Shown here in pieces: positions 1 to 64,000 of a DNA stretch of 64,000 nt (the stretch's first letter is position 1; each line of letters begins with the position of its first letter). The notes under the pieces were generated by a model that searched no databases, had not been told where the DNA came from, and saw only the letters and a program-made list of their open reading frames with translations. Source of the stretch: Petroclostridium xylanilyticum (GTDB lineage Bacteria; Bacillota; Clostridia; SK-Y3); assembly GCF_002252565.1 (NCBI RefSeq), contig NZ_NPML01000007.1:124001-188000 (forward strand), written 5' to 3'. A program made the position numbers and the translations under genes.

Positions 1-1106
1 ATCAGACCTTTTCCAAGGTGTTTCACATAGGATTCCAGTACTTCTAAAAATTTATCATTTAACTCCTGGGCAGAAACATTTGACAGCACAATACTGTCAT
101 ACCGCTGCAATTCAGAAATCTCCAGCGGTACTGCTGTTGGCCGGACAACCGTAACCTCACTGTCCGTTTTATAAATTTTTATAAGTTCCCTCGCAGCTTC
201 ATCAGCCCCCTGAACCACCAATACCTTGGGAGTATCTTTCACATGGGTAAATTGGGAATATTCGTTGTTTTTTAAAACACCATCTATTTCAGGGTCGATA
301 ACGGCTTTATATACAATATTTCCACCTTTTACAGCCTTATCTTTAAATACAAATTTATTTTCCCCTTTTTGTATTTCTACCCTTTGTTCTGCAATGCGGT
401 AATTGTCTGCATACAGTTGTATTTTTGCATGAGTGCTTACATTACTATCTATCTTTACCAGTACATCAAAACTTTCATTTAAATGTATAAATTCAGGTAC
501 AGATACCTGCGATATCTGAACGTCTTCCATATCACCGTCTTCAATAGCAAGCACGTCCAGAGCAATATTCCCATCTTTTAAAATTTTCGCCTGCTGGACA
601 GCATCTCCAATATTTTGCTCACCATCGGTTATTAAAACGATCTGCTTTCTGGTACCGGTAGGCATAAGAGAATAGGCAAGCTTTAACCCTTCCTGTATAT
701 TGGAATAACCACTTTCGACTTTTACTTCAAAACCGTTAAAAACCGGCTTATCCGATACAGACTGTTCTACCACAGCTTGCATTCCAAAACTCACGATACC
801 AATCTTATCTTTTGGTCTTTTCCTCTCTATTGCTTTGTCAATAAATTCTTTAACAGTTTTTTCCGATTTTATAATACTATCCGAACGGTCAACAACAAAA
901 ATGGTTGTCGTTTCATCGGAAAAGCTTCTAACATGTACCCCTGCCAATACCATCGTAAGAAAAACCATAACCATTATCCTGGCCGATGTGATAATATTTC
1001 TTCGCCACCTTACAAGCTGCCGTACCTGCCGGTTTAAAAAAACGACCATTAAAATCCCAAGTGGTATAAAAAGCAACCACAAGGGCTGTATAAAACTAAT
1101 CCCCAT
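1..1106 (-). CDS. von Willebrand factor A domain membrane protein (partial, 3' end outside window)
   Basis: The reading frame starts at the ATG at 1106 and is still open at base 1, so the C-terminus is missing. About 368 residues are visible. Two hydrophobic stretches near the N-terminus (about residues 8-24 and 42-56) are followed by a vWA domain whose metal site reads DRSDS (residues 73-77, matching DxSxS). After it come a beta-rich region and a segment beginning VLVVQGAD that looks like the glutamine-amidotransferase-like fold found in this family. It overlaps the upstream vWA gene by 11 bases and is probably translationally coupled to it. It resembles BatA/BatB-like cell-surface proteins. 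The exact role is unknown. Confidence 0.8.
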   Translation of the reverse strand, partial: MGISFIQPLWLLFIPLGILMVVFLNRQVRQLVRWRRNIITSARIMVMVFLTMVLAGVHVRSFSDETTTIFVVDRSDSIIKSEKTVKEFIDKAIERKRPKDKIGIVSFGMQAVVEQSVSDKPVFNGFEVKVESGYSNIQEGLKLAYSLMPTGTRKQIVLITDGEQNIGDAVQQAKILKDGNIALDVLAIEDGDMEDVQISQVSVPEFIHLNESFDVLVKIDSNVSTHAKIQLYADNYRIAEQRVEIQKGENKFVFKDKAVKGGNIVYKAVIDPEIDGVLKNNEYSQFTHVKDTPKVLVVQGADEAARELIKIYKTDSEVTVVRPTAVPLEISELQRYDSIVLSNVSAQELNDKFLEVLESYVKHLGKGL

Positions 1107-2913
1107 AATTATACACCCACCATTCCAAACAAAGGGTAATCAATGCCAAAAGGGCAAACACCCACGTGAGGTTATATCCTGCTTCAAAAGTTCCTTTTTT
1201 AATTTCTTTATCCTTTTGAGCATTATCCAAACTATTTTTTTGAACTGTTAGACCCGATTCAGTAGAAGCAGGAAAGTTTACCGCAAAAAATTCATATGTC
1301 TTCTGCCCTGGCGATTTCTGCTCTATTGTATAAAATCCAATTTCATCCGTTTGCGTAAAGGGTACAGCCGGAAAAGGCGGTGCAATTTTTGTACTCTTTC
1401 CCGACGGGCTTATTATCCTGGCCTCTTCAACTTCAGGACTCATATTAAATACCGCATTCTCATAGGGCAGCAGGCTGCCTATTTCCTGGCTTCTGGAAGG
1501 AACAAGCCATTTAATAAAATTGTTCATCATAATGGGAAAAGCAGGCTTCAGAGGTATATCCGTATGATGAAGGTCAAATCCAACAACGACAATCCTCCTG
1601 CTCTCCTTTTGGCCTGCAATAATTGCAGCTTTATCTCCCATTTTTAATACAGTTTCTCCCCATTCCGGAACAACCATATCCCTCATCTCTGCTATTGCAA
1701 AATTATAGTCATTGATATGTGACATGAGGAGATGGGTTGATTTTTTAATGCTTGATACTTTTATATACCCATCCCTGGTTACTATATGTTTATTACCCGG
1801 TGGGGGATTAAACACTAAAACATTCCCATCAACAGGCAGCTTTTCAGGAAATAAACCATCATAAATATATAAATTGTATCCTTCCTTAATGTCAGCATTT
1901 TGTAGATTGGTTTTAAATAATTCCACACCGGGTATTAAAGATATTACTTTCTCTAAAAATACATTCTTTTCGGTTACCAGCAGTATCTTTTTATTTTTTT
2001 GAGGACTTACTACCGTCCTGGCTATATTATCAGCTTCAATATCATCTTTAGTATCTATTTTACAGGATAAAAGCGTAATAGCCGCAGAAATAGAATTCCA
2101 GTATATATCTTTTGTTTCTCCAGCATTTAAAGCAATATCCCGGGCATCAATAACTTTTTCATCCCCGTAAAGACTCAAAGAAATCTTTTTACTGTCTGAA
2201 GAGTAATTAGAAACTCTGGACAACACTACAATTTTATCGTTTTGCATGGTATATGACAACAGGGTGATGGCAGCATTATCATTCTTCCCTGCCACATCGA
2301 TAAACTCAACACCTTTATCCGCAACCGGATATTGATGATCCCCAAATAAAATAACCTGCGCATTCTTAGCTTCATTTACTATTGAATTTACAATACTTTT
2401 TGCGTCCTGATAGTTTGCAATTCCATTGGTAACCTTCATCTGTTTAATCTGATTAATCACTGTGCTCTTATCGCTGCTTTTATTGACTTCAATGGTAACG
2501 CTCGGCCCCAGGTTAATTACAGTAAAACGTGTGTCCGGTTTGCTATTTTCAATAAGCTTTACAGCCTTTCTCCGGGCAGCTTCAAAACGGCTGGGCAAAA
2601 CATCAGCAGCCTGCATGCTTGCAGAAGTATCAATGATAAGGACAAGATCGGTGGAAATATTGCTTTTTGCCATCATAAAAGGTTTGGCCAACGAGAATAC
2701 CAACAAGGATACTGCCAGCAATTGCAGCAGCATTAAAAGGTTATTTCTCAGCTTTTGCCAGGGTGCATTTGCTTCTATATCTTTTAAGGCCTGCTGCCAC
2801 AGCATGATGCTTGGAACAGGATAATCCTGGTGCTGCTGTTTTAGCAAATACAGCAACACAATTACAGGTAATAATATTAAAAATATAAATGCAAGTGGTA
2901 AATAGAAAGTCAT
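1096..2913 (-). CDS. BatA-like membrane protein with von Willebrand factor A domain
   Basis: A 605-residue protein with the BatA N-terminal layout: membrane segments at about 5-25 and 58-78, with a conserved-type cytoplasmic loop between them. A vWA domain follows, with metal site DTSAS (residues 95-99). A last membrane helix lies near 580-600. Members of this family are usually made with a MoxR AAA ATPase and a DUF58 protein and are thought to act in envelope protein assembly or stress. The gene overlaps the DUF58 gene by 4 bases upstream and the next vWA gene by 11 bases downstream, so the three form a tight operon. Confidence 0.85.
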   Translation of the reverse strand: MTFYLPLAFIFLILLPVIVLLYLLKQQHQDYPVPSIMLWQQALKDIEANAPWQKLRNNLLMLLQLLAVSLLVFSLAKPFMMAKSNISTDLVLIIDTSASMQAADVLPSRFEAARRKAVKLIENSKPDTRFTVINLGPSVTIEVNKSSDKSTVINQIKQMKVTNGIANYQDAKSIVNSIVNEAKNAQVILFGDHQYPVADKGVEFIDVAGKNDNAAITLLSYTMQNDKIVVLSRVSNYSSDSKKISLSLYGDEKVIDARDIALNAGETKDIYWNSISAAITLLSCKIDTKDDIEADNIARTVVSPQKNKKILLVTEKNVFLEKVISLIPGVELFKTNLQNADIKEGYNLYIYDGLFPEKLPVDGNVLVFNPPPGNKHIVTRDGYIKVSSIKKSTHLLMSHINDYNFAIAEMRDMVVPEWGETVLKMGDKAAIIAGQKESRRIVVVGFDLHHTDIPLKPAFPIMMNNFIKWLVPSRSQEIGSLLPYENAVFNMSPEVEEARIISPSGKSTKIAPPFPAVPFTQTDEIGFYTIEQKSPGQKTYEFFAVNFPASTESGLTVQKNSLDNAQKDKEIKKGTFEAGYNLTWVFALLALITLCLEWWVYNYGD

Positions 2914-3782
2914 TGCTTCTCTCCTATAGTCATTTTTACCATATTTTCCATACTTAAATCTGAACTTAGACGAATATACGTTATTCCCCGTTTAAAACAG
3001 AACTTTTTGATATCTCCGGTAAAGTCCTCCAAAGCCTTTTGATAAGCCTTGAGCAGGCTGTGAGTAACTGTGATATCCTTGGTTTCACCGGTCTCAACAT
3101 CTATCAGCCTTACACTTCCTCCGACAGATGGAGCAATTTCTTCCGGGGATAGCATATGACACAATATAATGTCCTGTTTCTTATATTGTAAATATTTTAA
3201 CGCTTCTTTCAAACCGTCAAAGGAAAAAAAATCAGAAATAATAATCGAAATTCCTGCTCCTCCGCCATCAAATTCCCTGATTGCCTTATTCAAGGTTGTT
3301 CCCCCCGTAAAAGGCAAGTCCTGGAGATAGTTGAGCACCTGCCAAAAACCCGCTTTCCCATGGATGGACTTCCTGGAGGAGGTTATCTGTTCATTTACTG
3401 CTAAAATTGAAACTTTATCAAAATTTGCCAGCCCTATATATGCAATAGCTGCCGCCAGTCTTTTTGCCTGTATGCCCTTGTGGGGAGTGCCCCAATTCAT
3501 GGAAGCACTGGTATCAATAAAGATATTAATCCTTGCTTCCCGTTCCTCCATAAAAAGCTTTATAAATAACTTATCGAACCTTCCATAAGCATTCCAATCT
3601 ATTCTCCGGAAATCATCCCCGCTGGAATATTCCCTATAGTCGGAAAATTCTACCGAACTTCCCTTGCTTCTGGATTTTCTGTTACCGCTTCCATTCGTGC
3701 TCATTAAGACTCTGGAGTTTATTTTTAGCTGTTCAATTTTTCTAAGAAATTCACTATCAAAAATATTATTCACCTTTTCCAT
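2910..3782 (-). CDS. DUF58 domain-containing protein (vWA-like)
   Basis: A 290-residue soluble protein carrying the DUF58 signature: SSGDDFRRIDWNAYGR around residues 53-68, followed by a vWA-type metal site DTSAS (90-94). A ribosome binding site AAGGTGATGG precedes the ATG. In most genomes DUF58 genes sit directly behind a moxR AAA ATPase gene. Here the upstream neighbour is asd with a terminator in between, so this is the first gene of a three-gene operon and its MoxR partner, if any, is elsewhere. The biochemical function is not established. Confidence 0.9.
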   Translation of the reverse strand: MEKVNNIFDSEFLRKIEQLKINSRVLMSTNGSGNRKSRSKGSSVEFSDYREYSSGDDFRRIDWNAYGRFDKLFIKLFMEEREARINIFIDTSASMNWGTPHKGIQAKRLAAAIAYIGLANFDKVSILAVNEQITSSRKSIHGKAGFWQVLNYLQDLPFTGGTTLNKAIREFDGGGAGISIIISDFFSFDGLKEALKYLQYKKQDIILCHMLSPEEIAPSVGGSVRLIDVETGETKDITVTHSLLKAYQKALEDFTGDIKKFCFKRGITYIRLSSDLSMENMVKMTIGEKQ

Positions 3783-3852
3783 CCCATCACCTTTTTAATA
3801 TTTAACAGAAAATTAGACTGCTATAAAAGAATTTTTGTTCCACAATTTTAGT

Positions 3853-3892
3853 AAAATAAAAAAGATGCACGGTTAAACAAACCGGTGCATCT
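3853..3892 (-). terminator. Rho-independent terminator after asd
   Basis: On the minus strand an AGATGCACCGGTT stem pairs with AACCGTGCATCT (one bulge, short loop) and is followed by a U-rich tract. It separates asd from the DUF58/vWA operon. Confidence 0.8.
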
Positions 3893-3925
3893 ATGACTAT
3901 AATACAATATTCACAACGTTTACCA

Positions 3926-5017
3926 CTAATTTTGCTTCGAAACAAGATACCCTTCAGCTTTTAATAATTCTGCGATAAGAACCGCACCTCCTGCAGCTCC
4001 ACGGAGGGTGTTGTGTGAAAGGCATACAAACTTATAATGGTACAGGTTATCTTCTCTCAACCTTCCTACCGTTATGCCCATGCCGTTTTCATAATCTCTG
4101 TCCAGTTTTGTCTGAGGCCTGTTATCTTCCTGCATATATTTAAGAAATTGTTTTGGTGCACTGGGCAGGCCAAGGATTTGCGGCTTGCCTTGGTAATTTT
4201 CCCAAAGCTTCAGAATTTCATCTTTTGAAGGTTTGTTTGCAAAATTAACAAATACTGTAGCCATGTGTCCATCTGATACAGGCACGCGGATACACTGTGC
4301 CGATATTACAGGTTCCTTTGCATTTACAATTTCATCCTTTTCAATCCTACCCCATATTTTTAACGGTTCATTTTCGCTTTTTTCTTCTTCTCCCTTTATA
4401 AACGGGATGACATTGTCAATAATTTCCGGCCAGTCTTTAAAGGTCTTTCCCGCCCCCGATATTGCCTGGTAGGTAGATACCACGATTTGTTTGGGCATAA
4501 ATTCCATTAACGCATGGATAGCAGGAACATAGCTTTGAATTGAACAGTTAGGCTTAACTGCAATAAAGCCATTTTTGGTTCCCAGACGCTTTCTTTGTTT
4601 GCTTATAATGTCCAGATGATGATGGTTTACCTCGGGAATCACCATGGGAACATCCGGTGTTGCACGGTGAGCCGAGTTATTGGATACTACAGGCGTCTCA
4701 GCTTTTGCATACGCTTCCTCCAGCTGCTTTGCAGCATTTTTATCCATGTCAACAGCGCAAAACACAAAATCAACCTGTCCGCTGATTTTATCGACATCCA
4801 TGGCGTTTTCTACTATTAATCCGCCTATCTTTTCCGGCACGGGGATGCTTTGAGTCCATCTTTCCTTTACCGCATCCAGGTAGGTTTTCCCTGCCGACCT
4901 TTCACTGGCCGCAATACATGCCACTTCAAACCAGGGATGATCGTGCAGAAGTGAAACAAAACGCTGCCCCACCATTCCCGTGCCTCCAATAATTCCTACC
5001 TTTAACTTTTTATCCAT
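3926..5017 (-). CDS. asd: aspartate-semialdehyde dehydrogenase
   Basis: Predicted to reduce aspartyl phosphate to aspartate semialdehyde, the branch point to lysine/diaminopimelate, threonine and methionine. The protein is 363 residues from the chosen ATG and begins with an NADP-binding GGTGMVGQ loop. The catalytic cysteine is in KPNCSIQ (Cys158), and a conserved SDGHMA segment lies near 245. Sequence style and length match the archaeal/fungal-type branch rather than the E. coli type. An in-frame start 72 bases upstream is possible, but the ATG at 5017 is preceded by AAAGGGTGATC and begins directly with the dinucleotide fold. It has its own promoter and terminator. Confidence 0.93.
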   Translation of the reverse strand: MDKKLKVGIIGGTGMVGQRFVSLLHDHPWFEVACIAASERSAGKTYLDAVKERWTQSIPVPEKIGGLIVENAMDVDKISGQVDFVFCAVDMDKNAAKQLEEAYAKAETPVVSNNSAHRATPDVPMVIPEVNHHHLDIISKQRKRLGTKNGFIAVKPNCSIQSYVPAIHALMEFMPKQIVVSTYQAISGAGKTFKDWPEIIDNVIPFIKGEEEKSENEPLKIWGRIEKDEIVNAKEPVISAQCIRVPVSDGHMATVFVNFANKPSKDEILKLWENYQGKPQILGLPSAPKQFLKYMQEDNRPQTKLDRDYENGMGITVGRLREDNLYHYKFVCLSHNTLRGAAGGAVLIAELLKAEGYLVSKQN

Positions 5018-5107
5018 AAAGATCACCCTTTCCTTAATTTCCTGTTCAGTGAATACATACACAATGATTTGTACGTGCCCCAAGGACATATGTTCATATA
5101 CTGTGTA

Positions 5108-5136
5108 ATTTTAGCACATCCTGTGACAAAATACAA
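5108..5136 (-). promoter_or_regulatory. sigma-A type promoter for asd
   Basis: On the minus strand, TTGTAT (5131-5136), 17 bases, then TAAAAT (5108-5113) with a TGC extension before the -10. It lies about 90 bases before the asd start. Confidence 0.55.
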
Positions 5137-5235
5137 GTATAAGATTGAAAATTCTAATACTATTCAATATAAATCTGCACTTAATATATTATGGAATGTT
5201 GCAGCCGGAAAATCACGTGGCAAAGGTGCGCAATT

Positions 5236-5267
5236 AATGTGCTAATCTTGCCCGAAATTAGCACATT
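5236..5267. terminator. hairpin downstream of mnmA, possible terminator
   Basis: A perfect 11-bp inverted repeat (AATGTGCTAAT / ATTAGCACATT) with a 10-base loop. The T-rich side is on the plus strand, so on the mnmA transcript it is a hairpin without a good U tract. It may still end or stabilise the message. Confidence 0.45.
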
Positions 5268-5283
5268 TTATTTCGCATTATTA

Positions 5284-6378
5284 TCATTTCTCAACTGCCT
5301 TGTCTATCGTTCCTCCACCCACTAAAACATCACCGTCATAAAACACAACCGCCTGTCCTGGGGTAACAGCCCTCTGGGGAGTTTTAAATTTTACTAATAC
5401 TTTGTCATCTTGATAAGGACTGATAGTAGCTTCTGCTTCTTTTGCAGAGTAACGGATCTTTGCAGTTACTTCCAAGTCCTTTTCCAGTCTATCGAAGGGA
5501 ATAAAATTAGGTTGGATAGCCACAAGAGCATCGCTGTATTCCTGCCCGGATTCTCCTAATACTACTTTATTATCCTTTGCATCAATGGCAATAACGTACA
5601 TGGGCTTTCCAAAAGCAATGCCCAATCCTTTCCGCTGTCCGACAGTATAATGGATAATTCCTTTATGCTCTCCTAAAATATTCCCTTCAGTATCGACGAA
5701 GAAACCTTTTCTTCCCGCATTTCCCGTTCTCTCTTCAATAAACCGGGCATAATTATTATCTTCAACAAAGCAAATTTCCTGGCTGTCAGGCTTGGCAGCA
5801 ACAGTTAACCCCAGTTTTCTGGCTATTTCTCTTGTCTGCTCTTTCGTATAATTTCCTAACGGCATGAGGATATGCTTTAATTGGTCCTGGGTAAGGTTAT
5901 ACAAAGCATATGTCTGGTCCTTTGCAGCTGTCACTGATTTTTTCAGTAAATACCTGCTCAACTCCCCATCATATACTACCCTGGCGTAATGTCCTGTCGC
6001 TACATATTCCACCCCCATTGCCACTGCTTTTTTAAGCAGCGCATCAAATTTGACAAATTTATTACATGCAATGCAGGGATTGGGCGTCCTGCCCTTTTGA
6101 TATTCGTCTACAAAATAATCTATAACCGTTTTTTCAAAAATTTCTTGAAAGTTCATTACATAGTAGGGAATTCCCAATTGGTTAGCCACACGCCGGGCAT
6201 CGTCTACGGCAGACAATGAACAACATCCGCCTTCCCTGATTTTATCCTGTCCTAAGGATTCGGGCCAGATTTTCATGGTAACACCTATTACATCATACCC
6301 CTGTTCAAGCAAAAGAGCGGCAGCTACAGAACTATCCACACCGCCGCTCATGCCTATAATTACCTTTTCTTTTGTCAT
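5284..6378 (-). CDS. mnmA: tRNA-specific 2-thiouridylase MnmA
   Basis: Predicted to transfer sulfur to U34 of tRNA Lys, Glu and Gln, using ATP activation and sulfur relayed from a cysteine desulfurase. The 364-residue protein has the PP-loop SGGVDSS (residues 11-17), the nucleophile in TPNPCIAC (Cys100) and the second catalytic cysteine in QEICFV (Cys200). The ribosome binding site AAAGGTGATC matches that of asd. It lies just downstream of nifS and nifU, which fits their role as sulfur donors. Confidence 0.95.
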
Positions 6379-6405
6379 TTGATCACCTTTTATACATAAA
6401 AAATA

Positions 6406-6476
6406 GTTCTTGGTTCGTGGTTCATGGTTGGTGGTAAAAGATTTATTCTACCAACCATGAACTACGAACTACGAAC
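6406..6476. repeat. heptamer-repeat hairpin between nifU and mnmA
   Basis: The left arm reads as consecutive 7-nt units GTTCTTG, GTTCGTG, GTTCATG, GTTGGTG (6406-6433). The right arm (6448-6476) is its imperfect reverse complement, giving a ~29-bp stem with a 13-base loop. Confidence 0.85.
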
Positions 6477-6526
6477 GATTTTTATAATCATCTGCATATG
6501 CTGCAACTTGCAATTAGTTTAATCTT

Positions 6527-6964
6527 TTATGCTTCTTCATGGTCTGCATGACATCCCTCGCAGCAGCCATTGCAAATTTCTTCTGCTTTTTCTTCAAGTC
6601 CCTGTCTTTTATAATAATCTTGAATAGCAGATTTTATTGCTTCTTCTGCAAGATTTGAACAGTGCATTTTCGCCGGCGGCAGGCCGTCCAATGCATCTGC
6701 AACAGCTTTATTGGTTATTTTCAAGGCTTCCTCAATTGTTTTTCCTTTTACCATCTCGGTTGCCATACTGCTAGTAGCCACAGCAGCGCCGCAGCCAAAG
6801 GTTTTAAATTTTACATCGGTGATAACACCATTGTCAATTTTCAAATACATCTTCATGATGTCGCCACACTTTGGATTGCCTACCTGTCCGACGGCATCGG
6901 CATTTTCAATCTCTCCCACATTTCTTGGATTAGAAAAATGATCCATAACTTTTTCACTATACAT
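6527..6964 (-). CDS. nifU: Fe-S cluster assembly scaffold NifU/IscU
   Basis: Scaffold on which NifS-derived sulfur and iron are assembled into a cluster. Of its 145 residues, the first ~125 are the IscU fold with the three ligand cysteines in PKCGD (Cys33), FGCGA (Cys58) and MHCSN (Cys102). The C-terminus adds a short tail with four more cysteines (131, 134, 135, 138) and an acidic, histidine-containing end, a variant seen in clostridial NifU-like proteins. The start overlaps the nifS stop by 8 bases, so the two are coupled. Confidence 0.95.
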
Positions 6965-8144
6965 TCTTTACCCCTCTTTTCACTTCTTCATATAACGGAG
7001 ACATTTCGCGCAGTCTCTCTACGATAGGAGGCAGCACCTCCATGATATACTCCACATCTTCTTGAGTATTTTCATCCCCGAAGGTCAATCTTAATGATCC
7101 GTGCGCAATCTCATGGGGCAACCCGATGGCAAGCAGCACGTGAGATGGATCAAGAGAACCCGAGGTACATGCGGAACCACTGGAAGCAGCAATTCCTTTC
7201 ATATCCAGCATTAGCAGCAGTGATTCACCTTCTATAAATTCAAAGGAAAAATTGGCATTTCCCGGCAAGCGCTGGGTAGGATGCCCATTTAACCTTGCAT
7301 AAGGTATCTTTTCTAAAACTTCTTTTACCAGCCTATCCCTTAGTGTTCTAAGTTTATGATTATAAGCCTCAATATTCTTTGTAGCCAGCTCAATGGCATG
7401 GCCCAGCCCAACAATACCTGCAACATTTTCCGTTCCTGCTCTTCTTCCTCTTTCCTGCGCACCGCCCTGCATAAAGGTATGCATTTTCACACCTTTTCTG
7501 ACATAGAGAGCACCAATTCCTTTTGGTCCGTAAAACTTATGTGCAGACAGAGAAAGCATATCAATATTGTACTCATTTACATCAATAGGTATATTGCCTA
7601 TTGCTTGTACAGCATCGGTGTGAAAATAAACACCTTTCTCCCTCGCAATTCTGCCTATCTCCGCAATAGGTTGAATTGTACCAATTTCATTGTTCGCAAA
7701 CATAATGGTGATAAGTATTGTCTTATCGGTAATAGCTTCTCGTAATCGTTCTAACGAAACCATTCCATATTCATCTACAGGAAGATAGGTAACCTCAAAA
7801 CCTTCCTTCTCTAAGTACTGACATGTGTGAAGAACCGCATGGTGTTCAATTGCCGTGGTAATGATGTGGTTGCCTTTATTTCTATTGGCAAAGGCAACAC
7901 CTTTTATTGCCCAGTTGTCAGCCTCGGTTCCCGAAGCTGTAAAAAATATTTCCCTGGCCTCACAATTCAATGCTTTCGCTACTTTTTCACGGGCTTCTTC
8001 AATCGCTTTCTTGCTTTCTCTTCCCAAAGAATATATACTGGATGCATTTCCGAATTTTTCTGTAAAATAAGGAATCATTGCCTGCAATACTTCATCTTTT
8101 ACATATGTGGTGGCAGAATGGTCTAAATATACAAACTTATCCAT
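6957..8144 (-). CDS. nifS: cysteine desulfurase NifS
   Basis: PLP enzyme predicted to release sulfur from cysteine as a persulfide for cluster assembly and tRNA thiolation. The 395-residue protein has the PLP lysine in SAHKFYG (Lys203), the EHHAVL histidine region (about 100-105) and the catalytic cysteine in [10 protein letters not shown] (Cys326). It starts after a GGAGGAG site. A promoter and a dyad operator candidate lie just upstream, directly after the Rrf2 regulator gene. The group order iscR-like, nifS, nifU, mnmA is the standard Firmicutes arrangement. Confidence 0.96.
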
Positions 8145-8167
8145 AATATCGAACTCCTCCAGAAGTC

Positions 8168-8187
8168 AAATATGACTAGTACTATTT
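8168..8187. promoter_or_regulatory. candidate Rrf2/IscR operator in the nifS leader
   Basis: A 20-base dyad centred on ACTAGT: AAATA on the left pairs with TATTT on the right, 8 of 10 positions symmetric. It lies between the nifS -10 element and the nifS ribosome binding site, where a bound repressor would block transcription. The assignment to the adjacent regulator is an inference. Confidence 0.45.
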
Positions 8188-8222
8188 ATGTTTAATAATC
8201 CACAGCTAAAATAATACTGAAT

Positions 8223-8251
8223 ATTATATACCACTTTCTCCTTCTTCACAA
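8223..8251 (-). promoter_or_regulatory. sigma-A promoter for nifS-nifU-mnmA
   Basis: TTGTGA (8246-8251), 17 bases, TATAAT (8223-8228) on the minus strand, in the 125-base gap after the Rrf2 regulator gene. Confidence 0.65.
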
Positions 8252-8269
8252 CCGCAAATAATTTAACAA

Positions 8270-8719
8270 CTAAATATAATACATATAACCATTATTGCTA
8301 TTCATTGATTTATAATCATCAATGAGATCTTGAAGAGTGATAGAGTCAACAACCTGATTTATACTATCACGAACCTTGGCCCAAATTTTTTGAGTTACAC
8401 ACTTTGACGAGTTTGCACATTCTATCGGTTCATCTTCAATCACACAATCTACCGGGGCCAGCGACCCTTCCAGGGCTCGCAGTATCGCACCCACAGTAAT
8501 CTGGGATGGTTCTTGTGCTAAAGTGTATCCCCCCTGTGCACCCCTGACGCTTTTGACCAAGCCTGCTTTTCGCAAAGTCGCTATCAATTGCTCCAGATAG
8601 TGTTCTGAGATATCCTGACGCTCAGCTATGTTTTTTAATGCGATGTGTCCCTCTGCAGAATGTATCGCTAAATCAAGCATTGCCTTAACTCCATATCTTC
8701 CTTTAGTAGACAGCCTCAT
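8270..8719 (-). CDS. iscR: Rrf2-family transcriptional regulator, IscR-like
   Basis: A 149-residue winged-helix regulator that starts with the typical MRLSTKGRYGVKAM. The recognition-helix region is about 36-55. Three cysteines (92, 101, 107) sit in the spacing used by Fe-S-binding Rrf2 proteins, so it probably senses Fe-S status; a CymR-type cysteine regulator would normally lack them. It starts after GAGGGGTGATATAA. Position directly upstream of nifS and nifU points to control of that operon, and probably of itself. Confidence 0.88.
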   Translation of the reverse strand: MRLSTKGRYGVKAMLDLAIHSAEGHIALKNIAERQDISEHYLEQLIATLRKAGLVKSVRGAQGGYTLAQEPSQITVGAILRALEGSLAPVDCVIEDEPIECANSSKCVTQKIWAKVRDSINQVVDSITLQDLIDDYKSMNSNNGYMYYI

Positions 8720-8766
8720 TTATATCACCCCTCAAATTCCTACTTTTGCACTTGGATTTCAATTAA

Positions 8767-8795
8767 AGATTAGCATTTCCGAGTGATTTTGTCAA
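8767..8795 (-). promoter_or_regulatory. sigma-A promoter for the Rrf2 regulator
   Basis: TTGACA (8790-8795), 17-base spacer, TAATCT (8767-8772) on the minus strand, about 48 bases before the regulator's ATG. Confidence 0.65.
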
Positions 8796-8847
8796 TATTA
8801 AAATATAATTTTTATAAAAAATTTATTGCTGCTATCATAAATGCCTT

Positions 8848-9144
8848 TTAGAAAAGCGGACTATAAACTTTTCGTTTTAAGATAGTATCAATTTCTTCTA
8901 TAGTCTTATTCGTAGCATTGATAAGCAATACGCCGTAGCTTCTGTCAATATTTCCAAAACCTAACGTGTGGGAAGCCAGATTAGGCATATTATTATTTTT
9001 AATATAGGATGTTTCAAGTCCATTTCCGGTATAAACTACAGCATCAATAGGATAATTATATTCTCCAAAAGTGACAACATCATATCCTCTCTCCCTTAAT
9101 TTATCCTTAACACTTTCTAATCCCCGCTGAACTGCTACAACCAT
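8848..9144 (-). CDS. UPF0180 family protein (YkuS-like)
   Basis: A 98-residue protein recognised as UPF0180 by its overall pattern: an N-terminal helix ending in LRERGYDVV, a central hydrophobic strand with AVVYTGNG, and a C-terminal INATNKTIEEI segment where YkuS has an INANGMT-like stretch. It starts after a strong CAGGAGGTG site. No function is established for the family. It is monocistronic or paired with the ATPase gene upstream. Confidence 0.75.
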   Translation of the reverse strand: MVVAVQRGLESVKDKLRERGYDVVTFGEYNYPIDAVVYTGNGLETSYIKNNNMPNLASHTLGFGNIDRSYGVLLINATNKTIEEIDTILKRKVYSPLF

Positions 9145-9205
9145 AAAAACACCTCCTGGAAATTATTATTTACAAGAGGTGTTGTGGCTATTCAATGAAT
9201 CATTA

Positions 9206-9227
9206 GTTCGGAGCTCGGATTTCGGTG
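9206..9227. repeat. heptamer repeat tract
   Basis: Three consecutive 7-nt units GTTCGGA, GCTCGGA, TTTCGGT between the UPF0180 gene and the ATPase gene. The first two recur in reverse complement at 33770-33787. Confidence 0.7.
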
Positions 9228-9243
9228 AAATTTTTAGATAAAT

Positions 9244-10965
9244 TTATTGCCTGTGCAGTATTTTGAGTGTCCGAAGCCGGTTTATTGCTGCAAAAGTTTC
9301 TTGTATCCTGGGCATTGAATAGTCACCGGGATGCTGTGAATGATAAGGAGAGATAATATCAAGACCATATCGATGAATATCGTCATACGCCTTATTAAGT
9401 ATCTCATCCAAAGTATCTTTACCATTAACATATTTAGCCCTGATATACCTAATCATTAAAGCGATTGCAGTGGTCTGATTACTATCTACCAACTGCTCAA
9501 CAGACTGTAAATCAATTTCATTATACCCGTAAAGAATGGATAAGGTCCCCTTTGATTTAACTTTTTCCTTGTGGCCTTTTATTTCAAAACTGCTGCCAAG
9601 AGGAACCCTCTCTACAGAGATATTCAAGTTTCCTTTAGTTTCAGCCACTCTTTGGGTAGATAGGTCTCCGGCAATAAACTTCGCTTGTTGGGTTACTTCT
9701 CTGGGTACATATTCATCCATCAGGATTACCGTATCTGCTACATCGAAGTAATCTCCCGACCCTCCAACAACAATAATAGTGGATATTCCCAGCTCATCGT
9801 ATAATTGCCTGACCCTATCGATAAATGGTGTAATAGGTTCCTTTTCTTTATGGACCAGTCTTTGCATGCGTGCATCCCTGATCATAAAGTTGGTTGCAGA
9901 TGTATCTTCATCTAAAAGCAATAATTTCGCTCCTGCTTCTATGGCTTCTATAATATTTGCTGCCTGTGAAGTGCTGCCGCTGGCGTTTTGTGTGGAAAAC
10001 TGCTTTGTATTCTGCCCCCCGGGAAGGTTATTGATAAAGGAACTAATGTCAACGTTTTGAACAAACCGTCCATCTTCGGCACGAATTTTAACAGCATTTC
10101 CTACAGTAATAACATACTCCCTGCCATCACCTTCAATATGGTTATATACTCCCCGTTCTATGGATTTTAATAGCGTCGATTTCCCATGATAACCTCCACC
10201 AACTATCAAGGTAACTCCTTGCTTTATACCCATACCACTGATAGGCCCATGATTAGGCAATTCAAAACTGACTTCCAATTCCTTTGGAGATTCAAAGGGG
10301 ACAATACTGTCATTTCTTAAGGGTTTATTACTTATCCCGCTCTCCCTGGGCAGTATGGATTGATTGGCTATGAATGCTACCAATTCTTTTTCTAATAGTT
10401 GTCTTCTAAGATATTCCTGATCTTCAATTAATTCTACCTGTCTCCTGGCCTTTTCCCCGTTGATATTTTTGAAAAGCATCGAACCGGATACAATGCCGGG
10501 AATTTGACTGCAAAATATCTTTTCTGCTTCCTTCCCCATCACAGTCCGTCCCCGTGCGGGCAGTCCAATACTTAACCTTGCTTCAATAAATTTTTCATTA
10601 ATAATAACCGAAGTTCTTTCCAAGATTTCCTGGCCGCACTGCATGATCGCAATGAGCCCGCTTTTTCCTGTCCCCGTTATTCCGGATGATATTTTACGTA
10701 TTGCAGAAGTAATTTCTCTTGTAAAATAATCCTCCAAGCCAATTTTACGAATTTTGGTTCCAAATAGTTCTTTCGGTATTTGTGCCACACCCATATCAAC
10801 ACGGATTCTAATTCTTGAAGGGGGTGCAAAAGGGTCGCTTTGCACATGGTCGATAAACAGAATAAAGTTGTCAAATTTATATTCTCCTGCTAAATCCTTA
10901 TAAGCGCCGTAGCCTTTTCCATCAATCCTATTAAGCGTTTTAACCAAATCCTGACGGGTTAACAT
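9244..10965 (-). CDS. ABC-class ATPase domain protein (PF09818 type)
   Basis: A 573-residue soluble protein of the predicted ABC-class ATPase family. It has a Walker A motif GGGYHGKST (about 256-264), a serine-rich SGSTSQAAN segment in the position of an ABC signature (about 329-337) and Walker B LLLLDED (348-354). There is no transmembrane region, so it is not a transporter. The start at 10965 is preceded by TAGGAGG at a slightly long spacing; a longer frame begins at 11001 but would include that ribosome binding site. The cellular role of the family is not known. Confidence 0.82.
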   Translation of the reverse strand: MLTRQDLVKTLNRIDGKGYGAYKDLAGEYKFDNFILFIDHVQSDPFAPPSRIRIRVDMGVAQIPKELFGTKIRKIGLEDYFTREITSAIRKISSGITGTGKSGLIAIMQCGQEILERTSVIINEKFIEARLSIGLPARGRTVMGKEAEKIFCSQIPGIVSGSMLFKNINGEKARRQVELIEDQEYLRRQLLEKELVAFIANQSILPRESGISNKPLRNDSIVPFESPKELEVSFELPNHGPISGMGIKQGVTLIVGGGYHGKSTLLKSIERGVYNHIEGDGREYVITVGNAVKIRAEDGRFVQNVDISSFINNLPGGQNTKQFSTQNASGSTSQAANIIEAIEAGAKLLLLDEDTSATNFMIRDARMQRLVHKEKEPITPFIDRVRQLYDELGISTIIVVGGSGDYFDVADTVILMDEYVPREVTQQAKFIAGDLSTQRVAETKGNLNISVERVPLGSSFEIKGHKEKVKSKGTLSILYGYNEIDLQSVEQLVDSNQTTAIALMIRYIRAKYVNGKDTLDEILNKAYDDIHRYGLDIISPYHSQHPGDYSMPRIQETFAAINRLRTLKILHRQ

Positions 10966-11110
10966 TTTACGAATATGCCTCCTATAGAAGTAATTTAACA
11001 CGTTGTGTTAGTTCATCTTCATTTAATCACCGCATTGGTCAAAAATAAAACTCTAACATGTTTATATATATTTACTGATAATGATTTCACATGGCAGATA
11101 AAGTAAATAA

Positions 11111-11200
11111 GTTCACGGTTCACGGTTCACAGTTCACGGTTCACAGTAAAAGCTATTAAATCGTTTACTACTGTGAACTGAGAACTGTTAACTGTGAACT
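11111..11200. repeat. GTTCACR heptamer-repeat hairpin
   Basis: Five tandem units (GTTCACG, GTTCACG, GTTCACA, GTTCACG, GTTCACA) at 11111-11145 followed by GT. A complementary arm at 11168-11200 contains ACTGTGAACT twice. The arms can form a long imperfect hairpin. Confidence 0.88.
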
Positions 11201-11216
11201 ATATAGATAATAATAA

Positions 11217-11287
11217 AAATAATGGATAGTAGAAAGCTTTGCGGGAGATATTGCTCCCCACTTTTCACGCCCCACTATCCATTATTT
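11217..11287 (-). terminator. terminator-like hairpin after the oxidoreductase operon
   Basis: The ends AAATAATGGATAG and CTATCCATTATTT are perfect inverted repeats. The interior has a small GGGAG/CTCCC stem and 7-nt periodic units (CTCCCCA, CTTTTCA, CGCCCCA, CTATCCA). On the minus strand it is followed by TTTTATTATT. Confidence 0.6.
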
Positions 11288-11292
11288 AAACA

Positions 11293-11829
11293 TTAGTAAT
11301 TATACCCTAATTCCAATGCCTTTATATTTATATCCAGAAGTTCTTGTTTTCTTGCAGAAACAACTTTTTTCAAAGCTTCTTTCAAAATATCCATGGATAT
11401 TATTCCGGTTTCTTTTATGAATTTACCTACTAAAACCATATTTGCCAGTTTTCCTTCTCCCATATCTACTGCCATTTGAGTAGCAGGGACTTCTATTCCT
11501 TTTACATCTGTACGGGCAATGCTTCGATTTACCAATGAACTGTCAATAATGATTATACCGCCTGAAGTTACGGTGTTCTCAAATTTATCTAGTGAAGGCC
11601 TGTTCATGACAATTAATGTGGTTGGGTTGTTAATAATTGGCGAGCCAACCTGCTGGTCTGATACGATTACATGACAGTTTGCTGTTCCGCCTCTCATCTC
11701 CGGTCCATAGGATGGGAGCCATGAAACCTCTTTACCCGCTAACATACCCGCAGACGCAATAAGCTTTCCGGCAAACATTATGCCTTGTCCACCGAAGCCG
11801 GCCAGTATTATTTCTTGAGAATTATTCAT
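11293..11829 (-). CDS. 2-oxoacid:ferredoxin oxidoreductase, gamma subunit
   Basis: A 178-residue gamma subunit of the pyruvate/2-ketoisovalerate ferredoxin oxidoreductase superfamily. The family motif GFGGQGI lies at residues 11-17, followed by the typical PSYGPEMRGGTA segment near 40-50. With the alpha and beta subunits and the small ferredoxin encoded just upstream it should form the four-subunit enzyme that turns a 2-oxoacid plus CoA into acyl-CoA, CO2 and reduced ferredoxin. It is the last gene of the operon, followed by a terminator. Confidence 0.92.
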   Translation of the reverse strand: MNNSQEIILAGFGGQGIMFAGKLIASAGMLAGKEVSWLPSYGPEMRGGTANCHVIVSDQQVGSPIINNPTTLIVMNRPSLDKFENTVTSGGIIIIDSSLVNRSIARTDVKGIEVPATQMAVDMGEGKLANMVLVGKFIKETGIISMDILKEALKKVVSARKQELLDINIKALELGYNY

Positions 11830-11848
11830 TTTTTCATGCCTCCCTGTA

Positions 11849-12583
11849 TTATTTTTCTTTATAAACTCCCAAAGGATAATAAGGCATCATATTTGCCCTT
11901 AACCAATCCAATGATTCGACGGGTGATAGTCCCCAGTTGGTTGGACATGTGGATAAAACCTCAACCAAAGAAAATCCTTTTCCTTCTATTTGTGTTTCGA
12001 ATGCCTTTTTAATCGCTTTTTTAGCAGCGTTAATATTCTTTACATTATCCACTGAAACTCTTGAGATATAAGCAGCACCTTCAAGAGTAGACAGCATTTC
12101 AGATACTTTTATAGGATACCCTTGAATTTCAGCGTTTCTGCCGTAGGGAGAGGTCTGGGTAACTTGTCCAACAAGAGTAGTAGGTGCCATTTGCCCCCCA
12201 GTCATTCCATAAATAGCATTATTCACAAAGATAATTGTAATCTTTTCCCCCCGAGCAGCAGCGTGTACCATCTCCGCTGTACCGATTGCAGCCAGGTCTC
12301 CGTCTCCCTGATAAGTAAATACAACACTGTCAGGATGAACTCTTTTAATTCCAGTTGCGACTGCAGGAGCCCTTCCGTGTGCAGCCTGCTGCATGTCGCA
12401 ATCAAAATAATTATAACTGAAAACGGAACATCCTACTGATGCAACTCCAATTGTCCTGCCCTGAACACCTAACTCATCAAGCACTTCAGCTACCAAACGA
12501 TGAATAATCCCATGGGTACATCCGGGGCAGTAGTGGAAAGGAACATCACACATAGCTTTAGGCTTTTCAAATACTTTTTTCAT
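11849..12583 (-). CDS. 2-oxoacid:ferredoxin oxidoreductase, beta (TPP-binding) subunit
   Basis: A 244-residue thiamine-diphosphate subunit. The TPP/Mg motif is YQGDGDL (91-97) followed by VNNAIYGMTGG (120-130). A CPGC pair (Cys19, Cys22) and Cys52 fit ligands for the [4Fe-4S] cluster carried by this subunit type. It overlaps the alpha gene by one base. The operon also encodes Ptb and Buk, which favours a branched-chain 2-oxoacid substrate (VOR-like), although 2-oxoglutarate cannot be ruled out from sequence alone. Confidence 0.92.
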   Translation of the reverse strand: MKKVFEKPKAMCDVPFHYCPGCTHGIIHRLVAEVLDELGVQGRTIGVASVGCSVFSYNYFDCDMQQAAHGRAPAVATGIKRVHPDSVVFTYQGDGDLAAIGTAEMVHAAARGEKITIIFVNNAIYGMTGGQMAPTTLVGQVTQTSPYGRNAEIQGYPIKVSEMLSTLEGAAYISRVSVDNVKNINAAKKAIKKAFETQIEGKGFSLVEVLSTCPTNWGLSPVESLDWLRANMMPYYPLGVYKEK

Positions 12584-13647
12584 TATTTTTCACCCCCGGA
12601 TATTTTTTTTATTTCTTCAATAATTGCGGCAGGTGTAGGAACCATTCCACCTGTCCTGCCGTAGAAATATACAGGCTTTGCACCATTCACTGCAAGTCTT
12701 ACGTCTTCTACCATCTGTCCCATACTCATCTCTACGGTTAAAAAGGCCTTGGCTGTCTGCGCAGCCTTTTGGAATGCTTCCACCGGAAACGGCCAGAGAG
12801 TAATAGGACGAATAAGACCTACTTTAAACCCTTCAGCTCGTGCACTCTTCATAGCAGACTTTGCTACTCTTGCTGTAGTACCGTAAGCAACCAGGACAAC
12901 ATCTGCATCTTCGCAGTCAACCATTTCATATTTTACTTCATTTAACTGAATCTGTTTATAGCGTTCGAACCTCTTTAGATTCATAATTTCTAATTCCTGA
13001 GGGTCAATGTATAAAGAATTGATAACATTTTTTCTTCTTTCTTCTTTTGTTCCAGTGGTTGCCCAGTCTTTTGGAGGTAGATTCCTTCCTTTATAATCTT
13101 TAAACTGGACAGGTTCCATCATTTGTCCAAGCATGCCGTCTCCTATTACCATAACAGGAGTCCTGTACATATCTGCAATATCGAAAGCTTCCATCGTTAA
13201 GTCGACAGCTTCCTGGATAGAGCTAGGTGCCAGCACAACCAGATAATAATCTCCATGCGCACCACCTTTGACAGCCTGGAAATAATCGGATTGGGCAGGT
13301 TGAATTCCGCCCAGCCCCGGACCTCCTCTAACAATATTAACGATAACGCAGGGGAGGTCACTTCCCGCAATGTAGGAAATCCCTTCCTGCTTCAAACTTA
13401 TACCGGGGCTGGAAGAAGAGGTCATAACCCTTGCTCCGGCTCCGGCAGCTCCATATACCATATTGATAGCTGCTACTTCGCTCTCTGCTTGCAAATACAC
13501 TCCGCCAACCTTAGGCATTCTTTTTGACATATATGCGGGAATCTCGTTTTGAGGGGTAATTGGATACCCGAAGAAATATCTGCAACCAGCTTGAATAGCT
13601 GCTTCTGCGATAGCTTCATTACCTTTCATTAATACTTTATCTGACAT
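12583..13647 (-). CDS. vorB: 2-oxoacid:ferredoxin oxidoreductase, alpha subunit (VorB-like)
   Basis: A 354-residue alpha subunit with the conserved N-terminal GNEAIAEAAIQAGC and FGYPITPQNE segments that contact TPP and substrate, and the SSSPGISLKQEG loop near 78-90. Length and motifs match the separate-subunit VOR/KOR type, not the single-chain pyruvate enzyme. The ATG at 13647 is preceded by AAGGGGG at proper spacing; a GTG one codon earlier is possible. It is co-transcribed with ptb and buk. Confidence 0.92.
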   Translation of the reverse strand: MSDKVLMKGNEAIAEAAIQAGCRYFFGYPITPQNEIPAYMSKRMPKVGGVYLQAESEVAAINMVYGAAGAGARVMTSSSSPGISLKQEGISYIAGSDLPCVIVNIVRGGPGLGGIQPAQSDYFQAVKGGAHGDYYLVVLAPSSIQEAVDLTMEAFDIADMYRTPVMVIGDGMLGQMMEPVQFKDYKGRNLPPKDWATTGTKEERRKNVINSLYIDPQELEIMNLKRFERYKQIQLNEVKYEMVDCEDADVVLVAYGTTARVAKSAMKSARAEGFKVGLIRPITLWPFPVEAFQKAAQTAKAFLTVEMSMGQMVEDVRLAVNGAKPVYFYGRTGGMVPTPAAIIEEIKKISGGEK

Positions 13648-13659
13648 CACTTTGCCCCC

Positions 13660-13866
13660 TTACTTCTCTATTTCTATTACAACATCAGGACACATTGTAG
13701 CGCAAAAAGCACATCCAATGCATTTATCCTGTTCAATTACCTGAGCAGGATGAAATCCCTTTACATTAATTCTATCAGTTGCCATCACCACAATCTTTTT
13801 AGGACATACTGTAGTACACAATTCACAACCTTTACATCTGTCTTCATTAAAAATCACTCTTGCCAT
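13660..13866 (-). CDS. ferredoxin-type delta subunit of 2-oxoacid oxidoreductase
   Basis: A 68-residue protein with two classic [4Fe-4S] motifs, CKGCELCTTVCPKK and CIGCAFCATMCP. It would pass electrons from the catalytic subunits to free ferredoxin. The ATG at 13866 follows GGGGGTGACAAG; an upstream in-frame ATG at 13902 would place that ribosome binding site inside the gene and is not chosen. Confidence 0.92.
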   Translation of the reverse strand: MARVIFNEDRCKGCELCTTVCPKKIVVMATDRINVKGFHPAQVIEQDKCIGCAFCATMCPDVVIEIEK

Positions 13867-13906
13867 CTTGTCACCCCCATTCTCCCTTCTCAATGGGTGC
13901 ATTTAA

Positions 13907-13946
13907 TTTAGTTGAAAATATTATTCCATAATATTCTTCAACTAAA
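13907..13946 (-). promoter_or_regulatory. intercistronic hairpin before the ferredoxin subunit
   Basis: Arms TTTAGTTGAA...ATATTAT and ATAATATT...CAACTAAA form a stem of about 18 bp with a 3-4 base loop and one bulge. There is no U tract on the minus strand, so it is more likely an RNA processing or stabilising element than a terminator. Confidence 0.5.
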
Positions 13947-13967
13947 AAATATACGCCCTTTCTCAAT

Positions 13968-14642
13968 TCAATATTGCTCCCACGGTATCTGTAAATATAA
14001 GCTAATTGGGAACGCTTTATCTTTCAAATAGTCAGGTAACTGTGAAAGTATTTTATTTTCCCCGGTAATATAGCGAATAGGCACCATTATTTCCCTGGAA
14101 ATATTTTCTATAATCTCCTGTCCTTCCAGTAATTCTTTCAGTGTTGAAATATAGGACAGGTTTGTATTATTAATAAGACCTGTTACAGTTAAGCGTGAGC
14201 TTTGCTCTATTTGGCGCAGCATATCAATTATACTATCTTCATTATCAGTCAATGGCCTTTTAGTATTTATTACAAAAAACATATCATAGGGCTCATTGGA
14301 AAAATATCGGTAGTATCTTCCCAGTGCAGTTGCACCACTATCGTCCCCGCCTACATCGAAAATTACCCTGTATTCCTTATCCTGAAACAGTGATATAATT
14401 TCTGCCGGTAAAGCAGGAATATCTACATTTGTATTTGCAAACAAAGGTGCTACAACCTTTATATCCTGACTTTCCAACACCGGCGAAACATCTTTCGTCC
14501 TGAAGTAGGGATTTACGATATCCAGATCAACAATTGCCACTTTATTATAATACTTTTTGCAATAAATTGCAAAGTTTATTGCAATTTCTGTTTTTCCACT
14601 TCCAAAGTGTCCGGTAAAAATATTAATTCTCGAGTTATTCAT
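13968..14642 (-). CDS. P-loop nucleotide-binding protein of the ptb-buk-VOR operon
   Basis: A 224-residue MinD/CobQ-like P-loop protein. The nucleotide-binding loop is GHFGSGKTE (10-18), a switch-like VDLDIVNPYFRTKD follows at about 39-52, and IFDVGGDDSG lies near 94-103. It overlaps buk by 8 bases and sits inside an otherwise purely catabolic operon. I do not know a defined function. It may help mature or regulate the Fe-S enzyme encoded downstream, by analogy with ParA-type Fe-S carriers, but no cysteine pair typical of those carriers is visible. Confidence 0.75.
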   Translation of the reverse strand: MNNSRINIFTGHFGSGKTEIAINFAIYCKKYYNKVAIVDLDIVNPYFRTKDVSPVLESQDIKVVAPLFANTNVDIPALPAEIISLFQDKEYRVIFDVGGDDSGATALGRYYRYFSNEPYDMFFVINTKRPLTDNEDSIIDMLRQIEQSSRLTVTGLINNTNLSYISTLKELLEGQEIIENISREIMVPIRYITGENKILSQLPDYLKDKAFPISLYLQIPWEQY

Positions 14643-15708
14643 AATGAAGTGCCTTTTCCTCTCCAGTTAAAACTCTGTAAGCCCCCTCTGCCATTGCAGA
14701 CATTTCATTTTCACCCGGATATACCTTAACAGGTGCGATAAATTTTACCCGCTCGGTAATCCATGTCACAAGTCGTTGGTCTCGGGCCAGGCCACCTGTT
14801 ATGATAATATTATCTACATTACCATATAAAACTGCACTGCAAGATGCTATCTCCTTTGCAATCTGATATGCCATTGCTTCTAAAGCAAGTCTTGCCTGTT
14901 CATCTCCCCTGTCAATTCTCTGCTCTATTTCCTTACCGTCAGAAGTTCCCAGATATGCGGCTAAACCACCCTTGCCAACCAATTTCTTCTTAATCTCGTC
15001 TTTTGAATATTGCCCTGAAAAACACATATCCACCAACTGAATTACCGGGAGACTTCCACTTCTCTCAGGCGAGAAAGGACCTTCTTCCAGACCATTGTTT
15101 ACATCTATTACCTTTCCCTTACAATGAGCTGCAACCGAGATACCCCCGCCCAGATGAGCAACAATCAGGTTAACTTCGTCATACCTTTTGCCCGTCTCTT
15201 TTGCAGCCCTCATTGCTACCGCTTTCTGATTCAATGCATGGAAAGCGCTTTTCCTAGGTATATCAGGCAATCCCGAATACCTTGCAAGAGGCTCAAATTC
15301 ATCTACTACTACCGGGTTAACTATAAAACAAGGTATATTCGCCAGAGAAGCAATTTCATAAGCTATTACCGCCCCCAGATTACTCGCATGCTGTCCGTAC
15401 CGGGCATTTTTTAAGTCTTCCAGCATAGCATGATTCACATGATAGGTTCCACCCTTTAGAGGCTTGAGCAATCCTCCTCTCCCTACTACAGCATCTAATA
15501 GCTTGTAGTCTATATTTTGCTCCGATAAATATTCCATAATGGCTTGTTTTCTTAAAAAGTACTGGTCCATAATTGAGCTGTACTGTTCCAATTCACCGGA
15601 ACTATGCTGCAATGTCCTGGATGAAATACATTCAAGGCCTTGAAAAAACGCTACTTTTGTGGAGGTGGACCCGGGGTTGATAGTAAGAATTTTATAAATT
15701 TTCTGCAT
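14635..15708 (-). CDS. buk: butyrate kinase (branched-chain acyl kinase)
   Basis: Acetate/butyrate kinase family, 357 residues. It has the N-terminal phosphate loop NPGSTSTK (10-17), a central VAHLGGGISV segment, and a C-terminal IITGGLA. It should convert acyl phosphate plus ADP to the free acid plus ATP. It lies 15 bases behind ptb. Together with the VOR-type oxidoreductase the operon gives one ATP by substrate-level phosphorylation and reduced ferredoxin per 2-oxoacid. Confidence 0.95.
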   Translation of the reverse strand: MQKIYKILTINPGSTSTKVAFFQGLECISSRTLQHSSGELEQYSSIMDQYFLRKQAIMEYLSEQNIDYKLLDAVVGRGGLLKPLKGGTYHVNHAMLEDLKNARYGQHASNLGAVIAYEIASLANIPCFIVNPVVVDEFEPLARYSGLPDIPRKSAFHALNQKAVAMRAAKETGKRYDEVNLIVAHLGGGISVAAHCKGKVIDVNNGLEEGPFSPERSGSLPVIQLVDMCFSGQYSKDEIKKKLVGKGGLAAYLGTSDGKEIEQRIDRGDEQARLALEAMAYQIAKEIASCSAVLYGNVDNIIITGGLARDQRLVTWITERVKFIAPVKVYPGENEMSAMAEGAYRVLTGEEKALHYE

Positions 15709-15723
15709 AATTTTCCTCCCAAC

Positions 15724-16632
15724 TTAATTTTTATTTACACATGCGATAGAAGCTAAAGCAATGGAGTAAAGCTTAGCCTTATAGTCATCGGCCCTGGAGG
15801 TTACAACAATAGGTGCTTTTGAACCGGCAATGATGCCGCAAGGTGTTCCTTTACCCAAAAAAACTAGGGATTTAAGCAGGATATTTCCTGCTTCAATATC
15901 CGGAACTAAAAGAATATCAGCATCTCCGGCAACTTCGCTTTCAATGCCTTTATGTTTTGCAGCATCCAGGTTAATTGCATTATCCATGGCAAGTGGACCG
16001 TCAATAATACAGTTTTTAATCTGTCCCCTATCAGCCATCTTTGATAATGCTGCCGCATCCAGTGTACATTGCATTGCAGGATTAATCATTTCTACAGAGG
16101 CAAGAACAGCAACCTTAGGCTTCTCAATGCCTAAGCTATTAGCTACGTTCACTGCATTTTGAATGATATCTGCTTTTTGTTTTAGATCCGGAGCAATATT
16201 CATACCTCCATCGGTTACAAATAAGAGTTTATGATAATTCTCAATTTCAATAACGGCTATATGGCTTAATACTCTATTCGTCCGAAGGCCAATATCTTTA
16301 TCTAAAACAACCTTTAACAAATCAGCGGTATTAATCATTCCCTTCATAAGGACATCCGCCCGGCCGCTGCTTACCATATCTACCGCAATCCTGGCAGCTT
16401 TCACCTTGTCGAGTTCCTTTACTATATCATATCGCGAAACATCGATATTCAATTTATCGGCTATCTGAAAAATTTTTTCCTTGTCTCCAACGAGACTGAC
16501 ATCAATTAATCCTAAATTATAAGCCTGATGAATAGATTGAAGTACATCTTCATCTTGCGCTACTGCCACAGCTATTTTCTTTTTTCCAAGATTTTTAGAA
16601 AAATCTATAATCTCTTTCATTGATCTGACCAC
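15724..16632 (-). CDS. ptb: phosphate butyryltransferase
   Basis: Phosphotransacetylase-family protein of 302 residues, the usual Ptb length. It has the conserved LMKGMINTADLLK and FVTDGGMNIAPDL stretches. It exchanges CoA of butyryl-CoA or branched acyl-CoA for phosphate, feeding Buk. The start is a GTG at 16632, nine bases behind GGAGG; an ATG four codons later is the alternative. A TATAAT box at 16672-16677 with a TTGATT 15 bases upstream may be the operon promoter, but the spacing is short. Confidence 0.93.
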   Translation of the reverse strand: MVRSMKEIIDFSKNLGKKKIAVAVAQDEDVLQSIHQAYNLGLIDVSLVGDKEKIFQIADKLNIDVSRYDIVKELDKVKAARIAVDMVSSGRADVLMKGMINTADLLKVVLDKDIGLRTNRVLSHIAVIEIENYHKLLFVTDGGMNIAPDLKQKADIIQNAVNVANSLGIEKPKVAVLASVEMINPAMQCTLDAAALSKMADRGQIKNCIIDGPLAMDNAINLDAAKHKGIESEVAGDADILLVPDIEAGNILLKSLVFLGKGTPCGIIAGSKAPIVVTSRADDYKAKLYSIALASIACVNKN

Positions 16633-16694
16633 TGTCAGTATCCTCCTATATACATAATTTTTGCATAAGTTATTATATCATAAAAGACTTATAA

Positions 16695-17099
16695 TCAAGA
16701 TAATATTTTTGTTATTTTAATCTGATATTTTCCTGAGCGGGCAAGCTTTTTATCCATTTTCCTTAAAACCAAAAAGGAAATAATTAAAAGTAATACTCCG
16801 CTTACACCTGCAGCAAACTCACTGGAAAAAACTGAATAACCCGCTAAATATCCTATAAATAGCATTACCAATGGTATAATATATACCAAAAAAGCAGCAA
16901 ATAGTATTTGCGTATCGTTCATTTCCATCTGCACAACCTGTCCTACTTTTGCACCTACCGTATTTAACGCCTCAACCTTTTGAGATGTTACTTCACATCC
17001 GCCGCACTCTCCACATTTTCCTCCACAAGCTGTAGTTCGCTTGATTTGAACCTGGGCAATATTGTTATAAACTTTATTAACTACTCCAATTTGTTCCAA
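16695..17099 (-). CDS. RseC/SoxR-reducing-system family membrane protein
   Basis: A 134-residue protein of the RseC_MucC family. The N-terminal soluble part has a cysteine cluster TACGGKCGECGGC (Cys25, 29, 32, 35) that could bind a metal or Fe-S cluster. Two membrane helices follow, at about 66-86 and 93-112. Family members are linked to Rnf complexes and redox regulation. It uses a TTG start preceded by AAAGGGGTGAC. It lies between the recN cluster and ptb and appears monocistronic. Confidence 0.85.
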   Translation of the reverse strand: MEQIGVVNKVYNNIAQVQIKRTTACGGKCGECGGCEVTSQKVEALNTVGAKVGQVVQMEMNDTQILFAAFLVYIIPLVMLFIGYLAGYSVFSSEFAAGVSGVLLLIISFLVLRKMDKKLARSGKYQIKITKILS

Positions 17100-17171
17100 C
17101 TAAGTCACCCCTTTCAATCTACCACCTCAAATTATACCAAAAAAACAATGATATTTCCTCATCTTTTTTTT

Positions 17172-17213
17172 GGTAAACAAAAAACTGATCTAAAATCAGT
17201 TTTTAGATCAGTT
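17172..17213 (-). terminator. Rho-independent terminator of the recN transcript
   Basis: A 13-bp stem (AACTGATCTAAAA / TTTTAGATCAGTT) with a 5-base loop, followed on the minus strand by TTTTTTGTTT. Confidence 0.85.
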
Positions 17214-17224
17214 CTTTATAAAGG

Positions 17225-17392
17225 TTATCTACATTTCTCGGTAAAACCGTTACAACTGCATTTACTATTACTTGCACAGGTTGAGCTGGTTATACCGCAC
17301 TTCCCGGAAATACAGTTTTTATCAAAAGATAATTCTTGGCTTGCTTCCAAGTTTATATCTGGTTTGAAGTTTTTGCAATCTTTACACTGCAT
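17225..17392 (-). CDS. small cysteine-rich protein (55 aa) downstream of recN
   Basis: A short frame in the 350-base gap after recN that I regard as a real gene. It has an ATG at 17392 placed behind an ideal ATGGAGGTGAAG ribosome binding site, 55 codons, a TAA stop, and a terminator 12 bases beyond the stop. The product begins MQCKDCKNFKPD and has eight cysteines (3, 6, 27, 32, 39, 45, 47, 54), including a CKDC pair and a KCSC pair, with no signal peptide. This suggests zinc or Fe-S binding, or a modified peptide precursor. It is not the SCIFF pattern. I do not recognise a named family. Confidence 0.7.
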   Translation of the reverse strand: MQCKDCKNFKPDINLEASQELSFDKNCISGKCGITSSTCASNSKCSCNGFTEKCR

Positions 17393-17450
17393 TTATAACT
17401 TCACCTCCATATAAGTTTTCATTAATTATTGTACCTTACTTAATGTCAAC

Positions 17451-19178
17451 TTATGTGGGAAGTTTTTGGGCACTCTTAATTTGTCTGGCAATATTTATCA
17501 TTTCTTCAGCATGCTTTAACGTTAAATCAGTAATTACCGCCCCTCCTATAATTCTAGCCAATTCCTTTCTCCGGTTTTGCAAAGTCAGCTTTTGAACAGT
17601 AGTAGCAGATTTATCACCGGATACGCTTTTTTCAATAAGATAATGATGGTCAGCCATACTTGCTATTTGCGGAAGGTGAGTTATACATAATATCTGTTTT
17701 TTTTTCGCAACTAAAGAAAGTTTTTCAGCAATCTTTTGTGCTGCACGTCCACTTACGCCTATATCAATTTCATCAAAAACCAAAGTATTTACTTCATCAG
17801 TATCAGCAAGTATAGTTTTTATTGCAAGCATGATTCTTGACATTTCTCCACCGGAGGCAATTTTAACCAGTGGTTTTAACGGCTCTCCGGGATTTGTTGA
17901 TATTAAAAATTCAACCCTGTCATATCCTTGTTGTGAAAATTCATAATTTCCGGATCTATCATACAGTTTTTCTACCTTTACCTTAAATTGGGTCTTATTC
18001 ATGTCTAGATCATGAAGCTCTTTCATTATTTTCTGTTCTAAGCTTCTTGCAACATTAACCCTATGGTAGGATAATTCATCTGCGAGGCGTTCCAACTTTT
18101 TAACACTCTCCGATAATCTGGAATTAAGCCGGACAAGTCTTTCTTCACTACTAAAAATCTCTTCAAGCTCCCGTCGTATTCTACATTGATAGTCTAAAAT
18201 CTCTTCTACCGATGAACCATATTTTCGCTTAAGCTTAAAAATCAAATCCAACCTCTGTTCTATCGTCTCAAGCATTGCGGGGTCAAATTCTAAATTATCC
18301 CGGTAATCCCGGATATCATGTACCAATTCATCTAATTGATAACTGATTTCTTCAAGATTTTTATAATATTGGCTGAGCTTCGAATCAAATCTTTCTACTT
18401 CTCCAAGATTTTTTAATGCTTCCGCTATACTATCATGTACAGAATTGCCTTTCGAATTTCCTGTATATAAAATAGTATATACATTGGATACAGAGTTCAT
18501 AAGCTTTTCAGCATTACTTAAAAGAAGCTTTTGACTTGTAAGTTCCTCCTCTTCCCCTCTTTTAAGTTTTGCTTTCTCAATTTCCTCCAACTGGAATTGA
18601 AGCAAGTCAATTTTTCTTTCCCTCTCTCTTTCGTCACCACTGATTCTCCGAATTTCAGATTTTATATTACTAACTTCTTCATATACTTGCTGGTAGTCAG
18701 CTTTTACTTTTAGTAATTCGCTTCCACCATATCTATCTAAAAAATCAATATGCTTGTCCCATTGAAGGAGAGCCTGATTATCATGCTGTCCATGGATATT
18801 AACGATATATTTTCCGATATCTTTGAGCATAGAGGAAGTAACAATACGTCCATTTATTCTGCAAACATTTTTTCCACCTGACGTTATTTCCCTTGATATC
18901 AATAAAGCGTTATCTTCTTCCAGCTCTATTCCCAGTTGTCCTAACATATCGCTAATCGTTTCCGAGTGAATATAAAATAACGCTTCAACAACAGCTTTTT
19001 CCTCTCCAGAACGGATTAAATCCCGGGAGGTCCTTTCACCTAAAACCATATTGATGGAATCGATAATAATGGATTTTCCCGCTCCGGTTTCCCCGGTCAG
19101 AACATTTAAACCTTCTTCAAAGCTGACATTCATCTTATCTATAATTGCAACGTTTTCAATATATAGTTGGGAAAGCAT
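17451..19178 (-). CDS. recN: DNA repair protein RecN
   Basis: SMC-like ATPase predicted to tether broken DNA ends in recombinational repair, 575 residues. Walker A is GETGAGKS near the N-terminus, a long coiled coil fills about 160-370, and the C-terminal half has the ABC signature ASGGEMSRIMLA and Walker B LVFDEIDIGVSG. The ATG at 19178 follows GAGGGAGG. In Firmicutes it normally follows argR, as it does here, although a repeat-containing 92-base gap separates them. Confidence 0.95.
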   Translation of the reverse strand: MLSQLYIENVAIIDKMNVSFEEGLNVLTGETGAGKSIIIDSINMVLGERTSRDLIRSGEEKAVVEALFYIHSETISDMLGQLGIELEEDNALLISREITSGGKNVCRINGRIVTSSMLKDIGKYIVNIHGQHDNQALLQWDKHIDFLDRYGGSELLKVKADYQQVYEEVSNIKSEIRRISGDERERERKIDLLQFQLEEIEKAKLKRGEEEELTSQKLLLSNAEKLMNSVSNVYTILYTGNSKGNSVHDSIAEALKNLGEVERFDSKLSQYYKNLEEISYQLDELVHDIRDYRDNLEFDPAMLETIEQRLDLIFKLKRKYGSSVEEILDYQCRIRRELEEIFSSEERLVRLNSRLSESVKKLERLADELSYHRVNVARSLEQKIMKELHDLDMNKTQFKVKVEKLYDRSGNYEFSQQGYDRVEFLISTNPGEPLKPLVKIASGGEMSRIMLAIKTILADTDEVNTLVFDEIDIGVSGRAAQKIAEKLSLVAKKKQILCITHLPQIASMADHHYLIEKSVSGDKSATTVQKLTLQNRRKELARIIGGAVITDLTLKHAEEMINIARQIKSAQKLPT

Positions 19179-19224
19179 GGTCAATTCCCTCCCTCACAAT
19201 TTGGTTATTTTGACTCGTCGCACA

Positions 19225-19266
19225 AGCTTAAATATGATTCCAAAAACGAAGCTACAAGGCTTAGAG
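19225..19266. repeat. 42-bp interspersed repeat, copy 1
   Basis: Matches 35644-35685 at 39 of 42 positions in the same orientation. It contains the small hairpin AAGCT-ACAAG-GCTT and lies between argR and recN. Confidence 0.8.
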
Positions 19267-19270
19267 TATG

Positions 19271-19720
19271 TTATTTGATCATTTTCCTAAACTTCTCCGC
19301 CAATTCTCGGGAATTTTTTTCACTCCTGGTAATTACCATGATTGTATCGTCACCGGCAATTGAGCCTACTATCTCCGGCCAATTCATTGCATCAATTGCT
19401 GCAGCTGCCGCCTGGGCCATACCGGACAACGTTTTGATTACAATAATATTCATAGCAAAATCAATATTTGTAACCGATTCAGCAAAAATAGTTCTTAACC
19501 TTCCTGTAATATTGGCATCGGGAGTATTAATCGCAGCATATTTATATTTACCGTTTTCCGCTAACACCTTAATAAGACGAAGTTCCTTAATATCCCTCGA
19601 AACAGTAGCTTGGGTAACATCGAACCCGCTGCTCTTAAGTTTTTCTGCCAGTTCTTCCTGTGTTTCAATAACATTGCTTTCAATAAGCTCAAGAATTTTT
19701 GAATGCCTGTCATACTTCAT
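19271..19720 (-). CDS. argR: arginine repressor ArgR
   Basis: A 149-residue ArgR/AhrC-family regulator. The N-terminal winged helix has the family's [19 protein letters not shown] segment (about 31-49). The C-terminal oligomerisation and arginine-binding domain carries [11 protein letters not shown] (about 126-136). It lies one base after nadK. The nadK-argR-recN order is conserved in sporulating Firmicutes. Confidence 0.95.
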
Positions 19721-19721
19721 G

Positions 19722-20591
19722 CTATAGGTTTTTAATTCCCCTTTCTGTCAATTTTCTCCTTAGTACATCATAAAAGCTTCTATTGCTAATCCTGACCAGC
19801 CGTGTAACATAAGTAGATTTTTTAATAGTAATTATATCCTTCGGCTGCAATTTATAACCCTGCTGGCCATCTACAGTAATCATAGCATCATGATGGTAAG
19901 CGTCTTCTACATGCACATTGATGATCTTATCATCAGGAACAATAATGGAACGGGAATGCAAGGTATGGGGACAGATAGGAGTTACCATAATCATATTCAT
20001 ATTCGGATCTACTATAGGTCCTCCCGCTGAAAGAGAGTATGCAGTTGAACCGGTCGGAGTAGATACTACAATGCCGTCGGCGGGAAAGAAGTCAACAAAC
20101 TGCTCATTAACAAATATTTTTAAATTGATAATTCTTGAAAAAGACCCCCTTGTAATCCCTATATCATTTAGGGCAATGAAAGTATCTAAGGCCATTCCAC
20201 CTCTAAATAAAGTTCCCTCGATCATCATTCTATGATCTATTGTATATTCACCGGCAAATAATTTCTTAAAAAATTGTTCCAGATTGTTTTTTTCCAATTC
20301 TACCAGAAAACCTAAATGGCCAAGATTAATGCCTAATATCGGAATTCCAAAGGGTGCTGTATGACGTGCCCCATTTAAAAGAGTCCCGTCACCTCCCAAT
20401 ACAATAACCAAATCTGTATTAGAATACAACTCGGTTTGTTTACACCCTATTTTATCCAGCTTGAGAGCTTTTGCAATTTGTTCACTAACCAATACTTCTT
20501 TATTAAATTTTTCTATCAGTTCAATTACTTTTTTTGTATTTTGCAGTTCCTTATCTTTATCTATATTAGGAATTACCGAAATTCTTTTCAT
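19722..20591 (-). CDS. nadK: NAD kinase
   Basis: Predicted to phosphorylate NAD to NADP. It has 289 residues with the diagnostic GGDGT (66-70), NLGHLGFL nearby, and the second signature [16 protein letters not shown] in the C-terminal domain. It lies 71 bases after tlyA and immediately before argR. Confidence 0.96.
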
Positions 20592-20662
20592 TCGTCCACA
20601 TCCAATTTGGGTTTTTTATTCAATATCATTATATATAAGAAAAACTTATAAAACAATAGAAG

Positions 20663-21475
20663 TTATTCTAAAATTTCATGGGATTGCTTAACGATTTCAT
20701 ATATTGTTTTATCATGAAACTCGTCTTGTTGAGGATATTGTAATTTTTTTACATACAAGAGATATTCTATATTCCCTTCAGGACCTCTGATGGGAGAAAA
20801 GTTCAATCCAAATACCGACAATTCTATTGACCGGGCAAAGGATATTATATTTTTAATAACTTCAAAATGGACTTCCTGGTCCCGTACCACGCCCTTTTTT
20901 CCTACTTTATCTCTTCCAGCCTCGAACTGCGGTTTAATTAGACAGACAATTTCTCCTCCATATTTTAATAAGTTTTTTGCAACCGGAAGTACAAGTTTTA
21001 ATGAAATAAACGAAACATCAATCGATGCAAAATCAATCTCATCTTCTATTTGAGAAGACTCCACATACCTTATATTCGTCCTTTCCATATTAACAACACG
21101 ATTATCTTGCCTAAGCTGCCAAGCTAGCTGGCCATATCCTACATCCACTGCATATACTTTTTTGGCACCATTTTGCAACATGCAATCAGTAAATCCCCCT
21201 GTAGAGGCTCCAATATCCATAGCAATTTTACCATTCAAATCGATATCAAACTGCTGCAGTGCCTTTTCAAGTTTTAATCCCCCACGGCTCACATAGCGAA
21301 GAACAGCCCCCCGTGCTTCTATCGTCGAACCGGTGTCTACTTTTGTCCCGGGCTTGTCCACTTTTTGGTTATCCACATATACCTGCCCCGACATTATAAT
21401 ACTTTTCGCTTTTTCACGGCTTTCCACAAGTCCTTTTTCTACAAGCAAAACATCTATCCGTTGTTTTCCAGCCAA
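20663..21475 (-). CDS. tlyA: TlyA-family rRNA (cytidine-2'-O)-methyltransferase / YqxC
   Basis: A 270-residue protein with an N-terminal S4 RNA-binding domain (about 5-65) and an FtsJ-like SAM-binding domain starting at AMDIGASTGGFTDC. In Firmicutes this gene (yqxC) lies between dxs and argR/nadK exactly as here. The methyltransferase role is inferred from TlyA of mycobacteria. Confidence 0.92.
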   Translation of the reverse strand: MAGKQRIDVLLVEKGLVESREKAKSIIMSGQVYVDNQKVDKPGTKVDTGSTIEARGAVLRYVSRGGLKLEKALQQFDIDLNGKIAMDIGASTGGFTDCMLQNGAKKVYAVDVGYGQLAWQLRQDNRVVNMERTNIRYVESSQIEDEIDFASIDVSFISLKLVLPVAKNLLKYGGEIVCLIKPQFEAGRDKVGKKGVVRDQEVHFEVIKNIISFARSIELSVFGLNFSPIRGPEGNIEYLLYVKKLQYPQQDEFHDKTIYEIVKQSHEILE

Positions 21476-21535
21476 GAGCTACAACTCCCCCATAATAAGT
21501 GATAATTTAAAATAAATTGAGCATATTTTCATCAT

Positions 21536-23407
21536 TTATAGTAGCTTAGTAACCTCGTTAACAATGCTGTCCGAGTCCAATCCATATAATTTAAACAGTT
21601 CCTCTACCGACCCATGAGGTATAAACTGATCGGGAAATCCTTTTATTTTCACTTTGATATTATTATAACCGCTGTCATTTAATAACGCCAGAACAGCACT
21701 TCCCATTCCACCTATCACCGCATTATCCTCTAATGTTATTATTTTTCCGGTTTTGGCTGCAGAATGCAAAATCAGATTACTATCCAGCGGCTTAACACTT
21801 CTGGCATTTACTACTTCCGCATTTATTCCTATTTTTGCCATCTTTTCTGCAGCTTTTAAAGCAACCTCCACCATCTTACCAATGGCAATAATAGAAATAT
21901 CCCTGCCTTCCAGCAAAAGTTCACCTTTTCCAGGAAGTATCTGTTCCTGCTTAAATGGTATCGGATAATCTTCTCTTCCCCTGGGATACCTGATTGCAAT
22001 AGGTCCATGGTGAGAGGATACGGCATAGAGCAACATTTGCTGCAATTCTTTATAACATGAAGGGGCAAGGATTACCAAATTAGGAATATGACTTAAATAG
22101 GACAAATCGTATATACCCTGGTGGGTTTCACCGTCCTGTCCTACAATTCCAGCCCTATCGATTGCAAAGACCACGTGAAGATTTTGCAGTGCAACGTCAT
22201 GAAGTATCTGGTCATAAGCTCTTTGGAGAAAAGATGAATAAATAGCCACAACCGGCTTTAAGCCTGATGCCGCTAGTCCTGCAGCAAAGGTTACAGCATG
22301 CTGCTCCGCTATTCCAACATCAAAGAGCCTGTTTGGAAACTTCTCAGCAAACTTTCCCAAACCCGTCCCGATAGGCATAGCAGCAGTAATGGCAACTACA
22401 CTTTCATCCCGGGCTGCAATATCCGTTATTGTTTCACCAAATACTGCTGAATAATCCGGTTCTGTCTTAGCACTTATCGGTTTTCCGGTTTCTATATTAA
22501 ATGCAGATATTCCATGAAATATGTCCGGTTCTTCTTCAGCGAAAGAATAGCCTTTCCCTTTCGTTGTATAAACATGGATCAGGATGGGCCCCTTCATCTT
22601 TTTTGCTCGGTTAAAAACTCTTACAAGATTAGTAATATTATGCCCATCGATAGGGCCAATATATGTAAACCCTAATTCTTCAAAGAGCATACCAGGCATG
22701 ATCATATACTTTATACTTCCTTTAGCTCTTTGCACCGTCCTCGCCATACTTTTCCCTATGGCAGGTATTTTATTTAATATAAAATCAATATCCTCTTTCA
22801 CTTTAAAATAGACAGGTTCTGTTCTTATTCTGTTAAGATAGGTTGATAAACCTCCTACATTCTTTGTAATAGACATTTCATTATCATTAAGTATAACAAT
22901 TAAATTATTATTACTCCTCCCGGCATCATTTAATGCCTCAAACGCCATCCCTCCTGTAAGTGCTCCATCACCGATAACTGCTACTACAGAATATTTTTCA
23001 TTTTTTAAGTCCCTTGCCTTAGCCATGCCTAAAGCAGCAGAAATAGAAGTGCTGCTATGTCCTGTATTAAATATATCGTGTTCACTTTCATTCACTTTTG
23101 GGAATCCGCTTAAACCACCTAATTTTCTTAATGTCGCAAATTGTTCTTTTCTGCCTGTCAGTATTTTATGAATATACGTTTGATGCCCAACATCCCATAC
23201 GATCTTATCTTCAGGAGTAGAAAACACTTTATGAAGTGCAATGGTCAATTCAATAACCCCTAAGTTAGAAGCAAGGTGACCACCCGTTTTAGAAACAGTA
23301 TCAATTAAAAATTTTCTTATTTCATCCGTTAACAAGTTCAACTGTTCATAGTTAAGTTTTTTTAAATCTTTTGGTTGATTTATCGTATCTAGAATTTTCC
23401 CCATCAT
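21536..23407 (-). CDS. dxs: 1-deoxy-D-xylulose-5-phosphate synthase
   Basis: First enzyme of the MEP isoprenoid pathway, joining pyruvate and glyceraldehyde 3-phosphate. It has 623 residues with the transketolase-type TPP motif VIGDGALTGGMAFEALNDAG, the N-terminal GHQTYIHKILTGR, and a pyrimidine domain with GIAEQHAVTFAAG. The isoprenoid gene ispA lies in the same cluster. The product supplies isoprenoid precursors for quinone, undecaprenyl phosphate and tRNA modification. Confidence 0.97.
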   Translation of the reverse strand: MMGKILDTINQPKDLKKLNYEQLNLLTDEIRKFLIDTVSKTGGHLASNLGVIELTIALHKVFSTPEDKIVWDVGHQTYIHKILTGRKEQFATLRKLGGLSGFPKVNESEHDIFNTGHSSTSISAALGMAKARDLKNEKYSVVAVIGDGALTGGMAFEALNDAGRSNNNLIVILNDNEMSITKNVGGLSTYLNRIRTEPVYFKVKEDIDFILNKIPAIGKSMARTVQRAKGSIKYMIMPGMLFEELGFTYIGPIDGHNITNLVRVFNRAKKMKGPILIHVYTTKGKGYSFAEEEPDIFHGISAFNIETGKPISAKTEPDYSAVFGETITDIAARDESVVAITAAMPIGTGLGKFAEKFPNRLFDVGIAEQHAVTFAAGLAASGLKPVVAIYSSFLQRAYDQILHDVALQNLHVVFAIDRAGIVGQDGETHQGIYDLSYLSHIPNLVILAPSCYKELQQMLLYAVSSHHGPIAIRYPRGREDYPIPFKQEQILPGKGELLLEGRDISIIAIGKMVEVALKAAEKMAKIGINAEVVNARSVKPLDSNLILHSAAKTGKIITLEDNAVIGGMGSAVLALLNDSGYNNIKVKIKGFPDQFIPHGSVEELFKLYGLDSDSIVNEVTKLL

Positions 23408-23435
23408 CCCAACTCTTTTCTTGTGTAGAAATAGT

Positions 23436-24053
23436 TCAACGCTTTTTATTGCCTAGTGCCCCGCTCAAATAGTAGATTATAACACCCACTTTATAAACGA
23501 TGTAATTGCTTTTTGAAATGGCAATAGATTTTCCAATTGCCTTTCCTCCGACTGTTAAAGCCGCTACACTCCCCGTTAAAATCAATCCAATAAAAACCGT
23601 ATTTAAAGCACTGTATCGCTCTGTTAACTGGGCAACAATCGTGGCACTCGTTGCACCACTTATAATCCCGGCAATGTCCCCTACAACATCATTGCAAAAA
23701 TTAGATACTTTTTCCGCATTTCTGATAAGCTTTACAGCCTGCTTTGCACCCCCTATCCTTCTTGAAGCCATAGAATGAAAGGGAGTTTCACTTGCAGCAG
23801 TAACAGCAATGCCTATAATATCAAATAAAATTCCTAAAAATATTATTATTATCAATATTATAAATGCTATCCCTATACTGACGTTATTCATCAGACTGGA
23901 TGAAATAAAACTTAGTGTGATTGAAAAAATAAACGTCCATATTACAATAATAGCAGCCCATCTATAGTTAACTTTTTTATTCCCTGCATTTGTATTTCTG
24001 ATTTTTATTTTATTTGGCTTGTTGATTTTTTTTTCTGTATGCTGTTGATGCAA
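23436..24053 (-). CDS. oapA: OLE-associated membrane protein OapA
   Basis: A 205-residue membrane protein with a basic N-terminal tail (about 1-30), hydrophobic segments near 32-52 and 60-85, and further helices toward the C-terminus. Polar conserved-type stretches TPFHSMASRRIGGAKQAVK and NFCNDVVGDIAGIISGA lie between helices. Its place between OLE RNA and dxs is the published location of OapA, which binds OLE RNA at the membrane and has DUF21/CNNM-like character; OLE complexes have been linked to Mg2+ homeostasis and to cold and alcohol stress. Translation begins at TTG (24053), eight bases after GGGAGG. Confidence 0.88.
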   Translation of the reverse strand: MHQQHTEKKINKPNKIKIRNTNAGNKKVNYRWAAIIVIWTFIFSITLSFISSSLMNNVSIGIAFIILIIIIFLGILFDIIGIAVTAASETPFHSMASRRIGGAKQAVKLIRNAEKVSNFCNDVVGDIAGIISGATSATIVAQLTERYSALNTVFIGLILTGSVAALTVGGKAIGKSIAISKSNYIVYKVGVIIYYLSGALGNKKR

Positions 24054-24105
24054 AAGATTATCCTCCCGGTATTAGATGAAAACAGCTGTTAATGTCATTA
24101 TTATC

Positions 24106-24709
24106 CGGTGGTAATGCATAGAGTAAATTTTGCGGCTTAGGTCTAGTAGGCTTTCCCAGAAGGATACTGAAATGTCGCCAAATCAGTGGTTTCCCTTTAA
24201 ATCCTTCTCTACCCTGTTACCATGGGTAGGACTAGATTACCACTCAGTCCACACTGCAATCCCCTATGCACCTCTATCCGAACAGTCTAGGAGTTTTCCT
24301 CAACAGTCACACTGGTTCTTAGCCTCTTTTGCAAATATGGTTTCAAACAGCAATAACATATCTGTATTGGCCAATACAGGCATGTGTGATCCATTATCCA
24401 CCATATTCACTCAAGGCAGGCTACTCTGTTCACAGCACGCAAAAAGTACCGCATAACAGGTTTAATCCTAAGTCGTACTTTCTCCGGTATGTTAAGCAAT
24501 ACTCTGAAGCAAACCACGATCATAGGTCTCCACGGAAGAGGGGTCAACGCCCGCATGCCATTGCAGATCGCCCCTCAACCTTAACTCCCAGCACTAACCC
24601 CCGACTGGGCGTCGAAAGCTAACACAAGGAACTTCATCGATGTGCCCTTTAACGGATTTTTAGGCCCGTCTTAGGAACCAGTAGATCTGACTAGAATACT
24701 GCACCACCG
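24106..24709 (-). ncRNA. ole: OLE RNA (ornate, large, extremophilic RNA)
   Basis: A 604-nt gene-free region, visibly richer in G+C than its flanks, with many local inverted repeats such as TGTATTGGCCAATACA. Its 5' end CGGTGGT (24703-24709 on the minus strand) is complementary to its 3' end ACCACCG (24106-24112), closing the whole domain. Size agrees with the ~610-nt OLE class, and the gene order xseA, xseB, ispA, DUF212, RNA, oapA, dxs is the known OLE neighbourhood. Open frames on the opposite strand are not credible genes. I recognised the class by context and architecture, not by a covariance search. Confidence 0.9.
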
Positions 24710-24728
24710 TATTTCTTTCAAGACACAT

Positions 24729-24757
24729 ATCATAACATAAATATAAAATATTGTAAA
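24729..24757 (-). promoter_or_regulatory. sigma-A promoter directly upstream of OLE RNA
   Basis: TTTACA (24752-24757), 17 bases, TATGAT (24729-24734) on the minus strand. A start about 7 bases beyond the -10 (near 24722) lies just before the 5' terminal stem, so the RNA can be made independently of the long upstream operon. Confidence 0.65.
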
Positions 24758-24782
24758 GCAAAACGGTATAAATTAAGAAATG

Positions 24783-24930
24783 AGAATTGAGAATTGAAAA
24801 TAAATATTACATTATAAATGCTTTATTCTCTGTTATATAAATTAATACTTTAATTCTCTTTATTTTTTATCTTTGCCTTTGTCTTTATCTGTATTTTTAA
24901 TTGCCAATTTTCAATTCTCAATTTTCAATT
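24783..24930. repeat. GAATTGA heptamer-repeat pair
   Basis: GAATTGA units at 24783-24796, with the complementary arm TCAATTCTCAATTTTCAATTC at about 24910-24930, bracket roughly 100 AT-rich bases between the DUF212 gene and the OLE promoter. Confidence 0.75.
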
Positions 24931-24935
24931 CATAT

Positions 24936-25385
24936 TTATCTCGCTAATGCTATCGCCATTCCTAACAAAGCACCAACCAATACTTCAAAGGGTGTATGTC
25001 CAAGTAATTCCTTTAATTTATCTTCAACAAAATGAGGGTCATGTTTTCCCCATTGTTGGACAAGCTTATTTAAAATACGTGCCTGCTGGCCTGCTGCTCT
25101 ACGTACTCCGGAAGCATCATACATCACTACCATTGCCATAGCAAAAGTAATTGCAAATTCTACCGAATCCAGCCCGACTTTTTTCCCCACAGATGTTGCA
25201 AGGGAGACTACAAAGGCTGAATGGGAACTGGGCATCCCACCTGCACCTATAAATCTTGAAAAATCAATTTTCTTTTGTCCAATCAATACAAAAACAACTT
25301 TTAGAAATTGAGCGATAAACCATGCTATTACCGATGTCGTAATAATATCATTATTAAAAAACAAGAACTTGATGTTGTCCACCAT
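24936..25385 (-). CDS. divergent PAP2-family (DUF212) membrane protein
   Basis: A 149-residue protein of the DUF212/divergent PAP2 (vanadium-haloperoxidase-related) family. It has hydrophobic segments with the family's GGMPSSHSAFVVSLATSVG phosphatase-like signature and VMYDASGVRRAAGQQA. Members are predicted integral-membrane phosphatases or relatives. The ATG at 25385 follows GAGGGGGG. A longer in-frame start at 25433 would be encoded inside an inserted REP-like repeat and is rejected. The gene is a regular member of the ispA-OLE neighbourhood. Confidence 0.88.
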   Translation of the reverse strand: MVDNIKFLFFNNDIITTSVIAWFIAQFLKVVFVLIGQKKIDFSRFIGAGGMPSSHSAFVVSLATSVGKKVGLDSVEFAITFAMAMVVMYDASGVRRAAGQQARILNKLVQQWGKHDPHFVEDKLKELLGHTPFEVLVGALLGMAIALAR

Positions 25386-25397
25386 TATCCCCCCTCG

Positions 25398-25593
25398 TTT
25401 CATATTAACGCCCACGCCGGGCAAGCTCGGCACAAATAATGCTCAGGGCTTTGACATGGGGACGGTTCCTCAGTCGTATGAAAAGCGCATTCGACAGACG
25501 AACCGTCCCCAAGTCGCATCCCTTCTTCCTGCTAAACCGGACTTTTTCTGTGGTTTCGATTTTACTCCCCACTCCCCACTATTTTCATACTAT
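25398..25593 (-). repeat. REP-like element, copy 1 (between ispA and the DUF212 gene)
   Basis: About 195 bp, nearly identical to 33788-33986. On the minus strand it begins TATGAAAATAGTGGGGAG at the ispA stop codon. It has two GTGGGGA heptamers, a long hairpin closed by GGGGACGGTT / AACCGTCCCC (25501-25510 with 25458-25467) and a GCCGAGCTTGCCCGGC end. The closing stem resembles REP sequences mobilised by Y1 transposases. It fills almost the whole gap between the two genes. Confidence 0.85.
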
Positions 25594-26480
25594 GTTTCTC
25601 TATTTACCAGGTACTGAGCAAGTTGTGTTAAAAAACATGCTCGATCATCAAATATCTTTAACTGTTCAATCGCCTCTTGAGTCAGGCTCTCTACCAAAGT
25701 TTTAGACTTGTCCATTCCCATTAACGTTATAAACGTTGACTTGTTATTATTTATATCACTACCTGTGGGCTTTCCTAATTTTTCCTGCACCCCTTCTATA
25801 TCCAATATGTCATCTTTAATCTGAAAAGCTAATCCAATATTCTTGCTATATGTTTTCAATGCCTGTAATTCATCTTCCGCCGCACCACCGATAATAGCAC
25901 CTGCTTCTGCTGCTGCCATAATTAATGCTCCGGTTTTGTGCAGATGCATATATTCCAGATGCTGCCGGTCAATTGTTTTATTCTCCGCTTCCAAGTCAAC
26001 CACTTGCCCACCAATCATTCCTTCACTGCCACTTGCCTTTGCTATAACAGACATTGCATGCATTGCTCTTCTTAAATCAATATTGTTTTTCAATGATTCC
26101 TCAGTCATTATTTCAAAAGCTTTATTCAAAAGGGCATCTCCAGCCAATATAGCAATTGCCTCACCAAATACTTTATGATTTGTCAACTTACCCCTTCTGT
26201 AATCATCATTATCCATCGCCGGTAAATCGTCGTGTATAAGTGAATAGGTATGAATCATTTCTATTGCACATCCAAAAGGAATAGCCAGTATCTCGTTTCC
26301 TCCAACAATTTCACAGCAAGCAAGGGTGATCACCGGACGCAATCTTTTTCCCCCGGCAAATATACTGTATTTCATAGCATGGTAAATATTTTTTTGATAA
26401 TTTTCTCTTTCCGGTAAATATATTTCCAGATATTTATCCACCAAATTTATTTTATCCATCAACTTTTGTTTAAAATCCAT
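25590..26480 (-). CDS. ispA: farnesyl/geranyl diphosphate synthase
   Basis: Trans-isoprenyl diphosphate synthase of 296 residues. The first aspartate-rich motif is in LIHDDLPAMDNDD, the second in QIKDDILDIEG. It elongates DMAPP with IPP to geranyl and farnesyl diphosphate. It overlaps xseB by 11 bases, the standard xseA-xseB-ispA arrangement. Its stop codon coincides with the end of a REP-like element. Confidence 0.95.
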   Translation of the reverse strand: MDFKQKLMDKINLVDKYLEIYLPERENYQKNIYHAMKYSIFAGGKRLRPVITLACCEIVGGNEILAIPFGCAIEMIHTYSLIHDDLPAMDNDDYRRGKLTNHKVFGEAIAILAGDALLNKAFEIMTEESLKNNIDLRRAMHAMSVIAKASGSEGMIGGQVVDLEAENKTIDRQHLEYMHLHKTGALIMAAAEAGAIIGGAAEDELQALKTYSKNIGLAFQIKDDILDIEGVQEKLGKPTGSDINNNKSTFITLMGMDKSKTLVESLTQEAIEQLKIFDDRACFLTQLAQYLVNRET

Positions 26481-26721
26481 CTGCTGCTTCCTCCTGGTTA
26501 CTTTGAAAAGGCTGCTCCGATATTCCCCCGTTTTTATCCCTTATCAAGATATTAACCTTTTGTTCTGCTTCATCTAACATCTTTGAACAAATTTTAGATA
26601 ACATTATTCCTTGCTGAAAAAAATCTAATGACTGTTCAAGTGTCAATTCGCCTTCTTCCAGTTGCCGTACAATATCCTCCAATTTTTTTAATGACTCTTC
26701 AAAATTCATTGAGAATTCCAC
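26470..26721 (-). CDS. xseB: exodeoxyribonuclease VII small subunit
   Basis: An 83-residue XseB with the family core FEESLKKLEDIVRQLEEGEL followed by a helical SLDFFQQGI segment. The chosen GTG start at 26721 stands seven bases behind GGAGG; the ATG four codons later has GGTGGA upstream and is nearly as likely. It partners XseA for degradation of single-stranded DNA. Confidence 0.95.
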   Translation of the reverse strand: MEFSMNFEESLKKLEDIVRQLEEGELTLEQSLDFFQQGIMLSKICSKMLDEAEQKVNILIRDKNGGISEQPFQSNQEEAADGF

Positions 26722-26723
26722 CT

Positions 26724-27932
26724 TTATTCCTCCTTTACCAAGCTCTCCACCTTACAATATATACTTCCATCAGATAACTGAAGTTCTATGTTTTCTCCCG
26801 GTGTCACACTATCAACGGACCTCAGTATTTTATTATCCTTCCCTTTGGCAATTGCATAGCCTCTTGACAATACAGCCAGAGGACTCAAAGCATCCAGTTT
26901 GCCGCATATTGATTTTAAAAGCTCCCTCCTTATTTTAGTTTTTAATTGGATATTTTTTATCAAATTTTTACTAACTGTATCTAACAAAAGTCTATTTTCA
27001 TAAATCTTATCCAATGGATTTCGAAAAGAAGGGGACTGGATTAAATTTTTTAATTTTAGCCTTTTGCTTTCTATCCCTTTATTAAAGGAATAAAATAATC
27101 TTGTCTGAAGATTATTTATTTTATCCTTTAATTCATACCGGGAAGGAACTACAATTTCTGCAGCTGCTGAAGGCGTTGGTGCTCTTAGGTCAGAAACAAA
27201 GTCAGAAATGGTAAAATCAGTCTCATGGCCTACAGCAGATACGATAGGAATAGCAGACATCACAATACTCCTGGCAACTATTTCCTCGTTAAAAGCCCAC
27301 AATTCCTCTATAGACCCTCCACCTCTTCCTATAATGATCACATCTACTGTTTTAGATTGATTAAAGTAGTTAATGCCCTCCACAATTTGATAACAAGCCT
27401 GTTCCCCTTGCACCAGCACAGGGTAAATAAATACTTGAGCACAAGGAAAACGGCGCTTTAATATATTTAATATGTCCCTTATTGCAGCTCCTGTTGGTGA
27501 TGTTACCACTCCAATTTTTTGAGGGTATAATGGCAGCGGCTTTTTCCTTTCTTTATCAAACAAGCCTTCACGCTGCAGCTTGGCTTTCAGTTGTTCAAAA
27601 GCAATATGTAAAGCGCCAACACCGTCCGGCTGCATATCTTCTATATATAGTTGGTATTGGCCATCTCTTTCATATACTGTAATCCTTCCCTCAGCAATTA
27701 CTTTCATACCATTTTCCGGCTTAAATTTTAGCCGGCAATTCGCACTTTTAAACATAACCGCACGGATGAGGCTGTATTCATCTTTGAGAGTTAAATATAT
27801 ATGGCCTGAATAATGCAGTTTAAAATTGGATATTTCCCCCCGTATCAATACACCATATAACACCAAGTCGTGGTCCATTAGTGTTTTTATGTAGCTATTG
27901 ATTTCACTTACTGATAAAATATGTTTACTCAT
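26724..27932 (-). CDS. xseA: exodeoxyribonuclease VII large subunit
   Basis: A 402-residue catalytic subunit. It has an N-terminal OB fold with LYGVLIRGEISNFKLHYSGH, the nuclease core VVTSPTGAAIRDI and IIIGRGGGSIEELWAFNEE, and a C-terminal coiled coil. It ends two bases before the xseB start and follows the TsaD-like gene by one base. Confidence 0.96.
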   Translation of the reverse strand: MSKHILSVSEINSYIKTLMDHDLVLYGVLIRGEISNFKLHYSGHIYLTLKDEYSLIRAVMFKSANCRLKFKPENGMKVIAEGRITVYERDGQYQLYIEDMQPDGVGALHIAFEQLKAKLQREGLFDKERKKPLPLYPQKIGVVTSPTGAAIRDILNILKRRFPCAQVFIYPVLVQGEQACYQIVEGINYFNQSKTVDVIIIGRGGGSIEELWAFNEEIVARSIVMSAIPIVSAVGHETDFTISDFVSDLRAPTPSAAAEIVVPSRYELKDKINNLQTRLFYSFNKGIESKRLKLKNLIQSPSFRNPLDKIYENRLLLDTVSKNLIKNIQLKTKIRRELLKSICGKLDALSPLAVLSRGYAIAKGKDNKILRSVDSVTPGENIELQLSDGSIYCKVESLVKEE

Positions 27933-28895
27933 TTATTTAAAAACCTCACTTCCCACCATATTATACAGTCCTAATAGTGCTATGCCTACTGCATTATCAG
28001 TAGAAAATTCCGGCTGGGCAAAATAAACATTTGCTTTTCCGTAAAAACTCCCGGTTAAATATTCTTTCATAATCTTATTGGAACATACTCCCCCAACCAT
28101 TAATATATCCCTGACTCCGGTCTGGTTCACTGCACTCTCAAGAACTCTTTGTATTGAGACTGAAATACAATTTATTACTCCCAGGGCAATTTCATTGGGA
28201 TTTTCCCCTTTAGAAATTAAACGCTGGGCGTGGGTCTCAGGTCCGGAAAAGTTAATCCATAAATCTTGTGTTGATATGGGAATTCGAACCTTTTTCTCTG
28301 CCTCACAAGCCATTTTCTCCAGATATGGCCCGGAGGGAAAAGGCAGACCTAATGAAACACCAACTCTATCTATAAATTGCCCGGCATGTAAATCTCTGGT
28401 ACCCCCTATTATTTTAATGTCAAATCCATTCTCTATTCTATTTACATATAGTAGTTCTGTAGTCCCTCCCGATATATGAAAAGAGAGAAAATTACGATTT
28501 AACAGGCTCCTGACTCCTGCTGACCATATACCTGCCATCATATGTCCTTCCTGGTGGCTATAATATTTTATGGGTATCTGCAGAGTCTCAGCGATCACTT
28601 TTGCAAAACCGATCCCACTTAAAAAAACAGGCATGTATGAGTCGTTAACCGGTCTCGGCTTAGAGCTGACCGAAATTACATTTACGTTTCTAATATCAAC
28701 ATTTTTCCTTATTTCTTCTATAAGTTCAGGTAGGTTTTTTACATGCTGAAATAGCGCATCCGACTGACGCAAACCCTTTTCACCGGATTTGACGGATAAC
28801 AGCTTTCTGCAATTGGCTATTAAGTTTTCTTTCTCATCTACAACAGCGATTGAAGTAGTATAACAGCTTGTATCTATACCCAGTGAAAGCAACAT
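27933..28895 (-). CDS. TsaD/Kae1-family paralogue (O-sialoglycoprotein endopeptidase-like)
   Basis: A 320-residue ASKHA-fold protein of the Kae1/TsaD family. It has the N-terminal GIDTSCYTTS, metal ligands YSHQEGHMM (His114 and His118 in the HxxxH pattern) and the C-terminal MVGGVCSNK and STDNAVGIA segments, so the active-site residues are retained. The context between nusB and xseA, and the divergence from true TsaD, suggest a second paralogue found in clostridia and not the tRNA t6A enzyme itself. Its substrate is unknown. Confidence 0.82.
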   Translation of the reverse strand: MLLSLGIDTSCYTTSIAVVDEKENLIANCRKLLSVKSGEKGLRQSDALFQHVKNLPELIEEIRKNVDIRNVNVISVSSKPRPVNDSYMPVFLSGIGFAKVIAETLQIPIKYYSHQEGHMMAGIWSAGVRSLLNRNFLSFHISGGTTELLYVNRIENGFDIKIIGGTRDLHAGQFIDRVGVSLGLPFPSGPYLEKMACEAEKKVRIPISTQDLWINFSGPETHAQRLISKGENPNEIALGVINCISVSIQRVLESAVNQTGVRDILMVGGVCSNKIMKEYLTGSFYGKANVYFAQPEFSTDNAVGIALLGLYNMVGSEVFK

Positions 28896-28899
28896 GTTT

Positions 28900-29310
28900 T
28901 TAACTCCGGACCTGCAGTTGTTTACTTATGGAACCTAATACTCCGTTTATAAAAGCACCAGACTCTACATTATCATAAGTTTTAGCCAGTTCTACCGCCT
29001 CATTGATGGAAACACTCATTGGAATATCCTCCCTCTTAAGCATTTCAAATACAGCAAGACGTAAAATGGCCATATTTACTTTGGATATTCGATTTATTTT
29101 CCATCCTATCGTGTTTTTCTCTATCAAACTGTTAATTTCATCAATGTGTTTCATGGTTCCGGTAACAACATCCTGTATATACGCTTTATCACCATCTTCA
29201 AAATTATTCTCTTTAAAAAAGGTTTCTAAAACTTCATCTTTGTCTTCCTTATGAATGTCCATCTGGTAAAGTAATTTAAAAGCTTCTTCCCTTGCTGCCC
29301 TTCTGCTCAT
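28900..29310 (-). CDS. nusB: transcription antitermination factor NusB
   Basis: A 136-residue all-helical NusB. It begins SRRAAREEAFKLLYQ, and the C-terminal half contains the typical DIPMSVSINEAVELAKTY and FINGVLGSI. It binds boxA RNA with S10 in rRNA antitermination. A GGAGGATATATC site precedes the start. It stands at the head of the xse-isp cluster as in Bacillus. Confidence 0.95.
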   Translation of the reverse strand: MSRRAAREEAFKLLYQMDIHKEDKDEVLETFFKENNFEDGDKAYIQDVVTGTMKHIDEINSLIEKNTIGWKINRISKVNMAILRLAVFEMLKREDIPMSVSINEAVELAKTYDNVESGAFINGVLGSISKQLQVRS

Positions 29311-29436
29311 GATATATCCTCCTTAAATGTTATAGGCTGAGGTAATTTATATGTGTTATTGTATCTAAAATCTATTTTAATCCATTTGGAAAAACTTATC
29401 CATCTAATTTGGCTTATTTACCATTATAATTTATTT

Positions 29437-29470
29437 TAAAATAAAAATAAACCCTCTAATTTGAGGGTTT
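29437..29470 (-). terminator. terminator after the Asp23/Gls24 gene
   Basis: Stem AAACCCTC / GAGGGTTT with a 6-base loop (29449-29470), followed on the minus strand by TATTTTTATTTT. Confidence 0.75.
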
Positions 29471-29476
29471 TTGCAA

Positions 29477-29890
29477 TTATTTTGATTTTTGTTGTTCTTC
29501 TTCTTTGGGGAGTATTTCCTTTTTTGTTTCTTTATCGGTATTTACACCTTGAATATGTATATTTACTTTACCAACTTTTAATCCCGTCATTGTTTCTACG
29601 GTCTTCTTAACCTTTTCTTGAATTTCCCAGGCAACTTCAGGAATTCTGCATCCGTATTCTACAATTATGTACAGGTCAATGAAAGTTTCTTTCTCCTTAA
29701 TATCTACTTTAATTCCTTTAGTAAGGTTTTTTCTTCCCAGCATATCTGCGATGCCGCCGGCTATTCCACTGCTCATTCCCGCTACGCCTTTTACGTCCGT
29801 CGCAGCTAAACCTGCAATGATAGCGACAACTTCATCGGCGATCTTAACATTACCGATTTCCTCATTTGTGATGATCTGATTCTCTTCCAC
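29477..29890 (-). CDS. Asp23/Gls24 family envelope stress response protein (YqhY-like)
   Basis: A 137-residue Asp23 protein. It has NVKIADEVVAIIAGLAATDVKGV at the N-terminus, a VDIKEKETFIDLYIIVEYG strand pair, and the family end KVNIHIQGV followed by an acidic/lysine-rich tail. It corresponds to YqhY of the Bacillus accBC-yqhY-nusB region. It starts at GTG behind GAGGAGGG, with its own promoter and terminator, so it is largely monocistronic here. Confidence 0.9.
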   Translation of the reverse strand: MEENQIITNEEIGNVKIADEVVAIIAGLAATDVKGVAGMSSGIAGGIADMLGRKNLTKGIKVDIKEKETFIDLYIIVEYGCRIPEVAWEIQEKVKKTVETMTGLKVGKVNIHIQGVNTDKETKKEILPKEEEQQKSK

Positions 29891-29936
29891 GTTATTCCCT
29901 CCTCATGTGTTAATGCTAAAATAATGCCTCTTATCC

Positions 29937-29965
29937 ATTATACCAAAAAAATATAATATCTACAA
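29937..29965 (-). promoter_or_regulatory. sigma-A promoter for the Asp23/Gls24 gene
   Basis: TTGTAG (29960-29965), 17 bases, TATAAT (29937-29942) on the minus strand. Confidence 0.7.
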
Positions 29966-30010
29966 ATATATATAATTTTTGGGGCATATTTTTTAGTTAA
30001 TGAATATTAT

Positions 30011-30601
30011 TTACTTCACTTCTACTATTTTTATTTTTTCAACAGCTATCCCCGTTTGTGTAACAACAATATCCTGGATCTGGGCTACCTGGGAAGGTAT
30101 TAACCCGTCCGATTGTACAACAACGTTTACATTGCCTTCGTTAATAAATACAGCCGTATCTTTAAAACCTTTAGCCTTGATGAGATTTTCGATAATTGCC
30201 TCGGTCTCCATCGCTTTAGCCATCTTGATCACTTCATTTTGTGCCTTTGTTTTTGATTCCTTCGGTGAATTTTGGTCATTTACGATGGATTGCAGCAGTT
30301 CTAAAGCCTCGCTTCTTGTGCTTTCCTTCTGCATTCTGGCTTCCAGGAAATATTTATTGCTGCTGCCCGTATCAACCACTACCTTTTGGTCCTGTTGTTC
30401 CATAGAAGAACTTTCTGCTTCCAAATTGCCATTTACAAGTTTTGCCTCCCCTAAGTTTTTTTGGGATGATGCCTCGGTGTCCTGACTTATGGTAGGAACA
30501 CTTTCCATGTCCTTTTTATAGGACCAGTTTAAATACCCTGCAACCAGTATCATAATTATCAAAGCTATAATAACAACCTGTCTCTTTTTAATAACCAACA
30601 T
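30011..30601 (-). CDS. spoIIIAH: stage III sporulation protein AH
   Basis: A 196-residue mother-cell protein with one N-terminal membrane helix (about 8-25) and a C-terminal YscJ/FliF-like ring-forming domain, preceded by a long linker with a coiled stretch. It should bind forespore SpoIIQ (or its clostridial counterpart) across the septum. Last gene of the spoIIIA operon. Confidence 0.93.
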   Translation of the reverse strand: MLVIKKRQVVIIALIIMILVAGYLNWSYKKDMESVPTISQDTEASSQKNLGEAKLVNGNLEAESSSMEQQDQKVVVDTGSSNKYFLEARMQKESTRSEALELLQSIVNDQNSPKESKTKAQNEVIKMAKAMETEAIIENLIKAKGFKDTAVFINEGNVNVVVQSDGLIPSQVAQIQDIVVTQTGIAVEKIKIVEVK

Positions 30602-30613
30602 TTTATTTACCCC

Positions 30614-31213
30614 CTAATTTTTTAATTTTACAAAAACCTGCACCTTATGTGCCGGTATTCCCAAGGCAGTTTTCACTGCTTCACAAATATTGGATTTTGT
30701 CCTCAAATCCGCTGCCCCTTCTGCTGCAACTATCACCCCTTTTACCGCTGGTTGTAACTCTTTTAATATTAGAGGCTTTTGATGCCCCCCCTGTTCATTA
30801 ATAATAAGTGTTTTATTTTCTTTTTCAGTTGCCGTAATTTTTCGATTCCCCCCCTGGTTGTCACTCTCTTCTGTAACAGTTTCTCCATTCCGTGTGTCTA
30901 TTGCAGGCACTATCTCGGAGCCTGAATAAAATGTAATCATAACAGATACTTTTCCTACCCCCTCAATCTGCGAAAGAATGGACTCCAGTTTATTTTCCAA
31001 TTGATCTCCATAGGTATCTTCAGTATTTTTTGCTTTAGTTAAGTTTGTGTTTGCTGTAAGCGGAACAGAGTCAGGTGTATTTTTCTTATTATCCTTAAAA
31101 AAGCTTCCACTCGCTATTACAATAATGATTCCAATAATTAATATTACAGTTAAGCTAACAATATTCTGCTCTTTTGTAAAATATTTTTTTGAAATATCTT
31201 TTAACCAATCCAT
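30614..31213 (-). CDS. spoIIIAG: stage III sporulation protein AG
   Basis: A 199-residue protein with an N-terminal helix (about 14-35) and a C-terminal ring-building domain containing VKGVIVAAEGAAD, similar to secretion-ring RBM folds. The ATG at 31213 lies behind GTGAGGAGG, so the GTG at 31228 that overlaps spoIIIAF is less likely. It forms the large ring of the feeding-tube channel. Confidence 0.93.
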   Translation of the reverse strand: MDWLKDISKKYFTKEQNIVSLTVILIIGIIIVIASGSFFKDNKKNTPDSVPLTANTNLTKAKNTEDTYGDQLENKLESILSQIEGVGKVSVMITFYSGSEIVPAIDTRNGETVTEESDNQGGNRKITATEKENKTLIINEQGGHQKPLILKELQPAVKGVIVAAEGAADLRTKSNICEAVKTALGIPAHKVQVFVKLKN

Positions 31214-31224
31214 ACGAATCCTCC

Positions 31225-31890
31225 TCACTGTACATTTTTCTTAACGTGTATTTTTATATTTTCCCTGGGTATATTATATACAGCCTGCAAACCATCTATT
31301 ATTTTCATTCTCAACTGTTCTTCTTCTTTTGTAAGTATATCTTGCTGTGAAGCATTAGTCTGTTTCGCAGAAGTTTCCTGTTGGTTGATATTTTGAGAAC
31401 GAGTATTAACTTTCATAGGTCTTACAGGTGCTATTGCCGCAACTACTTTGTTACCCCTATCGGGCAACAACGAGATCTCTATTTCCCTAATTGATCCAAA
31501 GCCGCTGCTTTTTAAATTAGTATCTACATTGACTCTTACTTCCGGCTCATACGCTTCGCTCATTACTTTAACTCTTTGTTTAACCTGATCCGTCAGGTTA
31601 GCATGATATGTTTTTATAATCTGTTGTGCCTGCTTTTCCTCCATTATTTTGCTTTGCTCTGCAATTCTTGCTTTGTCAATATAGTTACTGATTTCCAGGG
31701 TAATTTTATTAAGCAGCAATTCACTGTTTGATATTTGTACTACCGGCTTTATGATCATGACCATTACTATCAAACCTATTACCAGCTTGGAATATTTTTT
31801 AAAATTACCGTTGGGCATAAGAATTTCTGCAAAGAACGACACTATTATAACAGTTATAATATTTATAACCCAGTTTCTTACTATGTCCAT
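31225..31890 (-). CDS. spoIIIAF: stage III sporulation protein AF
   Basis: A 221-residue protein with two N-terminal membrane helices (about 7-25 and 36-53 from the ATG), an amphipathic middle and a C-terminal RBM-type domain. The ATG at 31890 has AGGTGAAGAGG upstream; a GTG three codons earlier abuts the spoIIIAE stop. Confidence 0.9.
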   Translation of the reverse strand: MDIVRNWVINIITVIIVSFFAEILMPNGNFKKYSKLVIGLIVMVMIIKPVVQISNSELLLNKITLEISNYIDKARIAEQSKIMEEKQAQQIIKTYHANLTDQVKQRVKVMSEAYEPEVRVNVDTNLKSSGFGSIREIEISLLPDRGNKVVAAIAPVRPMKVNTRSQNINQQETSAKQTNASQQDILTKEEEQLRMKIIDGLQAVYNIPRENIKIHVKKNVQ

Positions 31891-31899
31891 CCTCTTCAC

Positions 31900-33066
31900 C
31901 TACCTGAACATCGCAGATATATTGCCTGCACCAATTACTATTGTTATAGATAATAGAAACATTACTGCTACCGAGACCACCATTGCAAAGATCAAAGTAA
32001 GGGAATTTCCCAAATCGGTTATACACTGAACAATTCTTTTATCTGAGACTGGCTCGATAATAGCTCCAGTGAGGCGGTAAATTGTTATTAAAGCCATTAT
32101 TTTTACTACTGGAATAAAGCAAATCAAAACAATAATGATAAGCCCTGCAATTCCTATGGCGTTTTTTAAAATCAAGGAACAACCAATTACCGTATCCACA
32201 GCATCAGATAAAATCCCCCCTACAACCGGAATAAAGTTCCCCACGGCAAACTTTGCTGTTTTGCTGCCAACTCCATCGACTACTGAAGAAGCCAATCCCT
32301 GAACTGTGATAACTCCAATAAAGCCTGTAAGCAATATCCCAAGGCACCATTTCCCCAATTGTTTCATAAAATCAATTAATTTTGTAACATGAAATTTATC
32401 TGAAATATTATTAACCATCGAAAGTGCTGTGGTAAAAAACAAAACGGGAATTAGAAAATTTTTTATGATTGTTCCAATAATCTGCACAGAGAATAATATG
32501 GCCGGCTGAAAAATGGACGCAGAAGTAATATTTCCCGTAGATATTAAAAGGGTCATTAAAGTGGGTACCATGGATTGCATAAACATTACCATGTTGTCAA
32601 TTACATCCCTTCCTAAATTTACTGCATAAGTGAAACTCTTTATCATAACTCCCACTAAAAAAATATAACAGGCAAAAAATGCAACTTCCCCCACTCCTTC
32701 TTTTCCAAAAGAACTTTGAAGGTTGGTTAGTATGCCGCAAATAATCGCTAAGACAATTAATTGAAGCATTATTTTTGCATTCAAGTATATTTCTTTGAGT
32801 AAAAGGCCCAGAACCTTTTTAAACAGTGAATCCATATTCCACTCAAGTTTTCCCGCAGATAAATCCTTGGTAATCTTTTCAACATTAAAATCGGGAATGA
32901 CCTGTCTTGTCTGGGGGTCAATTACTTTATCAGCAACATCCTTTATCTTTTCTACACCAGCTGCTTCATATTGTTCCTCAATAAGATCTCTTGTTTCATT
33001 GTCTGCTAAAGCAGTGGTGGTTGCAAGTATTAATAATAAAATTATAAAAAGCAGTATCTTTCTCAT
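31900..33066 (-). CDS. spoIIIAE: stage III sporulation protein AE
   Basis: A 388-residue polytopic membrane protein with an N-terminal signal peptide (ILLFIILLLILATTTALA) and about seven to eight hydrophobic segments after a soluble N-terminal domain. The ATG at 33066 follows GGAGAAAAAT. It is the large membrane component of the SpoIIIA channel. Confidence 0.93.
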   Translation of the reverse strand: MRKILLFIILLLILATTTALADNETRDLIEEQYEAAGVEKIKDVADKVIDPQTRQVIPDFNVEKITKDLSAGKLEWNMDSLFKKVLGLLLKEIYLNAKIMLQLIVLAIICGILTNLQSSFGKEGVGEVAFFACYIFLVGVMIKSFTYAVNLGRDVIDNMVMFMQSMVPTLMTLLISTGNITSASIFQPAILFSVQIIGTIIKNFLIPVLFFTTALSMVNNISDKFHVTKLIDFMKQLGKWCLGILLTGFIGVITVQGLASSVVDGVGSKTAKFAVGNFIPVVGGILSDAVDTVIGCSLILKNAIGIAGLIIIVLICFIPVVKIMALITIYRLTGAIIEPVSDKRIVQCITDLGNSLTLIFAMVVSVAVMFLLSITIVIGAGNISAMFR

Positions 33067-33076
33067 ATTTTTCTCC

Positions 33077-33463
33077 TTATGGTAAAATCTCAACAAGCAA
33101 GTTTAACAGTGCCAGTATAATAGGAGCGGCTACTACAATAATCAATATTTTTCCCGCAAACTCTATCTTGGATGCTATTGCTCCTTCCCCTGCATCCCTG
33201 CAAACTTCTGCCCCAAATTGGGATATATATGCGATTCCAATAACTTTTATGATTGCTGTTACGTAGATTAAATCCAAATCTACTTTATTCGCGATTCCTT
33301 CCAGCAGCTTTAACACTGTAGAAAGATTTGCAGCAATCAGAATAAAAATAATAACCCCGGTTATTATACTGATTTGCATGGAGATTTCCGGCCGTTGACC
33401 TTTGATGACAATCGAAATAATTGCTGCCACCATTCCCAAACCTACTACCTGTAATATTTCCAT
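33077..33463 (-). CDS. spoIIIAD: stage III sporulation protein AD
   Basis: A 128-residue membrane protein with four hydrophobic segments and the conserved-type AYISQFGAEVCRDAGEGAIASK loop. The ATG at 33463 stands behind GAAGGTGAAATT. A heptamer repeat tract has entered the gap between this gene and spoIIIAC. Confidence 0.92.
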   Translation of the reverse strand: MEILQVVGLGMVAAIISIVIKGQRPEISMQISIITGVIIFILIAANLSTVLKLLEGIANKVDLDLIYVTAIIKVIGIAYISQFGAEVCRDAGEGAIASKIEFAGKILIIVVAAPIILALLNLLVEILP

Positions 33464-33484
33464 AATTTCACCTTCATAAATTAA

Positions 33485-33501
33485 GTTCACGGTTCACAGT
33501 T
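33485..33501. repeat. GTTCACR heptamer tract between spoIIIAC and spoIIIAD
   Basis: GTTCACG, GTTCACA and GTT, followed 9 bases later by another GTTCACA-like unit. Confidence 0.75.
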
Positions 33502-33529
33502 AAAAGTTCACAGAAAACTGAAATGAAAA

Positions 33530-33724
33530 CTATAATCTGAACATGGTCTTTACTGTATCAAATAGATTGCTTATTTCTCTTATAACCATTAACAAAACTA
33601 CGATTAAACCCGCAAGAGTTGTAAGCATCGCCTGTTCTTCCCGACCTGATCTTATTAATAATTGATTAAGTACTGAGACCAGTATACCTATTGCAGCAAT
33701 TTTGAATATCAAATCAATTCCCAT
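33530..33724 (-). CDS. spoIIIAC: stage III sporulation protein AC
   Basis: A 64-residue two-helix membrane protein with the conserved core LNQLLIRSGREEQAMLTTL between helices, the usual SpoIIIAC length. The ATG at 33724 follows GGAGGAATATTAT; an upstream in-frame start is not needed. Confidence 0.94.
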   Translation of the reverse strand: MGIDLIFKIAAIGILVSVLNQLLIRSGREEQAMLTTLAGLIVVLLMVIREISNLFDTVKTMFRL

Positions 33725-33769
33725 ATAATATTCCTCCATTTCGTAATAGTGAAAATATTTATTCCGCAA

Positions 33770-33787
33770 ACTCCGAGCTCCGAACTG
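33770..33787. repeat. heptamer tract (reverse of the 9206 type)
   Basis: Units CTCCGAG, CTCCGAA; the reverse complement GTTCGGAGCTCGGA equals 9206-9219. It abuts the REP-like element. Confidence 0.7.
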
Positions 33788-33986
33788 TTTTCATACTAAC
33801 TGCCACGCCGGGCAAGCTCGGCACAGCTTCGACATGGGGACGGTTCCTCAGTCGCATGAAAAGCGCATTCGACAGACAAACCGTCCCCAAGTCGCATCCC
33901 TTCTTCCTGCTAAACCGGACTTTTTCTGTGGTTTCGGTTTTACTCCCCACTCCCCACTGTCCACTCCCCACTATTTTCATATTAAC
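33788..33986 (-). repeat. REP-like element, copy 2, inside the spoIIIA operon
   Basis: Nearly identical to copy 1 at 25398-25593, with the same hairpin (GGGGACGGTT at 33836-33845, AACCGTCCCC at 33879-33888). It differs by extra heptamers (AGTGGGG, AGTGGAC) at the spoIIIAB side. Its boundary again coincides with the stop codon of the upstream gene (spoIIIAB). TTTTCATA(C/T)TAAC occurs at both edges. Confidence 0.85.
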
Positions 33987-34498
33987 AGTAATGCAATTAA
34001 TAATCCGCCTAATAATCCTAGATTTTTATAAAGTCTCTCATTCTTCTCCTTCAACACCTCCGCCTTTTTCTCTTCCATTGAAAGTTTAGAACAGGCAAGG
34101 TGGATGTTCTTAATTTGATTTTCCCTGTCAGAACACCCCAGGGAGTTTCCAAAGGCAATAAGAATTTCTTTATCCTCCTTCTGCAAATGCATATCCCTGC
34201 TGAGTTTATTGATGGATAGAGCCCAGGCTTCCCGGGCAGTCATCCCGGTCCTTTGTTTTAATAAATGTGAGGAATATTCAAAAATCTGTTTAATGCTCTC
34301 AGGTACATACCTGGATATTTTTTCAAAAGCATCCGGAAGAGGATTTACAGAAAATACTATCTCCGCCTCCAGCATCTGAAGTGCTGCCTGGAGTGCCCTT
34401 AATTCCTCAGGCCTTTTTGCATACTTGTTCGCCAGGGAATATCCCATAATGGTTGTAGATCCAATGATTAGAATACAACCGATAATTTTAAGTATCAT
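33977..34498 (-). CDS. spoIIIAB: stage III sporulation protein AB
   Basis: A 173-residue protein with one N-terminal and one C-terminal membrane helix and a helical middle, similar to GspF-type proteins. It begins MILKIIGC behind GGTAGGGGATCGT, overlapping spoIIIAA by 11 bases. Its last codons lie at the edge of the REP-like element. Confidence 0.92.
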   Translation of the reverse strand: MILKIIGCILIIGSTTIMGYSLANKYAKRPEELRALQAALQMLEAEIVFSVNPLPDAFEKISRYVPESIKQIFEYSSHLLKQRTGMTAREAWALSINKLSRDMHLQKEDKEILIAFGNSLGCSDRENQIKNIHLACSKLSMEEKKAEVLKEKNERLYKNLGLLGGLLIALLLI

Positions 34499-35516
34499 AC
34501 GATCCCCTACCTCTCCCATCGAATACTTCTTCAATGGTCCCTGTCCCTCTGGACTTGCTCAATACGATTATCTTTTCAAATATATTTTCAACAAGCAGCC
34601 TTCCAAGGATAGGACGTTTTATGATATCCTGCCGGCTATAGCCATGAATGGAAGTTATGATTTTCACCCCTGCATTTAGAACCTGTCTCATAGCGACTAT
34701 ATCTTCTTCCGTCCCAATTTCATCAGTTATAATAACAGTGGGAGACATAGACCGTATCATCATAATCATCCCGTATGCTTTCGGACATGCATCCAACACA
34801 TCGGTCCTGGGTCCTATATCATTCTGTGGAACCCCTTTATAACACCCGGCAATTTCAGACCGTTCATCTACAATGCCTACTTTTATTCCATGGAAATGGA
34901 GGCTTTTTATTCCATAACTAAGCTGCCTGGCTATATCTCTTAACATGGTAGTTTTTCCACATTGAGGGGGTGAGATAATTAACGTATTTTCAACGCTATT
35001 GCTTCCTTTGACTATATGCTTCATTACATCGTCTGCCGCACCAATAATTTGCTTTGAAATGCGAATATTCATTCCGGATATATCTTTTATCAATGATATT
35101 TTATTGTTGCTTGTTATAACTTTTCCGGTAATTCCTACCCTGTGACCTCCTGCAATTGTAATAAACCCATTTTTTAATTCTTCTTGAATAGCATAAATTG
35201 AGTTATTACTCATTAATTCCAAGGTTTTATTTATATCTTCCTGCGTAACAATATATGCAAAAGACTCATCTTCACTAAATTTACCTTCTGGAGTAACAAA
35301 CCATCCCATTGCGTTATCATACAGCATAAGAGGCTTATATACTCTTAACCGGATCTCCTCAACCGGCTGTAGTACATGTTGGGGTATCTTTTTAATGATA
35401 TTTCTAATGTCAGTTGATAGACATAGAAGTATATCATTTTGAATGATGTCTTTGGTACTCCTGTCTACATTCTTATAACAACTGATTTTTGTTATTTTTT
35501 CATTAGCTATTATCAT
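34488..35516 (-). CDS. spoIIIAA: stage III sporulation protein AA (ATPase)
   Basis: A 342-residue secretion-type ATPase that should power the SpoIIIA channel between mother cell and forespore. Walker A is SPPQCGKTT, with VGIVDERSEIAGC, a MIRSMSPTVIITDEIGTEED Walker B region and an HGYSRQDI arginine/histidine segment. The ATG at 35516 lies behind AGAGGGGG; the ATG at 35537 would include that site. First gene of the operon, directly downstream of a terminator. Confidence 0.94.
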   Translation of the reverse strand: MIIANEKITKISCYKNVDRSTKDIIQNDILLCLSTDIRNIIKKIPQHVLQPVEEIRLRVYKPLMLYDNAMGWFVTPEGKFSEDESFAYIVTQEDINKTLELMSNNSIYAIQEELKNGFITIAGGHRVGITGKVITSNNKISLIKDISGMNIRISKQIIGAADDVMKHIVKGSNSVENTLIISPPQCGKTTMLRDIARQLSYGIKSLHFHGIKVGIVDERSEIAGCYKGVPQNDIGPRTDVLDACPKAYGMIMMIRSMSPTVIITDEIGTEEDIVAMRQVLNAGVKIITSIHGYSRQDIIKRPILGRLLVENIFEKIIVLSKSRGTGTIEEVFDGRGRGSYDT

Positions 35517-35571
35517 GGTACGTGCCCCCTCTCTCATAAATATAAATATTATACTTTGTCCACTTTTAGAA

Positions 35572-35622
35572 CAAAAAAATAAAGGATATTGAAATTAAAA
35601 TTTTAATTTCAATATCCTTTAT
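35572..35622 (-). terminator. Rho-independent terminator upstream of spoIIIAA
   Basis: A perfect 44-base palindrome (22-bp arms, centre 35600/35601) followed on the minus strand by seven U residues. It insulates the spoIIIA operon from the genes to its right. Confidence 0.85.
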
Positions 35623-35643
35623 CTTAATTTAACGTGTTGCGCT

Positions 35644-35772
35644 AGCTTAAATATGATTCCAAGAACTAAGCTACAAAGCTTAGAGCCTGTAAACTCGTTC
35701 CGGGTCGCATCAAACTCGCTATCGCTCAAACAGGTGATGCGACTTTTCCTCCACTTCGTTAACAGGCTCTAC
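35644..35772. repeat. structured intergenic element with 42-bp repeat, copy 2
   Basis: 35644-35685 repeats 19225-19266 (39/42). It continues into a G+C-richer part with two nested inverted repeats: AGAGCCTGT with ACAGGCTCT, and GTCGCATCA with TGATGCGAC. No gene is present. The layout resembles a small non-autonomous mobile element. Confidence 0.65.
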
Positions 35773-35795
35773 AGCCTTTTCGCTAGGTTAAAAAT

Positions 35796-36239
35796 TTAAT
35801 GCTCATGGTCATGATCATGGCCACAGTCACATTCAAACTCGATTTCAATAGGTTCTTTACAGTTTGGACAAATTATTTCCTCTTCATCTTCGGAATCAAA
35901 CATGTTTTCATCTAAATATACGGTTTCATGACAATTAGGACATTCAACTTCGAAATATTCTATCTCCTCATCTTCATCGTCTTCATCTTCATCATAATCA
36001 TCATACTCGTCTTCATCATCATATACTTCATATTCCAGTTGAGCAAGGTCTTCATCGATATCTTCCACATGCTCACTTAATTGAGCATGGGAATCTTCCA
36101 GGTCGGTAATCGCTTCTGCAAAATCAGCAAGAATATCGATAATATTTTTAAGCAGTTTTCCTTCGTTAGTATTTTCATCAATCTTTAGACCTTCTGCAAG
36201 TCCCTTCAGGTACGCAACTCTTTCACCTAAATATTCCAT
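35796..36239 (-). CDS. acidic zinc-ribbon protein (CD1247 N-terminal domain type)
   Basis: A 147-residue protein with a helical N-terminus (1-65), a strongly acidic stretch of Asp/Glu (about 74-95), two CPNC knuckles (Cys100/103 and Cys124/127) forming a probable zinc ribbon, and a metal-binding-looking tail ending CDCGHDHDHEH. It matches the clostridial CD1247-type proteins often found beside efp. No function is known. Confidence 0.8.
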   Translation of the reverse strand: MEYLGERVAYLKGLAEGLKIDENTNEGKLLKNIIDILADFAEAITDLEDSHAQLSEHVEDIDEDLAQLEYEVYDDEDEYDDYDEDEDDEDEEIEYFEVECPNCHETVYLDENMFDSEDEEEIICPNCKEPIEIEFECDCGHDHDHEH

Positions 36240-36262
36240 GGTGTCATCCTCCTATAAATATA

Positions 36263-36290
36263 GTTCATGGTTGGTGGTTAACAGTTAATA
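36263..36290. repeat. heptamer tract upstream of the zinc-ribbon gene
   Basis: Four consecutive units GTTCATG, GTTGGTG, GTTAACA, GTTAATA. The first two also occur in the hairpin at 6406-6476. Confidence 0.7.
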
Positions 36291-36368
36291 AATATACATA
36301 TTTAATCAATATACCTATTTATTACCAAATACAACCCCCGAACCAATAACTATTTGATATTATTACCA

Positions 36369-36926
36369 TTAAACTCTTTCCATATACTCTCCAGTTCTTG
36401 TATCTACCCTGATTATATCTCCTTGATTGATAAAAAGAGGAACGTTGATAGTAGCTCCTGTCTCAAGCGTAGCAGGTTTTGTCGCACCTGTCGCCGTATC
36501 ACCCTTGAAACCGGGTTCTGTTTCTGTTACTTCTAATTCAACAAAGTTAGGAGGTTCTACGCCAAATACATTACCTTTATATGAAAGTATTTTAACAACC
36601 ATATTTTCCTTCACAAACTTAAGAGCATCTCCTAGTTGGCTCTCATTAAGAGGTAATTGTTCGTAGGTTTCCTGATCCATAAAATAGTAAAGACCGCCAT
36701 CATTGTAAAGATATTGCATATCTTTTCTTTCAATGTGTGCCTTAGGCATTTTTTCCGTAGGTCTGAAGGTTTTTTCTACAACAGCACCGGTGATAACATT
36801 TTTTAGCCTGGTTCTAACAAAAGCAGCTCCCTTACCAGGTTTTACATGCTGGAATTCAACAATCTGATAAACATTACCATCTAATTCAAAAGTTATACCG
36901 TTTCTAAATTCACCTGCAGATATCAT
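36369..36926 (-). CDS. efp: translation elongation factor P
   Basis: A 185-residue EF-P that relieves ribosome stalling at proline runs. The modification loop reads [12 protein letters not shown] with Lys32 at the tip. The three-barrel layout ends in the usual [22 protein letters not shown]. It follows a pepQ-type gene, the common Firmicutes order. Confidence 0.97.
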
Positions 36927-37106
36927 TAGTAAATCCCTCCGTTATTTATTTGAAGATTGAGATTAAGATAGTGAAAATGCACCCTCTTAATCATAATAGC
37001 TTTATACTTCTATAAACCTAATCTTCATAATGCTTTTATTTATAGTATTGTCTACAATAGTTTAAATTAAAATCAGTAAAATTTCAAGGATAATTTTGCT
37101 AAACAA

Positions 37107-38180
37107 CTAAATTATTAATAATTCTTTGGTAGATGATGTGAGGTTATCTATCCCTTCTTGCGTTACTACAACCATATCTTCTATTCTGACACCTCCAAAG
37201 CCTTCAATATAGATTCCCGGTTCAATGGTAACTACCATTCCCGGCTTAAGTATTTCTTCGCTCAGTACAGATAACCGGGGGGCTTCATGGATTTCTCTAC
37301 CTACACCATGGCCTAAACCGTGTCCAAAATTCTTTTCATAGCCATAACCAGCAATAATGTCCCTCGCTATTTTATCAATCTCTCTCCCCTTTTTGCCAGG
37401 GATTACTGATTCAAGGGCTTTCTTTTGCGCCCCTAAGACAATATTATATATTTCTTTCTGTTTTTCATTAAGGGTTCCTATTCCAATGGTTCTTGTCATA
37501 TCCGAGCAATAACCCTCGAATATGCATCCAAAATCCAGTGTAACAAGGTCTCCCGTTTCAATTTTTTTATCAGTAGCCACTCCATGGGGGAGTGAGGAAC
37601 GAACCCCTGAAGCCACAATCATGTCAAAGGATAAAGCTTTTGCACCACTTCTTCTCATGAAAAATTCCAGTTCAAAAGCCACCTCAAGCTCAGTCATCCC
37701 AGGCTTAATATTTTTTATGATATGTGAAAATGCCAGATCAGCAATTCTTGCCGCTTCTTTCATCCTGCTGATTTCTGCTTCATCTTTAATTTTTCTCAAG
37801 TCTACAATTAAATCCTCTATAGGAATTAATTCTGCTGTCTCAAGTTTTTCTTTAAACTGCTCATATTGAGAATAAGTTATATCTTTATCTTCAAAACCTA
37901 ATGTTTTTATATGATGCTTTTTTAACAAAAGATTGATTGACTCGAAGGGTGTTCCTTCAAACTGAATTACTTCAAAATAGGTCGCTTGCTTTGCTGCCTG
38001 TTGGGTATAACGAAAATCGGTAAGTAGAAAAGCACCATCCTGTGTAACAATTCCATACCCTGCCGTACCATAAAAACCGGTGATATACGACCGGTTAACA
38101 GAGTTAGTAATCATTACAGCATCTAAATTTTTCTCTTTTAGCTTTTCCTGCAAATTATTTAATCGTGTTTGTAGAATCAT
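37107..38180 (-). CDS. aminopeptidase P family (Xaa-Pro) metallopeptidase
   Basis: A 357-residue M24 peptidase. The dinuclear metal site is visible as VTLDFG, CSDMTRT, the GHGLGHGVG histidine, IEPGIY and VRIED. The N-terminal creatinase-like domain contains NRSYITGFYG. It releases N-terminal residues preceding proline. The start at 38180 gives the usual length; a longer frame from 38213 overlaps aroQ by 11 bases and cannot be excluded. Confidence 0.92.
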   Translation of the reverse strand: MILQTRLNNLQEKLKEKNLDAVMITNSVNRSYITGFYGTAGYGIVTQDGAFLLTDFRYTQQAAKQATYFEVIQFEGTPFESINLLLKKHHIKTLGFEDKDITYSQYEQFKEKLETAELIPIEDLIVDLRKIKDEAEISRMKEAARIADLAFSHIIKNIKPGMTELEVAFELEFFMRRSGAKALSFDMIVASGVRSSLPHGVATDKKIETGDLVTLDFGCIFEGYCSDMTRTIGIGTLNEKQKEIYNIVLGAQKKALESVIPGKKGREIDKIARDIIAGYGYEKNFGHGLGHGVGREIHEAPRLSVLSEEILKPGMVVTIEPGIYIEGFGGVRIEDMVVVTQEGIDNLTSSTKELLII

Positions 38181-38202
38181 TAACACACCAACTTTCTTAG
38201 CC

Positions 38203-38655
38203 TCATCTTGCATTCAACTTCATAATGACAGCATTTAGTCCCAATATGTAGCTGTCTCCCCCAAACCCGCTTATCTGCCCTACACACACCGGAGCAATCA
38301 CAGATTTGGCTCTGAACTCTTCTCTTGCATGAACATTGGATAGGTGAATTTCAACGGTAGGGATGCTTACAGCCTTTATTGCATCTCTTATGGCTATACT
38401 ATAATGAGTGTATGCACCCGGGTTGATAACAATTCCTCCATATACTCCCATTGCAGCATGGATTTTATCAATAATTTCACCTTCATGATTTGACTGAAAA
38501 ATATCAACCTGAACGCCTAGTTTTTCAGCTTCCTGTCTAATCCTATCGTTTATGCTGTCAAAGGTTTCTGTCCCATATATCCCTTTTTCCCTGATACCCA
38601 ACAGGTTCAAATTCGGCCCGTGGATGACCAGTATCTTTTTCTCTTCACTCTTCAC
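38203..38655 (-). CDS. aroQ: type II 3-dehydroquinate dehydratase
   Basis: A 150-residue type II dehydroquinase of the shikimate pathway: [12 protein letters not shown] near the N-terminus, NPGAYTHYS with the catalytic region, and [15 protein letters not shown]. The start is a GTG overlapping the TGA of the preceding gene. The start, its GGGGA ribosome binding site and residues 2-6 (KSEEK) all come from a 7-nt tandem repeat, which is unusual. aroK lies two genes upstream in the same unit. Confidence 0.94.
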
Positions 38656-38670
38656 TCCCCACTCCCCACT
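38643..38670. repeat. heptamer repeat across a coding junction
   Basis: On the minus strand GTGGGGA, GTGGGGA, GTGAAGA, GTGAAGA. Preceded by TATGAAGAAA it matches the first bases of the two REP-like elements. It encodes the last residues of the TIM-barrel protein (VGSGE and stop) and the start of AroQ. Confidence 0.85.
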
Positions 38671-39515
38671 TTCTTCATATATATTTTCTTTAACTCTAAA
38701 GCGTCTTCCGCCATAGTACCTCTCGACTCACATATAATTACAGGACTGAGATTTCTCTTATAGACAATCTCAGCAACCGGTTCAAATTCCGGACCATATT
38801 CTATATCGCAGAAGCTCCAGTGCTTCTTTTCCCCCCCGGAAGTGAATTCTATACGGCTGAAATGGCTGTGAAAGTTTTTTAATCTTTCACTGCCCAACGA
38901 ATTCTCAATAATATCAAAAACTTTCTCAAAATCACTTTTACCAACCAGGCAGCCCAATCCCCGTGCATGTATATGTCCAAAATCAATAGTGGGTATAAGT
39001 CTTTCATCAATTTTGCAGAGTTCCATCACTTCTTCAAGCGTTCCCAACTGGTTGATCTTCCCTAATGTTTCGGGACATATATGTATGTCGTCCAACCCTA
39101 GAGCATCCGCCTCCTTAAGTGCCTCTTTCAATGTATCTTTTGCCAATTCTAAAGCTGCTTCTCTATTGATTTTACTGCATGAACCGGGGTGTACTACTAC
39201 TCTTTTTGCACCCATCCAGCGGGCTGCTGTCATTGTTTCAATGATATATCTTTTGCTGCCCTCCCTTTTTTCCGCCTCAATGCTTGCCAGGTTAATATAG
39301 TAAGGGGCATGTACGCTTAATTCAATACCAAAAGCCCTGGCGTTTTCACCCAGTTTTTTGGCAGTTTTCTCTGAAATATTGACGCCCTTGCTGCACTGGT
39401 ATTCATAAGCATCCAGCCCCATATTTTTAAGCCATTCCGGCATCTGAAGCGATGATTTATAACCCTGTTCATAAAAAATATCCGAATTTCCCGAAGGACC
39501 GAACTTTGCTGCCAT
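38652..39515 (-). CDS. TIM-barrel, endonuclease IV/AP endonuclease 2-like protein
   Basis: A 287-residue xylose isomerase-like TIM barrel. Histidine and acid residues placed as in endonuclease IV are visible: [45 protein letters not shown] and a final CESRG. This suggests a metal-dependent AP endonuclease or sugar-handling enzyme; the exact activity is uncertain. It lies between aroK and aroQ. Its last five residues are repeat-encoded. Confidence 0.82.
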
Positions 39516-39556
39516 CTGTTTCTCCTTTCACAACTTCAATAGAAATGTATCAAATA

Positions 39557-40075
39557 TTATTTTTCCATTTCTTTCCTGTATATATTCATAATCATCGATA
39601 CAACCTGCTCTACAGTTAATAGTGAAACATCTATTTCATAATCATTATTGCTGTAATACGCTTCCCTTTGGTTTAATATTGCCTCTATTCTACTTCTTAA
39701 ATCACCATGCTGTAAAAGAGGTCTGTTGCTATTTTGGGAAGTATTTCTCAGTATGGTTTCAACATCTGCTTTTAACCGGATTATAATCCCATTCTTCCTG
39801 AGATTTTGCATGTTTTCAGATCTGAGAACTACCCCACCACCCGTTGCAATTACCATGTTCTCCTGCTGTGCAACCTTTTCAACAACCTTGCTCTCCAGCT
39901 CCCGGAAATATGCTTCACCTTTTTGAGAGAATATTTCTGAAATTGTCATCCCTTGCTCATGCTCAATGATATGATCCGTATCAATAAATCCCATATCCAA
40001 TTCACCGGCCACATGCTTTCCAACGGTTGACTTTCCCGTCCCCATGAAACCGGTAAGAACAATATTTTGTTTCAT
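39557..40075 (-). CDS. aroK: shikimate kinase
   Basis: A 172-residue shikimate kinase: P-loop GFMGTGKST, FIDTDHIIE for shikimate and Mg2+, YFRELE, and ATGGGVVLR, followed by the lid region NSNRPLL. The ATG at 40075 follows GGAGGTTAGG and fits better than the overlapping ATG at 40087. Part of the aroK-TIM-aroQ group. Confidence 0.95.
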   Translation of the reverse strand: MKQNIVLTGFMGTGKSTVGKHVAGELDMGFIDTDHIIEHEQGMTISEIFSQKGEAYFRELESKVVEKVAQQENMVIATGGGVVLRSENMQNLRKNGIIIRLKADVETILRNTSQNSNRPLLQHGDLRSRIEAILNQREAYYSNNDYEIDVSLLTVEQVVSMIMNIYRKEMEK

Positions 40076-40087
40076 CCTAACCTCCAT

Positions 40088-40351
40088 CTATTTGTGTCTT
40101 GGATTTTTTTTCACTATTTCAGCCGCTTTGATAATGGCAGCGGTAACATCAGCTTCACATTGCTGCTGGAGAGTATTTACCTTTGTATACAGTTCACCCT
40201 TTTCGGTAACAACATATTTGGGCGGCAAATGATTCAGTGCAAGGGCAGCAATGTCCATTAAACACTTTTCACAGGTACAGCAATGAATGTCATTTAATAC
40301 TCTTTCCAGCATATTAAATACGACTTCTTCCATGTAGTTTTTCAGGTGCAT
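40088..40351 (-). CDS. late competence development ComFB family protein
   Basis: An 87-residue ComFB-like protein. It begins LKNYMEEVVFNMLERVLND and contains the CCTCEKCLMDIAALALN cysteine-helix segment and LPPKYVVTEKGELY. In other bacteria ComFB-like proteins bind c-di-GMP or zinc; here proximity to a type IV pilus operon makes a link to pili or competence reasonable but unproven. Confidence 0.85.
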   Translation of the reverse strand: MHLKNYMEEVVFNMLERVLNDIHCCTCEKCLMDIAALALNHLPPKYVVTEKGELYTKVNTLQQQCEADVTAAIIKAAEIVKKNPRHK

Positions 40352-40366
40352 TTATATTCCCCCTAA

Positions 40367-40841
40367 CTAATTAATATTTATTTTTATTTCTGCTTCTTTA
40401 AACCATTGCTCTATTGTTTGCAGCATTACGGAATAGTTTTTGCTAAAATTCAACTCTTTCTTAATCTGCTCTTTTACTGAATCATAAGAATAATAATTTT
40501 TCTCTAGTACTTTTACAATGTAATAACCATATGATGTTTTAATTGGATTACTCACCTGATTTACTGATAATGAAAAAACAATGTCTTCAAATAATTTTTC
40601 CCTAGTACCACGCTTAAACTCATACATATAATCATTTTTGTCAGTAAGTTCCTCACAATAAGTACCTTTTAATTGATAAAAATCCTGCCCGCTTTTTGCT
40701 TTTTGTGAAACTTCTGCAGCCAATTTCACAGCCTCGGCATCAGTTCGCTTTAAGTTTGAAATATAAATATGGCTGATTGTTCTGTATTCATAATTATCAC
40801 GGTTGGAATTATAAAAATGCCTTATTTCCGTTATAAGAAAC
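40367..40841 (-). pseudogene. PpiC-type peptidyl-prolyl isomerase (PrsA/SurA-like), truncated by the IS element
   Basis: The frame codes for a parvulin domain (RTISHIYIS, AKSGQDFYQL, TSYGYYIVKVLEK) plus a C-terminal helix region. It has no signal peptide or N-terminal chaperone domain. Upstream it runs into the right end of the IS607 element at 40842. Joining it to the sequence on the far side of the element (below 42914) restores only a few in-frame codons before a stop. So the 5' part was deleted, perhaps with or after the insertion. It could still be translated from an ATG inside the element's end, but function is doubtful. Confidence 0.65.
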
Positions 40842-41010
40842 TTATAAAAAGTTATAAATTTTATAACTTTTATGTTCTTTTCCTTATTCATAGAGTCCGC
40901 TTTCGGAATTCTACTTGCGTTTGGTATGACTCTCCAAAGGCTTAAATTCCGATGTAACGACACCGTACATACCAACATAATTCGTTAAGTGAATTATGCT
41001 GATTTTCCAT
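40842..41010 (-). ncRNA. candidate TnpB guide RNA (omega/reRNA)
   Basis: The region from the tnpB 3' end to the right end of the element is non-coding and structured, for example GAATTTAAGCC and the pair AGAATTCCGAAAGCGGACTCT. In IS605/IS607 elements the right-end transcript folds into the TnpB guide RNA, and the first ~16 flanking bases beyond the end (about 40826-40841) act as the guide. Assigned by position and family knowledge; boundaries are approximate. Confidence 0.55.
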
Positions 41011-42208
41011 ATTTCATTAGATTTATAGCTGCATTTATATCTCTGTCATGCATTATTCCACATTCAGGACACACCCATTTTCTTGTTGATAAAGACATCT
41101 TATCTAAAATATATCCACATTCACTACATGTCTTGCTTGATGGATAATACCTGTCTGCTACTATAAACCTAATATGATTCCATTTACATTTATATTCCAT
41201 TATTCTACGAAACTCGCTAAACATTTGTTCTTGTACGGATTTTGCTAATTTATGGTTTTTAACCATACCTTTAATATTTAAATTTTCCATACACACAAAC
41301 TCTGGCTTGGCTTTCACCAGTTTAGCAGTTTCTTGATGTAAATAATTTGTACGAATGTCTTTTATTTTTTTATGGACTTTACGAATAAGGCACTCCAACT
41401 TAATAATGTTTTTAGTTTTCTTATAACGGTTTACACCTCCTTCTTTTTGTTTTTCATATTTTCTTGATAATTTACGTTGGAGTCTTTTTAATTTTTTATT
41501 TAATCTTCTTATTTCTTGACTCTTATTAATATTAGGTATTTTTCTACCATCATTAATTACTGCTAAATCTTTAACTCCTAAGTCAATGCCTATTCCATCT
41601 GAATACTTTTGGTTGTTGGTAGGTTTATAATCAATACTTACGGTTATAAACCAATTAAAACCATCAAATTTTATTCTTGGATTATAAAATTTTTCCGCTG
41701 TTTGTAATTCGATTCTATTTTCAGATAGTTTAATCCATCCTATCTTTTCAAGTTTTACTTTATCACCTTTAAATTTTAAATGTCCTAAATCTTCTCTGTG
41801 ATAAAACCCTTGTTGTACATCTTTTTTGCTTTTAAATTTTGGATGTCCTTCTAAATCATAAACTGTCAATTGTCTACCTTGTCTTAATGCTTTTTTCTTA
41901 GTTTTTTCAGAATAATGTTTATTTTCTATTCTGAAAAAGTTTTTATAAGCTATGCATAAATCCTTTATTGCTTGTTTTGGTATTTGTGCTGAAACTTCAT
42001 TTAACCAATTATATTCAGGATTTTTCTTTAGTTGTGTTAGTTCCTTTCTTAACTCTTCATCGTTTATAAACTTGCCACCGTTTTTAAAATTTTCTAATTG
42101 CTTAGATAAAGCCCAATTATAAGCCCATCGTGCTACATCTGCACATTTCTTTAATAAAGTCTTTTGTTTATTGTTAGGTAATAATTGTACTCTAATTGTC
42201 TTTATCAT
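40994..42208 (-). CDS. tnpB: TnpB RNA-guided endonuclease (IS607 type)
   Basis: A 404-residue TnpB, ancestor-type of Cas12. RuvC residues are intact: Asp209 in GIGIDLGVKD, Glu308 in VCMENLN and Asp390 in HDRDINAA. A zinc ribbon is formed by Cys361, 364, 380 and 383. The N-terminal wedge/REC region is full length. It overlaps tnpA by 17 bases. It should cut the excised-donor or target site under guidance of its right-end RNA. Confidence 0.93.
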   Translation of the reverse strand: MIKTIRVQLLPNNKQKTLLKKCADVARWAYNWALSKQLENFKNGGKFINDEELRKELTQLKKNPEYNWLNEVSAQIPKQAIKDLCIAYKNFFRIENKHYSEKTKKKALRQGRQLTVYDLEGHPKFKSKKDVQQGFYHREDLGHLKFKGDKVKLEKIGWIKLSENRIELQTAEKFYNPRIKFDGFNWFITVSIDYKPTNNQKYSDGIGIDLGVKDLAVINDGRKIPNINKSQEIRRLNKKLKRLQRKLSRKYEKQKEGGVNRYKKTKNIIKLECLIRKVHKKIKDIRTNYLHQETAKLVKAKPEFVCMENLNIKGMVKNHKLAKSVQEQMFSEFRRIMEYKCKWNHIRFIVADRYYPSSKTCSECGYILDKMSLSTRKWVCPECGIMHDRDINAAINLMKYGKSA

Positions 42209-42809
42209 CTTCGGTCAACTCCTCAATCATTTTACGTGCTTTGTTTGCTCTTTTACCTTGAAGTTTACAAGAAAATACAGTTATTATTTGCACTAAATCT
42301 TCAACAAGTTCTTGTTGTTCAGTTTTTTCTGTACTATCTATTACTTCAATTTCACATCCATACAGATTAGATATATATTCCACCAATTCAAAACCAAATC
42401 TTAACAATCTATCTTTATAAAGAACAACGACTTTTTCAACTTCATTGTTGACTATTTTTCTTAATAATGTTCTTAATCCTTTTTTAGTATAATTAATCCC
42501 ACTGCCTATATCTTCAATTATTTCATAATTTTTATTTTGTTTGTCTAAATATAATTTCATGTTTTCAACTTGTCGTTGTAAATCGTCTTTTTGTTTATAC
42601 GAAGATACTCGGCAATATCCTATAATAACTTTTGATTTTTTATCTTCTTTAATATTTAATACTTGTTTTAATTGATCATGCGAATAATATCTATATCCAT
42701 TAGCACCTGTATGATGTGGAATAAGTAATCCTTTTTTGTCCCAGTTTCTTAATGTTTGAGGAGTTTTTCCAACTAATTTAGAAAACTCATGTATAGTATA
42801 ATACTTCAC
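42192..42809 (-). CDS. tnpA: IS607-family serine recombinase TnpA
   Basis: A 205-residue transposase with an N-terminal MerR-like helix-turn-helix (TIHEFSKLVGKTPQTLRNWD) and a small serine-resolvase domain containing IGYCRVSSYKQKDDL with the catalytic serine. The GTG start at 42809 follows AGAGGTGGTTAAT; a GTG three codons earlier would lie on the ribosome binding site. Upstream, TTGACA followed by an AT-rich TATAGT region is the likely promoter. Confidence 0.93.
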   Translation of the reverse strand: MKYYTIHEFSKLVGKTPQTLRNWDKKGLLIPHHTGANGYRYYSHDQLKQVLNIKEDKKSKVIIGYCRVSSYKQKDDLQRQVENMKLYLDKQNKNYEIIEDIGSGINYTKKGLRTLLRKIVNNEVEKVVVLYKDRLLRFGFELVEYISNLYGCEIEVIDSTEKTEQQELVEDLVQIITVFSCKLQGKRANKARKMIEELTEDDKDN

Positions 42810-42914
42810 ATTAACCACCTCTAATTGTATTAGACTATACTAAATTATAAATGTCAACATTAATTTATGACTTTTTATAACTTTTTATTAACTGTTGTCA
42901 ACCTCCAAACATCA

Positions 42915-45746
42915 TTACCTTAATTGAGGTACTATAGTATACACCTTTATATCCATATTCTTGTTATAGGACACGGAACAAGCGGTTCCTCCTTCTAATT
43001 CTTCTTCATAGGTAAGTTTAAAAAGATTCCTAACATTTTCTATCCGGCCAATCTCCAAGTCTGTATTCGTTTTAACTTTAAATACAAACTGATAGGTTTT
43101 ATTGGCTTTCAAAATGGTTTGTACATCATCTTCATTGTATTCCTCATCGTACAACCGGTACGTTCCGGCAAGCACATTACCGCTATTCTCCATATGAACA
43201 GCAGAACTATCTATCTCTTCATTATCAATAATTCTTATATTATTTTCATAAAAAACCGCCGAAGCGTTATCATTCAATGTCATATCCAATTTAACATTCT
43301 TCATGTCTTTGTTACTATTAACCGTCAGTTGGAAAGTAACGTCGTCTCCAACAATATATACTTCGGATGAGGTTATATTTTTATTTGGCTTTACGGCTTC
43401 GAACAAAATATTTTTATCAAACTCAACAGACTCTGATTTTTCTCCATATTCTCCGTTTTTATCTATCGGCCTTACGTAAACTTCAAAAGAAGTTGATGAA
43501 GTCTCAAAACTTATTGAATCTTTAGTCAAACCTTGAACTACTTCTTTTTCCCCGACCGGATCAGCTTTGCCTTCTATAAATAAGTGATAGTATTTTGCAT
43601 TGGAATCAACCGTATACTTTACTTGAACATCATATTTCTTTTCCCCGTCCTGAACATCCTTTTCAAAAACATTCACCTCAAGAATGGACGGCTTCTCCAT
43701 CATGTCTTTTTCAACCGTAATAGTTTCAGTATTGGATGCGGTCTTTACGCCATATTGGTTTAATGCAAAAACCTGATACGTATAGGTCTCACCTGTTACA
43801 ACGCTGCTGTCATTCCAGGTTTGTGACAACCCGTTTTCTATGGTCTCTACCAGCACACCATTTTTATAAATCTCCATTTTTTTGGTTATGCCTTCGGCAT
43901 CAGTGACATCTATCGTTAAATTTATTTGTTGTTCTTGCTTATCATATCTCGCAGTAATGCCGGGAGACGGTGCCTTTCTTAAATCCAGAAAGACTGAATT
44001 GCCCGCACCAGCTTCAACTGTGTGGTTAATTTTGTTTCTTGCTACAACCTTATAATATATTTTCTGATGGTTTTCTTCGGTATATACAAAACTATCTTCT
44101 GTTGTACCTGTGGGTACAACTTTAGTCCAATCGCTACCTTCCATCCTTTTATACAGCTCATAAGTCACTTCGGGCAATGACTCAGATGGAATATACTGCA
44201 CCGTAACTTTATAGGTATTATCGGCATTTATTTGGGCATTAGGAATAACCTGTATTGATTGCGGCAGCCTCAAATCAATAGTAACGGTCATTAACTCACT
44301 TTCGCTTCGGTCAAACAATTTTCGATCTTTATATGCTTTTAAAGCCGCATAATATATTTTGTCTTCAAGGTTTGATACTTCATAAGCATAATAGCCGTCT
44401 TTTTTTTGCAGATAATGTTGTGCAGCAGGGTCTTTTCCTTGGATTAAAGAAACTAAGTAGTCAAGAAAGATATTCAATCTTCTTAAAAATTCCCGAACCT
44501 TTTGCTTCCTAGTATATGGAGTTGCCGGATTGTCTAATTCTTCTTCAAGGTTTCGCTTGATTGTTTCCAATTTAATTTGTAATCTTGTCAAAACAAGCGC
44601 TTTTTGGACAATATTAAGATTATTAAAATTCTCATCCAAGTACTTGCCTTCATCCTCGATGTTAATTGGCATATGCCGAAAAATATTATCAATTTTCTCG
44701 TCCTGAAACCATAATAAATAGTAATCTGCGTCCATATCTTTCCATCGTAAAATAACCTTGTCATCTTCAAAAGAATATGATAAAGCGTCTTTATCTGTCA
44801 CTTTCGGACCTAATAGAACTTCAGGTATCGTACAATTCACCTGTTCAAATTGCACTTCCGAGTTACCGATAATGTCTATTTCATTGCAGACCATTGCACC
44901 GACAACTTTGGAACTGCCGGATATTTCAACCTTTGCATTTGGCGCATACACTGCACCTATGACAGGTGTATTGCCACTTAACGTAATACTATTTCCTCCT
45001 GCAACAATATTGCCTTCAAGTTGTGCACTTCCTTGGATGTCTATATTGGCATTAGGAGCATAGATAGAACCTGCCACTCTTGCGTTTCCTGATAATTCTA
45101 CAGTTCCTGCACCTTCTACATACACATGTATTCTACCCGAGTCCCCTTGTCTATTCAAGGTACTAGAACCCTTTATAGAAAATGCATTTTCTACAAACAG
45201 AAATAACCTTCCTGTCCCATTAATCTTGATATGGCCTTGTGAAAAGTTTAAAGTCCCTATTCTTATAATTCGGTCACCACTGCCCACATCAATTGTCAAA
45301 GTCCCGTCACTTACAATTGAAAGTTTCTCATACCATGCATCTTGTTTAATGGTATATGTACTTTTTATGGTCAATTCACCCATTTGGGGAATATCCGATG
45401 GCAGTTGAGAAAACTCCGGAAGGGCAAAGAATTGCTCCGAAGCGAGGTTAAAAACCCCACCGGTAATTTTGCTGCTGTTATAATTTACACTTTGCCCCGG
45501 ACCAATAAAAAGTTTTCCATCAATTATGCATTGCTTGCCGTTGCCCATAGTGATATCGGCAGTATTTATCCCTACATCTCCTGTTATTCTACTACTCCCG
45601 TTTAATGAGATTTTGCTTTTGGCAAAAACAGCATAGAGAAATTCCAATTCTACATCATTCGCATTTGTCGACAAAGCTGCAGCGTTTCCGGTGAGCAATG
45701 TACAAAATATTAAAAAAACCAGCATACCGCTTATCCATTTCTTCAT
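42915..45746 (-). CDS. large secreted beta-solenoid/fibronectin-III protein of the pilus operon
   Basis: A 943-residue exported protein. The signal peptide ends near residue 24. Residues about 40-300 form repeated short strands rich in SGN, GSIYAPNA and GAVYAPNA motifs, as in the DUF7305/bactofilin-like modules of pilus-linked proteins. A helical segment (about 370-440) and two fibronectin-III-like domains (about 515-700) follow, then further beta domains with DDVTFQLTVNSNK. There is no sorting signal. As the last gene of the pilus operon it may be a pilus-tip or surface adhesin; this is inference. Confidence 0.75.
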   Translation of the reverse strand: MKKWISGMLVFLIFCTLLTGNAAALSTNANDVELEFLYAVFAKSKISLNGSSRITGDVGINTADITMGNGKQCIIDGKLFIGPGQSVNYNSSKITGGVFNLASEQFFALPEFSQLPSDIPQMGELTIKSTYTIKQDAWYEKLSIVSDGTLTIDVGSGDRIIRIGTLNFSQGHIKINGTGRLFLFVENAFSIKGSSTLNRQGDSGRIHVYVEGAGTVELSGNARVAGSIYAPNANIDIQGSAQLEGNIVAGGNSITLSGNTPVIGAVYAPNAKVEISGSSKVVGAMVCNEIDIIGNSEVQFEQVNCTIPEVLLGPKVTDKDALSYSFEDDKVILRWKDMDADYYLLWFQDEKIDNIFRHMPINIEDEGKYLDENFNNLNIVQKALVLTRLQIKLETIKRNLEEELDNPATPYTRKQKVREFLRRLNIFLDYLVSLIQGKDPAAQHYLQKKDGYYAYEVSNLEDKIYYAALKAYKDRKLFDRSESELMTVTIDLRLPQSIQVIPNAQINADNTYKVTVQYIPSESLPEVTYELYKRMEGSDWTKVVPTGTTEDSFVYTEENHQKIYYKVVARNKINHTVEAGAGNSVFLDLRKAPSPGITARYDKQEQQINLTIDVTDAEGITKKMEIYKNGVLVETIENGLSQTWNDSSVVTGETYTYQVFALNQYGVKTASNTETITVEKDMMEKPSILEVNVFEKDVQDGEKKYDVQVKYTVDSNAKYYHLFIEGKADPVGEKEVVQGLTKDSISFETSSTSFEVYVRPIDKNGEYGEKSESVEFDKNILFEAVKPNKNITSSEVYIVGDDVTFQLTVNSNKDMKNVKLDMTLNDNASAVFYENNIRIIDNEEIDSSAVHMENSGNVLAGTYRLYDEEYNEDDVQTILKANKTYQFVFKVKTNTDLEIGRIENVRNLFKLTYEEELEGGTACSVSYNKNMDIKVYTIVPQLR

Positions 45747-45869
45747 ACCTCTTATCTGACTATTTATTATGTCTTTAAAAGGAACATCTTAAATAATCAG
45801 ATTGTCCACCCCCTTCTTTGCAGTTTTATGTTTTATGTTTAACATTTTTATATTCATTAAATAGTCTTT

Positions 45870-48266
45870 TTAACGTATCTCTTTCCAATCCACTATTTTT
45901 ACATTTTTGGTCTTTTGAGTTTTTACCATAATAGCATCAAATTTAACTTCTCCCGGCAATAACTTGTTCCCTTTTGAAAAAAATTTCACTGCATCCTCGT
46001 TAGTGTTAATGGCATTAATTACAGCTTCTTCATTATACTTGATTTCTTTTATTTTATCTCCGAAAAATACAATATTGCCCTGTGCAACGATTGCACCTTC
46101 AAATTGGACATCGGAGGACGAGTAGAGATATAAATTTCCGGTGGTAAAAATAAGACCTTTTACTATGCCATTTTCTTTGGGCAAACTGCTCATATCAATT
46201 ACCGTATCTGCTTCCGTTGTTTTTATAATTAAACATTTATTACCGGTTATATCGTAATTAATGTTATATGAACCGCTTTCAACTAAATGGTCAAATTCAC
46301 TGCTTGTTTTAACTGTATTAGCATCATTGATAAAACCGGGTGATTTTTCCTTTAATATATAAGTAGCACTATTGTACTGCTTCTTCCATGTGTCAATCAG
46401 CGTAATAAAAACAAACGAATTGTACTTATCAAATCCAACAATGAGCCCGTTGGATTCAGCACCTTGAAAATCCGGTCGATAAACGTATCCATTGGCAGGA
46501 AGAACACCAAGAGAATACCCTTTTACTCCCCCAACACCGGTCCCTATTGTCAGATATTCTGCCCCCATTCCAATGGGTGAAGTATAGGTAGTGCTATCGG
46601 CATATTGTTTTCTTACATACTCCATAAACCGTTCCCGACGGTTTGACCCGCAGTCATTCGGCCCGTTTGCTCCAGCAACGCCGGAATACATAGGATAAGT
46701 ATATCCGCCAATATTCCAGTCATCATCCATATTGGCTTCTCTATCCTCTTCATTCCAGTAATATTTATAGGCATAATAATTTCCTGCTATTGCTGCACTT
46801 TCTCCTGTCATATAGGGAATAGGATACGGATACCCATAAGGAGTGCCGTCTTTTACAACATCTTCAATATACGCCACGCCAGCAACAAAGACATATCTTC
46901 CAATATTGATTTTGGACCTATAGGTCAGGTCTTTATAGAGGATTGCCGAACTTTTATTGAAAAAGTTTCCTGTGGGGTCTCCCGTACTTATGCCGTAAAA
47001 ACTTCCCTCTACGTCAATTCGATTGGCAATACCGTTCAATTCAATATCATCTGTCAATTTAACATCGCCGCTAACTGTAATACTTCCCCCATAAACATTT
47101 TCATTTCCTTCGCAGGTTTTTTCAGTTTGAATGGATTCTGCAAATACATTGCCAATATTTTCTGCATTTGCCAGAGCATCTAAATTATCGGACCCCGGAT
47201 GGTCTTTGTCATCCTGATTTTGATAAATATCAATCAAAATAGAAGAAGGTTGGGTAGCAGTTCCGTATGCAGTATGAATGTATCCATTGGTATATACATT
47301 GCCCTTTATTTCAATTTTACCCGACCTATAGTTAGCAGTATTGGCACTATCTACATTTCCGTTGCCATCGGTCGTCATACCAATATTCACTGCTTTCTCA
47401 CCTAATAAATTTGTCGCAATTTCAGGCTCCAGCCCGGCAACTACGCCGCCATATTTTTCACCCGGCTGATTGTTGTTTCCTAAACGTCCGGGATTGGTCC
47501 CCCATGCGTAAACAGCATCAAGGTAAATATCTTTGTCGTTATGTTTTCTTTTGGCAGCTTCTATGGTCACCTTGCCTCCAACCACAATTAAATCCCCTTC
47601 TGTGGTAACAGGCCTTGTCCAAACGGGATTTTTCTGTCTTAGTACAGTTTTGCTGACAGCCAACTGTTGCGGCTCTTTTAATAATTGAAATACGGCTTTA
47701 ACCTTTTTTAGAGCACTGTTAATTGTGTAGGTCTTAGTTACTATAATATTGTCTATGTCATCCTCGGGATTTTGGGGAGGGGCATCCGGCATGGTATATT
47801 CAACTCTTAATGCAGCAAAGGTATTTTCTATTATTCTCTTGCCGCCATCCCGTCTGTTTACTCCTTCCCCCACTTCTTCACTGAAGATATATTCGTTATA
47901 TTTCTCGTGGTAATACCGACGAATGTTCTGTTCCAGCAGTTCTTCATCCACATATTCTTCTTGTGTAACTTCATCAATAAGCGTAGACATGGCAATGAGG
48001 TCGGCCATATGCTTTTCTATTTCCTGTTTTGCATATTTTTGCGCTTCTATGGACTGGCTTTCCAGCAATGCATGTACCTGTTCAAGAATATCATCGGCAC
48101 CGTAAAAAGCCCGGTTGGCATCAACATAAGCCCTGTTCATCACATAATTGGTCGTAGATGCAGTTACCAGTGCTAATCCAAGAATACTCAGCACAAGCAA
48201 AATCATCATTACTAAAACCAGGGTCGAACCTTGCTGTTTCTTTATAATATTAAAGAAATTATCCAT
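45870..48266 (-). CDS. PilX-like giant minor pilin / pilus assembly protein
   Basis: A 798-residue protein beginning with a type IV prepilin-like helix (KKQQGSTLVLVMMILLVLS) that lacks the usual Glu at position +5, as in PilX/GspK-type tip proteins. The long exported part has beta-repeat segments like the next gene (GKIEIKGNVYTNGYIH, VQFEGAIVAQGNIVFFG). The ATG at 48266 follows GGGTGGTAAA; an upstream ATG at 48287 is less likely. It is probably a tip-complex component. Confidence 0.78.
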   Translation of the reverse strand: MDNFFNIIKKQQGSTLVLVMMILLVLSILGLALVTASTTNYVMNRAYVDANRAFYGADDILEQVHALLESQSIEAQKYAKQEIEKHMADLIAMSTLIDEVTQEEYVDEELLEQNIRRYYHEKYNEYIFSEEVGEGVNRRDGGKRIIENTFAALRVEYTMPDAPPQNPEDDIDNIIVTKTYTINSALKKVKAVFQLLKEPQQLAVSKTVLRQKNPVWTRPVTTEGDLIVVGGKVTIEAAKRKHNDKDIYLDAVYAWGTNPGRLGNNNQPGEKYGGVVAGLEPEIATNLLGEKAVNIGMTTDGNGNVDSANTANYRSGKIEIKGNVYTNGYIHTAYGTATQPSSILIDIYQNQDDKDHPGSDNLDALANAENIGNVFAESIQTEKTCEGNENVYGGSITVSGDVKLTDDIELNGIANRIDVEGSFYGISTGDPTGNFFNKSSAILYKDLTYRSKINIGRYVFVAGVAYIEDVVKDGTPYGYPYPIPYMTGESAAIAGNYYAYKYYWNEEDREANMDDDWNIGGYTYPMYSGVAGANGPNDCGSNRRERFMEYVRKQYADSTTYTSPIGMGAEYLTIGTGVGGVKGYSLGVLPANGYVYRPDFQGAESNGLIVGFDKYNSFVFITLIDTWKKQYNSATYILKEKSPGFINDANTVKTSSEFDHLVESGSYNINYDITGNKCLIIKTTEADTVIDMSSLPKENGIVKGLIFTTGNLYLYSSSDVQFEGAIVAQGNIVFFGDKIKEIKYNEEAVINAINTNEDAVKFFSKGNKLLPGEVKFDAIMVKTQKTKNVKIVDWKEIR

Positions 48267-48299
48267 TTTACCACCCGTCATTTGCACTCTCTCACATTC

Positions 48300-49088
48300 C
48301 TAATACTGCAGCTTATCCGATACCAGTTGAACTAAGGATTGGCCGGCATTTAAATCAATTACTGTTACAGTAATTTTTAATGTTTTTGTTTTGGCCTGAG
48401 ATGATACAAGGTTATCCCACACTTTGACTGCCCCGGTCATAGCCTTAATTTTTATTTTTTGGCTGACATCGTTCTCTTTATAAATGGTCAATAGCTGGTC
48501 AGAATAATTATAAAAATTAAGGGTTATGCTATCAATGTTTTCATCAAAAGCGGAGGGAGCTTTTATAAGCACGTTGTGATTCTGCCTTGTTGCTGAATAT
48601 TTAACAGCATCTATTTCATATTCAATATCGGATGAGTGGGCATGAATCTCTTTGTCAATATTTCCTGACAGGGTTTCTGAATGCCCACCCGTCTTCAAGG
48701 AATTCCCCTCTGTAAAATCCATCGTTATATCCACATCATCTATGCTTTCAGGAACATCTTGTGTTGCTAAAGTAACCGGACTTTCTACGACCACATCTAC
48801 CCTATATTTTGTTCCAACGTCCATAGAAGATGAACCCTCGGTCAGGACATCATTTGCTTTCGCAGCCTCCATAAATTGGTTGGCTATTGCGTAAGCCTCC
48901 ATTTCCTTTTGAGCAGCATAATTACTTGTTATGGAACTAATAAACATATTGGCAAAAGGTATAGCCATGATTCCTAATATAGCAACCGACACAATTACTT
49001 CAATGAAAGACATTCCCCTGTCAACAACTAAAATTCTCCTCAAATTCAATAATACACTATTCCCTTTCAATAGCCCCATCACCTTCAA
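48300..49088 (-). CDS. prepilin-type minor pilin (PilV-like)
   Basis: A 262-residue protein with a class III signal RGMSFIEVIVSVAILG: cleavage is expected after Gly25, giving Met+1 and Glu+5. It overlaps the PilO gene by 32 bases. The long pre-sequence makes the exact start uncertain. The soluble part is not recognisable. Confidence 0.82.
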   Translation of the reverse strand: MKVMGLLKGNSVLLNLRRILVVDRGMSFIEVIVSVAILGIMAIPFANMFISSITSNYAAQKEMEAYAIANQFMEAAKANDVLTEGSSSMDVGTKYRVDVVVESPVTLATQDVPESIDDVDITMDFTEGNSLKTGGHSETLSGNIDKEIHAHSSDIEYEIDAVKYSATRQNHNVLIKAPSAFDENIDSITLNFYNYSDQLLTIYKENDVSQKIKIKAMTGAVKVWDNLVSSQAKTKTLKITVTVIDLNAGQSLVQLVSDKLQY

Positions 49089-50256
49089 AAGAAATATTGG
49101 CTCTTGATTTCCATTCCTCTTTGTTAATTCTTACTATTATTTTCTTACTGGTATTATTATATATCTTGATATCGGCCCCTGCATTGTCTTTTTCATTAAG
49201 ACGCTTTCTTGAAATAATGTTTAAAACAATATGATCATGGTAAACAGGAATGAATTCCTCCTCATTTTTATTATCTGAAGGATATCTTCCATATTCTGTT
49301 TTGTAGCTGTAATAAAATTTCCCATCTTGTTCATTGATGTGAATTTCCACATTTGAATTTTTATTACCGTCTGCATAAATTTCGGAACCAATTTTTTTAT
49401 GCTTGCCTAAAATTACAGTGGGTGCATCATCGGTAATGGGATTAAGTACCATATAAAAATCAAAAGGTTTTACGCTGTAAGATTTTTTCTGTGCACCGGC
49501 GGCAGAATTACTTGTAAAAACAGGTATTCCGGCTTGTGGCACAATATAGCCTTCAAAGGGCTGAAAAATATTGTCTTTCCCTTTTTCTAAATCCAAATTC
49601 CACTCAGGAATTTTTTGAGTACTGTCTTTTATTCCATAAAAATTCAACGTCACGCTGCCGGTTAGGTAATTGCCTTTTTCTGAACTAAAACTTATATCTG
49701 TAATGACTATCTTATTCGTAAAATTCATTACTTGTTCCAAGAAACTCTTTATCTGAGCATAAGTAGCAGTATAGTTTGCTTTTACCTGCATCTTAATCCC
49801 TGTATTATCAGGTGTCTTATTGCCTCCTTGATTGGTATGTTGAGTAGTCATTTGATTTTGCAAATTTTGCTGCTTGTCGTTTTCTTGTTTCTTTTCCGGA
49901 ATTTCTGCATTTAAAGGAACTGCAGCTGTAAAGGCTAAGTTATTAAGCTTGATACCTGTAATATTTTCAAGGTCTTTCAGGATAAGTATAACTCTCTCCT
50001 GAAGTATATTCGGGGGAAGAATGTTATTTATTTTTTCCAATTCATAGCGGATAAATTTAATTTCACTCGAAAGTTGATCTTTTTTAACAGCTTTTGCTTG
50101 AAGCTGATCCATGTCCGTTTGTAATTTTTTTACTTCCTGTTTTAATAAAGCTAATTTATTGGCAAATGGAGAATAAATAAAAAAATAAATAAAAGCAAGT
50201 ATACCTATTAATAGTAAAAATATTAATAATTTTTTATCTTTATCCGATAGCCTCAT
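49057..50256 (-). CDS. pilO: type IV pilus assembly protein PilO-like
   Basis: A 399-residue inner-membrane alignment-complex protein. It has a short cytoplasmic start, one membrane helix (about 10-27), a coiled coil (about 33-75) and two ferredoxin-like lobes; a C-terminal extension makes it longer than proteobacterial PilO. It follows pilN by 3 bases in the order pilM-pilN-pilO. Confidence 0.85.
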   Translation of the reverse strand: MRLSDKDKKLLIFLLLIGILAFIYFFIYSPFANKLALLKQEVKKLQTDMDQLQAKAVKKDQLSSEIKFIRYELEKINNILPPNILQERVILILKDLENITGIKLNNLAFTAAVPLNAEIPEKKQENDKQQNLQNQMTTQHTNQGGNKTPDNTGIKMQVKANYTATYAQIKSFLEQVMNFTNKIVITDISFSSEKGNYLTGSVTLNFYGIKDSTQKIPEWNLDLEKGKDNIFQPFEGYIVPQAGIPVFTSNSAAGAQKKSYSVKPFDFYMVLNPITDDAPTVILGKHKKIGSEIYADGNKNSNVEIHINEQDGKFYYSYKTEYGRYPSDNKNEEEFIPVYHDHIVLNIISRKRLNEKDNAGADIKIYNNTSKKIIVRINKEEWKSRANISFEGDGAIERE

Positions 50257-50259
50257 AGA

Positions 50260-50841
50260 CTAGTTTCCCTTTCCAGTTTTTATCGTACAGTTCATTGTAA
50301 AATTCTTTATTCCGGCTTGGTCTTCTTCAACGCCTGTTTGTACTCCTATAATACTGGGAACAAATACATCTTCAAAAATATTAAGCTCTTTCATGCTATA
50401 AATCAAATCCGCCACTGCTTCTTTATTTTTGGCTGCTCCGCTGATTGTAAGCTTATTTCCGGAAGTAGTTAAAGATAGAAAAAATATATCCTCCGGTATA
50501 AGTTTTTCTATCTTCTCAAGTACAAGCAGTATGTCATATTCTTCTGTTTCAATCATTGACAATACTTTTTTGCGAAAAACCAGCTTACCTTTTTCCTCCT
50601 CTAATTTTTTTTCAACCGCCGTAATATTTGATAGTCTCGAGATACTTTCCTTCAAGTGCCTTTTTTTCCCTTCTAACCGAAGCAGTTGATTATAGGGGAT
50701 GAGCAGCAGAGAAAAAGCAGTCACGGTAATCAATATAGAAAGTAAAATGATTAAATTAGTACGTTCGCGGCTTTTTCTATCATTAATAATCTCTGGCGGC
50801 AATAAATTTATATCTTTTGTTAACAAAATTACCATCCTCAC
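50260..50841 (-). CDS. pilN: type IV pilus assembly protein PilN
   Basis: A 193-residue PilN. The N-terminal DINLLPPEI binds PilM; a membrane helix (about 29-48) and coiled coil follow, then a ferredoxin-like domain. The start is uncertain: GTG at 50841, ATG at 50835, or TTG at 50826; the last has GAGGATGG at the best spacing. Confidence 0.88.
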   Translation of the reverse strand: MRMVILLTKDINLLPPEIINDRKSRERTNLIILLSILITVTAFSLLLIPYNQLLRLEGKKRHLKESISRLSNITAVEKKLEEEKGKLVFRKKVLSMIETEEYDILLVLEKIEKLIPEDIFFLSLTTSGNKLTISGAAKNKEAVADLIYSMKELNIFEDVFVPSIIGVQTGVEEDQAGIKNFTMNCTIKTGKGN

Positions 50842-50845
50842 TACT

Positions 50846-51955
50846 TTACTTATTAAGTACTGCCCCTAAACAATTGGCAAAGTAAACTTGAATCTCTTGA
50901 AAGGTTCCATCTTGCCTTGGATAATTCACATTCTCAAATTCAATGATTCTTTCGGTTTTAATATTCAACGCATTTTCCAAATATTCTGATATATCTCTTA
51001 CCATAGAACCACCACCGGTAAGATATATCTTATCTATCCTGTTGCCTGTATTCCGTGAATTGTAAAAGTCAAAAAAGTGCCCGATGTCATCAATAAAGCC
51101 AAGCAGTACCGATCGTATCCCCTCACTGATGGCAACCATTTCGGCATCCTGCTGCTGTTCATCAGAAAGGATAATCCTTCCTTTCCGTTGCTTTTTTCTT
51201 TCAGCCTCTTCAAAAGTAATCCCAAGGTTATTGGCAATCAGTGTGCTAAAATTTTCGCTGCCATAAAGGAGTATTCTGTTAAACTTTAAAATCCCCTTAG
51301 AAAGAATAGTAACCGTCGTAGTCTTGCAGCCTATATCTACCACAGCTACGGTATCTTCTGTATTTGCAAGTTCTTTAATATCTGAATTCTTTCCCTCTTT
51401 ACTTTTCTTATTGCATCTTTGCATCATTTCATTTCTCATCAGCTTTACAATACTATTTCCTACAAAATCAATGGCGTAAATATGCAAACCGCATTTTTCC
51501 ATTAATTGGATATAACCCTGTATAATATTGGCAGGCACTGCTACCAATATGGTCCTGTACTGCGCCCCTTTTCCGTTCTTAATCTCTTCTAACACTTTAT
51601 AGTCTAATATGTAATTATCCATATCCACCGGAAAATATTGCGGGGCCTCCATATCAACCATTGCTTTAAATTCCCGCCCGTTAGCCCTTGGCAGTATAAT
51701 CTCCCGAGTAATGATGGAAGTCCCTGAAATAGTTATAATTGCATTCTTTGCCCGCATCCTGTTAGATTCCAGATGCTTTTTTATTTGTTCAGCCAGCATG
51801 TCTGCATCCATGATGCGTCCATCATCAATAGAATATTGGGGAGTAGGAAACATGGCAAACTTATCTACATTTATCTTGCTGCCAATTACCATGGCCTGTA
51901 TCATTTTAGTATTGCAGGTTCCTATATCCAGTGCAATGAATTTTGGAAAAAGCAA
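50846..51955 (-). CDS. pilM: type IV pilus assembly protein PilM
   Basis: A 369-residue actin-like ATPase of the pilus alignment complex. It has phosphate-1 ALDIGTCNTK, VAVVDIGCKTTTV for phosphate-2, and IYLTGGGSMVRDI for the adenosine region. It starts at TTG (51955) six bases behind GGGGTGG. Confidence 0.92.
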   Translation of the reverse strand: MLFPKFIALDIGTCNTKMIQAMVIGSKINVDKFAMFPTPQYSIDDGRIMDADMLAEQIKKHLESNRMRAKNAIITISGTSIITREIILPRANGREFKAMVDMEAPQYFPVDMDNYILDYKVLEEIKNGKGAQYRTILVAVPANIIQGYIQLMEKCGLHIYAIDFVGNSIVKLMRNEMMQRCNKKSKEGKNSDIKELANTEDTVAVVDIGCKTTTVTILSKGILKFNRILLYGSENFSTLIANNLGITFEEAERKKQRKGRIILSDEQQQDAEMVAISEGIRSVLLGFIDDIGHFFDFYNSRNTGNRIDKIYLTGGGSMVRDISEYLENALNIKTERIIEFENVNYPRQDGTFQEIQVYFANCLGAVLNK

Positions 51956-51969
51956 ATTTATCCACCCCG

Positions 51970-52530
51970 TTAGTTTCTTATTTTATGTGAATTTTTTAAT
52001 TCCATCTCATATCCGTTAATACCATCAATCTTAACTCTAACCGTAACTGTTACCAGATTACCGTTTTTAACTGCCATAAATTCTGTAACATTATATATCA
52101 ACTGGTTTGATGCCGCATTCCCCCAACTGCCGGATTGAAACTGCTCTTCTTCTCTTTGCAGTAAATTTGTCCCATCCAGGTAGTACGTATATCTCTTATT
52201 GGGAGTACCTTCTATGATTAATTCCAGTTCATATGTGGTATTACCACCGATAGTATTACTATAGACCTGTATGGAAGACTGCTGTGCCTGCCGCATTTTA
52301 GTTACAATAAAATCCATACCGGCACGGGCCAACTGCTGCACATCCATCTTATTGGTTTCTTTGAAATAGGTGGTATAATTTGAGATAAAAAACAAGGTTG
52401 CAGGAATGCTTATTAATCCTATAATTGCTACCACCACCAACATTTCAACCAGCGTATATGCAGAACAATTCTTTAAATATTTCCATGTTTTTTTCATAAA
52501 TAAATACACCAACATATCTTTATTTGGCAT
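51970..52530 (-). CDS. prepilin-type minor pilin (PilW-like)
   Basis: A 186-residue protein with the class III helix SAYTLVEMLVVVAIIG: cleavage after Ala, Tyr+1, Glu+5. Starts at 52530, 52515 or 52497 are all possible; the last begins MKKTWKYL, which looks like a normal prepilin leader. The rest of the protein is beta-rich. Confidence 0.83.
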   Translation of the reverse strand: MPNKDMLVYLFMKKTWKYLKNCSAYTLVEMLVVVAIIGLISIPATLFFISNYTTYFKETNKMDVQQLARAGMDFIVTKMRQAQQSSIQVYSNTIGGNTTYELELIIEGTPNKRYTYYLDGTNLLQREEEQFQSGSWGNAASNQLIYNVTEFMAVKNGNLVTVTVRVKIDGINGYEMELKNSHKIRN

Positions 52531-52983
52531 CTAATTTATATTGCTTACCCTGATCCTGCCTGTGGTAAACTCTATAGCTATCCTAATCTGGGTACCCCTG
52601 GTATTTTTCAATATAAAGCTGCCAGGTTGGACTGGTTCCCCGGTAATTTCGAATTCAACAAAACTGCCTGCAATGGTACTGACAAAAGAAATGCCTTTAT
52701 CAAATACGATAATCTCTTCAGGCTTCCCCGGCCGGAAGATTTTATATCGATAACGATTGTCACCGTAATTTGCATATATCTTATAACCGGGATTTTTCTC
52801 GTAAATTGTCTTCATTTGTATATATCTAATATCCTGCACCAATTTATTGGCACACTTCTTTAACAAGACATCCTGATCCATTTGTGCATTAACAATAGAA
52901 AGCGATAAAAGAACACCCATAACAGCAGCTACCACTATCATTTCAATGAAAGTGTACCCTTTGTCATTCAGAAGCTTTTTCAT
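52531..52983 (-). CDS. prepilin-type minor pilin (GspH/FimT-like)
   Basis: A 150-residue pseudopilin: leader MKKLLNDKG, cleavage to Tyr+1, TFIE with Glu+5 and a hydrophobic helix. The beta-rich C-terminal part ending IEFTTGRIRV is typical of GspH/FimT. Confidence 0.87.
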   Translation of the reverse strand: MKKLLNDKGYTFIEMIVVAAVMGVLLSLSIVNAQMDQDVLLKKCANKLVQDIRYIQMKTIYEKNPGYKIYANYGDNRYRYKIFRPGKPEEIIVFDKGISFVSTIAGSFVEFEITGEPVQPGSFILKNTRGTQIRIAIEFTTGRIRVSNIN

Positions 52984-53003
52984 TCGAGGTCATTCCTTTA
53001 ATA

Positions 53004-53019
53004 GTTCACAGTTCACAGT
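53004..53019. repeat. GTTCACA heptamer tract
   Basis: Two GTTCACA units plus GT in the gap between pilD and the GspH-like pilin gene. There is no clear complementary arm. Confidence 0.65.
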
Positions 53020-53128
53020 AAAAAAATCGACTGAAACGGTTTAAAATCGTTCCATACATTCAAAATATTTTATTATTAATCTGCACAATCTACATTTTAT
53101 TCTGTTTTATTTTAAAATTTTACTATTT

Positions 53129-53881
53129 TCAACTTAATTTATAGAATCTTAAATACCATTCTATTATTTTTTGACCATACAGTATTGATATAAATATTCC
53201 TGCTGATAAAAACGGCCCAAAGGGGATTGGGTCTTCTCGCTTTATAATCTTTAATAAAATCAATATAATTCCAATGAAAGAACCAATAATAGAAGCAAAT
53301 ACAAGAGAAAGCAGAATAAGTTTCCACCCCAAAAAAACACCTGCTGCTGCCATCAGCTTGATATCGCCGCCGCCCATGCCGCCATTGGATAAAACGGCAA
53401 GAATTAACAGAGGCAGGCTGGCGGCAAAAAAGCCCAAGATGGCATCCCCATAAGTAATATAAGGGTTAAAATATACATAGACAATTCCGGCTGCCAGCAT
53501 TACGATAACAATGCGGTTAGGAATAATCCTATGGGCATAGTCAATAAATGCAATCACAATGAGTGCAGAAGCCAAAAAAGCCAGTCCGGCAAACTGTACT
53601 GACATGCCATAAATACTATAAATCCACAGGCAGACTGCTCCATTGAGCAGCTCTACCAGTGGATACCTGATTGAAATTTTCTGTTTGCAAAACCGGCATT
53701 TCCCCCTCAATAATATATAACTGATTACAGGAATCAGATCGTACCACCTTATCCGTTTATTACACTCAGGACAGTGGGAAGGGGTGGTCACCACCGTCTG
53801 GCCCAGCGGAATACGGTGGATGCAAACATTGAGGAAACTGCCTATGAGAAAACCTAAAATAAATATTAATAAATTTATCAT
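53129..53881 (-). CDS. pilD: prepilin peptidase / N-methyltransferase PilD
   Basis: A 250-residue polytopic aspartic protease that processes the pilins of this operon. It has the N-terminal GSFLNVCIHRIP, a zinc-binding methyltransferase domain with CPEC and CRFC pairs, and catalytic aspartates in FIDYAHRIIPNR and GGGDIKLM. The ATG at 53881 is preferred over a TTG two codons earlier. No strong ribosome binding site is visible. Confidence 0.94.
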   Translation of the reverse strand: MINLLIFILGFLIGSFLNVCIHRIPLGQTVVTTPSHCPECNKRIRWYDLIPVISYILLRGKCRFCKQKISIRYPLVELLNGAVCLWIYSIYGMSVQFAGLAFLASALIVIAFIDYAHRIIPNRIVIVMLAAGIVYVYFNPYITYGDAILGFFAASLPLLILAVLSNGGMGGGDIKLMAAAGVFLGWKLILLSLVFASIIGSFIGIILILLKIIKREDPIPFGPFLSAGIFISILYGQKIIEWYLRFYKLS

Positions 53882-53988
53882 AAACAATCACATTCTAAAC
53901 AAATAATTAGTTTACTGACATATACATGTTTCAACAATGGAATTATCTCAATAAGTAAGAGCCTACCACAACTTTCTTTATGATATTC

Positions 53989-54450
53989 TTAATCTAATTG
54001 GGTATAAGGATATACTTGAACTACTCCAGTGCCCGTAGCAGTAGCATTATCAGGACCTTTATATATTATTAATGTGTTGTCTTTATAAGAGTAATAAAAT
54101 TTTTTAAAGCCACTTTGTTTAGGAATGGGTAGCGTTTGAATAAAATCAGGTACTAAAGTTTTACTTCCTCCATTACCACCAGCTGTTAAGTTACCATCAT
54201 TATCAACTTCAGATATCTTTGTATCGGTAGTAGCAGCAAGCGTATAACCTTCTGCAATTGCTCTCAAATATGCATTTGCAATTATAGCTCCATTAGCAAT
54301 ATCTGCTTTTTCTCTTGCATCGTTAACGTAATCAACAATATTAGGTGCAGCTACTCCTGCTAATACTCCTAGTATTGCAATAACTACAATCAACTCGATT
54401 AAAGAAAAACCCCTGTTGTTTTTTAATACTTTTTTTACCTTCTTAACCAT
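53989..54450 (-). CDS. pilA: type IV major pilin
   Basis: A 153-residue pilin with the canonical leader and helix NNRGFSLIELIVVIAILG (cleavage after Gly14, Phe+1, Glu+5) and a small globular domain without the cysteine pair of Gram-negative pilins, common in Gram-positive pili. A good AAAGGGG site, a TATAAT (54485-54490) and an AT-rich inverted repeat in the 114-base gap before it suggest separate expression from pilC. Confidence 0.9.
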   Translation of the reverse strand: MVKKVKKVLKNNRGFSLIELIVVIAILGVLAGVAAPNIVDYVNDAREKADIANGAIIANAYLRAIAEGYTLAATTDTKISEVDNDGNLTAGGNGGSKTLVPDFIQTLPIPKQSGFKKFYYSYKDNTLIIYKGPDNATATGTGVVQVYPYTQLD

Positions 54451-54564
54451 TTTATTGATCCCCTTTCTTATTTTTATGTTCTTTATTATAATACCACCAT
54501 ATTTGGCAATATTAACAAAAATTAATCAATTTTTTGTTGATATTGTTGAATAATAAGATGATTT

Positions 54565-55776
54565 TTACATGCTCCCCAATCCTTGGAACATCCCAAACAT
54601 GGGCTGCACCACCGATAATATAATAAACCCGACCACTATGGCCATGATTACTATAATCAACGGTTCCAGCATGGTGGTCATCTGTGTGATGGCCGTCTCC
54701 ACCTCATCATCGTAAAAGTCTGCTGTCTTTGCCAGAATACTCTCTAAAGCTCCTGTATTTTCTCCGATTTTTAACATATGAATCACCATGGGGGGGAATA
54801 TCCCTATTTGTGCAATGGGCTGTGCAAGACTGACCCCTCTGCTGACCTCCTGCTTTGCTTTCTCTAATCCTTTTGCCACTACATCATTATCTACCACCTT
54901 TTCAACGATTTCTAAGGAAGTTAAAAGCGGTAATCCGGAGGCCAGTAAAGTGCTCAATGTCCTGGTAAATCGTGAGGATACCACCTTTTGATTTACCGGC
55001 CCGAAGACGGGCAGCTTTAATTTTATACCGTCAATGATATTTTTGCCGGCAGTTGTGGATGCAAAATACCTGAAAAGAATTGCAAGTCCAATAATGACAC
55101 CAATAATAACATACCAAAACTTTTTAACAAAATTGCTTATTGCCAGCAATGCTTTTGTTGTGGCCGGCAGTTCCATCCCCATACCGGCAAACATTCCTAC
55201 GAAGTTTGGCACTACAAAAGTAATAAGTATGGCAATAACGATGGTTGCTATGATGGCAACAATGATGGGATAGGTCATGGCTCCCTTTACCTTTTGGTTG
55301 ATTTTGTTTTCCTTTTCAAAGTGCACTGCCATTCTTTCCAGGGCAACATCAAGGCTTCCGCTTACTTCTCCTGCTTCCACCATGCTTAACAGGATGGATG
55401 GAAAAACCTTATGTTCTTTCATGGAACTTGAAAGGGTATTGCCTTTTTGTACTGATTCATATATTTTTTCAACGGTGTTTTTTAATTTTTTATTTTCTGT
55501 CTGCTGCCTTAGAATATCCAGACAACCAAGGACTGAAATTCCGGCGTTGATAATGGTGGCAAACTGCCGGCAGAAAACTGCCATATCTTTCAATTTGACC
55601 TTTTCCATAAAGTCAAAGGAAATATCTTTTTGAAGTATACTCTGCTCAGCAACCTGTATGGGATAATATCCTTTTTCCTTTAACATGGAAAATACGGTAG
55701 CCGGATCGTTTGCCTCCAGCGTACCTTTGACATTCATTCCATCTATTGTCTTTGCTTTATACATATAAACCGGCAT
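54565..55776 (-). CDS. pilC: type IV pilus inner-membrane platform protein PilC
   Basis: A 403-residue GspF/PilC protein with two repeated T2SSF domains and three membrane segments. FCRQFATIINAGI and LLSMVEAGEVSGSLD mark the first half; FTRTLSTLLASGLPLLTSL and MLKIGENTGAL mark the second. The ATG at 55776 follows GGTGGCAGGTTG. Confidence 0.94.
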   Translation of the reverse strand: MPVYMYKAKTIDGMNVKGTLEANDPATVFSMLKEKGYYPIQVAEQSILQKDISFDFMEKVKLKDMAVFCRQFATIINAGISVLGCLDILRQQTENKKLKNTVEKIYESVQKGNTLSSSMKEHKVFPSILLSMVEAGEVSGSLDVALERMAVHFEKENKINQKVKGAMTYPIIVAIIATIVIAILITFVVPNFVGMFAGMGMELPATTKALLAISNFVKKFWYVIIGVIIGLAILFRYFASTTAGKNIIDGIKLKLPVFGPVNQKVVSSRFTRTLSTLLASGLPLLTSLEIVEKVVDNDVVAKGLEKAKQEVSRGVSLAQPIAQIGIFPPMVIHMLKIGENTGALESILAKTADFYDDEVETAITQMTTMLEPLIIVIMAIVVGFIILSVVQPMFGMFQGLGSM

Positions 55777-55798
55777 CAACCTGCCACCCCTTTTATTC

Positions 55799-55815
55799 GT
55801 TCACGGTTCACAGTT
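55799..55815. repeat. GTTCACR heptamer tract between pilC and pilT
   Basis: GTTCACG, GTTCACA and GTT in the short gap between the two pilus genes. Confidence 0.7.
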
Positions 55816-55819
55816 TTCC

Positions 55820-56872
55820 CTATAAAAGCAATTTACTTAACATTTCCTGGTCAACGGCGTAAGTCATTGCGTCCTCCCGTGTGATGATACCTTTTCTATA
55901 TAAATCTGCCAGAGCACCGTCCATGGTTTGCATGCCGAACTTCAAGCCTGTTTGGATGCTCGAAGTAATTTGATGCGTTTTTCCTTCCCTAATCAGGTTC
56001 CTGATAGCGGGATTGGCGATCATTACCTCTATCGCAGCCACCCTTCCACTTTTATCTCTACGCGGCAGCAGCTGCTGGGATATAACCGCCTGGAGCACGG
56101 TAGACATTTGTATTCTGATTTGCTGTTGCTGGGAAGGCGGAAATACGTCAATGATTCTGTCTATGGTTTTTGCAGCTCCGACGGTATGCAAGGTGGACAA
56201 CACAAGATGACCGGTTTCCGCCGCAGTAATGGCAATAGAGATGGTTTCCAGGTCTCTCATCTCACCTACAAGTATAACATCGGGGTCCTGCCTTAAAGCA
56301 GCCCTCAATGCATTCGCATAACTCTGGGAATCATGGCCTATTTCCCTCTGGTTTACAATGCTTTTATGATGCCTGTGCAGGTATTCAATTGGATCTTCCA
56401 GCGTAAGAATATGATCTGCCCTCTCGTGGTTGATCAAATTGATTAAAGATGCAAGGGTAGTGGATTTACCGCTGCCGGTCGGGCCGGTAACCAGAATCAA
56501 CCCCCTCGTCTTTTTGGATAATTCAATAACAGAAGAAGGAAGTCCAAGATCTTCAGGGTTGGGTATTTTTGATGCCACCAACCGGATAGCGGCAGCCATA
56601 GTACCTCTCTGCTTGAAAACATTCACCCTGAAGCGTCCAATCCCTGCCAGTGAAAAGGATAGGTCCATTTCACCTTTTTCTTGGAATGCCTTTAATTGAG
56701 ATTCATTAAGTATTTGCCGGATATATCTTTCAGTATCCTCAGGCATCAATTTATGTTCACCTATAGGAATGAGCTTCCCGTGAAGCCTCATAATAGGGGG
56801 AATACCCACGGTTATATGTAAATCCGAAGCACCCTTTTCAACGGTATGTTTTAAAAGTTCATCTATGGTCAT
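55820..56872 (-). CDS. pilT: type IV pilus retraction ATPase PilT
   Basis: A 350-residue hexameric ATPase for pilus retraction: GPTGSGKST Walker A, a LTLEDPIEYLH Asp box, GEMRDLETIS Walker B and the His box GHLVLSTLHT. The C-terminal retraction signature reads AIRNLIREGKTHQI. It lies 24 bases after pilB. Its presence implies dynamic, retractable pili. Confidence 0.95.
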   Translation of the reverse strand: MTIDELLKHTVEKGASDLHITVGIPPIMRLHGKLIPIGEHKLMPEDTERYIRQILNESQLKAFQEKGEMDLSFSLAGIGRFRVNVFKQRGTMAAAIRLVASKIPNPEDLGLPSSVIELSKKTRGLILVTGPTGSGKSTTLASLINLINHERADHILTLEDPIEYLHRHHKSIVNQREIGHDSQSYANALRAALRQDPDVILVGEMRDLETISIAITAAETGHLVLSTLHTVGAAKTIDRIIDVFPPSQQQQIRIQMSTVLQAVISQQLLPRRDKSGRVAAIEVMIANPAIRNLIREGKTHQITSSIQTGLKFGMQTMDGALADLYRKGIITREDAMTYAVDQEMLSKLLL

Positions 56873-56896
56873 GATATTCCTCCATAAGATTATAAT

Positions 56897-58588
56897 CTAC
56901 TCAAGGGAATATGCTACCCTGATTAACTCCTCAATGGTAGTGATGCCTTCCAGCACAAGTCGGCTGCAGCCTGCCTTTAATGTATTCATTCCCTCTTTAA
57001 CAGCCTGTTCCCGGATCTTATCGGCATCGGCCCTTTGGTTAATTAACTGCCTGATATGGTGGGATATTGAGATAATTTCATACACCCCGATTCTGCCCTG
57101 GTAGCCGGAATTATGACAGGCGTTACAACCTTTTCCACGGAATAAAGTAATATTTTCGGCCTCCGGTATATCTAAAATCTCCAATTCACTTTGTAAAGGG
57201 ATATATTTCTCCTTGCATCTGGGACAGATTTTCCTTACCAGCCTCTGTGAAATGATACCAACCAGTGAAGTACTAATTAAAAAAGGTTCTATATTCATAT
57301 CCATTAACCGAGTAATGGTACTGGGCGCATCATTCGTATGCAGCGTGCTTACTACCAAATGCCCGGTAACTGCAGCCCTTACTGCAATTTCGGCTGTTTC
57401 CCTGTCCCTGATTTCCCCAATCATAATAATATCAGGGTCTTGCCTTAAAATAGAACGCAATGCTACCGCAAAATCCAGACCGGCCTTTGGATTTACCTGA
57501 ACCTGGTTTATCCCTTCAATGGTTGCTTCCACCGGGTCTTCAACGGTAATAATATTAAGATTTTCCTTATTTAACTCCCTGATAGCCGTATATAAGGTTG
57601 TAGATTTACCACTACCTGTTGGCCCTGTTATCAAAATCATACCATGGGGGTTCCTCAAAATTTGATTGAATTTTTCCAGGTCACTGGAATAAAGGCCTAA
57701 TTGTTCTTTTGTCTTTAACAGCCCCTGCTTGTCGGCAATTCTTATCACTGTTTTTTCGCCATAAACAGTAGGCAGTATGGAAACTCTAAGGTCATATTCA
57801 TTACCATCCACCACCATGGTAGTCCTGCCGTCTTGAGGCTTTCTTTTTTCTGCAATATTCATTTCGCCGGTAATTTTAATTCTGGTGACAATAGCAGGAA
57901 GAAGCTGGATATCATGCTTCATGATTTCCTGCAATTGCCCGTCTATCCTGTATCGAATACGTATGTGCTTATTCGAAGGTTCTATGTGTATATCACTTGC
58001 TTTTGTCCTCACAGCTTGCTCAATAATGGAGTTGACCAGCTTGACAATAGGGGCACTGTTAACCACATCTTCAATATTGCCGTCTATCTTTTCCACCGGG
58101 GCTGCGATACCGTATTCCCTTTTATATTCTTCTGCAGCCTTCAAGGCTTCCTGCTTTCCATAATAGATATCTATGGCCCGGGAGATATCCGATGAGGTAG
58201 CAATAACCGGTTGTACTTCCATACCTGAAAAAATCCTGACATCGTCAATGGCAAAAATATTTAAAGGGTCACTCATGGCTACAACCAATTTGTTATTATC
58301 TATTTTTATAGGAATAAGTTCATGACGTTTTGCAAGATTCTCACTTATTTTTTTTGTCGCTTCCGGGTCAACGTCATATTTGTCAAGAGAAACATGAGGT
58401 ATGCCTAATTGAAACTCCAAAACCTGAATAATGTGTTCCTGGGTTACGAAGTGCTGGCTTATTAACACCTCACCGAGTTTTTTTCCTGTCTGTTTCTGAA
58501 TAGAAAGGGCCTCCTTCAGTTGTTCAGCAGTAATCATCCCTGCTTCTACCAGCAGGTCTCCCAGCCTCTTTCTTTTTTCTCTAAACAT
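56897..58588 (-). CDS. pilB: type IV pilus extension ATPase PilB
   Basis: A 563-residue GspE-family ATPase that polymerises pilin. The N-terminal MshEN-type domain (RLGDLLVEAG..., KLGEVLISQH..., about 7-60) resembles known c-di-GMP-binding modules. The motor has GPTGSGKST, VEDPVE, GEIRDRETAE and GHLVVSTLHTND, and a zinc site with CPRCKEKY and CNACHNSG. First gene of the pilus operon. Confidence 0.95.
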   Translation of the reverse strand: MFREKRKRLGDLLVEAGMITAEQLKEALSIQKQTGKKLGEVLISQHFVTQEHIIQVLEFQLGIPHVSLDKYDVDPEATKKISENLAKRHELIPIKIDNNKLVVAMSDPLNIFAIDDVRIFSGMEVQPVIATSSDISRAIDIYYGKQEALKAAEEYKREYGIAAPVEKIDGNIEDVVNSAPIVKLVNSIIEQAVRTKASDIHIEPSNKHIRIRYRIDGQLQEIMKHDIQLLPAIVTRIKITGEMNIAEKRKPQDGRTTMVVDGNEYDLRVSILPTVYGEKTVIRIADKQGLLKTKEQLGLYSSDLEKFNQILRNPHGMILITGPTGSGKSTTLYTAIRELNKENLNIITVEDPVEATIEGINQVQVNPKAGLDFAVALRSILRQDPDIIMIGEIRDRETAEIAVRAAVTGHLVVSTLHTNDAPSTITRLMDMNIEPFLISTSLVGIISQRLVRKICPRCKEKYIPLQSELEILDIPEAENITLFRGKGCNACHNSGYQGRIGVYEIISISHHIRQLINQRADADKIREQAVKEGMNTLKAGCSRLVLEGITTIEELIRVAYSLE

Positions 58589-58724
58589 TGATTTCCCCCA
58601 CCAGTTTATTTTGTAGATAGACTTTATATCTTAAATTTACCACATCAGTAATAATATTTCAACTGACAAATGTGTATTTTGTAAAAAAACGCAGGACTTA
58701 AGAACTATAAAACGACAAAAATAT

Positions 58725-58740
58725 TAGGACTATAGTCCTA
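58725..58740. promoter_or_regulatory. 16-bp perfect palindrome upstream of the pilus operon
   Basis: TAGGACTATAGTCCTA, fully symmetric, in the 198-base gap between aroE and pilB. A related half-site CAGGACTTAAG lies 30 bases away at about 58692. It is a protein-binding site candidate; no regulator is implied by neighbours. Confidence 0.4.
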
Positions 58741-58786
58741 CGACCCACGCAATTAAATATATTCTATATAATATCAAAAATTCCTT

Positions 58787-59650
58787 CTAGTTTATGCATA
58801 ATTCATGTAAAATTTTTATTAAATCTCCGCTAACTTTTACACCTGTCCAAATTTCAAAGGCACTGACTGCCTGAAAAATCAGCATTCCCCATCCATTGAC
58901 AGTTTTACAGCCTGCTTCTTCTGCCTTTGACAGAAAAACTGTTTTTTCGGGATTATAGATCAAATCACATGCTACAGTGCCGGGATTAAGAAAACTTAAA
59001 TCCTCTACCGGGCAGGCATTTGTGTCAGGGTACATGCCGATAGGAGTTGTATTAATAAGAATGTCACAGGATTCCGCATAGCAGATCAGGTTATGGTTGG
59101 TAAACAAATCACTTTGAGAAATATTATGAATATTGTTATTGATCATGCTGCTTATATCCTGGGCCTTTTCCAGGGTCCTGTTTAAAATGATAATGCTTCT
59201 GGCTCCCTCCATGGCAAGTTTAACCGCAATACCTCTCGCCGAACCTCCTGCACCTATCATCACAATGTTTTTATCTTTTATATATACCCCCTGGCTTTTA
59301 AGAGATTTTACAAACCCGTCTCCGTCGGTATTATATCCATACAGCCTGCCATCAATATTTTTTACTGTATTAACAGCTCCCATTAATAAGGCCTCTTTTG
59401 ATACTTCATCCAGATATCTGATAATATTTTTCTTATGGGGAATGGTAACATTAAAACCTGTGATTCCTACAGCCTTAAAGCCTTTTACTGCGTCTTGAAG
59501 ATGGTCAGGTGCAACCCTGAAGGGAACATAAACATAATTAAGGTCTAAATGCTTGCAAAGAGTATTATGAATACGAGGTGACAGGCTGTGCTCTATAGGA
59601 TCCCCTATGACACCTAGAATTTTTGTATGCCCATTGATCTGAACTTCCAT
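58787..59650 (-). CDS. aroE: shikimate dehydrogenase
   Basis: A 287-residue NADP enzyme: GDPIEHSLSPRIHN for shikimate, the catalytic lysine in FNVTIPHKKN, YNTDGDGF, the dinucleotide loop MIGAGGSARG and a NRTLEKA motif that favours NADPH. The ATG at 59650 follows AAGGGTGG. Other shikimate genes (aroK, aroQ) lie 19-21 kb away in the window. Confidence 0.95.
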   Translation of the reverse strand: MEVQINGHTKILGVIGDPIEHSLSPRIHNTLCKHLDLNYVYVPFRVAPDHLQDAVKGFKAVGITGFNVTIPHKKNIIRYLDEVSKEALLMGAVNTVKNIDGRLYGYNTDGDGFVKSLKSQGVYIKDKNIVMIGAGGSARGIAVKLAMEGARSIIILNRTLEKAQDISSMINNNIHNISQSDLFTNHNLICYAESCDILINTTPIGMYPDTNACPVEDLSFLNPGTVACDLIYNPEKTVFLSKAEEAGCKTVNGWGMLIFQAVSAFEIWTGVKVSGDLIKILHELCIN

Positions 59651-59696
59651 TAAAACCACCCTTTATAAATTGATAATTATACCTCTATCTATGTCT

Positions 59697-60215
59697 TTAC
59701 CGTTTCTCCAACTTTCTCTCTAACTTCTTCTCATAATTCTTCATTACCATTTTTTCAAAAAACCTTTTAAACTTGATAAGCGGAAATTCTTTTTGGCTGA
59801 TGGGAGTTACCAGTATTGTAAACATGTTTAAGCGATTGCCGCCCAATACATCGGTGAAAATCTGATCACCGATGACAGCCGTTTCTTCCGGTTTTGTCTT
59901 AAGGTATTCTAATGCTTTCAAGAAAGGCGCTCTGCGGGGTTTGTTTGCACGATGTATGGCATAGAGCTTTAGATTTTCATTAAATTTGACCACTCTATCT
60001 TCGGTATTGTTGGAAACAAGACAGATTTTAATTCCCTGGCTTTTTAAATATCCAATCCACCGCATTGATTTTTCATCTGCTTCTTTGATATCCCATGCAA
60101 CCAATGTATTATCTATATCAATAATAAGTCCCTTTATATTATTTTTTTGCAATGTTTTTAAGTCAATATCTTCTATACCGTCTACCACTAAACTCGGAAA
60201 AAGAATTTCTAACAT
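59697..60215 (-). CDS. yqeG: YqeG-family HAD-IIIA phosphatase
   Basis: A 172-residue HAD phosphatase of the YqeG type: nucleophile motif IIDIDNTLVAWD, motif II LVSNNTEDRV, and the GDQIFTDVLGGN acid motif, with a basic C-terminal tail. In Firmicutes yqeG often precedes aroE, as here. The physiological substrate is not settled; mitochondrial relatives dephosphorylate phosphatidylglycerophosphate. Confidence 0.93.
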   Translation of the reverse strand: MLEILFPSLVVDGIEDIDLKTLQKNNIKGLIIDIDNTLVAWDIKEADEKSMRWIGYLKSQGIKICLVSNNTEDRVVKFNENLKLYAIHRANKPRRAPFLKALEYLKTKPEETAVIGDQIFTDVLGGNRLNMFTILVTPISQKEFPLIKFKRFFEKMVMKNYEKKLERKLEKR

Positions 60216-60458
60216 AAGTCACCTCCAATGTCTAATTTATCCTTGTTGTGCTAGTTCATTTCAAAATTAATTTATTTTATGTTATGCTTTTCTGGGAAAG
60301 CTTATACTTTCATAAATGTATTCTAAGCTATTACACTTATTTTTTCAACATTTTATTAGCCTTTATTAATTTTTGTACTTATTATTATTTTCTATTCCTC
60401 ACCCCCTGCTATTAAAAAAGTGCGCATCTGTCGCCTTTTACTAAAATATACTAATAAT

Positions 60459-60507
60459 ATCGATAACTTAATATTAGAGTTAAAAATAAATTAATGTAGT
60501 TATCGAT
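60459..60507. repeat. outer inverted repeat ATCGATAACT / AGTTATCGAT
   Basis: Perfect 10-bp arms at 60459-60468 and 60498-60507, 29 bases apart, upstream of the LysM gene and directly left of a second inverted repeat. Confidence 0.6.
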
Positions 60508-60510
60508 GAA

Positions 60511-60563
60511 ATTGACCAACTTTAAACTCACAATATTTAATTTTAAAGTTGGTCAATTATAAT
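60511..60563 (+). promoter_or_regulatory. inverted repeat overlapping the LysM hydrolase promoter
   Basis: Perfect 16-bp arms ATTGACCAACTTTAAA (60511-60526) and TTTAAAGTTGGTCAAT (60542-60557) with a 15-base loop. TATAAT (60558-60563) follows at once, and the ATG is 30 bases further on. It could be an operator or an RNA hairpin. A sigma-E-like AATATT box within the loop is suggestive only. Confidence 0.5.
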
Positions 60564-60592
60564 ACATTATTTTTTATAGATGAGGTGGAAGA

Positions 60593-61879
60593 ATGGTTAT
60601 TCATGCGGTAAAACCCGGAGATAATTTATGGAATATTTCCAGGCAGTACGGTGTCCCTTTGGAACGTATTATCCGGGCGAATGAAATAGATAATCCTGCA
60701 CTTATAATTCCCGGACAAAGCCTTGTAATACCTGCTGCCACATTAATACACATCATACGTCCCGGAGATAGTTTATGGCTAATTGCACAACAGTACGGTA
60801 CTACTGTAAGTGCGATTGTGGAGGCAAATAATATTCAAAATCCCGCACTTATTTATCCGGGACAATGTTTGATGATTCCGGCCGAATCTGACCGGCTGGA
60901 CACAATTGAGGTAAATGCTTATATCGAACCAAGCGGAAGGGAGGATGAAGCTCAAATTGTACGTCAAATAGCATCTTATCTCACTTACATCAGCATATTC
61001 AGTTACCGGGTTAGAACCGACGGCACTCTCATACCGGTAAATGATACAGAAATTATTAATACCGCCCGTCAAAATAATGTTGCTCCCTTAATGGTCATTA
61101 CCAATTTTGCCGGAGGAACATTCAGTTCAGAATTAGTCCATGCTTTACTTGCAAATGAAAACATCCAAAGTGCCCTTATCAGTAATGTAGTCCGAATTTT
61201 AAAAAGCAAAAGGTATTCCGGAGTTAATGTAGATTTTGAAAGAGTTTTTCCTGATGACCGTGAACTTTATAACCAATTTTTAAGAAAATTTAAAACCCGT
61301 TTGAATAATGAAGGTTTTATTTTTACTACTGCTCTTGCTCCAAAATATTCCGCCGAGGTTACAGGCCCCTGGTATACCGCCCATGATTATCCTGCTCATG
61401 GAAGCATTGTGGATTTTACCGTACTGATGACCTATGAATGGGGCTGGTCAGGAGGCCCTCCTATGCCTGTAGCTCCGCTGAACCAGGTAAAAAGAGTGCT
61501 TGATTATGCCTTATCAGTTATACCGGCAAACAAAATCATGATGGGCATCCCCCTATATGGCTATGACTGGACACTGCCCTATGTCCGCGGCGGGCCATAT
61601 GCAGTAACGCTCAGTCCTAAAGCGGCCGTTGGGCTGGCACAGAAGTACAGGACCGCAATACAGTATGATAATGTTTCACAGTCGCCTTATTATACTTACT
61701 TTGATACGGCAGGTAAGGAACATATTGTGTGGTTTGAAGATGCGCGGAGTGTAAAAGCTAAATATGAGCTTGTAAGCCGTCTGGGAGTACGGGGAGTAAG
61801 CTATTGGGTACTTGGCAGGCCGTTTCCCCAGAATTGGATTGTTTTGGAGGATTTATTTAAAATTAAGAAGGTAGTATAG
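60593..61879 (+). CDS. LysM-containing GH18 family spore peptidoglycan hydrolase (YaaH/SleL-like)
   Basis: The only clear plus-strand gene. Its 428 residues comprise two LysM domains (about 2-47 and 52-96), each with PGD(N/S)LW...IP, and a glycoside hydrolase 18 domain with catalytic GVNVDFERV (Asp214, Glu216) and the TYEWGWSGGPPMP and YWVLGRP strands. No signal peptide, as in spore-coat YaaH/YdhD proteins that cleave cortex muropeptides during germination. It starts behind GAGGTGG and ends in a strong terminator. Confidence 0.93.
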   Translation: MVIHAVKPGDNLWNISRQYGVPLERIIRANEIDNPALIIPGQSLVIPAATLIHIIRPGDSLWLIAQQYGTTVSAIVEANNIQNPALIYPGQCLMIPAESDRLDTIEVNAYIEPSGREDEAQIVRQIASYLTYISIFSYRVRTDGTLIPVNDTEIINTARQNNVAPLMVITNFAGGTFSSELVHALLANENIQSALISNVVRILKSKRYSGVNVDFERVFPDDRELYNQFLRKFKTRLNNEGFIFTTALAPKYSAEVTGPWYTAHDYPAHGSIVDFTVLMTYEWGWSGGPPMPVAPLNQVKRVLDYALSVIPANKIMMGIPLYGYDWTLPYVRGGPYAVTLSPKAAVGLAQKYRTAIQYDNVSQSPYYTYFDTAGKEHIVWFEDARSVKAKYELVSRLGVRGVSYWVLGRPFPQNWIVLEDLFKIKKVV

Positions 61880-61921
61880 CATAAAAAATGAGTAGGTGAT
61901 AAAACCTACTCATTTTTTATG
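61880..61921. terminator. bidirectional terminator between the LysM gene and yqeY
   Basis: An 18-bp perfect stem (CATAAAAAATGAGTAGGT and its complement) with a 6-base loop and A/T runs on both sides. It serves the convergent genes and overlaps the yqeY stop codon. Confidence 0.9.
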
Positions 61922-62360
61922 CTAAGTATTTCTTTACAAGGGCATTGATTGTTTTTCCATCCGCCCGACCTTTGGTCTTTGGCATGATGGCTGCCATTAC
62001 CTTTCCCATGTCCTTCATACTGGAAGCACCAACTTCTTGGATTGTTATCTTCACTATTTCATCCAGTTGCTCTTCAGACAGCTGCTCAGGCAGGTAGCCC
62101 ATCAAAACTTCGATTTCTTTATTTAAATTATCTATTAAATCCTGTCGGCCACTCTTTTCATATTCAGGGAGTACATCTTTTCGTTTCTTAACTTCTTTAG
62201 AAATTACTTCAATAACTCCTTCATCGTCGAGAGTTACCTTATTATCTTTTTCAACCTGAAGGATTGCTGCTCTTGCCATCTGAACAGTATTCTTTCTGAT
62301 CAAGTCCTTATCCTTCATAGCAGCCTTCATATCTTCCAATAATCTGTCTTTGAGGGACAC
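61917..62360 (-). CDS. yqeY: GatB/YqeY domain-containing protein
   Basis: A 147-residue YqeY: SLKDRLLEDMKAAMKDKD start, KKRKDVLPEYEKSGR, and ASSMKDMGKVMAAIMPKTKGRADG. It is related to the tail of the GatB amidotransferase subunit; tRNA binding is presumed. The GTG at 62360, ten bases behind GGAGG, gives the same N-terminus as the Bacillus protein; the GTG at 62369 is too close to the site. Confidence 0.92.
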   Translation of the reverse strand: MSLKDRLLEDMKAAMKDKDLIRKNTVQMARAAILQVEKDNKVTLDDEGVIEVISKEVKKRKDVLPEYEKSGRQDLIDNLNKEIEVLMGYLPEQLSEEQLDEIVKITIQEVGASSMKDMGKVMAAIMPKTKGRADGKTINALVKKYLA

Positions 62361-62404
62361 TTTTACCACCCCTCCTTTTTCCTAGAGTCAAACGTGCGTC
62401 TTTT

Positions 62405-62581
62405 TTACTTAAACTTTCTCTTTCTTGCGGCTTCGGATTTCTTTTTACGTTTTACACTTGGCTTTTCATAGTGTTCTCTCTTTCTGATTTCAGATAAAAC
62501 ACCAGCTTTAGCACATTGACGTTTAAATCGGCGAAGTGCACTGTCTAATGACTCATTATCTTTTACTCTAATCTCTGACAT
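62405..62581 (-). CDS. rpsU: 30S ribosomal protein S21
   Basis: A 58-residue basic protein: [20 protein letters not shown], then [20 protein letters not shown] and an AARKRKFK end, diagnostic of bS21. It starts with ATG behind GGAGGGAGGG. The rpsU-yqeY pair is conserved in Firmicutes. Confidence 0.96.
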
Positions 62582-62759
62582 TATATTTCCCTCCCTCCGC
62601 TACTATCAATTGTGCGCGGTATAAGCTGTAAAACTTGCTTTGTAAATTAATGGGAACAAAACAAAACTACAACACAAAATAATTATACATTAAACTCTTA
62701 AACCATGTCAATATGCATAATTCCCATAATTTTAACAAAATAATTATTAACTAATATTA

Positions 62760-63242
<483 letters not shown>

Positions 63243-63250
63243 TTATATCT

Positions 63251-64000
63251 TCATTTAATTTGCTGCTCAATCAAACCTATGACCTTGTTCAGTGCCTCAT
63301 CAATCTTAGAAACATCCTTCCCACCGGCCTGTGCCATATCAGGTCTTCCGCCGCCACCGCCGCCGGCAGTCTTGGCCACTTCTTTTATGATATTGCCGGC
63401 ATGAATTCCTTTAGCAACTACATCTTTTGTCGCCATGACCACAAAATTTACCTTGCCTTCATTTCCTGTGGCAAGAGCTACTACCCCGGAACCCAGTTTA
63501 TTCCGCAGAGTATCCCCCATATTTCTCAAACCGTCCATATCCAATTCGTCCATTCTTGCAGTGACAACCTTGATACCTTTAACATGCACAGCCTTTGAAA
63601 GAATATCGTCTGCTGAGCTACGGACAAGTTTATTTCTTAAATTTTCAACTTCTTTCTGGCTGGTTTTTAATTCATTTACCAATGCTTCTGCTTTTTTAAC
63701 TATATCAGAAGAACTGCTTTTGAGAATAACCGCCACTTCTTCTAAGGCTTTCTCTTTGTTTGCAAAATAATCTAAGGCTTCCAGTCCTGTAACTGCTTCA
63801 ATTCTTCTAACCCCTGCAGCTACTCCTCCTTCACTTATAATCTTAAATGCCCCAACTTGGCTGGTGGATGTTAAATGCGACCCTCCACATAATTCAAGGC
63901 TGTAGTCGCCCATTTTTACAAGTCTTACAATACTGCCGTATTTTTCTCCAAACAGTGCAGTTGCTCCCATTTTTTTAGCTTCTTCAATCGGCATTTCTTT
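63251..64000 (-). CDS. alaS: alanyl-tRNA synthetase (C-terminal part; 5' end outside window)
   Basis: The frame is open at base 64000, so only about 249 C-terminal residues are seen. The visible part holds the end of the tRNA_SAD editing domain (LCGGSHLTSTSQVGAFKI, with Cys and His zinc ligands), a linker coiled coil and the DHHA1/C-Ala domain with VVMATKDVVAKG and the glycine-rich GGGGGGRPDMAQAGG. It charges tRNA Ala and edits mischarged Ser and Gly. Confidence 0.96.
   Translation of the reverse strand, partial: KEMPIEEAKKMGATALFGEKYGSIVRLVKMGDYSLELCGGSHLTSTSQVGAFKIISEGGVAAGVRRIEAVTGLEALDYFANKEKALEEVAVILKSSSSDIVKKAEALVNELKTSQKEVENLRNKLVRSSADDILSKAVHVKGIKVVTARMDELDMDGLRNMGDTLRNKLGSGVVALATGNEGKVNFVVMATKDVVAKGIHAGNIIKEVAKTAGGGGGGRPDMAQAGGKDVSKIDEALNKVIGLIEQQIK

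Follow-up and report, generated by a model that had tools for sequence, protein, structure and literature searches.

A full-length OLE RNA closed by a terminal stem beside an oapA-like gene in Petroclostridium xylanilyticum

Between a DUF212 gene and an oapA-like gene of Petroclostridium xylanilyticum lies a block of DNA whose two ends are complementary to each other. The locus raises the question whether this block encodes an OLE RNA and whether its ends pair to close the molecule. Among bacterial RNAs of unknown biochemical function, OLE is one of the largest. The original prediction was made from the letters of a 64,000-nt stretch of contig NZ_NPML01000007.1 (the window, in whose numbering all positions are given); it held that positions 24106-24709 are a structured, G+C-richer and gene-free block, that this block belongs to the OLE class, and that a terminal stem encloses it.

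The check named in advance, a search of the minus strand with the Rfam OLE model, returned a full-length, high-scoring match and settled the class assignment. With cmscan, positions 24092-24723 (-) aligned to positions 1-616 of the 616 of RF01071 with a score of 548.9 bits (cut-off, 50 bits) and an E value of 3.2e-158. The gene is given the extent of this match, the RNA proper running from about 24106 to 24722. The score is among the highest of all matches collected, and one OLE copy only was found in a search of the 3.86-Mb genome. The description of the block was borne out as well: its G+C content is about 0.44-0.46 vs 0.26-0.31 in AT-rich segments of the flanks, the folding energy of the OLE strand is better than that of 20 out of 20 dinucleotide shuffles (z = -4.9), and no sense-strand ORF of at least 60 aa occurs within it, the listed ORFs of 97 and 108 aa being on the opposite strand. 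The RNA is a complete, full-length and ordinary OLE member, and adds a new species to a known class. Among genomes drawn from the taxonomic class and from the phylum of the organism, OLE was found in 113 of 291 and in 217 of 299, respectively.

The P. xylanilyticum locus shares its full-length match, its gene order and the adjoining oapA with the RF01071 type of OLE known from Halalkalibacterium halodurans and, through cryo-EM, from C. acetobutylicum and C. botulinum. The conserved loops and palindromes are likewise shared, and OapB, OapC and bS21 are encoded here too. Details of the J6/7-P8 region and of the P9.3 arm are specific to this copy, which is normal for the class, and nothing in them is class-breaking. 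The conserved nucleotides are also common to this RNA and OLE variants 1 and 2 of the TANB77 and RF39 clades, in which, by contrast, P7/P8 is shortened or absent and, in variant 1, the OapB site is often lacking (PMC11332333). As all 616 model positions were aligned, the copy is of the full-length kind and not a variant 1 or 2.

The genes around the RNA were found where the prediction had placed them, coordinates and Pfam matches agreeing that OLE lies between the DUF212 gene and the oapA-like gene, with dxs next. The same-strand order is nusB, a TsaD-like gene, xseA, xseB, a polyprenyl synthase gene, the DUF212 gene, OLE, the oapA-like gene, dxs, an FtsJ-type methyltransferase gene and an NAD kinase gene. 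The succession polyprenyl synthase-DUF212-OLE-oapA-dxs is the usual order for OLE, and the locus thus has the ispA/DUF212/dxs-type cluster with adjoining oapA that characterizes the class. Upstream, the DUF212 (divergent PAP2) gene occupies 24936-25433 (-) (PF02681, 172.7 bits); downstream, dxs occupies 21536-23407 (-) (PF13292, 432.3 bits). The oapA-like gene at 23436-24053 (-) begins 52 nt after the RNA with a TTG start codon, is preceded by the ribosome-binding site GGGAGG at 24062-24067 (-), and encodes a protein of 205 aa. This protein shares with the MpfA/CNNM transporters a weak CNNM match (21.6 bits), which falls below the Pfam cut-off; unlike them, it carries no CBS or CorC/HlyC domains. 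Weak CNNM similarity of OapA has been reported (PMC11332333). Its best named relative is from Petroclostridium sp. X23 (76% identity), and NCBIfam was found to hold no model naming OapA or DUF212 proteins. One locus (L111) was considered as a case of oapA without OLE and was rejected, OLE being found elsewhere in that MAG. In the MAG to which L111 and L215 belong, OLE adjoins murA on a different contig from the oapA relative found, and the OLE-oapA linkage appears to be broken there.

The tight linkage elsewhere bears on the alternative that the conserved block is a long cis-regulatory leader of the oapA mRNA and not a free RNA. OLE precedes oapA by 52 nt on one strand, no terminator was found in the gap, and 79 of the 80 loci retrieved with the oapA-like protein contain an OLE RNA as well, all of which a leader would explain; it would not explain the L111 genome, with OLE beside murA and oapA on another contig. 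The class has moreover been published as an abundant, discrete RNA of a ribonucleoprotein (PMC12265935), and the mutual pairing of the ends suits a free molecule, so that a leader is very unlikely. The full-length OLE RNA almost certainly forms the core of a stress-response particle bound to the membrane, as in the published account of a dimeric OLE RNA that is held at the membrane by OapA and other proteins and serves stress tolerance (PMC12265935, PMC12286853, PMC10898510, PMC9723947).

The ends of the block, CGGUGGU at 24703-24709 (-) and ACCACCG at 24106-24112 (-), were predicted to be exactly complementary, and on the minus strand they are. An additional inner G-U pair joins 24702 to 24113, and the outer ends of the helix are 604 nt apart. 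Since a 7-bp match alone is weak evidence, the helix, here called P1, was followed through its relatives. A total of 208 OLE loci were collected, 207 of which hold an OLE RNA, and 150 RNAs were aligned after near-duplicates had been dropped. In this alignment, the P1 columns are almost free of gaps. Standard pairs fill 95.1% of the cells of the six inner pairs vs 84.1% in shuffled columns and 31-82% in slid registers, and two-sided changes were observed in 117 cells of these inner pairs vs 33.7 in shuffles. The covariation signal persists when the helix is lengthened outward by four pairs. The 5' sequence GUGGU, for instance, is replaced elsewhere by AUGGU, AAGAU, AGGUU, ACGGU or CUGAU, and the 3' strand changes accordingly.

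Because the relatedness of the sequences inflates such cell counts, the changes were also counted by parsimony over eight P1 pairs on a tree inferred from interior columns only. On this tree, 133 pair-to-pair changes were two-sided and 62 one-sided, 83 further changes led into or out of an unpaired state, and slid registers gave 4-22 two-sided changes vs the 133 of P1. That the terminal complementarity is incidental to a conserved unpaired sequence, for instance a protein site, would fit a stem that is in part highly conserved, with one G-C pair unchanged in all 150 RNAs, and an Rfam consensus in which the ends are unpaired, but this is refuted by the many two-sided compensatory changes, which leave it a negligible chance. 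Given the strength of compensatory change in 150 relatives, P1 is not a chance match, and the claim that a real stem closes the region stands. P1 is a class-wide helix and not peculiar to the P. xylanilyticum copy; the closing helix of domain 2 that belongs to OLE RNAs is present here by covariation and by the tree. Published models name P1 and P2 (PMC12265935), and, judging from this naming, the closing stem is very probably the published P1 and not a discovery.

Two further helices obtained from the covariation alignment connect P1 to the rest of the molecule. The 5' strand of P2, CAGU-auu-CUAG at 24691-24701 (-), abuts P1 directly and pairs with CUAGACUG at 24283-24290 (-). In this helix (CAGU-CUAG with CUAG-ACUG), 100% of the cells are paired among the 150 RNAs, three pairs show compensatory change, and the palindrome CUAG of the 5' strand is invariant (150 of 150). 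P3 forms the base of domain 1: its 5' strand ACUGGUUC at 24675-24682 (-) pairs with GAACCAGU at 24311-24318 (-), with 87% of the cells paired and compensatory change in all eight of its eight pairs (n=150). P3 is the helix proposed to span the membrane, and domain 2 is made up of P1, P2 and P10-P15 (PMC12265935). The RF01071 consensus leaves P2 and P3, like the ends that form P1, unpaired. Folded alone at minimum energy, the sequence retains P1 but mispairs parts of P2 and P3, and the helix model is therefore based on covariation. To our knowledge, domain 2 has not been resolved by cryo-EM. P1, P2 and P3, each with covariation support, are firm constraints on this domain, closed as it is by the terminal stem, and they are three helices that the public Rfam OLE model lacks.

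The RNA also appears to have a start of its own. A promoter-like site, TTTACA and TATGAT separated by 17 nt and with a TG-extended -10, lies at 24729-24757 (-) and predicts a transcript start at about 24720-24722, 11-13 nt ahead of P1. In a survey of the 159 loci with enough upstream sequence, a -10 element starting 12-32 nt before P1 was sought together with a paired -35. Such a sigma-70-like hexamer pair was present in 111 of the 159 loci, the P. xylanilyticum one among them, vs 17.0 +/- 3.8 in dinucleotide shuffles, and at a stricter threshold in 78 loci vs 3.0. At a fixed position the -10 element is only weakly visible, as P1 is of variable length on its outer side; the 20-nt range and the paired -35 bring out a clear signal. 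This enrichment, a simple statement of how OLE RNA begins, suggests that in most species OLE probably has its own promoter and starts its own transcript. The gap between OLE and oapA showed no intrinsic terminator, so the 3' end of OLE may come from processing of a longer transcript. The H. halodurans cluster has been reported as one polycistronic RNA (PMC12265935), and operon read-through alongside an own promoter may be compatible with the promoter data. On balance, we lean slightly towards an OLE transcript that in most species is started independently, begins with the P1 5' strand and whose ends are clamped by an outwardly variable P1. If so, the end-closed OLE would be a unit apart from the operon mRNA and more than a piece cut from it. 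Neither the class-wide counts for P1-P3 nor the promoter result was found stated in the literature searched, outside which lay the first reports on OLE, from 2006, 2011 and 2020; both are of interest to OLE specialists and will not surprise them.

The genome also encodes the known protein partners. An OapB relative of 96 aa is encoded between map and infA and matches the solved OapB structure 7k9b (1.5e-15); a search of the genome with the KOW family gave L24 and NusG only, and OapB was found afterwards by its position. An OapC/YbxF relative of 82 aa, encoded between rpoC and rpsL, matches YbxF (3v7e/4lck) at 1.6e-15. The gene of bS21, a reported OLE partner, is rpsU at 62411-62581 (-) (PF01165), 38 kb from OLE, and the sharing of one window by the two is probably coincidence. 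As the genes for OapA, OapB, OapC and bS21 were all found, the genome encodes every component known to be required in H. halodurans. Besides OapA, it contains one CNNM protein, full-length, that exceeds the cut-off, which agrees with the report that MpfA is scarce among OLE carriers (PMC11332333). The idea that OLE is a decayed copy here found no support and can practically be dismissed in view of a score among the highest, a full-length match, a single copy and the presence of all partner genes.

Several candidate sites for these partners and for dimer formation can be pointed to in the RNA. OapA sites have been mapped to palindromic stretches within or close to P2 and P4a (PMC12265935), and two palindromes that fit them, CUAG and AUCGAU, are present. 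AUCGAU, at 24636-24641 (-) in what we infer to be the P4a region, is probably the second of the two palindromic OapA-binding sites. The J4a/5 region, which in the class carries the k-turn bound by OapC, is present and aligned to RF01071. The candidate dimer contact loops are an A-rich P4 loop, CUAAAAAUCC, and the L9.3 loop UUGGCCAA at 24368-24375 (-), with a self-complementary GGCC that in the OLE dimer forms kissing-loop bridge B3 (PMC12286853). With this GGCC in place, the sequence is compatible with the published account of a dimer at the membrane.

Taken together with published work, the locus suggests the following course of events. Transcription would begin near 24720-24722 at the promoter directly upstream, and the 5' end would pair with the 3' end about 600 nt later to form P1. 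P2, abutting P1, would enclose domain 1 (P3 to P9), and the stretch between P2 and the P1 3' strand would supply the rest of domain 2. As in the published particle, domain 1 would dimerize through contacts between loops, the GGCC of L9.3 among them, and OapA from the adjoining gene would anchor the RNA at the membrane through the sites near P2 and P4a. OapC would bind the k-turn and OapB would bind P13, while bS21 may dock. The resulting particle would aid tolerance of alcohol, cold, Mg2+ and poor carbon sources.

Other elements were observed in the window. Between the DUF212 gene and the OLE promoter, within 24767-24934, is an imperfect inverted repeat of 45 nt, GAGAATTGAGAATTGAAAAT. A 36-nt inverted repeat, GGGGACGGTTC / GAACCGTCCCC, within 25445-25523 and between the polyprenyl synthase and DUF212 genes, is probably a dispersed palindromic repeat. 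An IS607-type element with a TnpB and a MerR-resolvase TnpA (40994-42208 (-) and 42192-42818 (-)) is accompanied by a RAGATH-18 RNA at 40880-40940 (-), 54 nt downstream of the TnpB gene and one of 10 copies in the genome. The arrangement is already explained, as RAGATH-18-derived RNAs are reported to guide IS607 TnpB nucleases (PMC11061315). At its RAGATH-18 end, the IS607 element is overlapped by the ORF of a PPIC-type peptidyl-prolyl isomerase at 40367-40978 (-), and the element may have interrupted a longer gene.
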